Shown one piece after another: positions 1 to 46,318 of a DNA stretch of 46,318 nucleotides. The notes below the pieces were generated by a model. The model ran no database searches. It was not told the DNA's origin and saw nothing but the letters and a program-made list of their open reading frames with translations. Made by a program: the position numbers and the translations under genes. This DNA is from a virus: the IMG/VR virus record IMGVR_UViG_3300042294_003496, positions 1-46,318 of that record. One strand, written 5' to 3'. The number at the start of each line of letters is the position of its first letter. Within the stretch, counting starts at the first letter, position 1.

Positions 1-48
1 TTCGCAAATGATCTCAATGCCTTCGTTTACTTCTGTGATTAGTTTCAT
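1..48 (-). CDS. gp21: Prohead core protease gp21, 5' fragment only
   Basis: Only the first 16 codons lie in the window; they read MKLITEVNEGIEIICE and run off the left edge. The start ATG is at 46-48, preceded by AAGGAA at six bases, and the Shine-Dalgarno overlaps the stop codon of the gene before it. The N-terminal pattern MKLITE followed by an acidic stretch is what I know from gp21 proteases of marine T4-like phages, and T4 itself has gene 21 downstream of gene 20 and the core genes 67 and 68. The protein would cleave scaffold and capsid proteins during prohead maturation. The catalytic serine and histidine are outside the window, so the call rests on the start and on synteny. Confidence 0.7.
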   Translation of the reverse strand, partial: MKLITEVNEGIEIICE

Positions 49-57
49 GTGATTTCC

Positions 58-486
58 TTATAGTCCGAGGTAGCCAGGAGGTGTTACTGATCCTGATGCA
101 TGAACAAATTCCAGTAAAACAGTTCCACTTAATGTGCCTGTTGGAGTTATATTCAAAATTCCTGTCGGTGCAGTTGCGTTATTCTTTAAAGTGGTTCTTT
201 CTAGATTCATTTCACCGTTTGTTCCATATAGTCTCATGGCAGTAGCACCGGGCGCACCAGCCCATGTGAGATTCAATCCGCCTGTACTTAGTGTCCATGT
301 GATTCTCGACAATGCTGCTGTGTTGTTTGTAATTCCTGCAACAAATCTTTCGCCGGTAATACCCCCAATACCATCAAATGCCGAACCCGTAACGCCAAGT
401 TCGTACATAGCAGTTTCTGATGAGAAATCTACTTTGGTCACATACCTCTTTTGCGTCTTGACTAAATCTTGTTTAACTATTGCCAT
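58..486 (-). CDS. Putative virion protein, beta-rich, unknown function
   Basis: A 142-residue protein rich in Gly, Thr, Ala and Ser with almost no cysteine or charged clusters after the basic N-terminus (MAIVKQDLVKTQKRYVTKVD). The alternating hydrophobic and Thr/Ser pattern and the repeated Gly turns suggest an all-beta exposed domain, as in head decoration or fibre-like domains. It has a CAGGA Shine-Dalgarno and starts three bases after the gene before it. It lies directly upstream of gp21, where T4 has only the small core genes 67 and 68. A surface or head-associated role is inferred from its place between portal and protease genes; I do not recognise the family. Confidence 0.85.
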   Translation of the reverse strand: MAIVKQDLVKTQKRYVTKVDFSSETAMYELGVTGSAFDGIGGITGERFVAGITNNTAALSRITWTLSTGGLNLTWAGAPGATAMRLYGTNGEMNLERTTLKNNATAPTGILNITPTGTLSGTVLLEFVHASGSVTPPGYLGL

Positions 487-489
487 TGG

Positions 490-921
490 TTATTCCTGTT
501 CTTTGAGAACAAATTGCATGGTCCTATTGAATGAATCTTGACTTTCCACTGCAAGACTAAGAAGAATGTTTCCCGCATCTCCGTCAACGATTCCGTCATG
601 AAAAGAGATGAATTTCTCTGCACAGATTGGATTTACTGAAACGATAGATTTATCTAATAAAACTAGATCCACATTGTTTTTAGTCTCGACAGACTCAACT
701 ATTGCATTGACGAATTTTTTCATAGCAGATTCCATCTTTACATCTGCTTTCAAATCTAAGACCATTTGTTTTACGAAATCGTGTGCCTTCTTATCTTTGG
801 TAGTGATAGTTGCAGAAGATCCATCGATTTTTATCGATGCGTCTAAACCAACAATACCAAAGTTCTTTTGGAATTCTTTGGCTGTTTTTGGACCTTTAAA
901 TTTTACCTTAAGAGTAGGCAT
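490..921 (-). CDS. Unknown protein in the prohead-core cluster
   Basis: A 143-residue acidic/basic mixed protein starting MPTLKVKFKG. An in-frame ATG four codons upstream exists, but the start at 919-921 is preferred: it overlaps the preceding stop as TAATG and has GGAAGGG six bases upstream. Two segments with a K-rich, DAS/IDG/ATI pattern suggest an alpha/beta fold: an early strand-turn-strand, then a helix around KKAHDFVKQMVLDLKAD. No known motif is visible. Position between portal gp20 and protease gp21 suggests a prohead core or scaffold-associated protein (the T4 67/68 slot), which is an inference from context only. Confidence 0.88.
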   Translation of the reverse strand: MPTLKVKFKGPKTAKEFQKNFGIVGLDASIKIDGSSATITTKDKKAHDFVKQMVLDLKADVKMESAMKKFVNAIVESVETKNNVDLVLLDKSIVSVNPICAEKFISFHDGIVDGDAGNILLSLAVESQDSFNRTMQFVLKEQE

Positions 922-1391
922 TATCCCTTCCAATTCAATTTAACATAGTTGAAGAACTTCTTCTTCTCACCATCATCCATATCAGCAGGAGACTTTTTAC
1001 CAAACTTCTTAAGTGCTTTCTCAAAGAAAGCACGATATGCTTTCTGCTTGGATGAGAGTTCTTCTTCATTAACTTCAAACTTACCATTGCTATTCATTCC
1101 AATTGCATCCACCATCTGTCCTCTGGTCAACTTCTTATCGTCTTTGATTGGTTCAGATTGAACAGATTCCTTCTTTGCTCCCATGATGGTTTTCTTCTTC
1201 TCTTCACGCAACTTTCGATACATCTCAACCATCTTCATTGCGTTTGCAACTATGTTCTCATTTTTCGTAGTCATGGATCTTTTGCGCTCCTCACGCAGTC
1301 TTCTATTGTGTTCAAGACGAGAGACAGTATCTCTATACATTTTTGTTCTGCCGTCAATTTTCTCTTGATTGATGTTTTTTTCGTCATTCAT
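921..1391 (-). CDS. Basic, coiled-coil-like prohead-core candidate
   Basis: A 156-residue, extremely charged protein: long Lys/Arg/Glu helices in the first 75 residues (two similar stretches, RRLREERKRSM and YRKLREEKKKTIM), a low-complexity linker, and a C-terminal domain with many Lys and aromatic residues ending FFNYVKLNWKG. Such highly charged helical proteins are typical of T4-like prohead cores that are degraded by gp21. The stop overlaps the next start as TAATG. A second in-frame ATG lies a little downstream. The internal pair of RLREE-K repeats suggests a duplicated helix. Scaffold/core role is inferred from composition and from the neighbours gp20 and gp21. Confidence 0.88.
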   Translation of the reverse strand: MNDEKNINQEKIDGRTKMYRDTVSRLEHNRRLREERKRSMTTKNENIVANAMKMVEMYRKLREEKKKTIMGAKKESVQSEPIKDDKKLTRGQMVDAIGMNSNGKFEVNEEELSSKQKAYRAFFEKALKKFGKKSPADMDDGEKKKFFNYVKLNWKG

Positions 1392-1402
1392 GGGTAATTC
1401 TC

Positions 1403-2104
1403 TTATTTCTTTGATTTTTTAGATTTTGGTGGATCACCATCGATGGTTTTAGAAGATGTGCTCGATTTGCTAACTGAAGTTTGGACTTCTGGAGGAGGTT
1501 CTGCAAATCCTGCCCTCTTATCTGCTTCAACTTTCTTTGTCATGTTTATCGCAAGAACATCATCATTCTTCGCATCTTTCATCAACTGATCGATGTATTC
1601 TTTAGTTGCCTTCGTAGCACTTTTAGGACCAGGAAAAAACTCCCATCTTCTATCGTTAATATAAATGCGAACAGGTTTACCGAATCCCGTCCCGACTTGT
1701 TTGATAATAACTCTCTGTCCCCTGTAAGTATATGAACTTAGATAGAACTCTTTTTCAAAGTTTGGATCTAATGTTACATCGTCTTTGTTTTGTCCTGCCG
1801 TAGTTGGAATCAACTTGATTTTTTTAGGCGGGATGGGTTTGGTTGGCTTCGGTGAACCTGTGCCCATTGTGTCCATATCATTTGTGGGTGTTGTTGCTAC
1901 AGGTGCAGACGGCGACATCGGAACTTCACTCACGGTACTCGGTTGATCTGTGATATTTGAGGACAAAAACTTCTTTAGTTCCTCAATTTTGAAGTAAACC
2001 TTAGATTCTAACTCTTTCTGAATCATGCTGCGAAATTTCCCCACCTCTTTTTTCATAAGAGTTTCGATTACCGAATTGAGAATGTCTTCCGTCTGTTCGT
2101 CCAT
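1403..2104 (-). CDS. Unknown protein downstream of portal, core candidate
   Basis: A 233-residue protein with three parts: a helical N-terminus (residues about 1-50, many Glu/Lys, plausibly coiled coil), a Pro/Thr/Ser-rich linker (about 52-100), and a compact middle domain (about 110-190, with FYLSSYTYRGQRVIIKQV and RIYINDRRWEFFPGP), ending in a Ser/Lys-rich tail KSKKSKK. Shine-Dalgarno AAAGGGA lies just before the ATG, nine bases after the gp20 stop. It occupies the place of T4 gene 67 but is three times longer and has no similarity I can recognise. A prohead core or head-assembly role is inferred from position. Confidence 0.88.
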   Translation of the reverse strand: MDEQTEDILNSVIETLMKKEVGKFRSMIQKELESKVYFKIEELKKFLSSNITDQPSTVSEVPMSPSAPVATTPTNDMDTMGTGSPKPTKPIPPKKIKLIPTTAGQNKDDVTLDPNFEKEFYLSSYTYRGQRVIIKQVGTGFGKPVRIYINDRRWEFFPGPKSATKATKEYIDQLMKDAKNDDVLAINMTKKVEADKRAGFAEPPPEVQTSVSKSSTSSKTIDGDPPKSKKSKK

Positions 2105-2113
2105 ATTTTCCCT

Positions 2114-3619
2114 TTACGCAAGACCGAACTGTGATGTATCGGGTTCGATCTTGCCTGCGTTGCGTTCCTTTTCGATTTGCCGATCCATATCCCGAATATC
2201 TGCTTCTGATTGAGTCAGAACATTTTTCCGCACCCATTCATGAGAATAGTACTTACCTATGTATGGTTTAATATTTCCTAATTCATCTATTTGATTCTTA
2301 CGAACCTCACTATTCTTTAATTCAGTAAATAGATTATCTTTAACAAAATCAAAATATACAGATTCTCGCATGTCAGGCCAATCATCTTGAGTGATAATAT
2401 TCTTAAGAACGAGTTGTTTCTTAAGTAAATCGAAAAACAACTCGCTGAATCTAGTTCGAAGTCTATGAATGAATTTGGTGAATCGAACTTCATCACGGGT
2501 AATTTCTGTGGTTCGTCCAAGCATAAATTGTTTATCTTGCTCCAATCTGCTTACTGGAACTGACAAAGCACGATAAAGTTTCTTTTGGAAATACACCACA
2601 TCTGTCAATTCACCAAGGTTTGCTCCTCCTTGTAAGGTGGTGATTTCAGTACCCTTGCTACCTTCACGACGGGGCAACCAATAATCCTCAAGCATGCTCA
2701 TAAACTTACGATCATCACGAACTTCACCACTATTCGCATCATAAACCAAACGGTTACGATACTGATTCATCAGTCCTTTTACATATGCTTCGGCTTTAGT
2801 TTTCGGAAGATTACCAACATCGATGTAGAAAATTCTTCTTTCAGGAGCACGGCTGATTCGATAAATTACAACAGCGTCCTCAAGCATTCTCAATTGATTG
2901 AGTGGCTTAATTGCTTTATGAAGAAATCCGACTATTCTTTTGTAACGGGAATCCATCAATCCCGATGAGCAGAATGCGATAGCATCGTCACTGATCTTAG
3001 TTCCACTTACATTTCCACCTTGGCGAGGGTTGTCTTTATTGTAAATGTAAAAGTCATGGTATCCGGCAATGACTTTTGTTCCATCCTTCAAGGTTTCCTT
3101 TTTGAATTCACGAATCTTCGTGATATTCATAGGATCAACATAACGGCACTCTAAAATTCCTTTTTGCGGATTTTCTTCATCTACGATGATGTGAAAATAG
3201 ATTCTACTATCTACATACCATCTTCGAAAAATATCTGCACCTTTTGTTTCAAACTGCAAAACTCTAAGAATATTACGAAACTCATCGTGTATCTTTTCTT
3301 TGATACTGTCCGGTTGTTTCAATCGATCCAAAATAATCTTTACAGGACTTTTCTTTTCACCAAGAACAATCGCTTCATTGACGATATCATCAACTGCAAT
3401 TTCTGTAATTGGATCCATAGCCATTTCACGGTACTTCATGACTAACTCAAAGTCATTTCTTACTGTACCATCAAGATCAACATACTGACCGTAAAACCCA
3501 CCGGCTTCTACAGGAATAGCACCATCGTCCGAAGTTGGTACTACGAACGATTTTAGTGCTTTGAAATTTTCTTTCTGCTTCTTGGACCGCTCTAATTTAA
3601 AACCAAATAGTTCTGCCAT
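2114..3619 (-). CDS. gp20: Portal vertex protein gp20
   Basis: A 501-residue protein (T4 gp20 is 524). It forms the dodecameric ring at one head vertex through which DNA is packaged and to which the neck attaches. The segment starting GQYVDLDG and then YREMAMDPITEIAVDDIVNE at about residues 44-85 is the portal signature of T4-like phages, followed by the conserved IYFHIIVDE, RYVDPMNITKIRE, ISRAPERRIFYIDVGNLP and ALSVPVSRLEQ blocks. ATG is preceded by AAAGGAGAGG. It lies between tail tube gp19 and the core cluster, the same order as in T4. Function assignment is firm from conserved blocks and synteny. Confidence 0.97.
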   Translation of the reverse strand: MAELFGFKLERSKKQKENFKALKSFVVPTSDDGAIPVEAGGFYGQYVDLDGTVRNDFELVMKYREMAMDPITEIAVDDIVNEAIVLGEKKSPVKIILDRLKQPDSIKEKIHDEFRNILRVLQFETKGADIFRRWYVDSRIYFHIIVDEENPQKGILECRYVDPMNITKIREFKKETLKDGTKVIAGYHDFYIYNKDNPRQGGNVSGTKISDDAIAFCSSGLMDSRYKRIVGFLHKAIKPLNQLRMLEDAVVIYRISRAPERRIFYIDVGNLPKTKAEAYVKGLMNQYRNRLVYDANSGEVRDDRKFMSMLEDYWLPRREGSKGTEITTLQGGANLGELTDVVYFQKKLYRALSVPVSRLEQDKQFMLGRTTEITRDEVRFTKFIHRLRTRFSELFFDLLKKQLVLKNIITQDDWPDMRESVYFDFVKDNLFTELKNSEVRKNQIDELGNIKPYIGKYYSHEWVRKNVLTQSEADIRDMDRQIEKERNAGKIEPDTSQFGLA

Positions 3620-3670
3620 AATAATTACCTCTCCTTTAAAATCTGAGGCGGTATCCGAGATATATCTCTA

Positions 3671-4297
3671 TCAAGTAGTGATGTTGGCGATCTCATAATA
3701 CTGATATGACATCGTTACTTGGAACGATGATGGTTCAGTTGTAGGTGCCATATCAAGTTGAATTTCACCGATTGTGGAAGGCCAGCATCCAACAAATTTA
3801 TATGTTGTAATTATAGTTCCCTCACGGGTAAGTGGAGAGACATACCAATCTGTCATGACACCATTCATGGCGTTAGGACCGATATTTGTCTTGTATGTAT
3901 TAATTGAATTTAACCACTGTTCGAACGCTTTTCTTAGTGTGTAAGCACCATCATTATAAACCGTAAGATTCCATTCATTGAAAGTTCTATCGGCAGGATA
4001 CTTATATTGACGGCCCATATAATTTGCTAGTCCAATATTTTGCACTGCCTGTGGGATAGATGCCGCTTTTGCAAGATATGAAACCTGATTATTCGAACTT
4101 CCTGCACCAATCGCCGCTGAAACATTATTAATTGCACCGGCTACTGCCTGACCAAAAAATGCGCCAGCAGCCCCTGCTGCAAAATTCACAGCACCAAGAC
4201 CTGCGTTAGGGAAATTTCCCTGAACAAGAAAAAGATTGTTACGGGCAATACCGTTTACCAAATTTGCTCTAAATGCGTCAATACTGAATTGTGACAT
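3671..4297 (-). CDS. gp19: Tail tube protein gp19
   Basis: The major tail tube subunit, stacked as hexameric rings to make the DNA channel inside the sheath. At 208 residues it is longer than T4 gp19 (163). The conserved core is visible: NLFLVQGNFP near the N-terminus, then AAKAASIPQ-like strand, the block ADRTFNEWNLTVYNDG, and the C-terminal FVGCWPSTIGEIQLDM with the final FQVTMSYQYYEI strand. The extra length is mostly an Ala/Gly-rich hydrophobic insertion at about residues 33-68 between the first two strands. A GATAAATA late-promoter-like box and an AAGGAG Shine-Dalgarno precede the start, so it may be transcribed separately at high level. Confidence 0.96.
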   Translation of the reverse strand: MSQFSIDAFRANLVNGIARNNLFLVQGNFPNAGLGAVNFAAGAAGAFFGQAVAGAINNVSAAIGAGSSNNQVSYLAKAASIPQAVQNIGLANYMGRQYKYPADRTFNEWNLTVYNDGAYTLRKAFEQWLNSINTYKTNIGPNAMNGVMTDWYVSPLTREGTIITTYKFVGCWPSTIGEIQLDMAPTTEPSSFQVTMSYQYYEIANITT

Positions 4298-4315
4298 TTT
4301 CGTTTGCTCCTTGAT

Positions 4316-4323
4316 TATTTATC
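4316..4323 (-). promoter_or_regulatory. Putative late promoter for gp19
   Basis: On the minus strand this reads GATAAATA, differing only in the first base from the T4 late promoter TATAAATA. It sits in the short gp18-gp19 gap, 18 bases before the gp19 ATG, leaving room for a leader with AAGGAG. The tail tube needs far more copies than sheath-downstream genes, which fits an extra promoter. Confidence 0.6.
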
Positions 4324-6090
4324 TTACGCCCCGACCTCGCTGAACGAAATGCCTGTTCTTGTGGCGATAAAATTCAGTTGAATGAAATTGATGCTACGAG
4401 CAGGCTTAATGTAAATGTCAGCAACAAATCTATTACTGTCAATGACTTCGGGTGTGTTGTTCTTTTCATCACAGACCACTTTGAAATCGATGACACCCCG
4501 ACGAGACTGAACATCCCGCAGGAAAGGTTCAACTAGTGAACGAAACTGTGCCCGGGTGAAAGAATCATTGAATTCAAACAGACTGTACTTCGATGCAGTT
4601 GCGATAGCCTTCTCAAGAACGATGAACAAACGACGGACATTGATTCTATCGAATGCAGAAGGTTTAGCCTGAGCAGTCTTATCGCCGTACAGAACTGTTC
4701 CTTCACCAGGAAAGGTGACTACTGGATTGATGTTATTCTTGTACAACTCATCACGGAATGTTTGTGTTGGGTTGAACGACAACTTTACAACTCCCTTAAT
4801 GCCGCCACGGTTGAATCCGGCAGGACTATACCACGGATCCGTGTTTGTGTCGGAACGAGCGCAAAGTCCTGCAATATCGCCACACAAAGGAACAAAACGA
4901 TACTTATCGTTGTAAATATCATACATGTACTTATATCCGCTATCGATGAAGACATACGAAGAAGAGCCGATATTGTTACGATAATTCTTTGCAATTGACA
5001 ACTTATCGTCTTCGGTTCTATAAGGATTCGATATTGGTGCGGAGCAGAAAACTACACAGTCTTTACGAGTTTCTGCGATATCTTTGAGTGATGCTGCAAC
5101 GGTATCAGTAATAGTTGTGTTTGATGGCGAATATTCTGGTCCACCAATTAAGAGGTTAACATCAACTTGTTCAGGATCCGAGAACGCCTTATATCCTGCT
5201 CCTGTTCCCCCAAGTGCAATATCTTTGAACTCTTGTGCAGTTGTAGGATATGTTTCATCCACACCACCACCCAAAATATACTTAGCGACACCAAATGAAA
5301 CATTGTTAGAAGCAGTGGCACCATTGAATACAAATGTATTAAACGGAGTAGCCGAATCCGCACCCTCTTCAATAGATGTCACTCCTGCCGGTGTGTTAGG
5401 ACACCACAGATAACGAGAATCTTCATTTATTCTTGATCTATAGTACCTAGAGATACCATTGAAATCTTGTGCATCTTCCGATAGAGACAGGTTTGAGAAT
5501 CTCTCAAGAACAGTTCCGGTTGCGCCTGACCACAAACCTGTTTTGTCGATAACCACTAAATGGAATTCATCAGCAGTACCGCCAAGGGTCTCTGAATATC
5601 CACTCGTTCTTGGCTGCTGATCAAATTCATCGGCATAAATCCAAGTGTTGAATTCAGTTGTTGGGTTTTTACTACCACAAATCTGAACTTCGATTGAATT
5701 ACCCAATGCACCAGCGTACTTGGCAATAAATGCGCCATGTGTATCGCAGTCAGCATTTCCCAAGAAGTTTTCGTTCTTAATCAAAGCAGCAGTTTTATTT
5801 CCTGGAACTGCATTCTTTGCCAAAGTTTGTTCTTTGACGCAACGAACTACTTGCAAATTATTTCCGTACTGCAAGAAGTTTGCTGCCGAGAACCAATAAG
5901 GATAATTATTGTTGTTAGGAAGACCGAAGAGTCTTACTAAATTATTTTCGCTGTCGATTAGGACTCTTTGGTCAATCGGTCCCCACGAAAAAATACCCGC
6001 AAATGCTGCATTTGTAGTTGCAACGGCTGGAACAATGGTCGTTAGATCCCGCTCCGTTACACTCACGCCTGGAGAAAGTTGAAATGCCAT
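4324..6090 (-). CDS. gp18: Contractile tail sheath protein gp18
   Basis: The sheath subunit that contracts on infection; 588 residues (T4 gp18 is 659). The N-terminus FQLSPGVSVTERDLTTIVP is the classic sheath start, followed by AAFAGIFSWGPID; the C-terminal third carries the sheath core with RRLFIVLEKAIATASKYSLF, NDSFTRAQFRSLVEPFLRDV and a final YIKPARSINFIQLNF strand. The start has CAGGAGA as ribosome binding site and a CTAAATA box 41 bases upstream. It follows large terminase and precedes tube gp19 exactly as in T4. Confidence 0.97.
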   Translation of the reverse strand: MAFQLSPGVSVTERDLTTIVPAVATTNAAFAGIFSWGPIDQRVLIDSENNLVRLFGLPNNNNYPYWFSAANFLQYGNNLQVVRCVKEQTLAKNAVPGNKTAALIKNENFLGNADCDTHGAFIAKYAGALGNSIEVQICGSKNPTTEFNTWIYADEFDQQPRTSGYSETLGGTADEFHLVVIDKTGLWSGATGTVLERFSNLSLSEDAQDFNGISRYYRSRINEDSRYLWCPNTPAGVTSIEEGADSATPFNTFVFNGATASNNVSFGVAKYILGGGVDETYPTTAQEFKDIALGGTGAGYKAFSDPEQVDVNLLIGGPEYSPSNTTITDTVAASLKDIAETRKDCVVFCSAPISNPYRTEDDKLSIAKNYRNNIGSSSYVFIDSGYKYMYDIYNDKYRFVPLCGDIAGLCARSDTNTDPWYSPAGFNRGGIKGVVKLSFNPTQTFRDELYKNNINPVVTFPGEGTVLYGDKTAQAKPSAFDRINVRRLFIVLEKAIATASKYSLFEFNDSFTRAQFRSLVEPFLRDVQSRRGVIDFKVVCDEKNNTPEVIDSNRFVADIYIKPARSINFIQLNFIATRTGISFSEVGA

Positions 6091-6131
6091 CTGAATAGTC
6101 TCCTGTTTACTTGACTTTAGTTAGTCGTTGG

Positions 6132-6138
6132 TATTTAG
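6132..6138 (-). promoter_or_regulatory. Putative late promoter for gp18
   Basis: Minus-strand CTAAATA in the 52-base gap between terminase gp17 and sheath gp18, 41 bases before the gp18 ATG. The same heptamer occurs before several other minus-strand starts in this window, which is the main support. Confidence 0.55.
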
Positions 6139-6142
6139 TGTT

Positions 6143-7822
6143 TCAAAAAATCTCGTCTTTGTCTGCTGCCCAATTACTAGATTTTGCCTCATTATCTGAA
6201 CTAATCGATGTCTCTCTTCCTAGTTCGGAAGATGACTTTTCATAATCATCCTGAAGACCAGAATCTATAAACCCAAAGGGTATTAGTTCTTCTTCAAGTT
6301 TTTTAATCTTTTCCTCGTAAATTTTCTTTCTGACATCTAAATTGCTAATATCTTGAAAATATGGTTGCGTTGTCATCCAACCGAACATCACAAGACAGGA
6401 CACCAAATCGTCGTGATATCCCGAACTTGCTTCGAATGATTGGCCTTTAGCAATAAATGTACTCAGTTCTGATATTATATCAAAATCGTTTAGTATTAAC
6501 TTATCGCCTTCTATCAACTCTTTTAAAGCATTACATCCCAATTTTTTTGTCTGTGTACTTGTTCTTAATCCGGGATAAGCCTTCATTCCACCGTAAGCAG
6601 TTGCAAGTCTTTGTGATTTTTTATTTTGAATCACTACTTCAAGAAGGTTGTCATATTCTAATTCTTCCTTAAGTAAGTCAGCAACCCGCTGTCCGATGTC
6701 ATTAATTTCAACAAGAACCATCGCTTCGTTGTATTTATTTCCTACAGATAGGATAACATTTGGGTAGATTTCAGAGGGTATATGATTGTTTTTATACTTT
6801 GCAACCACTTTATATGGAAAATTAGTCACATCAATTACCACAAATGCATTATAATCCTGCCCTACAGATCTACTTGTGTCCACCGTAATTGAGTAAATGT
6901 GGTTTTCTTTAGGAGATTCGTATACGCAAAGGCCATCACTTGAACTAAAAATAGGCTCACAGAATGTTAACGATGCCAATTTAGATGTTTTGATAAGAGT
7001 ATTTTGTGAACCGAGGAACTCACATTCATATTCACTTGCCCAATTTCTTTCAGATGTATTTCTGATTGTCTCTGCTTTAAATTTTTCATCTCGACCAGGA
7101 ATTTGCCACCAAAACGCCTCTACAGGTTTAAAGTTTGATTTTCCGTCTTTAGCGTTTTGCCACAACTTATAAAACATGTTCAATCCATTAGGAGTACTAA
7201 CTATTACGGTTTTCGTTGTCTGTCCTGCCGTAATAGTCGGATAAACAGATGCAAAGAAATCCTCTGCTATCTCCTCAGGAACGAATGCAAATTCATCTAA
7301 AAGTAAAAAGTTATATGAAGAACCACGAACAGCACTTGATGATGTAGATGAACAGACCACTTTAGACCCATTTTCAAGTGTAATACTGGTTTTGTTCCAC
7401 TCAATTACCCCTTGCTGCATCCACTTTGGAAGATTTTCATAAACAAGTTTAACTCTGTCCATGATTTCTGTAGCGGTTTTCAATTTGTTTGCAAGTATGG
7501 CTACTTTGTATGATGGATTGAACAAAACTTGATGAACAATCTCACCAATTAGACAGGTTGTTTTACCTGATTGGCGAGGAATCTTGCAAATAGTGAATCT
7601 ATTGTTGTGAACCGATCTTACTATCTCTTTTTGAAATTCATATAAGGTAATGGTCACTAAACCTTGATCCAAGGTAACAATCTTCATGTGATTTTCCATG
7701 AAGTAAACAGGATCTTGGGAGCATTTGATATACTCCTCTAGTTGATCTTTGGTAAATTCAATCTTGATATTTCCGGCTTTAAGTAACGGATTGCCAAGAT
7801 ATGTTTCATCAGTTTTACGCAT
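6143..7822 (-). CDS. gp17: Terminase large subunit gp17 (ATPase-nuclease)
   Basis: The DNA packaging motor; it translocates DNA into the prohead through the portal and cuts the concatemer. It has 559 residues (T4 610). Seen in the sequence: Walker A PRQSGKTT at 82-89; Walker B FLLLDE at 172-177 with catalytic E177; coupling motif STPNG around 209-213; and a RNase H-like nuclease domain with D315 in ITVDTS, E372 in LVEIND and the D471/D472 pair in GYHDDL. The start overlaps the gp16 stop as TAATG, so the two subunits are probably translationally coupled. The C-terminal tail (about 520-559) is Ser/Asp/Glu-rich and probably disordered. Confidence 0.98.
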   Translation of the reverse strand: MRKTDETYLGNPLLKAGNIKIEFTKDQLEEYIKCSQDPVYFMENHMKIVTLDQGLVTITLYEFQKEIVRSVHNNRFTICKIPRQSGKTTCLIGEIVHQVLFNPSYKVAILANKLKTATEIMDRVKLVYENLPKWMQQGVIEWNKTSITLENGSKVVCSSTSSSAVRGSSYNFLLLDEFAFVPEEIAEDFFASVYPTITAGQTTKTVIVSTPNGLNMFYKLWQNAKDGKSNFKPVEAFWWQIPGRDEKFKAETIRNTSERNWASEYECEFLGSQNTLIKTSKLASLTFCEPIFSSSDGLCVYESPKENHIYSITVDTSRSVGQDYNAFVVIDVTNFPYKVVAKYKNNHIPSEIYPNVILSVGNKYNEAMVLVEINDIGQRVADLLKEELEYDNLLEVVIQNKKSQRLATAYGGMKAYPGLRTSTQTKKLGCNALKELIEGDKLILNDFDIISELSTFIAKGQSFEASSGYHDDLVSCLVMFGWMTTQPYFQDISNLDVRKKIYEEKIKKLEEELIPFGFIDSGLQDDYEKSSSELGRETSISSDNEAKSSNWAADKDEIF

Positions 7823-8283
7823 TATTTGGATTCTTGAATTGGGGACACATCAATTATCTGTTTTTGTTGAGCCTTTATCATTTTCTGCAACTCTGCCGTG
7901 CTGCCAACAAAAATACTGTTATTAGTCACATTTGTTGCTTTTAATGGGCCGTCTTCTTTCTTTATATCTCTCATGCGACGATGCAAGTCGATGAGTCGTG
8001 TATTTGCCTCTAGAGTCTGTCCAATTAATTGTGCAACAACTTCATATGCTCTAGGTTGCTGACTGTCCTCAGCCAATTCAAGAATCCCCTGTATAGCACT
8101 ATTGGATTGCTCAATCACAACCTTCAGATTTCTTCTGACTTCATTGTAATCGTCATCGGCTTCATTTGGTTTGTAAGTTTTACCTGATATTTCTATCTGC
8201 CTTGAATCAGATCCATTGACTTCTTCTCTATATTCAGGTGCAATATTCAATTCCTCTGAAATTTTATCGTTCGAATTCAACAT
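7822..8283 (-). CDS. gp16: Terminase small subunit gp16
   Basis: A 153-residue protein (T4 gp16 is 164) expected to form a ring that stimulates the gp17 ATPase and recognises DNA for packaging. The central helical region, about residues 45-110, has the family pattern YNEVRRNLKVVIEQSN, then AIQGILELAEDS, PRAYEVVAQLIGQT and TRLIDLHRRMRDI, which should form the coiled-coil ring domain. The N-terminus is acidic and the C-terminus ends in a Gln/Lys-rich helix. It sits directly upstream of gp17 with a TAATG overlap and downstream of gp15, the T4 order. Confidence 0.93.
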   Translation of the reverse strand: MLNSNDKISEELNIAPEYREEVNGSDSRQIEISGKTYKPNEADDDYNEVRRNLKVVIEQSNSAIQGILELAEDSQQPRAYEVVAQLIGQTLEANTRLIDLHRRMRDIKKEDGPLKATNVTNNSIFVGSTAELQKMIKAQQKQIIDVSPIQESK

Positions 8284-8295
8284 AATTACTCTTTC

Positions 8296-10689
8296 TCATT
8301 GTGGATTTAATTGTGGTTGTGCGCCGCCACAAAAGTCTTTTGGAACTACACTATAAACATTATTTTCAGGATTAAGGCACAGACAGTCGCCATTTGGAAG
8401 CGTATTGCAATTAGTCAGAGTCGGTTGAACCCACAAGAAACAACCATTTTGATTTGCAGGATAATACCTCCAAGGTTTCCAGAATTCCTCTGGCTGTGGA
8501 ATGCCATCTAATCCCCATCCATTTGGTGTTAGTGGTGACACTCCATCGGGTCTAAATCCATGAGGAGAAAAAGTCATTAATCCACTAGGACATTGTATCA
8601 TAAATCCACAAGGCGAGGGTCCACGCCCAGCCGCAAACTCAGGACTGGTGCAAAACCGAGAAATTATGGTTGTCATTCTAGCAAACCACACATAGTTCAA
8701 GACTGGCAATTCAAGAGGGTAAGGACACGGATTACCTTCTCTTATTCTTCTATTATATTCTCGTATTCTCCCATTCCAAAAATCCCACCAATGAGGTGTA
8801 AGTGGAACTAATTCTGGATCGCCAACATCGGGCTGACGATATGGCCGATCAGGATCATTTGGATAACTCTCAAAACAATCTATAAGTGGTCCTCGTGAGG
8901 CTCTACACAAATTGTATTTTCGCTCAAGATCCTCTAGAGGAATAGTTGGATCAGCCGGTACATATGGAACATATCCCTCATCGACAATCCAAGCGGGAAC
9001 TAACTTTGATCTTCTATTTAAAAGTGCAGGATTTGCCCTATCGACATATTGTTCTTTTAAGTCGTTCAATCTTACAAGCCAATTAGTCCACCATTGCGAT
9101 AATAGAATACAAGGTGCGCCAGGCGTACCATAAACACCAAATGGTCTTCCTCTACATGGATATGTAGTAGGGTCATCTTGCATCTCAGCATTACAACATG
9201 CTGCTACAAGTTCTGCGGGTGGAACAGGCCAGAAATCATGACTAGGATGATGTGGTCCCTCTGGTAATTCTGATGGGAATGAGCATGGAAATTTAGGTAT
9301 GGTTCCAAGTGGAGTTGCCCATTCCTCATCAGGAAAATTAGGAAGATCAGTCGGAAATATATCATCTAACCGAGCAGGATCAACAAATTCTGGTCCATAC
9401 CAACTTCCAGTTTCTCCTGGTGGTCCAGGTGGAAGAGTTTGTGGATCTATCAGCATTCTATTCGTGTTGACCGTGTTGACTGTTGAGGCGAAATACTTGT
9501 TCCAATATTGTTCGCACTCAAAACACTCTACAGTTTGATTATTACAATCTAAAGACGAAGAAACAGGTATTAAATTCAAGTCTGCTGGTGGTAGATCGAT
9601 TAGTTTCCCATTTGGTGGATATAATTCATCATATCCACTTGGTTTTAAACCAAAAACTTGACAGGCAAAAATAAACCAATTTCTCCATTCTTTGGAACTA
9701 GGATTTCCAACAACAGATGCAGATATCCTGTATCCTCTTCGAACATTCCAAACATCATAAGAATTTGCCATCGTTTGTGAAATTTTATCCCAAACACCTA
9801 TAGTAGGGGATTCAAATTGTCTTTCGTCCATGCGGAAAGAGGATATTCCAAATAGTGACGGCGCAAGATATATGGTTTCCCCATAATCTCCTCCGACTAT
9901 AGAAATTTCTGCTCCATTAGTTGCTCCTAGTCCAGCATTCGGATTATACTCTTGTGCATCAACTCCAACCATCGGTATTGCATTAATGGTAGAATATGTT
10001 GGTGGCGGGTCTAACATTGAATCTATAAATTTAGAATCAATTAATCTAATATCAGTTTCAGTGATTATTTTCTGTTTTGCCACAGGACCATAAAGATACA
10101 TCTTAGCCACAAATTGTATGTTTGATACCGTGATCTTCCTTGTACCATAATCTCCGTAACTACCATCATCTCCATCGCTGAGAGTAGATGAAGAAAAAAC
10201 TAAAGGAATATCCACATCCATGTCTGTCGGGTCAATTGCTTTGATTGTGAATGTAAATTCGGGACCAAACATCGGAAGTATCTGTTCCATTATCTGTAAA
10301 TTATCATCCATAGTTTTTGACATTATACTCAAGGTAAATGATATGTTGTATGGAACTCGTTCATAACGAGCGTATGGTTGATTGTCTGAACCAATCCCTA
10401 TTGTCTTTTGGATTGTGTTTAACTTCCTTGATGAATCGTATTGTAAATTTGATATTTCAAATGATAATCTCGGAAGATAAGTTTCCAATTTGACTGACTG
10501 ATCAAAATTAGTCCCAAGTTTATCTAATCTCGCAAGAAATTTTTGTTTTGGTCCATAAGCAATTGGAACTCTAAATCGTTCAATTTCTTTGCCATCTTCA
10601 TCTTTTCTAGAAATATAAATGTCATTGAACAGAGATGCGAAAGCAACTACAACTTTTCTAATCGTGCTGTGGTAATAATAGTCAGTCAT
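8296..10689 (-). CDS. gp15: Tail completion protein gp15 with a giant Cys/Pro/Trp-rich extension
   Basis: T4 gp15 (272 residues) caps the tail tube and sheath and joins the tail to the neck. Residues 1-225 match that family: the start MTDYYYHSTIRK, FRVPIAYGPKQKFLARL, KLETYLPRLSFEI, YNISFTLSIMSKTMDDNLQI and MEQILPMFGPEFT. The protein, however, is 797 residues. The remaining 570 or so have no counterpart in T4: 19 of its 20 cysteines lie after residue 380, with many Pro and Trp, a short GPPGETG stretch at 422-428, a CC-x12-C motif at 498-512, and repeated PLTP-x-W segments (629 and 719). The start overlaps the gp14 stop as TAATG. The extension presumably decorates the neck outside the tail axis; that is inference. 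Confidence 0.92.
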   Translation of the reverse strand: MTDYYYHSTIRKVVVAFASLFNDIYISRKDEDGKEIERFRVPIAYGPKQKFLARLDKLGTNFDQSVKLETYLPRLSFEISNLQYDSSRKLNTIQKTIGIGSDNQPYARYERVPYNISFTLSIMSKTMDDNLQIMEQILPMFGPEFTFTIKAIDPTDMDVDIPLVFSSSTLSDGDDGSYGDYGTRKITVSNIQFVAKMYLYGPVAKQKIITETDIRLIDSKFIDSMLDPPPTYSTINAIPMVGVDAQEYNPNAGLGATNGAEISIVGGDYGETIYLAPSLFGISSFRMDERQFESPTIGVWDKISQTMANSYDVWNVRRGYRISASVVGNPSSKEWRNWFIFACQVFGLKPSGYDELYPPNGKLIDLPPADLNLIPVSSSLDCNNQTVECFECEQYWNKYFASTVNTVNTNRMLIDPQTLPPGPPGETGSWYGPEFVDPARLDDIFPTDLPNFPDEEWATPLGTIPKFPCSFPSELPEGPHHPSHDFWPVPPAELVAACCNAEMQDDPTTYPCRGRPFGVYGTPGAPCILLSQWWTNWLVRLNDLKEQYVDRANPALLNRRSKLVPAWIVDEGYVPYVPADPTIPLEDLERKYNLCRASRGPLIDCFESYPNDPDRPYRQPDVGDPELVPLTPHWWDFWNGRIREYNRRIREGNPCPYPLELPVLNYVWFARMTTIISRFCTSPEFAAGRGPSPCGFMIQCPSGLMTFSPHGFRPDGVSPLTPNGWGLDGIPQPEEFWKPWRYYPANQNGCFLWVQPTLTNCNTLPNGDCLCLNPENNVYSVVPKDFCGGAQPQLNPQ

Positions 10690-11582
10690 TAAAATAATTC
10701 TCCGAACGGATTGTTCTCATCAAAGTTCAAAACATCCAACGATTCGTTTTCAATCTCATTATTTTTAGCCTCATTCCCTATACCCATCTTATCATTAATA
10801 CCAAAGACCTCTGCGTATAGTGAATTGTCTTTATTCACAAGATACTTCAATGACGAACTTGTGCTATACAACCACTTGCCAGAAACATCGGTAAGAGAAA
10901 GTATCGGCGCAGCCCCTCCGCTGTCGTATAGGTAAACTTTCGCCCGTGCAGTTTCTCCCTCATATCCTCCCGTAGTTTGACCGTCTTGGTATTGATATAC
11001 GATGTCGCCTTTTGCGAAAGATCCTGTTCCATAGACACCCCCCAAGGTAAGTTCAACCTTGTATCCAGTTTCATCGTTGATCGCATCTATTTCATTTACA
11101 CCCGTATTGAATTCTTCCTCACTGTACTGGAATAGTTCACATGTCAATTGGTAAGAAAATAATTTTCCCAATTGATAAAACGGGTTTTCGTGTTCAACAA
11201 ATTTGATCTCAAATAATCCACGATTAAGAGGTAAGAATAACAAATCACCTTCTAAAGGTCTTTGCATTCCTGTTTCTCTGATGAATCTTTTTCTTGATAC
11301 TGTAAACTTGACACTATCACGGACTTCAAATCCAAATTTAGTGAATGTGTCTCCACCTTCAAACGCTTGTGTTGTATCCATGTACATTTCTATCATTTTG
11401 AAGGTATTGAATTTGGAATACCGAGACTCTCCAAATAAATCATCTCGCTTAACCAAACTTCTTGGAATATAATACATCTCCATACCATGAATTTTAATTG
11501 CTTCAATGGTAAGATCCTCAACCAGATTTTGTTCTGGAAGATAGTTTTGATTGTTGAGTCTGATGTATGGATTAAGTGCCAT
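10689..11582 (-). CDS. gp14: Neck protein gp14
   Basis: Neck protein that, with gp13, closes the filled head and forms the platform for the tail. It has 297 residues against 256 in T4. The family start is clear: NPYIRLNNQNYLPEQNLVED, then IHGMEMYYIPRSLVKRDDLF-type block, and FKMIEMYMDTTQAFEGGDTF at about residues 60-80, followed by FTVSRKRF and GDLLFLPLNRGLFEIKFVEHE-type segments. The C-terminal 60 residues are Asn/Asp/Glu-rich and vary in this family. It lies one base after the gp13 stop region and overlaps the gp15 start as TAATG, so gp13-gp14-gp15 form a tight unit. Confidence 0.95.
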   Translation of the reverse strand: MALNPYIRLNNQNYLPEQNLVEDLTIEAIKIHGMEMYYIPRSLVKRDDLFGESRYSKFNTFKMIEMYMDTTQAFEGGDTFTKFGFEVRDSVKFTVSRKRFIRETGMQRPLEGDLLFLPLNRGLFEIKFVEHENPFYQLGKLFSYQLTCELFQYSEEEFNTGVNEIDAINDETGYKVELTLGGVYGTGSFAKGDIVYQYQDGQTTGGYEGETARAKVYLYDSGGAAPILSLTDVSGKWLYSTSSSLKYLVNKDNSLYAEVFGINDKMGIGNEAKNNEIENESLDVLNFDENNPFGELF

Positions 11583-11583
11583 T

Positions 11584-12420
11584 TTATCCCATCATAAAAT
11601 CTGCTGGTAGTTCGTACTTCGAAATGATTTCTTTTTCAAGATTTTCAATTTCTGTTGTTGCTTCTTGGGCTATCTCAGTTCCTCTCAAAGTAATATCACC
11701 GGGTAATTTGACTCCGCTATATTTACTGAGATTAACGCCCCATTGCTTTTTCATTAGTGCTGTTGCATACCTCTTCAACAGTCTGTCTTCATAAATTTCA
11801 GGGTAAATTCTTGGGTCTAATATTCTGTAGCACTCTATAATCAAATAAGATCCTGGTGCAACTTGCTGAGACCAATTCATGTCTATGTAAAGACGATTTT
11901 GAACTCTATTAAATCTAACACTCTTGTCTGGAGACAAATATTGTCTGAGGAGTGTGAGGTACTGTTGGGTTAGATCGTATTGAACTAAATCAATCGTTCC
12001 AAATGTATAAAGATCATTTAGTGCATATTGATATCTAATATCGAACATGCCGACCGACTGCTGAGTGAATGGGAATATTCTAGTTACACTCGTTATGAGG
12101 TTTTCGACCAAGACATCTTCATCAGTTCTACCTTCTTCAGTAGCGTCAAATATGGCATCTGCGTTTTCTAATCCGCCACCGATTTCTTTTCTATTTGTTG
12201 CCTTGAGTTCAATATATCCCCGAGTGATATCAGTAGCAGTAACCTGATATTTCAGGTATACTTTTTCAACACCATCGAAATGGTATTCGGAGAAGAAGCG
12301 GAGAGCGTCATCAAGACGATCTTCAATTTGTTCATCCGCTATGTTTATTTCGACTACGGGTGCGCCGAGTGCCCTTAGGCAGTAATCCTTCAGTTTCTCC
12401 CGTGAGTTTATCGCTGGCAT
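11584..12420 (-). CDS. gp13: Neck protein gp13
   Basis: Head-completion and neck protein acting with gp14; 278 residues (T4 309). The start MPAINSREKLKDYCLRALG followed by VVEINIADEQIEDRLDDALR is the conserved gp13 N-terminus in T4-like phages, and the acidic helix FFSEYHFDGVEKVYLKY follows. That N-terminus fixes the ATG at 12418-12420, with AGGAG seven bases upstream, even though it lies 89 bases inside the preceding reading frame. A GATAAATA late-promoter-like box lies 20 bases before the start. It begins the gp13-14-15-16-17 neck and packaging block. Confidence 0.95.
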   Translation of the reverse strand: MPAINSREKLKDYCLRALGAPVVEINIADEQIEDRLDDALRFFSEYHFDGVEKVYLKYQVTATDITRGYIELKATNRKEIGGGLENADAIFDATEEGRTDEDVLVENLITSVTRIFPFTQQSVGMFDIRYQYALNDLYTFGTIDLVQYDLTQQYLTLLRQYLSPDKSVRFNRVQNRLYIDMNWSQQVAPGSYLIIECYRILDPRIYPEIYEDRLLKRYATALMKKQWGVNLSKYSGVKLPGDITLRGTEIAQEATTEIENLEKEIISKYELPADFMMG

Positions 12421-12874
12421 TCGATGTCTCCTTCAGAGGGTATTTATCCTTTACACTAATCCTCTTCATCTGAAGTTCATCTATTCCAGAATCATTTAGG
12501 CTCTTTTTTTCAACTATGTGTTCCCATAGAGCGACTACGAGTTCATCAATGTTCGGAAATGCGTTTTTCCTACATCCAGAAGGATCAGTAATTGCATTTA
12601 CTTCTTCGTTAACCTCGCTGTCTTCTTTTCGGAGCATTCCTAGGAGAGAAATAAAATCTTTCTTCCTTTGAATGTATCTCTCACCGTCTTTCCATTTTCC
12701 ACTAATAGTGCTTGTTATTCCATTTGTGCGAACTACCAAAACTTCACCATTATAATTCAAAGCCTCCATACCCGACTGAGGGTTATAGTTTGGCTCAAGA
12801 ATTTTAAAAACTTCAAATGGAATCTCCAACCCATCTATGAATATTTTATTGCCGATTTGTTTGAAAGATGCCAT
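12332..12874 (-). CDS. Unknown protein between fibre A and neck gp13
   Basis: A 180-residue protein. The N-terminal 60 residues (GNKIFIDGLEIPFEVFKILE, then NYNGEVLVVRTNG) look like a small beta domain of the sort found in fibre-associated or tail-assembly proteins; the middle (about 65-85) is a charged helix; the C-terminal 30 residues are strongly basic (TRRTRSRNKHSG). The last 89 bases overlap the start of gp13 in another frame. The ribosome binding site AAGG lies within the final codons of fibre A. Its place after a collar-domain fibre suggests a fibre chaperone or fibre-attachment protein, but I do not recognise the family. Confidence 0.8.
   Translation of the reverse strand: MASFKQIGNKIFIDGLEIPFEVFKILEPNYNPQSGMEALNYNGEVLVVRTNGITSTISGKWKDGERYIQRKKDFISLLGMLRKEDSEVNEEVNAITDPSGCRKNAFPNIDELVVALWEHIVEKKSLNDSGIDELQMKRISVKDKYPLKETSNASDKLTGETEGLLPKGTRRTRSRNKHSG
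12441..12448 (-). promoter_or_regulatory. Putative late promoter for gp13
   Basis: Minus-strand GATAAATA inside the 180-residue reading frame, 20 bases before the gp13 ATG and followed by GAAGGAGA. Same form as the box before gp19. Confidence 0.6.
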
Positions 12875-12877
12875 GCG

Positions 12878-15800
12878 TTAAACCTTAGGTGGAGAATATG
12901 TTGACTTATCTGAGAATATATTAGTTGTACTCTTTGGTCCGGATCTAGCACTCGTAGTGTTCACACTACTTGAGTCAAAATTAATGAAAGACCTTTGAGA
13001 AATTATGGTTGCGGCGGCAACATCCCTTGATGTTGCTTTAACAGAAATATCCGATGCGACCGCAGAGATTGTTGGGATCTGAGATTTCCCTCCGTAAAGA
13101 CTCGGATCGTGATATGTGAAATCACATCCAGAGGCAAATATCGCATAATCTTTCGGTGAAACTCCAGGCTCATTCGGACGCAATGTTCCTGATCCCGAAA
13201 CTTGTGCTGTGCCTCCTGAGTGTCCCGATGCCCCTAACCAAGAAACTGGTGCATCAGCAACTATGTTTCCAACTCTAATACTTGAGTTGAAGGCAACAAG
13301 AGCAGGCGAAGAACGAATAATGGCAGCACTATCTTTAGACGGATCATCTAAGAATACTCTTGAACTATTCGCAACTATTGCTACACCATTTCTAGCAAAA
13401 ACAGTACTATCCTTTATTTCTGCTTTTGCTCCCGATGCAAGTGAAACACCAAATTCGTTTCTATTTACGATTGCTCCCTTCACAGATAAAGATCCACCAT
13501 CAGATGCAATAGCAGAATAATTACCTACAAAAGATGCTTTGTTTATAACTGCTCTTCCGGTATCAGTTATATGAACCGCTGTCGGGAACCCATAAATCCC
13601 CACTCTGTCAGCAATAAACACATTACCTGCGGACTGAATTCCAACTGAATTAGATGTTATTTTACTATTCCCTTCAACATTTGTGTCAGGGTCCGCAATA
13701 TTTACAATCATGATTGGTTGGAGATTGAAAGTATCTGATCCACCACCGATATAAACATTTGTGTTTCTATCTGCAACCAAGAATCCATTATCATTATTCA
13801 CATGGAAAATGGTTTTCATGATTGTCATTGCTGACAATCCAGATGCTTGTCCTGCACCTGTACCAAATGTTGCCCCATAAGGAACTCCAAGTGGAGGAAG
13901 TGAAGCACCAGTTGTTGCAATCACAGTGACAGGATTGTGTGGAACTTCAAGGGTGAAACTTGAATTCTTCGATCCCCCTGTAGCCCATCCATTGAGAACG
14001 CAAGGATAAGAACCAAGTAAAGAAGTCAAGAAACCGAATGTTGCTCCCGATGCTCCGGTGTATCCACCAACCGAAGTTCCCGCAGTGTAACCTAAAGGAA
14101 CAACATTTGTGAATCTCAAGTGTCTACCTTCAATGAGTGCATAATTTCCCGTTGCAACTAATGGGTTTGCGTGTCCGGTTGTACTAGCAAGACACTTCAA
14201 GTAGAAACGATTGTTTTCCGTAGCACCTGTGGCAGAATAAGCATAATCAATTCCAACTTGACTTATCGGGATTTCAACAACGGATCCAGGCCCACCGCCA
14301 ATTGCTATTTTTCTCGTCCCGAATACTGAGAAGGGTTTGTCCATCTCATAGACACCGGGCAAGAAGACGAAATTCATTTGCTTTGAGTTTTCGTCTTTTC
14401 TTTCCTCAACCAGTATTAAATTGGTTGTGCTACTTATATCTCTTTCCTGATACCGAGTTGGCATAGCGAAAACAGATCTATATGAACTTTCAAGTTGTGT
14501 TAGGTCAGCAGGTTCTTGCGGATTGATTTCATTGAAATGCTGAACCCCATTGAAGAATTGAGAGAAGGGTGTGTTGTTGTTCGTTAGTCTATCTGTAAAA
14601 TAATTCCAATTAGTAGGATGATTAACGGATCCCGAGAGACGAGATAGTGTAGTAGATGTTACAGGAGGAATTCTGCTGCCATCATAAATCGTGTTTTCTC
14701 CAACGAAAACTGATGTCTCAAGGAAAGCCCCTTCTGTTGCTTCGCAGGGACATGCCTCACCTGGAGGACCAGGAGGACCATTGCTGCCATTTTCACCAGG
14801 AGGACCAGGAGGTCCACCGCCGCCACCCGGTCCTGGAGGGCCGGGCGGTCCTGTTGGGCCAGTATTACCTGTATTTCCCATTGGACCGGTTGGACCAGGA
14901 AGACATTCATCTATCAAAATCCCGCCAGGATTTTTCCAACGAATAATCCAATTACAAGAAACATAAGGTGGCAAGATGCTAAACGCATCATCACTACCTG
15001 TTACTTCTGAAGATGCTAAAGTTGATTGGAATGTAGCGGCTTGTGTGGGTTGTCCTGCGGCAACATTTAAATAGTATGATCCTGCTGATGTGGTAGTAGA
15101 GGTGACTTTACTGTCGTGTGAGTGACTCGGCATTTCATCTTCTGTAAGAAGATGCGTTTGAGATCCTGCAATGTCACCACGACTAAATCCCGTTGAAGTC
15201 AATCCAACACTTGATCCTACTCCGAATATGGTTCTAGCACGAAGATCAGGAACGAAGAAATAGTCACTAGTAATTCCAGTCACTTCTCCATGTGCTAGAG
15301 ATTGAACTGTAATTGTTGATACGACTCCACCGCTCAAATCACCAAAACGAGTTGATGTGTGAGCGGTTGTAGTATCTGGATGGTCATTGATATATCTAAA
15401 TGTAACAGTTTTATTGGGGTCATCAATGGCAACAACATCTGCAACAACAATGCTGTCATCTGCATTCCAACTCAGTTTATATTTTGATCCGACAACAATA
15501 TTGTGTATATTACTGCTTCCCGGACCCGCTGCTGGTTTATCTTCAAGTTCCTCAATGAACTTCAAACTGAGTCTATCATTAGCCGTTACTCCAGTTGAAA
15601 TTGCATTTTCCAAACCAATTATCTTATATGAATCGCCTATCTTGCTATAAAGCGTAGAATATTCGCTCTTGCCTAGTGCATCACCAGCACACAACATCCA
15701 ATTTTGAGGAACTTCATTTGCCTTGCCGCCCCAAGAAATTATAGAGCCGACAGGTGTGAAAAGAGAAGATCCTTCTCCACCGCCACCACCTGGTCTAGGT

Positions 15801-16225
15801 AATGCATTAATTACTAATCCGTTTTTATTTGCAGTTGCTACAAAAAGAGGATGATAAATTGCTGACTGATCAGTAGGTGCAGTAGGTGTCAGATAGCCCT
15901 GTGTACCACTACCAGGTGAAAGATAGTACACAAAACCATTTGTTAAACTAGTCGAACCGTCATCAATTGATATTGTAGCAGAACCAAAATCCATTTCTCC
16001 CTGGTAAACAAGAACAAATGTGTTTGCAGTAACAGACTCAACTATACCGCATGAGTTTGAGTTTGCTATAGTATTTGCTCTGGCAACAACATATAAACCA
16101 GTAGCACTATCACGCCTGACAACCATTCCTGGCTGAAAGGAGTGGCCGACTTGCGTGATAGTGTTTCTGATGGAGCGTCCGTCACTGGATCCGCCCCCTT
16201 GAATTGGTAGTGCGCTAAATGCCAT
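12878..16225 (-). CDS. Fibre A: collar-domain, collagen-like, beta-helix tail fibre
   Basis: A 1115-residue fibre. Domains seen in order: a small beta adaptor (about 20-145, with [13 protein letters not shown]); a phage tail collar domain (about 155-430; start [10 protein letters not shown], core [35 protein letters not shown] and the metal-binding HSH of PSHSHDS at 368-370, ending VSCNWIIRW); a collagen-like Gly-X-Y stretch at about 444-490; a Cys-containing hinge ACPCEA; and a long C-terminal part whose last 250 residues repeat short beta strands with Asn/Ser/Gly turns, as in right-handed beta-helices. It lies where T4 has genes 12 and wac, just before neck gp13, so a short-tail-fibre or whisker-like role in host recognition is likely. 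Start has AAGGA seven bases upstream. Confidence 0.92.
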
Positions 16226-16249
16226 CCGTTAGTCCTTATGTAACTTGAC

Positions 16250-16256
16250 TATTTAG
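16250..16256 (-). promoter_or_regulatory. Putative late promoter for fibre A
   Basis: Minus-strand CTAAATA in the 58-base gap after the glycosyltransferase, 24 bases before the fibre A ATG, leaving a leader with AAGGA. Confidence 0.6.
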
Positions 16257-16283
16257 ACAGCAAACTACTCAGTCCACCAAGTA

Positions 16284-17480
16284 TCACCCATTTGGCTCTG
16301 TTAACAGAGCCTCCGTGGCGAACTTGAGGTTTGCTTCAATTCTTTCTTTCTGGTCTTGCGGGAACTTACCATCATTTAAAAGTTGCATTGATGCTAGACG
16401 AGATTCACGATAATGCTCAGTCCAATATGATGAAATAGCAAATTCATCAAGGATTGCCCACTCGTAGATACCTTGACCAACAAACAAAGCACCTTCAGGA
16501 TATCGAATCTTTAATGCCTGCTTGGCGAAGCGATAAGCCTGATCCCAGCGGCAGTATGTCCGACAGAGTCTAGCAGCAGCCCATAGGCTCTCTGCTCTCC
16601 AAGGGGCAGCCTGGTAGGCTTGGAAATATGTCTTGACGATTTCATCGAATGACTTGTTGAGAATTTCCATGATTCTACCCGCCTGATAGTACGAGTAGAA
16701 AACTTCTTCATTCCAACCACCAAGTTCTGCTCTCTTCAAGTATGCAGAAAGTGACTTTTCCCACTGCTGCGAATCACGGTATGACTGAGCAAGATAGAAA
16801 TGATATCGGTTTAGATCCTTCTCATCGACCTTACCTGATTCAAGTGCTGCCTCAAATACTCTTGCATCTTTCTCATACTTATCAGCAGATTTAGATCTAT
16901 TACCATCTTGAATTGGAGTATTGATAAATCCACGGGCAAAATCTCTAGTTGAGATCTGATCATGGCAATCAACATACTCATGAAGAATTCCACGGTAGTA
17001 GAATTTCTTGTGATTGCTTGTCAATTGTGGACGATGGTACTTAGTCTGTCCAAACATTGCAAACACATTGTAGAGATCAGCAGTTAGACCCTTCTTGAAA
17101 GTCTGTGGATCAAAGCCAGGATCGAAAACAAGAATCTCGTCTGCATCAATCATGAGGCTATAGTCGTGCCCTGTCTTTTGGGCGTACTCTAGAGCCTCGC
17201 TTCTATTCGTTCCGAAATCTGTCCAAGTGCTTTGGTGTAGTTCACCGGGGATGCCATTTCGATCAAAGAAATCCTTAATTCTTTGCTGCGTTCCGTCAGT
17301 TGAACCTGTATCAACAATAACCCAATAATCGATCACAGGAAGAACGGAAGCAAGACATCTTTCGATGACATGTGCCTCGTCCTTTACAATCATGCAAAGG
17401 TTGACCGTAGGAATTCCGCTCTTATTCGTCTTAGTTTGCGTGTTTTGAATCGTAGGCTCAAGAATCGCTGTTTCAGCCAT
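16284..17480 (-). CDS. Glycosyltransferase family 2 with C-terminal TPR-like repeats
   Basis: A 398-residue enzyme expected to transfer a sugar from a nucleotide sugar. The GT-A fold is clear: TVNLCMIVKDEAHVIERCL (about 25-43), the nucleotide-binding VDTGSTDGT at 56-64, and the DxD-type metal site IDADE at 111-115. The second half is helical with paired aromatic/Leu residues (YHFYLAQSYRDSQQWEKSL, then AYRFAKQALKIRYPEGALFV), typical of TPR. The start at 17478-17480 is chosen over an ATG four codons upstream because GGAG lies six bases before it. Standing between two fibre genes, it most likely modifies a fibre or another virion protein, or a host glycan; the substrate is not shown by the sequence. 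Confidence 0.93.
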   Translation of the reverse strand: MAETAILEPTIQNTQTKTNKSGIPTVNLCMIVKDEAHVIERCLASVLPVIDYWVIVDTGSTDGTQQRIKDFFDRNGIPGELHQSTWTDFGTNRSEALEYAQKTGHDYSLMIDADEILVFDPGFDPQTFKKGLTADLYNVFAMFGQTKYHRPQLTSNHKKFYYRGILHEYVDCHDQISTRDFARGFINTPIQDGNRSKSADKYEKDARVFEAALESGKVDEKDLNRYHFYLAQSYRDSQQWEKSLSAYLKRAELGGWNEEVFYSYYQAGRIMEILNKSFDEIVKTYFQAYQAAPWRAESLWAAARLCRTYCRWDQAYRFAKQALKIRYPEGALFVGQGIYEWAILDEFAISSYWTEHYRESRLASMQLLNDGKFPQDQKERIEANLKFATEALLTEPNG

Positions 17481-17513
17481 TTTAATCTCCATTATGAACT
17501 GTTGAGTCTGAAC

Positions 17514-17520
17514 TATTTAG
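17514..17520 (-). promoter_or_regulatory. Putative late promoter for the glycosyltransferase
   Basis: Minus-strand CTAAATA in the gap between the 113-residue gene and the glycosyltransferase, 33 bases before the preferred ATG. Confidence 0.55.
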
Positions 17521-17548
17521 CAATCGATTATGAGATGATATAAGATGT

Positions 17549-17890
17549 TCAAGAAATTTTCGTAATTTCTGGATAAACAGTTATCATTCCTTGAACTACT
17601 CTTTGGACATTTTCACTGCCATTCGAATGTAATTCCACATCATAAAACCAAACTCCTGCCTTTATGTTTGCAGTATTTGTTGCTGACATAGAAACTATAA
17701 TATTGCCCGTAGATCCTGTTATTGATGTGGTTAAATTGACTCCCGTTGTTGACGAGTAAAATCTACGCATCTGTGAATATGCTGTATAACCTATTGAAAT
17801 GTCCGTGGGAGACCCGTCACTTCCTCTTACAATATAAGAGAAAGAAAAGTCTGATCCTTGATCCATGTCTCTGTTGATCGATATTGCCAT
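17549..17890 (-). CDS. Small beta-sandwich fibre-associated protein
   Basis: A 113-residue protein. Its pattern resembles the small N-terminal domain of BppU-like baseplate/fibre proteins: an opening MAISINRDMDQGSDFSFSYI-type strand, a GSPTDISIGYTAYSQMRRFY segment, and the end KAGVWFYDVELHSNG followed by VQRVVQGMITVYPEITK. Such domains are common near tail-fibre genes of marine myoviruses. The start has AGGATAAGTT immediately upstream and overlaps nothing; the fibre B stop is three bases away. A role in attaching or capping the neighbouring fibre is inferred. No enzymatic motif is visible. Confidence 0.85.
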   Translation of the reverse strand: MAISINRDMDQGSDFSFSYIVRGSDGSPTDISIGYTAYSQMRRFYSSTTGVNLTTSITGSTGNIIVSMSATNTANIKAGVWFYDVELHSNGSENVQRVVQGMITVYPEITKIS

Positions 17891-17893
17891 AAC

Positions 17894-20800
17894 TTATCCT
17901 ATAACCACCACTTCGGATGAATTTGGTCCTGGACTAAAAGTTGAATCTGCAATCAAATCAAAATGAGTTATTGTCTTAGATCCTTGCCAAACTCCCATGG
18001 CTGAATTAACAATTTGTGAAGATCCCCAATTAGCCGGACGGAGAGGAGTTACAACTACAGTGTAATTAGTATTAGTCATAGGCGTGGTGAATGTACATCG
18101 CACTCTTCCAATTTGACCACCAGTAGGTATACTGAATGAAAGATTCCCCGATACTATCGTACTAATAGTACTCCCATTTAATTGATATGAACCGTGTGCC
18201 TTAACACCAAATGATGTTGTTGGTGTTGGTATATCAATAGTAATATTTCCATCACTATCAGGAATTTGCCCATTAACCGTAATCTTACTGACCACATGTC
18301 CCGTAGAACCGATTTGGAAATGTCTACTGTCAAATGATGCAGCACCTGTCAGCGTATTAGAGGCTCCTGGTATATTTGGTGCACTTACTACTGTGGTAAC
18401 TTTCTTCAAATTGTTATTTGAATCAAGAACAACATAAGATGACGGGCTAGTTATAGTAGCAAGTCCCTTAGGAATGTTAATGTCAACAGTTGCAGGTGTA
18501 CTATCCTTTCTTGTGAAAGTGAAAACATCTTCTGCGGCATTTGGCGAAGATCCACCACCAAGAACAATACTAAATTTCCTAGTAATCGTACTTGAAGTTT
18601 CTGCACGATCAATTCTGCCTCTAATTCCAGAGGAGAACTTTACCTCATTTACATCGTCAGATGCAGTTCCCTTCCCATACATTAAAAGAGAGCAAGCATC
18701 ATTAGTTGCACCAAGAGCGTTGTCATTGAAAATTGCAATGGAAGAAGTACCAATGGTTCCGCCACGAACTTTAATCGCAGCCTGACTCATAGGTGCAATA
18801 ACAGTTGAAAGTGTGTTCCAAGAAGAACCAGACCAACCACTTTCAACTAGAAGATCACCATATCCATTTGATGCTTCAGAATATGGATTTCCACGAATAG
18901 ACCATCTTGTATAGTTACTGATATTGTCAGAACTGATGACTCCCTTGTGAGTCAACCCACCCGATGAGAACGGATATTTCACTATACTGACATCATTAAA
19001 TGTCGCACCGCCGCCAAATGAGGCTCCTGATCGAACAATCAATAGTGAAGAACCATTGTCACCTATGACGGCACCACCTGTTATGGTGAGTCTATTTGCG
19101 AATGTTGCCCCACCGTCAGATCCATCACTCAAAACATGTGCATTTGATCTAAATGTATTTCTTTGTGAGGATGTGACTGTCTGTGAACTATCGTAGCGAA
19201 CATAACGATCATCATGATTATGTCCTGTAAGGATAATTGCACTAAGACCCTTCTGTGCACGAATAATCCAATGAACAGTAACATACTCTTGCATGTTATC
19301 GAATGGCTGTGCTGTACTTACCCCTAGAGGGCCACGGGCAGTAAAGTAAGTATCAACAGTACTGTCCGAAGTTGGTTGACCAAAACCAACTCCGATTTCA
19401 GCGTCTAAACCAGTATTGATAGATGCAGATGTTAGTCTATGCTCATGCGGTGGAATATTTGCAGCAGACAGAGTAACTTGATTCGTTCCACCAATATCAC
19501 CGACAGAAATACTCGGTGTAAGGGAACCTGTCAGACCTTTAGTTGCACCAACAAGAATTCTACGGCGTAAGTCGGGAATAAAGAAAACGCTTGTATAACT
19601 TTCAGATGGAGTCTTTAGTCTACCTCTAATTCTAAACGAAGTTGCTCCATTGAAAGTTTCATATGCAAATGTGTTTTCGTCAAAACTTACAGTTGTTCCA
19701 TTTACAGATGTAACAAATGTGTCCGATTCTCTCAGGACTCCACCTACAGTTGCCTCGACAGTAACTGCATCATTCACTAAAAGTCCACGATTCCATCCTG
19801 CAATATCTATCGGAACATTACCCCCAACATTAGGGTTATAAGAACTATTCAATGTCCCATCAGCATAGAACTTCTGCCCAATAGCGGTATGCAGTTCTGT
19901 CCACAATGATTTTTCGAGTCTTCTACCATCACATAGCAACCACCCTGATGGAATATATTCAATTTCTCCACTAAAAGGCTGTATGATCCCTACCGGCATC
20001 AGACCTTGAATATCAACAACATCACTCAGCGTTCCTGTTGCGCCTGCACCGCCTCCACTTGGAATTCCACCAAATACAGCACCAAGATAATTGTGAACAT
20101 AGGCACTATCTGGACCGAGTGCAACTATAAGTGGCTTACGAATTTCACCAAGTTGGAGTTGACTTGCCCCACCATCAGGATCAGCAATCATTCCACGAAC
20201 ATTGTCTGCACTCAAAAAGTATGCATTTCCGGGTGCCAATGGAAGAATCGATGCGATTCTTGAAGATGCAGTACCAGTAAGACCTGATATGTATCCTTTA
20301 GTCGTAACACAGAAATTATTAGCATTCACAACTCTACTAACGATACCCAATACTTCTGCATTTTCAGGACTCGTTGCAATCGCACCAGTTATTGTTAAAT
20401 TATCCGGATCAAGTCTTACAACATCACCAATTACAAAACTATGAGCAGTTACAGAGTAACACTTACCGATTGATGAATTATCGAAGTCAATCCAGCCTGG
20501 ATCAATCGTTCCACTTGCTCTTGCAACAGGAATGCTGAATGGCGTTGGCATCGTAGTGCCGTGTGCACCATCTAAGAAATCGACATTCAGTCTTTGTGCA
20601 AAATGGTCTATTGCATTATCACTTTGTCCCGTTGGTCCTGTGATGTAAGGATATTGTGGACCCGATGCTCCCGACCAAATCGTGAATTTGTCTTGTTCCC
20701 CGTGATTTAAACTCTGTTTGAAAGAGAATACAAGAGGCTGCTGTGAACCCGTAGAACCGTAGTTATATCTTGTAATACCCCAATATCCATACGGAGCATC

Positions 20801-21994
20801 TAAAGATCCTCCTGTACCCAATCCACCGAGTCTTATTGAAGTATTTGCTCCTTCATGGCCGATGAAATGGAACTTATCATTATAATCATCTTTGTAAGCC
20901 GCAACATCTGGGTCGTAGTAACCAAATGCCTTAAATCTTGAAGAATAAATGTGTAAATCTGTGCCGCTGACACCAAGATTGGTGTCTGCCATGAATGTAT
21001 TCACTACTTCTTGATATGGTCCTTGCTCATAAACCCATATGAAGTGTTTATCACTATCCGAACCACGAACTCTTATCCCCGCTTCATCCAACTCAATATC
21101 ACCATAGAAATTTTCAGTAGTAGTTGGTCCAGCAATCATTGAGAAATCAAGAACAGTTCCCGTGATGCTGATACTGCCTCCCGATACAATATCATTTACT
21201 CCACCAAAAACAAAGTTATGTAATTTTAGTGTTGTAAACGATGGATAGAAATTTACTTCACTAACTTGACCACTAGTGGTGTAATCAGTTGGATTAGTCA
21301 CTCCAGGATCATAATAATAGAAGGTAGCACCTTGTGCGGGGAATCCCCCATATGTTGGACCAGTGACATCGATAGCAACGATTCTATGGTATGCAAGTTC
21401 AATTACTTTATCTTCTATACGAAGATCATTTGAATCGACATTTGATGCAGTACCTTGAACACTCAAATTTCCATTTATACTGACATTACCATTGAATTGA
21501 AATCCAGGAGGCAAATAGACAGTTGGGGGCAGAATGTGCTGTGCGCTAATTCTCTTAGGAGTTCCTGCACCCGAACCAAGTCTATTATCAAGAGTATCAC
21601 TGACTATAAACCAGTCGTTTATGTTCGGGAATGATGTTAGTGATCTATTTGCTACAATCGCATCTGAGAAACCCGTCACGCCGAGTGTCAACATGTTTGA
21701 CACATCTATCATCGTGTGGTTTAGATAGTAATTTGGAGTTAATGTTGTACCGACACCAATTCCGGGTCCAGGCCATACTTTCAAAGTAATGACACCGTTT
21801 GTGTCACCATTCACGCAAGTTGAATTTAAAGTCAAACCACCATCAGTTTGCCCAACATTAACATCATAGATTTGTAGTGGATTTATAGCATCAATTATCT
21901 CATTTGTTCTATCGTACCATGTATGAAATGTGTCCGATAGGACTAAATTTGAAATATTAATTAGGTCGCAGTTGCCGGTACATGTGCAGGACAT
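17894..21994 (-). CDS. Fibre B: large collar-domain tail fibre
   Basis: A 1366-residue fibre. The N-terminus has a Cys cluster (SCTCTGNC) followed by LVLSDTFHTWYDRTNEIIDA, the anchoring motif I know from cyanophage-type fibres, and NGNVSINGNLSVQGTAS with EDKVIELA near 168-201, a repeated shaft element of such fibres. Then come beta-rich shaft domains, an adaptor with TAHSFVIGDVVRLD (about 515-640), a tail collar domain (about 665-912; PVGIIQPFSG, GWLLCDGRRLEKSLW, FFIPDLRRRILVGA, HEH at 850-852, VTVHWIIRAQKG), further shaft repeats, and a beta tip ending VVVIG. It shares the adaptor-collar pair with fibre A. It is preceded by a small coiled-coil gene (TAATG overlap) and follows the DUF4815-type gene, so it probably attaches at the baseplate. 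Confidence 0.92.
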   Translation of the reverse strand: MSCTCTGNCDLINISNLVLSDTFHTWYDRTNEIIDAINPLQIYDVNVGQTDGGLTLNSTCVNGDTNGVITLKVWPGPGIGVGTTLTPNYYLNHTMIDVSNMLTLGVTGFSDAIVANRSLTSFPNINDWFIVSDTLDNRLGSGAGTPKRISAQHILPPTVYLPPGFQFNGNVSINGNLSVQGTASNVDSNDLRIEDKVIELAYHRIVAIDVTGPTYGGFPAQGATFYYYDPGVTNPTDYTTSGQVSEVNFYPSFTTLKLHNFVFGGVNDIVSGGSISITGTVLDFSMIAGPTTTENFYGDIELDEAGIRVRGSDSDKHFIWVYEQGPYQEVVNTFMADTNLGVSGTDLHIYSSRFKAFGYYDPDVAAYKDDYNDKFHFIGHEGANTSIRLGGLGTGGSLDAPYGYWGITRYNYGSTGSQQPLVFSFKQSLNHGEQDKFTIWSGASGPQYPYITGPTGQSDNAIDHFAQRLNVDFLDGAHGTTMPTPFSIPVARASGTIDPGWIDFDNSSIGKCYSVTAHSFVIGDVVRLDPDNLTITGAIATSPENAEVLGIVSRVVNANNFCVTTKGYISGLTGTASSRIASILPLAPGNAYFLSADNVRGMIADPDGGASQLQLGEIRKPLIVALGPDSAYVHNYLGAVFGGIPSGGGAGATGTLSDVVDIQGLMPVGIIQPFSGEIEYIPSGWLLCDGRRLEKSLWTELHTAIGQKFYADGTLNSSYNPNVGGNVPIDIAGWNRGLLVNDAVTVEATVGGVLRESDTFVTSVNGTTVSFDENTFAYETFNGATSFRIRGRLKTPSESYTSVFFIPDLRRRILVGATKGLTGSLTPSISVGDIGGTNQVTLSAANIPPHEHRLTSASINTGLDAEIGVGFGQPTSDSTVDTYFTARGPLGVSTAQPFDNMQEYVTVHWIIRAQKGLSAIILTGHNHDDRYVRYDSSQTVTSSQRNTFRSNAHVLSDGSDGGATFANRLTITGGAVIGDNGSSLLIVRSGASFGGGATFNDVSIVKYPFSSGGLTHKGVISSDNISNYTRWSIRGNPYSEASNGYGDLLVESGWSGSSWNTLSTVIAPMSQAAIKVRGGTIGTSSIAIFNDNALGATNDACSLLMYGKGTASDDVNEVKFSSGIRGRIDRAETSSTITRKFSIVLGGGSSPNAAEDVFTFTRKDSTPATVDINIPKGLATITSPSSYVVLDSNNNLKKVTTVVSAPNIPGASNTLTGAASFDSRHFQIGSTGHVVSKITVNGQIPDSDGNITIDIPTPTTSFGVKAHGSYQLNGSTISTIVSGNLSFSIPTGGQIGRVRCTFTTPMTNTNYTVVVTPLRPANWGSSQIVNSAMGVWQGSKTITHFDLIADSTFSPGPNSSEVVVIG

Positions 21995-22191
21995 TATGGC
22001 TTATTCCTTAATTGATCTATGATGGAACGAAGTTCCAATACCTCTAGTTCTAGCCTATTTAGTCTATCTCTTTCGGTCTGAATCTTTCTTCTCTTCTCTT
22101 CGTATGCCTTAATGGCATCAATATCGACTGAGAGAATGGCATTGGTTTTTGTATCCCGAACCATTTTGTTATTTTTAACGGGTACTTTCAT
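21994..22191 (-). CDS. Small coiled-coil protein in the fibre operon
   Basis: A 65-residue protein. The first half is VKNNKMVRDTKTNAILSVDI; the second half (about 30-62) is a long amphipathic charged helix, KRRKIQTERDRLNRLELEVL and onward, with heptad leucines, a clear coiled-coil candidate. Small proteins of this shape, with the RDTKTNAIL-type start, occur in T4-like marine phages beside baseplate genes, but I know no function. It overlaps the DUF4815 gene by ATGA and fibre B by TAATG, so its expression is coupled to both. Confidence 0.85.
   Translation of the reverse strand: MKVPVKNNKMVRDTKTNAILSVDIDAIKAYEEKRRKIQTERDRLNRLELEVLELRSIIDQLRNKP
22056..22062 (-). promoter_or_regulatory. Possible late promoter for fibre B
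   Basis: Minus-strand CTAAATA inside the 65-residue gene, 61 bases before the fibre B ATG. Being intragenic it is weaker evidence than the intergenic copies. Confidence 0.35.
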
Positions 22192-25100
22192 GTAGCCACC
22201 AATCTTAGATTTCTAATTCTTGGTAGAGATCTCGGATCGCTTGGTAAAGTCGATGTGCATGACGAATACATTACAATCTTTATGGCGAACGCCCTAAATT
22301 TAGAGAGTCCCAATCCGTCACTCGTATAAAGCACTTCTCTGAACTCATCAGAATTTTGTGAATATCCTGAGTCAGTAGTATTCAATTGAGTGTAACCAAT
22401 ACTACTAAAATCACCTTCCCCAACAGGAAGTGGTCTCACAAACACCTGAATAGATGAATCGTATGGATTACAGAGAGACATCTGAACATGAACATTTGTT
22501 GCCTCAAATCCTGGCTCAAGAGTTACTTGTTTAGTGATGTATCTTGCTTCGCTAGGTGCTGTTGCGCCCAGATTATTAGGGAACAATTCACGATTGGTAG
22601 CGACAACGAAGTTATTATTTACTTTATTTTCAACTACAAGATAGTGCGATGTTTCCACATCAAGAGAAGGAGAAACATAAGCATTTCCGATCATATTTGC
22701 TCTAACTTCTGAGAATTTACCTGTCCCCATGTTTCTCGTTGATCTTGTAGTTGGACGATTCAAATTTTTATTTGCTTGAGCAGCGATGAAAGAACCGCCA
22801 ATGTCACCTAACAACCCTCTTTCACTAAATGTGGTCGAAGTGTTTGATGGTGAAATATAGTTCATATTGATTCTCATGAGATCGAACTTAGTGTCAGATC
22901 CATAAGATTCATGATTATTTTCGTATTTCACATATCCAGACTGCGGCGAGAATTTGCAAAGATATACTGAGAATTTTAAGGAATCTGTTTCTTTCTTCGA
23001 AAGACTGCCTGTATTTTGCGGCAAGAATATGCTGCGTATTGCGGGTTGTTTAGTTGCCTTTTGTATTGGGTCACCTTCACTAAGACGAATTAGATCACTA
23101 CCGATAGACGCACCGAAAACAATATAATCACTACTATTCGTTGCAATAGCAATTGCATACTCTCTACCCGGAAGAAGATAAACTGGACTTGAGAAATCGA
23201 ATGTTGTTTCTGTAGATCCGTCTTCCGTTGTTGTAATACTTGAAGAATACAGAGTCCTTTGTCCAAATGGCATCACCTTTGAGGGGTGTGGATATCCACT
23301 TTGGGTTGGCTTTATCATAAGAGTAATCGCAGAATTTGGATCACTATCTTTTCCTGCAAATGCAACGCCAACGGTTTTCACAAACACACCATCGGGATAC
23401 TTAACAGGATCCACAAAGAAAGTCTGGCTCATTGGCTCGGTATAACCGAAGAAATCTGTAGATAATAACTCTGTCAAGTTAGACTGAATTTTATTCGACT
23501 TTGTCGATCTACGACGAACAATAGCAGAGCGAGTTGAGAGTATCTCATCTTCGGGTAAAGTATCAATACTTCCCGATGAATTGAAAATAGCGTCAGCGGC
23601 CATAGTTGTCTCAGAGACAGTATTAGTACTACTGTCGGTGATTCTGAAAACTCTACGGCCAGTTAAGAACTCATTTTCCACATCCTGACTCATAATATAT
23701 TTCAGATTACTGATCTCACCCTTTTCACTTGTGATTTGTGAACCACCTGTGCAATATGCTGTGATATCAACATCATCAACAAACACATAGAATTTAGTAT
23801 TTGGCTTTAGGCCATACGCATTCATTGTTATTGTTTTGTCTCGCATATAAGGAACGACATCTTTTCGGATGACTTTAGAGATAGACTTTCTCTTTATCCC
23901 TTCGGGAACACCAGACTTAAATGTGTTTCCTAAACTGAGACCTTTAGTTCCTGCAACCACTGAATTCTTCGTGTCAACAATATTTTGTTTTGTATTGACC
24001 TCATTAGCAACTTCACGACCATACCAAATTGATTCCCAATCGTTCCATTGTGTACCGAAACCATCGCCTGATTGCCAAGCATCATTTTCACCATCAACAT
24101 TGACCTTTACTGATGGAGTAATTCCTGTGTCAAACCAGAAATCACAAGAAGGAGACAGCATCAGAGAGCCAAGGTAATTGAAAACATTTGATGGGTTAAT
24201 TGTATATGTTCTTGTAGTGAGAGGCTGAACTATTTCTGCCTGTGTCGTATAGTTCAAAGTCACGATTCCGTCACCCGAAGTTGTCAGTCCTGAGATTTCT
24301 GATGGCCCCGTGAGCGCAAAAACCCGAGAAACAAATGGAGGACGAAGTTCATTCTTCTCAAAATCTACAGATGCAGCATACATTGAGTTGGTGACATCAC
24401 CAATATTGTGTCCCTTGAATTGATCGACTAAAATACCCTTCTTAGGAATTTCAATATTGCTGTCATCGACAATCGATATGGATTTTGCCTCTTGTTCAAG
24501 AAGCGTCAATGTTGTATAGTATTCTACTGCTTCTATTCTCTTTTCCAGTTCACCGATATCACGCATCGTGTAACGCTTATTTTCCACGAATCTAATAGAC
24601 ACATCTTTCTTATCGAATGTATATGGATTCACCGTAACTGAGTAGAGTGTCATTGCATTCGGATCATCAGGTGGAGATTGAGCATCAAGACTCGGAACTC
24701 CACTAATTACTGAGAATGTTCTATCTCTATTCAAAACAATTTTGTCTGTTCTTGGAAGATAGTGTTGATACGAGAAAAGTTGATCGTTTGCAGCAGTATT
24801 GATTGGGAACCAAGGATAACCAACGACATTACCACTTGAACCACGATCAGGTCTAAAGTCGATCACATCTGCTAGATCATATATCTTTCCAGTTGTTCTA
24901 CTAGAATATTTTGGAATATCAGAGTATGGAGAAGGATAGGAATCAACTATGAATGGTCCACGATTTCCAGATCTCTCATATCTCTTTATCGTTGCTTGGA
25001 ATGGACCTGTAACTCCAGTGACTCCCGCCAATAAACTCAGTCTAGACCAATCATACAAATTATCTCTTTGTCCATTGTCAAATGTGAAGTATTGCTTTAG

Positions 25101-27137
25101 TTGTGTTGTTGTGTCTTTGACTCCTGTAACAGATATGATATCAAAAACATCCACTTTTCCTGCAAGATACAGAACACTGTTATTGTATTGATCTGTTGTT
25201 AATCCAGAAAATATTCCAGTAAATCCGCCAGCAGCAGTAAATCCAATATTTTCGGTTACGACAGTCTTATTTCTACGAAGATCAGGGTAATCAAGCGCAC
25301 GGACATCGATTGATGTTACGATATACACCTTTTCTCCAGATATAACTCCTGGTCCCGTTAAAGTCAGATCAAGTTCTTGGTCATTTCTTCTGTAGGCAGT
25401 CCCACCAATTGGCAATCCACTTCTAGTGAATGCCATGACATCTTCATCTGGCAAAACCGTATAGTCTTGTGGAACAGAGAATGCAACATCAGTCGCACTT
25501 GCAGTGTAATCAGTGATGTTGACAACACCTCTTGAACCATTTGATCCGACGGAGGGGAAGTTTCCTGCCCCTAGTGTCACTTCAAAGAAGCCTGCGATTG
25601 AATAATTAGCATCAGTTACTGTTTTACCTCTTGTTCCCGTTGGATATTCAAACAGAAGATTACTATTCTGTAGGTTGATTAAACCATCATTTCCAGTAAC
25701 TGAAAATGCATGTGCTGTCCCCGAAGATGCGTGATGAATTCTAGTCACATCGTCAAACGATGCGGTTCCAGACATTTCAACATTGAAAAGATGTAAATTA
25801 TAGACACTATTGGCAACACTATAAGGTTCTATCCAACGCAATCTTGCTGTGCCTATCTGATCTCTTGCAGCACCTGAAATGCCTCTACCAAGATAGACAA
25901 GTTGCTCGTCATCAAATGCAATTCCAGTCAAAGAACTTGCAATATTTGTAAATTGAACTCTGCAATATGGACCTAAAGATCTATTGAAATATTTGTCAGT
26001 TATTGTTCTGACATGTGCAGCATCTCTGGCTGTATTGATAGGAAGTCTTGTTATTCCTTGAGTTTCAAACTCATATCCAAAAATATATGCTTTTCCTGGT
26101 TCTAAATCTGCAAAAAGATTTGCGGTAGCACCATCACCGCTGATGCCAGGTCCATCTACCATGTTCAGTTCAAATGGACGAACTGTATAGTTTCCAGACT
26201 CGTCATATGTTCTTCTTGCTAATGTATCCTCTAGAACAGCGTAATCAGGATACTTCTCTATCTTAATTGGACTCCCATTAACTAATCGTAAAAATTCTAT
26301 GAAGTCTTTTCGTGAGAAGTTGTCAGTTGCACTTGTATTTGCCGCAGTAAATCCATATTGAACTATATTGAGATCAATTTTGAATCTATCTGCGCCTGGT
26401 GCGTTGTAATTGTAAGATCCAAATGCGGGGTCATTTAGCGATGTATCTTCTTCCGCTTGAACAAATCCCTTTACGACATTTAAACCGACTCTTGTCGTAG
26501 GCGATCCGTACATTCTAACTTGAGACCCAGCAGAACCAGAAAGCGAATAAGCACCGATAGACTGTGCATCATTCAGTACAAAAAATCCTTCTGTGAAGCG
26601 AACTCCGCTATCTACAGAAACAACTAATGCCGTTCCGGTTGGAGGAACAACTCCTGATGTTGCTCCTGTAATGCTAGCGACAACATATGTTCCATTTCCT
26701 GCCGTTCCGCCAATGTAATCGCCCCAAGCAAAAGCGGTTCCGCCTTCTAAGTATTCAAAAAATACTACTGGAATATTGTCAATCGATGATGCCGTGTACC
26801 CATTCTCAGTATGAACAATTTTAGCCTTAGCCTTGCCTCCAGCAGAAATTATCGTACCGAGAAAATCAGAAACATCATTTGTTCCCGACAGCCCCGAAAC
26901 ACGGGCAAATCTCAAACTATTAACTGTTATCTTACCATCTAAAACCATGCTCCCTTCTTCGAAGACATGATTACCGAATCTTTCAATCTGATTCTGTAAG
27001 ATTGTTTGAAGTTGGGTTAGTTCACGACCTTGAACACCAAATCCTGGTCTAAACATAATACGAAGAAACTTTTTGCTCTCGCTAAAATCATCGTAATAAG
27101 GGTCAGTATTGAATAGTTCTGGAATATATGATGGCAT
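22188..27137 (-). CDS. Giant DUF4815-type baseplate/fibre structural protein
   Basis: A 1649-residue virion protein. The N-terminus (PELFNTDPYYDDFSESKKFL, FRPGFGVQGRELTQLQTILQ, NQIERFGNHVFEEGSMVLDG) is the DUF4815 signature found in large structural proteins of marine T4-like phages. The middle is beta-rich with many G/T/S residues; residues about 850-890 have a helical segment (ELEKRIEAVEYYTTLTLLEQ) that could trimerise; the C-terminal part includes SQTFFVDPVKYPDGVFV and further jelly-roll-like segments. It lies between gp8 and the fibres, where T4 has genes 9, 10 and 11, none of which I can find; a role as the baseplate periphery holding the fibres is inferred. Start has AAGGT ten bases upstream. 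Confidence 0.9.
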   Translation of the reverse strand: MPSYIPELFNTDPYYDDFSESKKFLRIMFRPGFGVQGRELTQLQTILQNQIERFGNHVFEEGSMVLDGKITVNSLRFARVSGLSGTNDVSDFLGTIISAGGKAKAKIVHTENGYTASSIDNIPVVFFEYLEGGTAFAWGDYIGGTAGNGTYVVASITGATSGVVPPTGTALVVSVDSGVRFTEGFFVLNDAQSIGAYSLSGSAGSQVRMYGSPTTRVGLNVVKGFVQAEEDTSLNDPAFGSYNYNAPGADRFKIDLNIVQYGFTAANTSATDNFSRKDFIEFLRLVNGSPIKIEKYPDYAVLEDTLARRTYDESGNYTVRPFELNMVDGPGISGDGATANLFADLEPGKAYIFGYEFETQGITRLPINTARDAAHVRTITDKYFNRSLGPYCRVQFTNIASSLTGIAFDDEQLVYLGRGISGAARDQIGTARLRWIEPYSVANSVYNLHLFNVEMSGTASFDDVTRIHHASSGTAHAFSVTGNDGLINLQNSNLLFEYPTGTRGKTVTDANYSIAGFFEVTLGAGNFPSVGSNGSRGVVNITDYTASATDVAFSVPQDYTVLPDEDVMAFTRSGLPIGGTAYRRNDQELDLTLTGPGVISGEKVYIVTSIDVRALDYPDLRRNKTVVTENIGFTAAGGFTGIFSGLTTDQYNNSVLYLAGKVDVFDIISVTGVKDTTTQLKQYFTFDNGQRDNLYDWSRLSLLAGVTGVTGPFQATIKRYERSGNRGPFIVDSYPSPYSDIPKYSSRTTGKIYDLADVIDFRPDRGSSGNVVGYPWFPINTAANDQLFSYQHYLPRTDKIVLNRDRTFSVISGVPSLDAQSPPDDPNAMTLYSVTVNPYTFDKKDVSIRFVENKRYTMRDIGELEKRIEAVEYYTTLTLLEQEAKSISIVDDSNIEIPKKGILVDQFKGHNIGDVTNSMYAASVDFEKNELRPPFVSRVFALTGPSEISGLTTSGDGIVTLNYTTQAEIVQPLTTRTYTINPSNVFNYLGSLMLSPSCDFWFDTGITPSVKVNVDGENDAWQSGDGFGTQWNDWESIWYGREVANEVNTKQNIVDTKNSVVAGTKGLSLGNTFKSGVPEGIKRKSISKVIRKDVVPYMRDKTITMNAYGLKPNTKFYVFVDDVDITAYCTGGSQITSEKGEISNLKYIMSQDVENEFLTGRRVFRITDSSTNTVSETTMAADAIFNSSGSIDTLPEDEILSTRSAIVRRRSTKSNKIQSNLTELLSTDFFGYTEPMSQTFFVDPVKYPDGVFVKTVGVAFAGKDSDPNSAITLMIKPTQSGYPHPSKVMPFGQRTLYSSSITTTEDGSTETTFDFSSPVYLLPGREYAIAIATNSSDYIVFGASIGSDLIRLSEGDPIQKATKQPAIRSIFLPQNTGSLSKKETDSLKFSVYLCKFSPQSGYVKYENNHESYGSDTKFDLMRINMNYISPSNTSTTFSERGLLGDIGGSFIAAQANKNLNRPTTRSTRNMGTGKFSEVRANMIGNAYVSPSLDVETSHYLVVENKVNNNFVVATNRELFPNNLGATAPSEARYITKQVTLEPGFEATNVHVQMSLCNPYDSSIQVFVRPLPVGEGDFSSIGYTQLNTTDSGYSQNSDEFREVLYTSDGLGLSKFRAFAIKIVMYSSCTSTLPSDPRSLPRIRNLRLVAT

Positions 27138-27152
27138 TTTTTACCTTACTTA

Positions 27153-29489
27153 TTAGAAATCGATGACAAGTTTGATTTCTTCCCTCTGCTCCAAATCCCT
27201 TTGTATAGGTTTGATATTCTGTATGTATAGCACTTCTCCAGACCTATATTTAAGTTCTCCCGAGTGATCCACCGAAAGAACTGACCCACTTATGGTAACG
27301 GTAGTTCCTGATGCCCCTAAAGTGGTGTAATCGATTAATTGACCTTTAACTATATCACCCTGAACCCCTGCAAGACGAAGAACACCACTTGTTCCTCCGG
27401 TAACGGGATTCCAATCAACAATATATCCATTACCCTCTGTTGATCCTGTCAGGAAAGAGACAAAAGAATCTTTATAGAAAGTATCGTTTTCGAAACCCTC
27501 ACCATAAAGTGTTAAAGAAGTGGTTAAATCGTATGTTGCGGGTGAACAGCAAACTTCTGTGTCAATTGCATAAATTTTACCTTGGCCCGTAGATCCATTA
27601 GATCCCGAGAAATATGGTTCTGTCTGAAGAACTGTTTCACCGATGTAGAATTTCCCTTTGGGATTTTCCAGTTTCAAGGTTCCATATAGAAGTGTTCCTC
27701 CAGACGCAAGCCAACTGCAAATTTCACCGGAGGCTCTCGACTGTGGAATATTTACCCTTCTATCTCCAACCCCATGTGCAAAATGCTTTCTCTTATAGTC
27801 ACCACCGACAGATAAAAATTCTACATTTTCAGGTGTCAGAGTTAGATTTAATAAGTGCCTCGCCTCAGAGCCAGCAACAGTTTTCGTAACAACATCGAAA
27901 ATGGTAAGTCCTGACATTGTAGCACCCGCAGCAAATGTGCCCCCACGAATATTCGTAAGAACTAATTCACTAGTCGCCGTTACACCTGAATATCCAGGAC
28001 ACCACTCGACTACCTTACCATAAGGCGCACCATACGCACCAGTCATCTGCATTGCAGTTGCACCAACAGTGAACGAACCGCTGAGGCCAGCCTGATTGAA
28101 TTTAATTCTGACTTGCTTCTCACTCAAAATGGGATTTCTTAGAATACCAAATTGTCTAAAATCATTGTCAGTATCTACTTTGCCGTCTTCATCTCTTTCA
28201 TAATTTTTAACAATCATGAATGATGCTGCACCAAGTTCACGGAGAGGATTAGCACCATGACCTCCGGGGGGCGGTATAACTGCGTGTAAAACTTTTTTCA
28301 GATCTGTATATTCAAATGGTGTGTTAGAAACTAATGTAGTTAATCCTTTAGGGATATCAAGTTCGGCAAATGTGTAGTTCTTTCCACCATCTACAATCTC
28401 AATACTTTTAATATATCTTGGTGACACAACACTACATTCCAAGTCTGTGTTTGCAGTCTCCCCAAATTTGATTTGAAAATCGGCAGTTTTTATGTCAGGG
28501 TTATTGATGTTTTCATATGCTTTACCATCACCTCTGACTGTAATTCTCGGTTGAATGCTAAAATATGATTGTTTGTTGGGATCGGATGTACCGGATAAAC
28601 CTAAAACTAAAGGATCTATAAAAATTTTTGCGGAAGTTCCCTGCCATGTATAATCTTTAATCTGTCTTCTCTGTCCCTGTCCGGGTCCACCGTCAAATGA
28701 AATAATCATATCATTATAAAGAGCGGAATTAGGAGTTAACTCAGGAGCAGCAATATAAACTGTAGTTGCACCGGGAGCAGCGTTCAAGGTTACTAAATTT
28801 GCACTGGATGGAAGTATGCATGATAATGTACTAACCCAATATGCTTTTGCTGCTTCATCCATATAAGCAAATTCAATCTTGCCATCAACTGCTGAATTTT
28901 GAACTTCCCATTGCAAAAATCTATCATCATTTACACGAAGAAATTCTACAAATTCAACTGGAATATAACCTAATGCTCCAGTCCGAGATTTTGTCAAAAA
29001 CTTTCTTTTGCTTTCAGGTACTTGATAGAGAAACTTCCATCTATACCCATCGGACAACTTACGAACAATCGTGTCCGTGTGAGTTGGAGGAACTGTAGAG
29101 GGATTTCCAAGATTATTATCTACACAAACATAAACCCTCTCTTCGTCTACCAAGACATAAAACCTAGCAGGCTCAACATCATCAAATAAATCTATGTCAT
29201 TTCTATATGGTTGATATATCTCTCCTGGATTCCAATCTATTCGTCTAACAAGCATAGAACAATCAGATTTGTTTATTCTTTTTGCTGCTATAAGATTCCG
29301 CCAAAAGTTTGTCTCATCTTGAACGGAATCTACTGACTGTGGGGGAAAATCAGATCCTGTTATTCCCCAAGGGGTTACCTTTCCAATACAGAGAAAAAAA
29401 TTCTCATCGGATAAATCACTATATTCATCCAATATAGTATCTGCTATGAAGCGTCTGTGGTTTTGACGAAATGGGTCGCAACTTGGCAT
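27153..29489 (-). CDS. gp8: Baseplate wedge protein gp8, enlarged
   Basis: Baseplate wedge subunit. Both ends match gp8: N-terminal NFFLCIGKVTPWGITGSDFP, then FWRNLIAAKRI, VRRIDWNPGEIY, RFYVLVDEERVYVCVDN and LSDGYRWKFLYQVPESKRKF; and the C-terminal HSGELKYRSGEVLYIQNIKP followed by REEIKLVIDF, which parallels the T4 ending with HSGEMIYMENR. T4 gp8 has 334 residues, so this 778-residue form carries about 400 extra residues in the middle, mostly Gly/Thr-rich beta segments. It follows the gp7-like gene and a Cys-rich unknown and precedes the DUF4815 protein. The ATG has AGGA eight bases upstream. Confidence 0.88.
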   Translation of the reverse strand: MPSCDPFRQNHRRFIADTILDEYSDLSDENFFLCIGKVTPWGITGSDFPPQSVDSVQDETNFWRNLIAAKRINKSDCSMLVRRIDWNPGEIYQPYRNDIDLFDDVEPARFYVLVDEERVYVCVDNNLGNPSTVPPTHTDTIVRKLSDGYRWKFLYQVPESKRKFLTKSRTGALGYIPVEFVEFLRVNDDRFLQWEVQNSAVDGKIEFAYMDEAAKAYWVSTLSCILPSSANLVTLNAAPGATTVYIAAPELTPNSALYNDMIISFDGGPGQGQRRQIKDYTWQGTSAKIFIDPLVLGLSGTSDPNKQSYFSIQPRITVRGDGKAYENINNPDIKTADFQIKFGETANTDLECSVVSPRYIKSIEIVDGGKNYTFAELDIPKGLTTLVSNTPFEYTDLKKVLHAVIPPPGGHGANPLRELGAASFMIVKNYERDEDGKVDTDNDFRQFGILRNPILSEKQVRIKFNQAGLSGSFTVGATAMQMTGAYGAPYGKVVEWCPGYSGVTATSELVLTNIRGGTFAAGATMSGLTIFDVVTKTVAGSEARHLLNLTLTPENVEFLSVGGDYKRKHFAHGVGDRRVNIPQSRASGEICSWLASGGTLLYGTLKLENPKGKFYIGETVLQTEPYFSGSNGSTGQGKIYAIDTEVCCSPATYDLTTSLTLYGEGFENDTFYKDSFVSFLTGSTEGNGYIVDWNPVTGGTSGVLRLAGVQGDIVKGQLIDYTTLGASGTTVTISGSVLSVDHSGELKYRSGEVLYIQNIKPIQRDLEQREEIKLVIDF

Positions 29490-29498
29490 GGCTATTCC

Positions 29499-29505
29499 TA
29501 TTTAG
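29499..29505 (-). promoter_or_regulatory. CTAAATA box very near the gp8 start
   Basis: Minus-strand CTAAATA only nine bases before the gp8 ATG. If used as a late promoter it would give an almost leaderless transcript, so it may be coincidental; the AGGA that could serve as ribosome binding site directly follows it. Confidence 0.25.
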
Positions 29506-29560
29506 AAAGCAAATTTGAGTTAAAACTTTGATTGTTATTGGTACGAGTATTTGTTTAGAG

Positions 29561-30400
29561 TTACGCTAATTGACACTTCTTATCGATGCAATTTATACAT
29601 TTTATCATTTTTTGTCTAAGTTTATCTGAAATAATACGAGTTCCACCGGCGGCGTGAGGAATATTCCCCTCTGTTATGGTGCTGAGGCAAGCAAAAAGTC
29701 TCATTATGGTCATCATTTTATTCAAATTTGCAATAGAACAACATGGATTGTTGAGATCCCAATTTAAAGTGTGTTCGCCCTGTTGCGCCAAAACTGATGC
29801 ATAAAATCTACGAAAACACTGAAGTATTTCCTGTAGTTTAATTTTTCTGTTGGCACGGTCGCCTGGCAGATTTGGCCCAATTGGTTCTCCAGTCTCGTCC
29901 CGTGGCCAGTCGAAATTTGTATCGCTGTATGGTATAATTTTCCAAATATCAATTTCACAGTCCCAGTCCCCCAAATATAGGTGTGGAGGGATTGTTACAG
30001 GAAAATCGTCGTTTGCATCATTATAACGGTCAAAATCTTCGGGAGACAAACTTAAATCTTCTGGTCTCCAAGACGGATTTTTGATTAAGTAGTTTTGCAT
30101 CTCTGCAAGTAAAAATTGAAATGCTTGAACACTATCGTTCTGTAGGAATGGTGCAGGATCATCCACTATTTTTTGTTCTCTTAGACATGCGGGTACGAGT
30201 GTAGTCCAAATATAAACAAACATTCCAGCGCAGGGCATATCCATCGGATTTGTTCCCCCGTCTGTGGCGCAACAGTCTTGGTTTACACCAGGATCAACAG
30301 GTATATCTGGAAATACCCTTTCAAATCCATCTCCCCTTGGATCTTGATATGCCAATTTGGCTATTTGTCTTTTAATATATGATGCATTTATTTCAGCCAT
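29561..30400 (-). CDS. Cys-rich unknown protein in the baseplate operon
   Basis: A 279-residue protein with 12 cysteines: a CC pair at 43-44 with C57 (CC-x12-C), single Cys in VPACLRE, WDCEID and LQCFRR, another CC pair in NPCCSIAN, and a C-terminal KCINCIDKKC. The N-terminal 20 residues look like a helix (ASYIKRQIAKLAYQD), the rest is mixed with many Pro, Asp and Trp. The CC-x7-P-x3-P-C-x-G motif also occurs in the gp15 extension. It sits between the gp7-like and gp8 genes with AAAGGA before its start. The Cys pairing may stabilise an extracellular virion domain or bind metal. I do not recognise the family. Confidence 0.88.
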   Translation of the reverse strand: MAEINASYIKRQIAKLAYQDPRGDGFERVFPDIPVDPGVNQDCCATDGGTNPMDMPCAGMFVYIWTTLVPACLREQKIVDDPAPFLQNDSVQAFQFLLAEMQNYLIKNPSWRPEDLSLSPEDFDRYNDANDDFPVTIPPHLYLGDWDCEIDIWKIIPYSDTNFDWPRDETGEPIGPNLPGDRANRKIKLQEILQCFRRFYASVLAQQGEHTLNWDLNNPCCSIANLNKMMTIMRLFACLSTITEGNIPHAAGGTRIISDKLRQKMIKCINCIDKKCQLA

Positions 30401-30411
30401 TTGGTGTTCCT

Positions 30412-32598
30412 TTAAATGAACCCGAGCGGATCTTGTGCTTGTCCAGATATACTAGAAATAATTCTGTCAATTTCCGCATCCTCAGATCCGCCACTACCGC
30501 CAAGTGAAACTGGTTCACTACAATAAAACTCAAATACCACCGTATCTGATATTCCTTGTATTCCCTTCCCATTACTATCGGTAACTTCAACCTTCAATGA
30601 ATAAGGACCATCTGTCAAATTCTGGAACAAACAGTTTCTATCATTTATGTTGATAACTTTAACTTCATTCTTTGACCCTGAAAGTGTGAATCTTATTTTA
30701 CTTGCTGAAGTAACACCAAATCTAGGTAAATTTTCATAGTTACTAATCAAAATTCCAGCATTAAATTCACATCTGCCAGGAGTAAAAACTCTTTGTGTGT
30801 TTAGTGGATATATCAACGAAACAATCGGTTTCGCATATCTAATCCTATCCTCTGTTCTGCAATCAAATTCATTACCAATCGGCATATTAAAAAATGCTCT
30901 TGCAGTTATTTTTCTAAAAGCAGATAATTCGTTATATTTCAGTAGAGCATATTTCTTGTTAACAGCAGAGGTTCCCGATGCACCATAAAAATCCGCAGTC
31001 CAACCTACAGGAGGAGAGCCACCCGTTATAGTGGTCCACTCAGGCCATTGTGTGAAATCATCTATTTGATTTTTCCAAACTTGTGCAATGACTATGTCGC
31101 TTATCTTCCTATTTGGATGTTCATAAATGATCCAGAATGGATCGGCAGTTTTGTAACCGGTAAGACCAAGTGGAGTAAAAGATGGTCCTGTAGCCTCAAC
31201 AAATGGTATGATATTTGCTATTGGGTTTCCGATTTGTCTTGGAACGGGCGAAAGACCAATTGCTTGTATTAAAGAGTCGTGTTTGGCGGGATTGTATCCA
31301 ACATGAACATTATATCCCGATGATGCTCCTGTTCCTGGAATAGAAAACCAGTCAGGTAAGTTGTCAAATGTATTGAATGTGTACGGTGTGTAGTGACCAA
31401 TCACAGGAACTTCAAATTTAATTAAAGCGGATGATTGATCTAGATCTTCACGGGCGCAGCGTTTGATAAGAACCTGTCCAAACATTGCCATACCAGCAGG
31501 GTGAACAAGTCTTCTGATTGACTCACGATATTCGTCAATAACAATTTCTGCTTTTAAAACATACGAATAATCTTGATAATAATGATTGTCTTGTAAGACT
31601 TTATTGGTACTAACTCTTCCATCAGTATTTATGTAGTACCCTTCATATTCACAAATTGCTCCTGTATTTGCAACCCCAACGAATCCCGTACCACTAATAG
31701 ACTGCACATTTACTGTTGGAGAGATGAGATAATTGATACCAAAATTTTCAATTTTGATTCGTCTAATTTTTCCTGTGGCATCGACAAGTGAGACAGAACC
31801 CCGTGCGCCAACGCCGCTGTCTCCTGCGGCAGAAGTAAAAAAGACTTTGTCTCCAACTGAGTAGTTAGATCCACCGTTCGAAATAGTTACAGATGCAACC
31901 ACATCATAAACTCTAAGTTCATGTAGTGTTTCTCCATTTTCAGTTTTAAAATCTATACCCTTGCTTCCAGGAGTAAATGAGCCGTTGCGGCCTGAAATTA
32001 TTAATTCAGCGACATCATTCTGCCCCTCACGATAAAGCGAAACATCAATGACTTTCCCCGATGATACTATCTGACCTAATTCGTTTTTCTGATAGATGAT
32101 CCTACCAATAGATTCAAATATACGATCATTCAATGTATTGGTTACTTTAATAGATGTTTTCTGTAACCACTTACCATCAGAAACCCGAAGAATATCGGTC
32201 TTTGGATAATAAAATTCAACTGCTGTGTCATACAAAATTCTAAACAAAAATTCGTATGACTTTTCTGTACCTTTTGCTCTATAAAATGATTTAATGTTTT
32301 TAATTAGTTTTCTGATATCAACTGGATTTCCAGTTTCTTTAGATACAGCCAACTGCTCGGGAAAATCGAACAAATATTCTTTCTTGAATTGACTGATAAA
32401 ATCATCCAAACTTTTATCTACATCAATTATATCCTGTAAAAGCATCGGGCTAACAATTTGCTTGCCCCGTTCTTTTTTTTGCAACCACTCATAATATGTT
32501 TCAAGAAATGCAACTAATGTTGGATGATCGACCCTAACAAATTCAGGAAGTCTTCCCGCTACAAGATTAGAAATTTGTTTAGACTTATCTTCGTACAT
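30412..32598 (-). CDS. gp7: Baseplate wedge protein gp7-like
   Basis: A 728-residue wedge protein matching the C-terminal half of T4 gp7 (1032 residues). Diagnostic segments are FYRAKGTEKSYEFLFRILYD at about 105-124 (T4 has FYSTKGIEASYKFLFKVLYN), the beta domain after it, and RESIRRLVHPAGMAMFGQVL around 350-380 (T4: FVHPVGFGF). The large N-terminal half of T4 gp7 is absent. The last 120 residues form an Ig-like domain (KPIVSLIYPLNTQRVFTPG to FEFYC) followed by a Gly/Ser linker and a short helix. It follows gp6 by six bases; no strong Shine-Dalgarno is seen, so coupling to gp6 is probable. Gene order 6-7-8 as in T4. Confidence 0.85.
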   Translation of the reverse strand: MYEDKSKQISNLVAGRLPEFVRVDHPTLVAFLETYYEWLQKKERGKQIVSPMLLQDIIDVDKSLDDFISQFKKEYLFDFPEQLAVSKETGNPVDIRKLIKNIKSFYRAKGTEKSYEFLFRILYDTAVEFYYPKTDILRVSDGKWLQKTSIKVTNTLNDRIFESIGRIIYQKNELGQIVSSGKVIDVSLYREGQNDVAELIISGRNGSFTPGSKGIDFKTENGETLHELRVYDVVASVTISNGGSNYSVGDKVFFTSAAGDSGVGARGSVSLVDATGKIRRIKIENFGINYLISPTVNVQSISGTGFVGVANTGAICEYEGYYINTDGRVSTNKVLQDNHYYQDYSYVLKAEIVIDEYRESIRRLVHPAGMAMFGQVLIKRCAREDLDQSSALIKFEVPVIGHYTPYTFNTFDNLPDWFSIPGTGASSGYNVHVGYNPAKHDSLIQAIGLSPVPRQIGNPIANIIPFVEATGPSFTPLGLTGYKTADPFWIIYEHPNRKISDIVIAQVWKNQIDDFTQWPEWTTITGGSPPVGWTADFYGASGTSAVNKKYALLKYNELSAFRKITARAFFNMPIGNEFDCRTEDRIRYAKPIVSLIYPLNTQRVFTPGRCEFNAGILISNYENLPRFGVTSASKIRFTLSGSKNEVKVININDRNCLFQNLTDGPYSLKVEVTDSNGKGIQGISDTVVFEFYCSEPVSLGGSGGSEDAEIDRIISSISGQAQDPLGFI

Positions 32599-32604
32599 CT
32601 TCTA

Positions 32605-34539
32605 TCAAGTCAGGAAAGGGAATCCTGTGTCACTTGCCTTTCTATCAATAACCGATTTCTCCTGAACCATTGTAATATCTATCTTGTCAGTATTAATTAC
32701 TAGAACTTGATTTCTTCTTACAAAGATATCCCCCTTATCGGGTTTGGCTAATATATTAATTTCAACAGTACCATCAGGAATACCTAACGGTGTAAATGAT
32801 TTAATCTCAATTAAACCGGTTTCATAATTGACAGTTCCGGCTTTTCTTTTTAAGTATACTCTTTCACTACCTATCAACTTATAAATTCTAATATTTCCAT
32901 AACCATCGTCATCAAAATATGCAACTACGGTAGGTTTAATTAATGATGTGGCGGTTAAATCTAAATGAAAAAATCCAGATGAACTAATAATTGGAGGATA
33001 CCCATCAATTGGATGAAACAGTTTGTTGTCATACTTAATTTTATAGGGAAGAGCCTGCCCGAATTTTACCTCAAACCTTTTTTCAAGAAGTAAAGAAATG
33101 CTACTGCTATTAAAAGATGCATCAAGCCCATCAATGTAAGAACTAAACTTTGACTGTCTGAAATTTTTTCCAAACTGGTCTAAATTAATATCACCAAATG
33201 TTATTATCTTATCTCTTATTCCCTGTGATAAACTGTCTGCTGAAGATGTTGTCAATCTCGGATCATAGTAAACTGTTACGGAGGGATTGATGTATGTTAC
33301 ATCCGCATCTACAACCTCAGGTTTAACCGTAAGAACATTCAAAGGACTCAAAATACTTTTTGATATCGCTTGTTTTTCAGTTATAGACAACTTAGATGAA
33401 TTCTTTGGTTTGACTGAAATAAAGACCTTACCGTAATTCGGGGGATCATTTTCCTCACCACCCCAAACTAAAAATGATTCTGATCTAAGTGAATATTCTT
33501 TGGCAAGTAAAACGAGATAGTCCGTGGATGTGACCGCACGATCTTGTGCTTGATAGTTTCTTGGAGCGTAATACTTGATTGAATTGATGGATTCTGGCTC
33601 AGAACCACCAAATGATGGAGATGGTCTACCATTTTCATCACGGACTACTGAAACTATGTACTGTGATGTATCTGTATTTGTTGTTGTAAATGTTCTGTTC
33701 TGCTCGGTATCTGTGTTGCCTATTCCATTTCCGAGAGTTCCATTAGTTCGCAAATAAATTATTGATATCAAGTTTCCATTTTCAACATTTTTACCAACTA
33801 TCCCATCACCAAAATATATTTCCCATTTGCCTCCCTCTGCCTCCTGTACAAAAAATGCCAATGAATTTCCATCAAGTTTATTAACATCTAACGCTCTAAA
33901 CCAAACATCCTCTATGCCTGTCGTATCTCTAACTGATCTTTGAACTTTTACAAATAGAGTATCAATATCGATATCATCGTCATCAATTATGAACTTTTGA
34001 TTAACATCTTTTACATTCACTACAAATGAAGATGTCTGTATATTACCCTCATATAAAATAGCGTTATTGATGAAAAATCTTCCACCAACAACCGAGAACC
34101 TGTAATTCTCTAGGTTAACAAAGTTTACAGTTTTACCTAACGCATCTCTAGCACTGAAAGATTTTCCCGGAGGAAGATACTCTTTGTTGGCTGCCACAGT
34201 TGCAGATGCAGGAACTCCACCCCTAGCACTGTTAATTGGAATCATTTCAATATTTACAACTGCTCTGGCTGCTTTCTTTGATCTAGGTCTATAGTTCAAA
34301 TGTTTCGCTAAAGACACCACAGAGTTTCTCACTATTGCAGAGTCTAGGAACGCTTCATTTGCAACCATATTTGCATAGAATCCCTGATAATGCGTATTAT
34401 ACGCTAGAAGGTCTAAAAGAATGTTTAAAGTAGACCCTTCGAAGTCATAATCTTTGAACTGCTCTTGTCCTCTCAAGTAGTCTCTTAGACTAGACTTGAT
34501 GCTGTCAAAATCTAAATCATTGATTTTTGTATCTGACAT
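32605..34539 (-). CDS. gp6: Baseplate wedge protein gp6
   Basis: Core wedge protein that forms the continuous inner ring of the baseplate with gp53, gp25 and gp7; 644 residues (T4 660). The family blocks are clear: LRDYLRGQEQFKDYDFEGS, LNILLDLLAYNTHYQGFYAN and MVANEAFLDSAIVRNSVVSL in the first 85 residues; NGRPSPSFGGSEPESINSIK, then YYAPRNYQAQDRAVTSTDY and FLVWGGEENDPPNYGKVFIS at about 290-385. The start overlaps the gp25 stop as TAATG. Gp25 immediately upstream and the gp7-like gene downstream confirm the wedge operon. Confidence 0.96.
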   Translation of the reverse strand: MSDTKINDLDFDSIKSSLRDYLRGQEQFKDYDFEGSTLNILLDLLAYNTHYQGFYANMVANEAFLDSAIVRNSVVSLAKHLNYRPRSKKAARAVVNIEMIPINSARGGVPASATVAANKEYLPPGKSFSARDALGKTVNFVNLENYRFSVVGGRFFINNAILYEGNIQTSSFVVNVKDVNQKFIIDDDDIDIDTLFVKVQRSVRDTTGIEDVWFRALDVNKLDGNSLAFFVQEAEGGKWEIYFGDGIVGKNVENGNLISIIYLRTNGTLGNGIGNTDTEQNRTFTTTNTDTSQYIVSVVRDENGRPSPSFGGSEPESINSIKYYAPRNYQAQDRAVTSTDYLVLLAKEYSLRSESFLVWGGEENDPPNYGKVFISVKPKNSSKLSITEKQAISKSILSPLNVLTVKPEVVDADVTYINPSVTVYYDPRLTTSSADSLSQGIRDKIITFGDINLDQFGKNFRQSKFSSYIDGLDASFNSSSISLLLEKRFEVKFGQALPYKIKYDNKLFHPIDGYPPIISSSGFFHLDLTATSLIKPTVVAYFDDDGYGNIRIYKLIGSERVYLKRKAGTVNYETGLIEIKSFTPLGIPDGTVEINILAKPDKGDIFVRRNQVLVINTDKIDITMVQEKSVIDRKASDTGFPFLT

Positions 34540-34931
34540 TATCTTGTCCTCTGTAATGTTATCGTGGTGTCAAAGACTTTTTTGATGTTTTTTATTGTAT
34601 ACATTATGCTTATTTTGACTTCACTTCTGTCTATATCATATTGCAATTTTATCATAGTTCTACTAACTCTAGGTTCGTATGTTCTTATGACCTTTTCGAC
34701 TCGTTTTTTGATTTCCTGAACAATTATGGGGGAGGTGTTCTCAAAAAGAAGATCTGCTATACCAGAATTAATTTCTGGATGAAATGGCTTCTCATTTGAT
34801 TTAAGGAGAACCAAATTCTTAAGTGCTCGGCGTATTGCTGCGTCACCTGTAAATCTAGTGACATCATTTGTGAAAAAATTTCTTGCAAAATTTATATCAA
34901 GATCTGCTGCATTTTCGTTAATTTCTGCCAT
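34539..34931 (-). CDS. gp25: Baseplate wedge protein gp25
   Basis: A 130-residue wedge protein of the gp25/gpW-like sheath initiator family (T4 132 residues); it nucleates sheath assembly on the baseplate. The pattern FTNDVTRFTGDAAIRRALKN, LVLLKSNEKPFHPEINSGIA, LLFENTSP and VIRTYEPRVSR is the family signature, including the conserved EPR. The open frame extends 19 codons further upstream, but that would lie within the PAAR gene and lacks homology; the ATG at 34929-34931 has GGAG seven bases upstream and starts two bases after the PAAR stop. Its stop overlaps the gp6 start. Confidence 0.95.
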   Translation of the reverse strand: MAEINENAADLDINFARNFFTNDVTRFTGDAAIRRALKNLVLLKSNEKPFHPEINSGIADLLFENTSPIIVQEIKKRVEKVIRTYEPRVSRTMIKLQYDIDRSEVKISIMYTIKNIKKVFDTTITLQRTR

Positions 34932-34933
34932 GA

Positions 34934-35218
34934 TCAGTCTCCACAAAATACATTTTCTGATCCCGTTGCTGTGGCAGAGCCACAACAAACAGGATCCCCG
35001 ATCCGAACCGCTTGTCTACTATTAACAAATACAGTCGATGATCCTTTACAAGTTACACTACTGTGACACCCCCCGCAACAATGGACTTTCCATGAGTCGC
35101 CTTTACGATGCCATCCACGACTGTTTACAATGACATTTGCAGACGCAGACCTATTCGGTCTTGGTGGATAGCATCCATGTCCTGTGCATATGTCTCTTAA
35201 TCTGTGAACTGGGGGCAT
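34934..35218 (-). CDS. PAAR-domain spike tip (gp5.4-like)
   Basis: A 94-residue PAAR protein that sharpens the tip of the central spike made by gp5. Typical features: PPVHRLRDICTGHGCYPPRP at the N-terminus, SASANVIVNSRGWHRKGDSW, and the second strand set STVFVNSRQAVRIGDP. His and Cys at the apex (several HC, CCGGCH and CC pairs) are candidates for the metal site that PAAR proteins have. There are 10 cysteines, more than needed for one metal ion. It stands downstream of gp5 and two unassigned genes and just before gp25; T4 gp5.4 has the same role. AAAGG precedes the ATG. Confidence 0.93.
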   Translation of the reverse strand: MPPVHRLRDICTGHGCYPPRPNRSASANVIVNSRGWHRKGDSWKVHCCGGCHSSVTCKGSSTVFVNSRQAVRIGDPVCCGSATATGSENVFCGD

Positions 35219-35227
35219 TATAACCTT

Positions 35228-35923
35228 TCAGAAAATATCGTCTTCGTATTCGTCGCATCCTGGACCTGTAAAGAATCCTTGTTTTTTCATGTCATCCAAA
35301 TAAGATTGATTGTTTATATTTAGTAGCATCCTATCTCTTCGCAAAGCCCAATTTGTTCTAACATGAAATGTGAATTCCTTGTCAGAGAAATCAGATGTAT
35401 TTCCAGAATCAAAAGCCCTAATCGTAAAAAATATCTTTCCGCCACCTATCGATCCATCTAGATAATCGACATTACTAAAATCTGTCTTATCGAAATATCC
35501 AAATCTGTTGGGGGATATTTCTTGTAAAGAATCTATTTGGCCGAACATCTTTCCTGTGTCTATGTCCAAAACTAAACTCGGCGGAAACTCTCCACCTATA
35601 ACTGCATATTTTATTGGTCCACTAGCAGTTGGGCAACATTGAGCGGGAATCTCATCTGCTCCGGCAAATGGCGGATCATATGTCCCATTTAGAACAGAAT
35701 CAACACATCTTGTGTAGTTCGCCTCAACACTAATGTCTATACATTGACCGACAAATTGTTTTTCATAGATTGGTTTTCTTCCAAATGTTCTACCTGAATC
35801 GGTCCATGTAAATCTACAGTTTTCCGATGTTGGACCAAATCCAATGGGATTGTAGTTGGGACCGATACCTAATCCAGGGTAATAGTATTCTATCGGATAT
35901 TGGCCGCTATGCGTCATCGGCAT
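35228..35923 (-). CDS. Putative baseplate protein with an Ig-like domain
   Basis: A 231-residue protein. The stretch YAVIGGEFPPSLVLDIDTGK followed by MFGQI (about 106-130) has the He_PIG pattern of a putative Ig domain (PP-x-L-x-L-D-x-x-T-G-x-x-x-G); then FFTIRAFDSG and KEFTFHVRTNWALRRDRMLL close the domain. The N-terminus is Tyr/Pro/Gly-rich with a Cys-containing segment, and QCC appears before the Ig part. It lies between the gp5 gene and PAAR, two bases after the 194-residue gene, with GGGGGTGA serving as ribosome binding site. It may attach near the spike or hub; function unknown. Confidence 0.85.
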   Translation of the reverse strand: MPMTHSGQYPIEYYYPGLGIGPNYNPIGFGPTSENCRFTWTDSGRTFGRKPIYEKQFVGQCIDISVEANYTRCVDSVLNGTYDPPFAGADEIPAQCCPTASGPIKYAVIGGEFPPSLVLDIDTGKMFGQIDSLQEISPNRFGYFDKTDFSNVDYLDGSIGGGKIFFTIRAFDSGNTSDFSDKEFTFHVRTNWALRRDRMLLNINNQSYLDDMKKQGFFTGPGCDEYEDDIF

Positions 35924-35925
35924 AA

Positions 35926-36510
35926 TTAGAATTCACCCCCATCTAAAACAAATGGTGGATCTGGAGACAAAAATGTTGGAGGATCAACTACGACCTGAGT
36001 ATCTAAATTTAACAATTGAAATTGTGTGGAAAGTATTTCGTTCAACTTGTTAGACTGTTCCTTTGAATATTTCAACTTAGTTCCAAGTTCCTGAAATACT
36101 ATATTTCCCGTAACTACAAGCGGCGATAAAAGAGTGTTTTGCATAAGAACTACACTCTCTTGACGATCTAATGAGGTCTGATTAAATGTCTGTCGCTGTT
36201 CTGAATTTTGTGTGCCAATACCACCACCAAATGCACTACTATCAGTCTGATTCGGTATCGGTATGCCCACAGCAACATCACTCAAAAATTCATTATTCGG
36301 AAATATAGATACGGTGTTTTCAATCACCAAAGACGGATTGTCGAGTAATTGCTCATTCACTAAAGATTGGTCTAAAGTAGATGGTAGATCTAGTGTAGGC
36401 GACTCACCAAGACCAAAAAATTCTGCTGATATATTATCAACGCTTAAGACAGGAGGTTTCGTGTCTTTTGATTTAGGAAGAAGTCTTTTAAATGGTCTTG
36501 GTCCTAGCAT
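35926..36510 (-). CDS. Unknown protein following gp5
   Basis: A 194-residue protein, low in aromatic residues and rich in Leu, Ser, Pro, Asn and Gln, with no recognisable motif. The N-terminus is basic (GPRPFKRLLPKSKDTKPP), the middle is Asn/Gln/Ser-rich and likely disordered, and residues about 140-165 form a plausible helix (FQELGTKLKYSKEQSNKLNE). It starts with AGGAA just upstream, in the end of gp5, and is followed after two bases by the Ig-domain gene. Its place between spike gp5 and PAAR suggests a baseplate or hub accessory role only by context. Confidence 0.82.
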   Translation of the reverse strand: MLGPRPFKRLLPKSKDTKPPVLSVDNISAEFFGLGESPTLDLPSTLDQSLVNEQLLDNPSLVIENTVSIFPNNEFLSDVAVGIPIPNQTDSSAFGGGIGTQNSEQRQTFNQTSLDRQESVVLMQNTLLSPLVVTGNIVFQELGTKLKYSKEQSNKLNEILSTQFQLLNLDTQVVVDPPTFLSPDPPFVLDGGEF

Positions 36511-36511
36511 A

Positions 36512-37681
36512 TTAATTCCTACGCCTATTCATGGCTCCGTTAAACCTAACAACATCAATAGTATCACGAACTACTTTCCTAATAGTTCCTCTCAGTTTAG
36601 TCAGAAAAGTTTGTATTTTTTGCGCTGATGATCCATTTGGATTTAAATCTATTCTTGGAGCAACGAACAACATATTCCCTTCGCTTGATGTTGTGTATTT
36701 GCCTTTGACCTTGTGGAGGAAGTTACATTGAGTTTCCATGATGGTGTTGCCTTTAACAAGGACTCTCATATCCCCCTCGACTTCAATCTCAAAATGCCCG
36801 TTTTTACCTAGATCTTTACCAACACGAATCTTCATCAACCTATCTGTGTTCCATGATGCATTACCACGAACTAAAATAAGTCTATCATTTAAAGTAATGT
36901 TCCATTCATTCCCAACAACTTTATGAACTTGACTGCCATTTGGATGGATCTCATCGAATGTTCCCGATCTATGATATGTGTGAATTCTTTCGGCACCCGT
37001 TGTATCATCCACTTCGAAAATGTGACCGGACTGAGATTCTACGACATGATTATATGGATACTTGGCCGCATATGGGGTGTATGGTTCCTGCCAATATCCA
37101 TAAAGAGCAGTATCACAATCCAATACCTCATCTCTCTTTTTTTTAACGACCGTCCAATCTATGTTCTCGTTTCTTACAAGACGATTTGTGTCTGGTTCTC
37201 CCATTCTCCCTTCTATTGGGTAAAATCCTGATGGATCTCTAAATCCCACTTTATTATTCATGATTCTATTTTGAAGTGATTTGGGTTTAATTTTGAAATC
37301 GTTGTATGGAACTTGATCAAGTCCAGCAACTGCTGTTAAACCTAGAGCAATATCGGGTTTCTGAATTCCACCATAAGAACCAAGCACAAATGGTTGCTGT
37401 GCTGCTTCTCCGTCCAAGAAAAACCCGATTACCCAAGATCCCGGTAGAATTCCTGTTGGTGATCTTCCTAATCCTGTCATAGAAGATGTGGTGATAGGCA
37501 TAAGCACTGTCGCCCACGGAAGATCCTCTGTTGGGATTCCAACAGATGTCTTGTCATCGGTGTGCCAACCTAACACTCTAACACGAAGTCTGCCCATTTT
37601 TTCGGGATCTTCTATGTCCTCGACAACACCATGCCACCAAAGAAATCCATTCAGTCCTATGAAATCGGGTCTTAATCTCAT
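36512..37681 (-). CDS. gp5: Central spike/hub protein gp5 without a lysozyme domain
   Basis: The trimeric cell-puncturing spike attached under the hub. N-terminal OB fold: WWHGVVEDIEDPEKMGRLRV then RVLGWHT (about 14-45) and LPGSWVIGFFLDGEAAQQPF followed by VLGSYGG. A second conserved block, HVVESQSGHIFEVDDTTGAE, RIHTYHRSGTFDEIHPNGSQ (about 205-250), leads into repeated short strands (ILVRGNASW, IEVEGDMRVLVKGNT) that form the triple beta-helix needle. T4 gp5 is 575 residues with a T4-lysozyme-like domain between OB fold and helix; here, at 389 residues, that insert is absent. It overlaps the gp27 stop by ATGA. Confidence 0.93.
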   Translation of the reverse strand: MRLRPDFIGLNGFLWWHGVVEDIEDPEKMGRLRVRVLGWHTDDKTSVGIPTEDLPWATVLMPITTSSMTGLGRSPTGILPGSWVIGFFLDGEAAQQPFVLGSYGGIQKPDIALGLTAVAGLDQVPYNDFKIKPKSLQNRIMNNKVGFRDPSGFYPIEGRMGEPDTNRLVRNENIDWTVVKKKRDEVLDCDTALYGYWQEPYTPYAAKYPYNHVVESQSGHIFEVDDTTGAERIHTYHRSGTFDEIHPNGSQVHKVVGNEWNITLNDRLILVRGNASWNTDRLMKIRVGKDLGKNGHFEIEVEGDMRVLVKGNTIMETQCNFLHKVKGKYTTSSEGNMLFVAPRIDLNPNGSSAQKIQTFLTKLRGTIRKVVRDTIDVVRFNGAMNRRRN

Positions 37682-38991
37682 CTTATAACTTTCTCTTTAA
37701 TATCCGGTAATTCACTACCATAACTGTCTCTTGCGACAGTCATTTTCATAGTATGAACCCCATCTGTTACATTATGTACTATTGCAGTAATCATATAATT
37801 AGCAGTCAAATATTCATCCAAAAAATCATCTCTGTATTTACTATATTCTTGCGTAAAAAACTCAAGTCTGATTACATTACCCACTCTTATAGTTGTATCC
37901 CCATATACATTTAAAACCATGGTCATAGAATTCATCTGATGCATCTGAGATTGTCTGTTCAAAAATCTATCAATTCCAGATGCGTCTTCATGATTACTGA
38001 ACTGAAAATAAGACTTATCATAATACTTAACATGAGCATCAAATGATTTTTGAATTGGACTGTAATATGGCAACATTCTACCTTTATTTAAACTAGGAGC
38101 GTTGTCAAAGGCATCTTTATAAGTGTAATTGTACATGAAGTATGATTTTGTGTTTACTTCATGTACAAGCATATTTGATGCATAAACTCCCATAGTTGTC
38201 TCATCAACTTTATCTCCTAAATCTCGTACAGAGTAGTCTATAATATTACGAAGTTCCGACTCCAACATCCGATCACCACTAGCCGACCTAAATCCACCAG
38301 GTGCGTTTTTATATGTGCAAATGGGACTTAATTTTTTCAGTTTGGAAATGGGAACAAAGTTATACTTATCAAGATCTTGATAAAAAACATAGTCCGCAAT
38401 TTGCGTATTCGACTCTGATACTCCTCTATTTGCAAGCCAATTTATGGTATAAAAAGGAGACCAATTTGGAATCAAAACTGTAGTTGATCCGAATGTTTCG
38501 TCTGTTAAAAGTTCGGGAAGATCTAAATTCCTTTGTTTTTCCTTATCTCGCATCTCAGAGTAAATAGTTTTAACCATTTCGTTCACGGGGAGATTTCTAA
38601 AAACTTTACGCAGCCTAGTCCTGTTCGATAATACTAATGCGGGACACATAAACTCAACACGAATGAGTACATTTGCAGCCCCCTGTCCACGAATATATGA
38701 TGAGACTTTATAGATTTTGAATCGAACTTTTCTTGGTTTGCTGTCTACGCCAGGAGTGTAGAAAGAAATATACAAGTCTTCATCACCTATTATTGGGAGG
38801 TTTTTAACCAAATTCATCGAATCGGCTATCACTAGTGATCCTGATAGAGAGTTTGAAAACATGTCTTCTGTGATTGAAAAGTCTCCAACAATCTTTCTCA
38901 AATCGACTTCAAGTCCTGAGTAAGACACAAGACGAATTTCATCAACTACAACATCTCCTGCCGTGTAAAATTTATCAGTTGATTTAATCAC
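37678..38991 (-). CDS. gp27: Baseplate hub protein gp27-like
   Basis: A 437-residue hub protein, about the size of T4 gp27 (391), that forms the trimeric ring connecting tube and spike. Signals: the N-terminal beta domain YSGLEVDLRKIVGDFSITED, ISFYTPGVDSKPRKVRFKIY and RTRLRKVFRNLPVNEMVKTI; then the second domain with WSPFYTINWLANRG and DRMLESELRNIIDY, and the C-terminal GDTTIRVGNVIRLEFF. The start codon is GTG (38989-38991), with AGGAG eight bases upstream; it overlaps the end of gp53 by eight bases. Its stop overlaps the gp5 start. The place between gp53 and gp5 supports a hub role. Confidence 0.88.
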   Translation of the reverse strand: MIKSTDKFYTAGDVVVDEIRLVSYSGLEVDLRKIVGDFSITEDMFSNSLSGSLVIADSMNLVKNLPIIGDEDLYISFYTPGVDSKPRKVRFKIYKVSSYIRGQGAANVLIRVEFMCPALVLSNRTRLRKVFRNLPVNEMVKTIYSEMRDKEKQRNLDLPELLTDETFGSTTVLIPNWSPFYTINWLANRGVSESNTQIADYVFYQDLDKYNFVPISKLKKLSPICTYKNAPGGFRSASGDRMLESELRNIIDYSVRDLGDKVDETTMGVYASNMLVHEVNTKSYFMYNYTYKDAFDNAPSLNKGRMLPYYSPIQKSFDAHVKYYDKSYFQFSNHEDASGIDRFLNRQSQMHQMNSMTMVLNVYGDTTIRVGNVIRLEFFTQEYSKYRDDFLDEYLTANYMITAIVHNVTDGVHTMKMTVARDSYGSELPDIKEKVIR

Positions 38992-39889
38992 TTAACAAAC
39001 TCCTCATGTCTTTGATAACAGAGTCAATAATTTCAGGTCGAACTATCTTGATGTTTCGAAGGGAATCATTTTTTTCTGTCTCATACTGATAATTCGACAC
39101 CGAAACGATGTTTCTATTCGCCAACGGTATAACTTCGTTCCCATAAACTGCATATCTGTCCATGATGCTAGAATTTACAATACTCCCATCTGAAGTGGAT
39201 ATGAGTGCATGATGATCAACAATATCACCTGTGTTTGTGTCAACAAAATGATGCACAGAGTAAATATTATCTTCGACTACTTTTCCAACAGAAGCATATA
39301 TGCTTAGACCATCAGTTCTATTGTGAGTTAAATCCAAAATTTCGGAGTTAAAATTTGTGATATTTGGAGTTATAGAAAAGGATCCAGTTATAGTATCAGA
39401 GTCCAAAACAATTTTGTATAAATTAGGATCCCAACTTTTTACAGTTCCGTGTACAATAGACGAGCCTCTAGTTTGTGTTACTCTCTGTCCGACCTCATAC
39501 CATAATTGTTCATTTGCTGCTTCCAGAATTCCAAACCTATTTCCGAATTTTGCTACCTTTGAGTTGATGAATATCGCTTTTCCTTTGTAATTGTTTTTAA
39601 TCATTCGGTTCAAGTCACCGGATGTTAAAGGCCAATCAAAAAAGGGATTCAGTATTTCATTGAAGATCAATATAACCCAATGTAAATCCGATCTTCCATA
39701 TAAACGATAAGAAAGTGTATCAGGACGATCACCATCTTTTATAGTGTAATCACGATAGGATACCTGTGATGTTTTCACATAGTCTAGAAACTTTGCTCTT
39801 ACGGTAATGTTCTTTGCATTAATACGAACAGTCTTACCATCGATGACTATCGGGTAGGCTAGATTTGGAAAGTTGCCAAAATATGCCAC
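38984..39889 (-). CDS. gp53: Baseplate wedge protein gp53
   Basis: A 301-residue wedge protein that clamps wedges together (T4 196). Conserved parts: YRDYTIKDGDRPDTLSYRLY followed by GRSDLHWVILIFNEILNPFF (about 46-84) and the final helix RNIKIVRPEIIDSVIKDMRS. The middle (about 115-265) is an insertion absent from T4, with a GQRVTQTRGSSIVHGTV strand and many His residues (VHHFVDTNTGDIVDHHALIS). The start codon is GTG (39887-39889) behind AGGAG with seven-base spacing, two bases after the gp48 stop. It overlaps the gp27 GTG start. Confidence 0.93.
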   Translation of the reverse strand: MAYFGNFPNLAYPIVIDGKTVRINAKNITVRAKFLDYVKTSQVSYRDYTIKDGDRPDTLSYRLYGRSDLHWVILIFNEILNPFFDWPLTSGDLNRMIKNNYKGKAIFINSKVAKFGNRFGILEAANEQLWYEVGQRVTQTRGSSIVHGTVKSWDPNLYKIVLDSDTITGSFSITPNITNFNSEILDLTHNRTDGLSIYASVGKVVEDNIYSVHHFVDTNTGDIVDHHALISTSDGSIVNSSIMDRYAVYGNEVIPLANRNIVSVSNYQYETEKNDSLRNIKIVRPEIIDSVIKDMRSLLSD

Positions 39890-39891
39890 GA

Positions 39892-41073
39892 TTATGCTCC
39901 TCTTGCTATTCGTTCTCTTGTTAAAAGTTCAAGTTCGCTGAATTCTAAATTGAGTTTGATTTTTGTGGGAGACACTTTACCCTCTGAATCAACAATTGTA
40001 GATGTAAATGTTTTTTCACCATAGTCGGTGCTTATCGAAGTCAAAGCACATTTCATTATCTTAGGCATACGAATAACTTCAGCATTTTTGTATAAGAATT
40101 CGATCTGAAACTCAGCGGGGAAATCGAGAAATCTCCCACCCTTAGATCTATTTGGGTGTGCGTACAACTTGAATGTATTTACTATTCTTTCAATAATAAC
40201 TGCTTCGGTTTGTGATCTTGGGAAAAAATCAAACTCAAATCTAAATGTTCTTCTTCCGACTCCTTTGAACAAATGCACAACAAAAGGATTTCTAATCTCC
40301 CTTGTTGCCGCAGCCTGATTGTTCGCAAATATCTCTTGCCCACCAACAAGTTCTATAGTTTCATCTGCAACTTTCAAAGCGGCCATTCCAACAGTTTTAG
40401 CCAGTTCTGCTTGAACTTCAGCCGAAGTACTAGTTTGAGTTTCAGTAAGACTTCTAAGTCCTCTTAATATATCTAACGAAGTTAGGTCAGCATCTTCATA
40501 ATCAAATTTGTAAGACACATTTATTTGTCCAGGAATGTAAAGATATATGCTCTGAACTTCCTCAGTTAGTTTAGCAAATCCCGATGCCTCCTCAACAAAA
40601 GAATCCCTGCCTTTTGCCGCTCCGCTCACATTAAACCCCGAACTGTCGCCACCAAAAGCGTTTAAAACATTATCTACTGTTGTATCAAATGATACTTTAG
40701 CAAGTTTCACAAGTTGGGCAAGGGATATGCTCGCATTTGGATCTTCCCTTTCACTTTGCTCTCTAGATTGAAACATCCTAGTCAATTCATTTTGATTTTC
40801 TGTGAACTTCTGTCTATGTCTTCTCAACTCAATTCCGCCGGTATCATAAATGGTAAACCGCATCATATATTGAAGATCATCGGTCTGACCAAGATCATCA
40901 GGATAATACAGCGGTGGTGATCTAATTGTGCTTGTGTCCCCTGAATCTGAGAAAGCATTTTCATATTCGTCTTCGCCCCAGGGCCATGCTGGATTCGGCT
41001 TCGGAGGCTTGGGCACCGGTTGCAGATCGCTGTCATACCATGGATTAAGTGGGTCAAATGGATACTGATTCAT
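39892..41073 (-). CDS. gp48: Baseplate tail-tube cap protein gp48
   Basis: Part of the first tube layers between hub and tail tube; 393 residues (T4 364). The family core is clear: VQSIYLYIPGQINVSYKFDY (about 175-195), RNPFVVHLFKGVGRRTFRFE and FDFFPRSQTEAVIIERIVNT (about 262-300), ending with a tube-like strand set FTSTIVDSEGK. The first 50 residues are a Pro/Trp/Asp-rich extension (NPWYDSDLQPVPKPPKPNP) not typical of T4 gp48; the usual family start corresponds to about residue 53. It is the first gene of the minus-strand block. No ribosome binding site is seen, and a CTAAATA box lies five bases before the ATG. Confidence 0.93.
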   Translation of the reverse strand: MNQYPFDPLNPWYDSDLQPVPKPPKPNPAWPWGEDEYENAFSDSGDTSTIRSPPLYYPDDLGQTDDLQYMMRFTIYDTGGIELRRHRQKFTENQNELTRMFQSREQSEREDPNASISLAQLVKLAKVSFDTTVDNVLNAFGGDSSGFNVSGAAKGRDSFVEEASGFAKLTEEVQSIYLYIPGQINVSYKFDYEDADLTSLDILRGLRSLTETQTSTSAEVQAELAKTVGMAALKVADETIELVGGQEIFANNQAAATREIRNPFVVHLFKGVGRRTFRFEFDFFPRSQTEAVIIERIVNTFKLYAHPNRSKGGRFLDFPAEFQIEFLYKNAEVIRMPKIMKCALTSISTDYGEKTFTSTIVDSEGKVSPTKIKLNLEFSELELLTRERIARGA

Positions 41074-41078
41074 AATTG

Positions 41079-41085
41079 TATTTAG
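41079..41085 (-). promoter_or_regulatory. Putative late promoter opening the minus-strand block
   Basis: Minus-strand CTAAATA in the divergent region, back-to-back with a second copy facing right. It lies only five bases before the gp48 ATG, so transcription would start at or within the first codons, unless gp48 really begins further in. Confidence 0.5.
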
Positions 41086-41096
41086 ACGAAAACTAC

Positions 41097-41103
41097 CTAA
41101 ATA
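41097..41103 (+). promoter_or_regulatory. Putative late promoter opening the plus-strand block
   Basis: Plus-strand CTAAATA, 24 bases before the proposed gp4 start and followed by an AAGGAGG ribosome binding site. Together with the copy at 41079-41085 it makes a divergent promoter pair 11 bases apart. Confidence 0.6.
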
Positions 41104-41115
41104 AACTCAAGTTAT

Positions 41116-41122
41116 AAGGAGG
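41116..41122 (+). promoter_or_regulatory. Strong ribosome binding site for gp4
   Basis: AAGGAGG, fully complementary to the 16S rRNA 3' end, five bases before an ATC codon in the gp4 frame. No ATG, GTG or TTG lies within a usable distance, so this site decides the unusual start. Confidence 0.8.
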
Positions 41123-41127
41123 TAAAA

Positions 41128-41604
41128 ATCCGTAGATCAAACGCAAGTTATAAGGGGTGCTACAAACCAAAAAACCCACAAAAATACAAAGGAGACCCCA
41201 ACAACTGTTTTTATCGTTCACTTTGGGAAAGAAAGTTCATGTTGTTTTGTGACGAAAACTCATCGGTGCTGGAATGGTCTTCGGAGGAAGTTATTATTCC
41301 CTATACCTCACCAATAGATGGAAAAGTTCACAGATACTTTGTTGATTTTTGGATAAAGGTTTTGTCGAAAGATGGAAATAAACGAGTATACCTCATAGAA
41401 ATTAAGCCCAAATCACAAACTAAAAAACCAAATCCGCCCAAGTCAAAAAAAGTGTCCAAGTCAAAACTAACAGAAATGAAAAATTGGATGATTAATTCTG
41501 CAAAATGGAACGCTGCTAGAAAAATTTGTGAGGATAAAGGGTGGGAGTTTAAAATTCTGACTGAGGACAATTTATTCACAAAGAACGGAACCAGTAATGA
41601 GTAA
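41128..41604 (+). CDS. gp4: Head-completion nuclease gp4, probable AUC start
   Basis: Head completion protein of the PD-(D/E)xK nuclease fold, needed to finish the filled head; 158 residues (T4 150). Nuclease residues: D73 in HRYFVDFWIKV and E91-x-K93 in YLIEIKPK; further conserved WSSEEVIIPYTSPIDGK at about 50-66 and INSAKWNAARK with WEFKILTE near the end. The first ATG is at 41239, but the 37 codons before it are open and encode the conserved gp4 N-terminus YKPKNPQKYKGDP and FYRSLWERKFM. That frame has a TAA at 41098-41100 and no ATG, GTG or TTG; the only start matching AAGGAGG is ATC at 41128. First gene of the plus-strand block; overlaps the next gene by eight bases. Confidence 0.88.
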   Translation: MRRSNASYKGCYKPKNPQKYKGDPNNCFYRSLWERKFMLFCDENSSVLEWSSEEVIIPYTSPIDGKVHRYFVDFWIKVLSKDGNKRVYLIEIKPKSQTKKPNPPKSKKVSKSKLTEMKNWMINSAKWNAARKICEDKGWEFKILTEDNLFTKNGTSNE

Positions 41605-42196
41605 ACGAGAAGTCGGAAAAGTCGTAAAAGAATTTAATCAATCCGGAAAAGATATTCAATCTAATGCGGCAACATATTGGTTGGCTACTAACTTGAGTAA
41701 AATTCAAACTCAAATGAATCCTCAAAATTTTAACCAAAGTATGGCAAGTGTAGGTATCAATCAACCAAGAATCGGAACTATGATTTTTTTTGGCTACAAC
41801 CCAAAAACTAAATTAGAACTACCATTTTGGGATGAATTCCCTCTTGTAATAATGATTCATAAAATGAGAAACCATTTTCTTGGACTAAACTTACACTACC
41901 TAGCACCGAGGGTTAGGGCAACATTTTTAAACAATCTTCTGACAATGACTAACAACCCTAATTATGCGAAAAATCCCCCCGCAATGTTTAAAGTTACATA
42001 TTCATACTTGAAATCCGCTTCTAATATGAAGCCGTTCAAAGCAGCAATAAAAAAGTACTATTTCAACTGTGTGGTGACCAAAGCAAATGTCATATCGTCT
42101 GACGAATGGAAATTTGTGCCATTCATGCCTATTGAAAGATTCCGTGGTGCAAATCGTGAACAAGTTTGGAAATGGGCAAATAAATACTCTAAGTAA
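41597..42196 (+). CDS. Conserved T4-like protein next to gp4, unassigned
   Basis: A 199-residue basic protein. A helical N-terminus (SKREVGKVVKEFNQSGKD) leads to a conserved-looking core: IGTMIFFGYNPKTKLELPFW, DEFPLVIMIHKMRNHFLGLN and LHYLAPRVRATFLNNLLTMT (about 59-117), then KPFKAAIKKYYFNCV, and an ending with FMPIERFRGANREQVWKWAN. I have seen this kind of core in other T4-like phages but cannot attach a proven function. In T4, gene 2 (DNA end protector) neighbours gene 4, so a gp2-like role is one possibility; a hub-assembly role is another because gp54 and gp26 follow. Start overlaps the gp4 end by eight bases. Confidence 0.88.
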   Translation: MSKREVGKVVKEFNQSGKDIQSNAATYWLATNLSKIQTQMNPQNFNQSMASVGINQPRIGTMIFFGYNPKTKLELPFWDEFPLVIMIHKMRNHFLGLNLHYLAPRVRATFLNNLLTMTNNPNYAKNPPAMFKVTYSYLKSASNMKPFKAAIKKYYFNCVVTKANVISSDEWKFVPFMPIERFRGANREQVWKWANKYSK

Positions 42197-42201
42197 CAGC
42201 C

Positions 42202-43182
42202 ATGACCTTTGTAGACAAATTCTATAGTGCAATCAGACAAAAGGGCGTAATGCGGCCCAATAGGTTTGTCATGTTGATTGATGTTCCCCCTAGTGTGGCC
42301 AGATATTTGGGGTATTCATCGATAGAAATAAAAGAAAGACTTGCCTTAACGGTTAGTTCGGTCACATTACCGGCAAAATCTTTTTTTACTCATGAAATGG
42401 ATATCTCAACTCCAACTAGACTGATTCCATATGGAATAAATTCAAACAACACATCTGGTATTTCATTTGAGTTTAATGTGTTAACTGACATGTTTGAAAA
42501 AAACTTGTTTGAAAAGTGGCAAAATCTAATAGTAGATCCAAAAACGAAACAAGTTGGATTTTATGATGACTACGCCAAATCATGTTCGATATACATCATG
42601 CAACTCCCCTCTTTTGTTCAAAGTTTAGACCAAGCGATAGAATTTTTAGGACAAGATTTAGGGGCAAATAGTATAAAGTTGACAGAAGTGTACCCTTACA
42701 GCGTGGTACTCAATAATGGATCACTAAACTACACACAAAGTATAGAACCACTAAAAATGAAAGTGGATTTTATGTACCGTGAAGTTCTTCGTGGAGGAGA
42801 ATCTCCGGCAAAAGATATAGGAATACCTGTCATAGACAGTCAAGGAAGATTCACACGGACATTAAAAGATCCGTCAGAAATACCTTTTGTTAATAGTAAC
42901 GAAAATTTTGTTAGAAATGGACTAGTTAATGTCACAGCAGAAGATGCTATCAGGGATTGGGAGCAGATTCAGCGAAGAGAAACGCAGTCAATGCTTGAAA
43001 AAATAGAAGAGAGAAAAAAGTATGATCAGCGTAGTAATGTGCCTAAAGGCGTTGATGGAAGACTAATAAAACCAAAAGTTGATGGTCTTCCTGGACAAAA
43101 TCCAAATGACGAAATAAGAAACATATTCAATCAAGCACTTACTTTTATCTCACAGGGACAAGGATTTTTAGGACAACTATAA
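42202..43182 (+). CDS. gp54: Baseplate tail-tube initiator gp54-like
   Basis: A 326-residue protein (T4 gp54 is 320) that, with gp48, starts tube polymerisation on the hub. The tube-like beta domain is visible: RPNRFVMLIDVPPSVARYLG, LALTVSSVTLPAKSFFTHEM, SGISFEFNVLTDMFEKNLFE and the closing strand EPLKMKVDFMYREVL (residues about 18-198), the same layout as tube proteins (first strand, SVTLP turn, F-x-x-W-x-x-x-I helix). The C-terminal 120 residues are charged and helical, then Gly/Gln-rich. It begins five bases after the stop of the 199-residue gene; no strong ribosome binding site is seen. Assignment rests on fold pattern, size and neighbours. Confidence 0.78.
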   Translation: MTFVDKFYSAIRQKGVMRPNRFVMLIDVPPSVARYLGYSSIEIKERLALTVSSVTLPAKSFFTHEMDISTPTRLIPYGINSNNTSGISFEFNVLTDMFEKNLFEKWQNLIVDPKTKQVGFYDDYAKSCSIYIMQLPSFVQSLDQAIEFLGQDLGANSIKLTEVYPYSVVLNNGSLNYTQSIEPLKMKVDFMYREVLRGGESPAKDIGIPVIDSQGRFTRTLKDPSEIPFVNSNENFVRNGLVNVTAEDAIRDWEQIQRRETQSMLEKIEERKKYDQRSNVPKGVDGRLIKPKVDGLPGQNPNDEIRNIFNQALTFISQGQGFLGQL

Positions 43183-43206
43183 TAAAACATAGGGAGATTA
43201 AATAAA

Positions 43207-43917
43207 ATGGGAACACTGACTAACTTAGTAGCAACAACACCAACATATGAACTGATTCTTCCAAGCAACAAGAAAAAAATCACATACAGACCTTTTCTTG
43301 TTAAAGAGGAAAAAATACTGCTTATAGCATCAGAGTCGAAAAATGAAAAAGAGATATACAAAGCGATGCAAGATGTGGTAGCAGCGTGTACATTTGGTAA
43401 AATTAATATGACTGAGGCAGCACTTGTTGATATTGAATATTTATTCGTGAATATACGAACAAAGTCTGTTGGAGAAACTGCGAATCCTCAAATTAAATGT
43501 TCTGCCTGTCAACATTCAAATGTAGTAAATGTAAATCTTACTGAACTTAATCCAGATTTTAATCCCGAACACAACAGCAAGATTAATCTCAACGATAGCA
43601 CAATTATTGAAATGAGGTGTCCAACCTATTCCGACATCGAAAAGATGCAGGAAAAAAAGACAGATACCGAAAAGATGTTTACATTAGTTGCGTTGTGTGT
43701 TGATAAAATTTATACACCAGAGCAAACATTCACAGCCAAAGATGTTGGTGTGACTGATGTAACTGAGTTCATTGAGTCTTTATCTCAAAGTCAATTCAGG
43801 AAAATATCTTCTTTCTTTGAAACGATGCCTCAACTGACGAAAGAAGTGTCTTTTAAGTGTAGTGGATGTGGACACGAAAATACAATTACCCTTAAGGGGG
43901 TGGCTGATTTTTTCTAA
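43207..43917 (+). CDS. gp26: Baseplate hub assembly protein gp26-like
   Basis: A 236-residue protein of the gp26 hub-assembly family (T4 208): ITYRPFLVKEEKILLIASES with KEIYKAMQDVVAACTFGKIN (about 25-67) and DIEYLFVNIRTKSVGE are the family signature. Two CxxC pairs, C98/C101 in KCSACQH and C218/C221 in KCSGCGH, probably make a zinc ribbon. The ribosome binding site is AGGGAGA before ATAAAATG. The gene ends in a tandem stop TAATAG. Immediately before it lies a -1 frameshift signal (TTTTTTC), so a minority product may continue into the next ORF. The gene precedes the tape measure, where other long-tailed phages have frameshifting tail assembly chaperones. Confidence 0.88.
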   Translation: MGTLTNLVATTPTYELILPSNKKKITYRPFLVKEEKILLIASESKNEKEIYKAMQDVVAACTFGKINMTEAALVDIEYLFVNIRTKSVGETANPQIKCSACQHSNVVNVNLTELNPDFNPEHNSKINLNDSTIIEMRCPTYSDIEKMQEKKTDTEKMFTLVALCVDKIYTPEQTFTAKDVGVTDVTEFIESLSQSQFRKISSFFETMPQLTKEVSFKCSGCGHENTITLKGVADFF

Positions 43918-44102
43918 TAGCGACCTCCCATGATAGTCTAATGAATCATTACGAAACAAACTTTTCTCTAATGCAACACCACAAGTATTCGCTAACAGAA
44001 ATAGAAGGAATGATTCCTTGGGAGCGTCGAATTTACATAGAAATGTTAATTCATCACCTTAAAGAAGAAAAAGAAATGATGGAAAAGCAGAAAGAATCTT
44101 AA
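43207..44102 (+). CDS. Predicted gp26-ORF53 frameshift fusion, 298 residues
   Basis: If ribosomes slip back one base at 43914, gp26 (236 residues) is extended by LIATSHDSL and the 53 residues of the next ORF, giving 298 residues. The layout (short product, slippery site at its end, small helical extension, tape measure next) equals the G/GT tail assembly chaperones of lambda-type phages and E/E+E' of P2. The pieces would be joined 43207-43914 and 43914-44102. Predicted from sequence only. Confidence 0.6.
43894..43914 (+). promoter_or_regulatory. Predicted programmed -1 ribosomal frameshift signal
   Basis: Slippery heptamer TTTTTTC at 43908-43914 is in the correct register (T TTT TTC) for a -1 slip, directly before the gp26 stop TAA. 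The -1 frame is closed upstream by TGA at 43905-43907, so the two frames overlap in exactly these seven bases. AAGGGGG at 43894-43900, seven bases upstream, resembles the Shine-Dalgarno-like stimulator of bacterial -1 sites. After the slip the frame reads LIATSHDSL and runs straight into the ATG at 43941. Confidence 0.75.
43941..44102 (+). CDS. Small chaperone-like ORF (gp51-like position), likely frameshift partner
   Basis: A 53-residue reading frame, MNHYETNFSLMQHHKYSLTE and onward, with the core YSLTEIEGMIPWERRIYIEM followed by a charged helix LIHHLKEEKEMMEKQKES. The pattern (short helix, Y-S-x-x-E-x-x-x-M/L-P-x-x-E-R, long helix) is that of the T part of tail assembly chaperones. T4 has gene 51 after 26. 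No Shine-Dalgarno precedes the ATG, and the frame is open upstream just to the slippery site, so expression as an extension of gp26 is more likely than free initiation. Confidence 0.75.
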   Translation: MNHYETNFSLMQHHKYSLTEIEGMIPWERRIYIEMLIHHLKEEKEMMEKQKES

Positions 44103-44119
44103 CTTAAAGTAGACTCCCC

Positions 44120-46318
44120 ATGGCAAACGAAGGCGAAACTAATCCCAAAAATCAAACCGCACCAGGAAGCGATAGCCAATGGTCTGGTTCATATAATCGT
44201 GAAATGGTTGAACTATTGAGAAATCAATTGGACAATCAAGAGTTTCAGACCAAATATATCAAAGAACTCACAGAGAAGATTGAATCCTCGCAGCGTGAGG
44301 AATTGAATGCAAAGAAGAAACAGTTGGAGGCAGAACTGAAGGGAGATACTGCTGCTCTTGCTATAGCAATAAAGCAGTACGAAGAAGCCAAACTATCAAG
44401 ATCCGAGTCTACAAATAGGTTAAGAGAAATTCAAACCGATGTAGCGGGAACTCAAAGGCAAATCACAGATGCAATTGAAATGATTGCTATTGATTCAAAA
44501 ACACAGATAGATGTAGTAAAAAAAGAACTTGATGCCTCTTTAGATCTCACAAAACAAATCGCAGACACACTATCAGATGCTAAAATCAAAGATAAAACTA
44601 TATTGGTTGAATTTAAGAATTGGTCGAAAGAATTTCTAAAGCAGTCTAAAAAAGAAGAGGATGAAAAATTAAAAGCGGAAAAAGAACTGTCTGACAGAAA
44701 TAAAATTGAAGCAAAGCAGAAACAAAAAGACGAAGAAGAAAATCAAAAAAATAATGAAACCAAAGAACTTGCTCAAGAAGTTCGTAATGCACTTGAACAA
44801 ATTAAAGGATCATCAAACGAAGATACTATTAATAGACTAATTGAAAGAACCGGAGCAAACATACAAAGTCTTTCTGTTGTTCAAAAAATGCTTAGTGATG
44901 CTATGATTGAATCAGGAGTAGATCTCAAAGACGAAACTGCTGTCATGGCTTTCAAGGCAAATTGGGCTAAGGAACAGAAAACCCAAGATAAGATCATTGA
45001 AAAACTCACAGAGATGAGGGATTCAATCCAAAAAGAGAATATACAAAAATCCATATATGAAACAATTGTAAAGCAAGGTGTTAATGAAAGAGTCGCAGAG
45101 ATTCGTGCAGAAAGATTGGCAGAAAAACAATTCCGAGAAGAAACGCAAAAATTAAACAAACAAATAAGTATTTTCAAGAATATTGAGCAGGCATCCTTGA
45201 TTCAAATAGCCGCTGTTGAAAGACAGAACAGGCAAGCAGTCGAGGACAAAAAAGAGATGAAGGAATTACCCGAATGGTATAAAGATCTCAAAGCAAATGT
45301 AAAAATAATAGATGCTCACATAATAGGTTTACGGGATACTATGAGAGAAGGCGGTTGGTTGTTTAAACTCATTGCGATTATAACATTTGCCACGGGATTG
45401 ATAGTTGGAATGGTATCTGCCGCAATAGCAGAAGTATTCGGAATGATTACATCTGCTTTCAAAGGAGGAGGAATCATATCAAGATTTTTCTTGTATTTGA
45501 AAGAAACATTTCCAGCGATAAACAAAATGATCAATGGGATGAAATCATTTTTCATCTTTATCAAAAATGGAACTGCTATAGGTAGATACTTTGTATCAGT
45601 AATTAATAGAACAATAGGTGTTTTTACTACTTTTATTGCGATAATCAAAGATGTACAATTTGGTGCATTAGGATTCATAAAGATACTAAAATCTGTTTTC
45701 GCTCCTGTCATAGAAATATTCAAAATCTTTATGACTTCATTCAGACTTGGTTATGGAATAATGAGTGGTCTATTCAGATTTCTCAGAGTTCTTCGACCAA
45801 TCATTTCATTAATTGGTAGAGCATTCCTCCCACTTACGATAGTGTTGACATTAATCGATGCTGTCATAGGTGCGTTCAAAGGATTTAAAAAAGATGGTAT
45901 ACGAGGATTACTTGTCGGAATATTTGCCGGAATTACAGATGGATTAACTCTAGGATTAATAGGTTTCGATAAAATCTATAAATTCATGAATAACATAATT
46001 GACTCCATAACAAAGGCGTTCAAAAAAATATTAGAACACACATACAATGCGATTAAATTGATTTTCAAGTACAGCCCCATAGGATTGCTTGTCCAAGGAG
46101 TCATGTGGATTTACAATAACTTCAATTCAATTATAAATGCTGCTAAAGAAACATTAATGCTTTTGTGGAAATATAGTCTTCCGAATCTGTTATATCAGGG
46201 AATCAAATATGGAATATCCGCAGCGAAAAAAATTATTGATAACATGAAAACCTTTATAATAGAGGGCATTGAAAAACTTCAATCATTTTTACTCAACTAT
46301 AATCCAATTACATTAATC
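44120..46318 (+). CDS. gp29: Tape measure protein (gp29-like), 3' end outside window
   Basis: Open from ATG at 44120 to the last base: 733 residues without stop. The first 400 residues are charged and helical with heptads and many Lys/Glu/Gln (LRNQLDNQEFQTKYIKELTE and so on), typical of tape measure coiled coils that fix tail length. From residue 413 comes a hydrophobic segment (WLFKLIAIITFATGLIVGMV, then SAAIAEVFGMI), followed by alternating amphipathic and hydrophobic helices with Gly/Phe-rich parts, a feature of tape measures that insert into the host membrane during DNA entry. Already longer than T4 gp29 (590). It follows the gp26 frameshift cassette, the standard place for a tape measure. 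The ribosome binding site is weak. Confidence 0.85.
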   Translation, partial: MANEGETNPKNQTAPGSDSQWSGSYNREMVELLRNQLDNQEFQTKYIKELTEKIESSQREELNAKKKQLEAELKGDTAALAIAIKQYEEAKLSRSESTNRLREIQTDVAGTQRQITDAIEMIAIDSKTQIDVVKKELDASLDLTKQIADTLSDAKIKDKTILVEFKNWSKEFLKQSKKEEDEKLKAEKELSDRNKIEAKQKQKDEEENQKNNETKELAQEVRNALEQIKGSSNEDTINRLIERTGANIQSLSVVQKMLSDAMIESGVDLKDETAVMAFKANWAKEQKTQDKIIEKLTEMRDSIQKENIQKSIYETIVKQGVNERVAEIRAERLAEKQFREETQKLNKQISIFKNIEQASLIQIAAVERQNRQAVEDKKEMKELPEWYKDLKANVKIIDAHIIGLRDTMREGGWLFKLIAIITFATGLIVGMVSAAIAEVFGMITSAFKGGGIISRFFLYLKETFPAINKMINGMKSFFIFIKNGTAIGRYFVSVINRTIGVFTTFIAIIKDVQFGALGFIKILKSVFAPVIEIFKIFMTSFRLGYGIMSGLFRFLRVLRPIISLIGRAFLPLTIVLTLIDAVIGAFKGFKKDGIRGLLVGIFAGITDGLTLGLIGFDKIYKFMNNIIDSITKAFKKILEHTYNAIKLIFKYSPIGLLVQGVMWIYNNFNSIINAAKETLMLLWKYSLPNLLYQGIKYGISAAKKIIDNMKTFIIEGIEKLQSFLLNYNPITLI

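Follow-up and report, generated by a model that had tools for sequence, protein, structure and literature searches.

A probable -1 programmed frameshift joining gp26 to a gp51-like extension beside the tape measure gene of a T4-like phage

Results

Organisation of the gp26 locus

The window (the whole stretch of DNA that was analysed, 46,318 nt in length) contains genes of the gp4, gp2, gp48 and gp53 types and was therefore assigned to a T4-like, contractile-tailed phage. Within it, gp26 (43207..43917, + strand) encodes a protein of 236 residues that ends in ...GVADFF and is closed by TAA at 43915-43917; we consider it a candidate for the short form of a tail assembly chaperone (TAC-N). A second frame, displaced by -1 relative to gp26, is closed on its upstream side by TGA at 43905-43907, is open from 43908 to 44099 and terminates at TAA 44100-44102. 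This extension (43908..44102, + strand; 64 codons, FFLIATSHDSLM... to TAA) is the candidate C-terminal part of gp51, or TAC-NC. The pair is located directly 3' of the tail tube gene (42202..43182, + strand; phrog_3629, E 5.4e-19, and phrog_45, E 3.7e-16) and directly 5' of a tape measure candidate (44120..46318, + strand). The latter extends past the edge of the window, and in contigs G001 and G002 its frame spans 949 codons; a longer copy in contig L006 matches the tail length tape measure protein family phrog_5493 with an E-value of 3.7e-8.

The two frames overlap solely in the heptamer T TTT TTC (43908..43914, + strand), which the gp26 frame divides as (GA)T TTT TTC and which thus has the X XXY YYZ register of a -1 slippery site. 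Seven nucleotides 5' of this site, and within gp26, lies the Shine-Dalgarno-like sequence AAGGGGG (43894..43900, + strand), a putative stimulator. The original prediction had placed the overlap in these seven bases only, in the register of a -1 slip and with AAGGGGG seven bases upstream, and its coordinates for gp26 and the -1 frame all agree with the sequence to the base. An error of assembly in the T run is unlikely, because five further IMG/VR contigs (L004-L008) carry identical letters at the slip locus.

Searches with the protein encoded by gp26 revealed matches to PF12322 (T4_baseplate; E 4.8e-60) and phrog_150 (E 3.4e-62). The extension was found to match phrog_634 (E 9e-26), a family annotated as baseplate hub assembly catalyst, and a second match covers the C-terminal end of phrog_150 (positions 231-281), from which it follows that some members of phrog_150 carry the extension fused in frame. 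These matches identify the small ORF as the C-terminal portion of gp51.

The two parts were modelled as separate chains. AlphaFold returned a gp26 model with a pLDDT of 90, and the extension was predicted to form a helical domain in which helix 1 begins at residue 2. A sequence search of the PDB with both alignments gave no significant match, and neither did a fold search of the PDB, in which the HK97 chaperone gp13 (2ob9) appeared only at E 3.0 with a TM score of 0.33. Comparison of lambda gpG with the gp26 profile was likewise negative, with no detectable similarity. A viral fold search yielded 62 matches at E <= 0.001, covering many phages; those with names were mostly baseplate hub proteins of the gp26 type or uncharacterised proteins, with no named tail chaperone among the best 50 of the 62.

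Conservation of the slip site in relatives of gp26

Relatives of gp26 were collected from IMG/VR using protein patterns that left out the T run, together with annotated phages, and were reduced to a non-redundant set of 95 loci with over 15% difference in DNA. In 91 of these 95, the end of gp26 contains an in-frame T TTT TTY (67 TTTTTTC and 24 TTTTTTT). Annotated phages in which this heptamer is accompanied by a -1 extension comprise ValKK3, Aeromonas phage 65, pf16, phiM7, Acidovorax ACP17, Stenotrophomonas Marzo and Agrobacterium OLIVR5. For the gp26 of Vibrio phage K353, no relatives were found in viral contigs.

The heptamer was missing from four loci, namely L023, L038, L039 and L040. L038 and L039 are of the Ackermannviridae type; L040, a T4-type phage, has gp51 as a separate gene. 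In L023 (836-1512), the gp26 frame is broken before its end and the remainder continues in the -1 frame, which probably reflects either a mistake in sequencing or a pseudogene. A broken heptamer or a different register in related phages had been proposed as grounds for rejecting the frameshift. None was found among relatives that lack a separate gene for the long form, with the exception of the Ackermannviridae described below.

We then compared codon choice around the site in a diverged set of 51 genes with less than 60% amino-acid identity, taking the expectation from the codon usage of those genes. The base before the two phenylalanine codons was T in all 51, as the third position of a codon for D, S, A, N or T; given the amino acids, such constancy has a log10 P of about -12.5. 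The first phenylalanine codon, which would occupy the P site, was always TTT (log10 P about -9.2). Both probabilities assume that the genes are independent, which is only roughly true, and synonymous sites should be near saturation at such divergence. Elsewhere in the same genes, FF was encoded mostly as TTC TTT or TTT TTT, with the heptamer in 3 of 41 instances. These comparisons indicate that the slip-site signal is not a product of chance and that it is kept throughout the relatives.

Coding constraint on the -1 frame

A tblastn search with the extension matched 477 phage records, and nearly all of the matches listed begin at residue 1, which corresponds to the slip site. In records listed with matches to both parts (e.g. 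HQ633071 and KX349301), the frames overlap by seven bases. In a gapless set of 46 relatives, the -1 frame contained 0 stop codons as compared with 93 and 107 in the other two frames, and amino-acid entropy was lowest in the -1 frame (1.52 versus 2.2 and 2.4). The third positions of the -1 frame were the most variable.

No ATG, GTG or TTG occurs within the first 20 codons of the -1 frame in 31 relatives. The same codon-like pattern was nonetheless found across those 20 codons (entropy 1.02, 0.74 and 1.28). By these measures, coding constraint on the -1 frame begins at the slip site, ahead of any start codon.

The first ATG of the -1 frame in the window (43941..43943, + strand) had been described as having no Shine-Dalgarno sequence, and this was borne out: the duplex with the anti-Shine-Dalgarno sequence has an energy of +0.6 kcal/mol at this ATG versus -9.0 kcal/mol at the start of gp26. 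Across the relatives, mean pairing at the first ATG of the -1 frame was -0.53 kcal/mol, as compared with -1.63 at random positions and -4.51 at gp26 starts, and the position of this ATG varied from codon 3 to codon 45 among 91 relatives. Since the first helix of the extension begins at residue 2, a start at 43941 would fall within that helix and cut it.

Possible stimulators of slipping

Pairing of the region upstream of the slip site with the 3' end of 16S rRNA was assessed in the 51 diverged relatives. It amounted to -6.3 kcal/mol versus -4.9 kcal/mol in synonymous randomisations (p 7e-4), and was far stronger than anti-Shine-Dalgarno pairing elsewhere in gp26 (-2.1 kcal/mol). Counted back from the P-site codon, bases 12 and 11 are almost invariably GG. 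The AAGGGGG of the window, to which the original prediction had drawn attention, fits this conserved element, and we infer from the comparison that it may stimulate slipping in the manner of a Shine-Dalgarno sequence. We word this role cautiously because a conserved glycine accounts for part of the upstream signal.

A downstream RNA structure was considered as a further stimulator and dropped. No stable structure was detected downstream in the window (z 0.53 to -0.55). The 51 relatives displayed a weak tendency towards structure (mean z -1.07 over +10 to +90, versus about 0 in control stretches), and alifold detected no common downstream structure among them.

The arrangement resembles that of E. 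coli dnaX, a case of Shine-Dalgarno-stimulated -1 frameshifting in which the heptamer likewise has a Shine-Dalgarno-like element about 10 nt upstream. The dnaX signal differs in using A AAA AAG together with a downstream stem-loop, whereas no clear stem-loop is seen in this window.

Short and long forms in the T4 group and the Ackermannviridae

The original prediction repeated the usual view that T4 lacks a chaperone pair of this kind. This does not hold in its simple form. T4 gp26 and T4 gp51 both belong to PF12322 and both align with the gp26 profile, T4 gp26 over its length (E 7e-19) and T4 gp51 with an E-value of 3e-6. Residues 200-243 of T4 gp51 additionally match the -1 extension (E 1.3e-5, 32% identity), and T4 gp26 has no part that matches it. 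On the evidence of these alignments, the two T4 proteins are paralogues, of which gp26 is the short form and gp51 an in-frame long form. The arrangement suggests a duplication accompanied by in-frame fusion of the extension. In the T4 genome (L034 3803-5229), genes 26 and 51 are neighbours in divergent orientation.

The heptamer was absent from the end of gp26 in 10 of 10 T4-type phages with a separate gp51, drawn from several genera. Six of the 10 retain the FF dipeptide, in every case encoded as TTC TTT. These phages serve as a natural control, since the heptamer is absent where a separate in-frame long form exists.

A different exception is provided by the Ackermannviridae (L038, with gp26 from 3001, L039, L123-L137, L138, L139 and L140), whose extension still lies in frame -1 although these genomes have no X XXY YYZ heptamer, the junctions reading R ATT TTC, G GTT TTC, G GCT TTC or A CTT TTY, and in some of them TAATG is found at the junction of gp26 and the extension. 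One history that would accommodate all three arrangements, and to which we give roughly even chances, is that the one-gene frameshift is the older state in this contractile-tailed branch. The T4 group would then have undergone duplication and in-frame fusion, with loss of the heptamer and retention in most cases of FF, and the Ackermannviridae would employ a non-canonical shift site or reinitiation. If the long form has indeed been rewired in this way, the branch offers a natural series on how the ratio of short to long chaperone is kept under changing decoding signals.

Discussion

The comparison gives strong support to the proposal that a -1 frameshift joins gp26 to the small ORF downstream. 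Frameshifting of this programmed kind at the locus is, on the comparative evidence, very likely; that it yields a short and a long tail chaperone beside the tape measure gene is very probable, and the chaperone role itself, which is argued from position, the short and long layout and the literature, is a likely one. According to this model, gp26 and the small downstream ORF would be one gene that is read in two ways. The majority of ribosomes would halt at TAA 43915 and release the short protein of 236 residues. A minority, slowed by pairing of the upstream AAGGGGG with 16S rRNA, would carry two phenylalanine tRNAs that slip on T TTT TTC to re-pair with TTT TTT, and would continue in the -1 frame to 44102. 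The resulting long form would have about 298 residues and the junction ...DFF-LIATSHDSLM.... The shared part is expected to coat the tape measure protein encoded by the next gene and the extension to recruit tail tube subunits. T4 would obtain both forms from two separate paralogues, gene 26 for the short one and gene 51 for the long one. What the sequences show directly is the layout, a heptamer retained beyond the needs of coding, conservation of the -1 frame as coding sequence starting at the slip site, and the homology that links gp26, T4 gp51 and the extension; slipping itself, the rate at which it occurs, its stimulation by the Shine-Dalgarno-like element and the action of the products as chaperones are inferred.

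An alternative is that the small ORF is a separate gene translated from ATG 43941, either alone or by reinitiation after the gp26 stop codon. The ATG lies 23 bases past that stop codon, and many GenBank records annotate the ORF in precisely this way (gp51, baseplate hub assembly catalyst). Against this stand the 31 relatives that have no start codon in the conserved first 20 codons, the absence of a Shine-Dalgarno sequence, with pairing at the first ATG weaker than the random background and its position variable, and the cut through the first helix. Together, these render a separate gene a poor explanation. It would also leave the conserved heptamer and its register unexplained, and we consider it very unlikely.

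The extra base might instead be supplied by slippage of the transcribing polymerase on the T run. There is indeed a T run at the junction, extended to T7 or T8 in some relatives. Most of the runs consist of six T followed by C, however, and such a run is short for slippage by RNA polymerase; the codon register is moreover fixed across all lineages, and the conserved Shine-Dalgarno-like element upstream points to the ribosome. Transcriptional slippage is accordingly held to be highly improbable. It may finally be argued that a conserved FF in AT-rich genomes yields the heptamer as a by-product and that the -1 frame is fortuitous, a reading favoured by the invariance of the FF dipeptide in the family. 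Codon choice at and before FF, however, departs far from expectation, T4-type phages mostly keep FF in the TTC TTT form, and T TTT TTC is retained by relatives that differ as much as do Acidovorax phage ACP17 (L037) and L077. With the -1 frame under coding constraint in addition, we regard the by-product explanation as scarcely credible.

A 2016 review (PMC5009743) described G-T frameshifting as conserved in long-tailed phages, with T4 excepted. In T4-like phages, the tail assembly chaperones were identified by Vladimirov, Gautam and Davidson (Virology 2022, 566:9-15; cited in both PMC10885494 and PMC12846349). As that work is summarised in PMC10885494, some T4-like phages have one short and one longer, fused gene in place of frameshifting, a relation that corresponds to the one found here between gp26 and gp51. 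PMC12846349 credits the same work with poly-T -1 signals in T4-like TAC-N genes. The suggestion that gp26 and the gp51-position ORF are a chaperone pair connecting hub assembly with the tail chaperone system is likely to be right, but the connection is not new, being preceded by the 2022 paper. So far as the citing articles convey its content, our finding is real, well supported and largely anticipated by that work; the gain lies mostly in annotation and in a clean comparative test case, because the principle was published in 2022.

The nearest known counterparts, gp26 and gp51 of T4-like phages, belong to the same family by sequence (PF12322, phrog_150/634) and have short and long forms as here. 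T4 and phages close to it encode the long form separately, as an in-frame gp51, and have no slip site, whereas the single slip-site locus of the window would serve both. Lambda gpG/gpGT and HK97 gp13/gp14 are alike in lying between the tail tube and tape measure genes, in that order, and in possessing a -1 frame extension; they differ in that gpG has no sequence similarity and gp13 no significant fold match to gp26, and in their use of slip sites other than T TTT TTC. The TAC locus of Vandenendeviridae and Andersonviridae, described for Pseudomonas phage Adele (PMC12846349), also has a -1 shift at a conserved T-rich motif, and its extension was formerly annotated as a separate hypothetical gene, like the extension here. 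In that case, the motif is GTTTTT and the phage families are others.

With a large cyanophage-like and environmental set included, T4-like phages would constitute no exception to the rule of a two-form tail chaperone in long-tailed phages. Most probably, the small gp51 genes annotated for numerous cyanophages are no genes of their own and represent the tail end of gp26. Some GenBank records leave the extension unannotated and others enter it as an independent gene (L001, L002 and many cyanophage records); both treatments are probably wrong.

Two further features of the window were observed. Its gp26 (43207-43917) contains two CxxC pairs (CSAC and CSGC) resembling a zinc ribbon, with weak matches to Pfam zinc-ribbon families, and one or both pairs are lost in several relatives. 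The gp4-like head closure protein (41239-41601) matches the N-terminal Pfam domain of TnsA-like endonucleases with an E-value of 3e-24.
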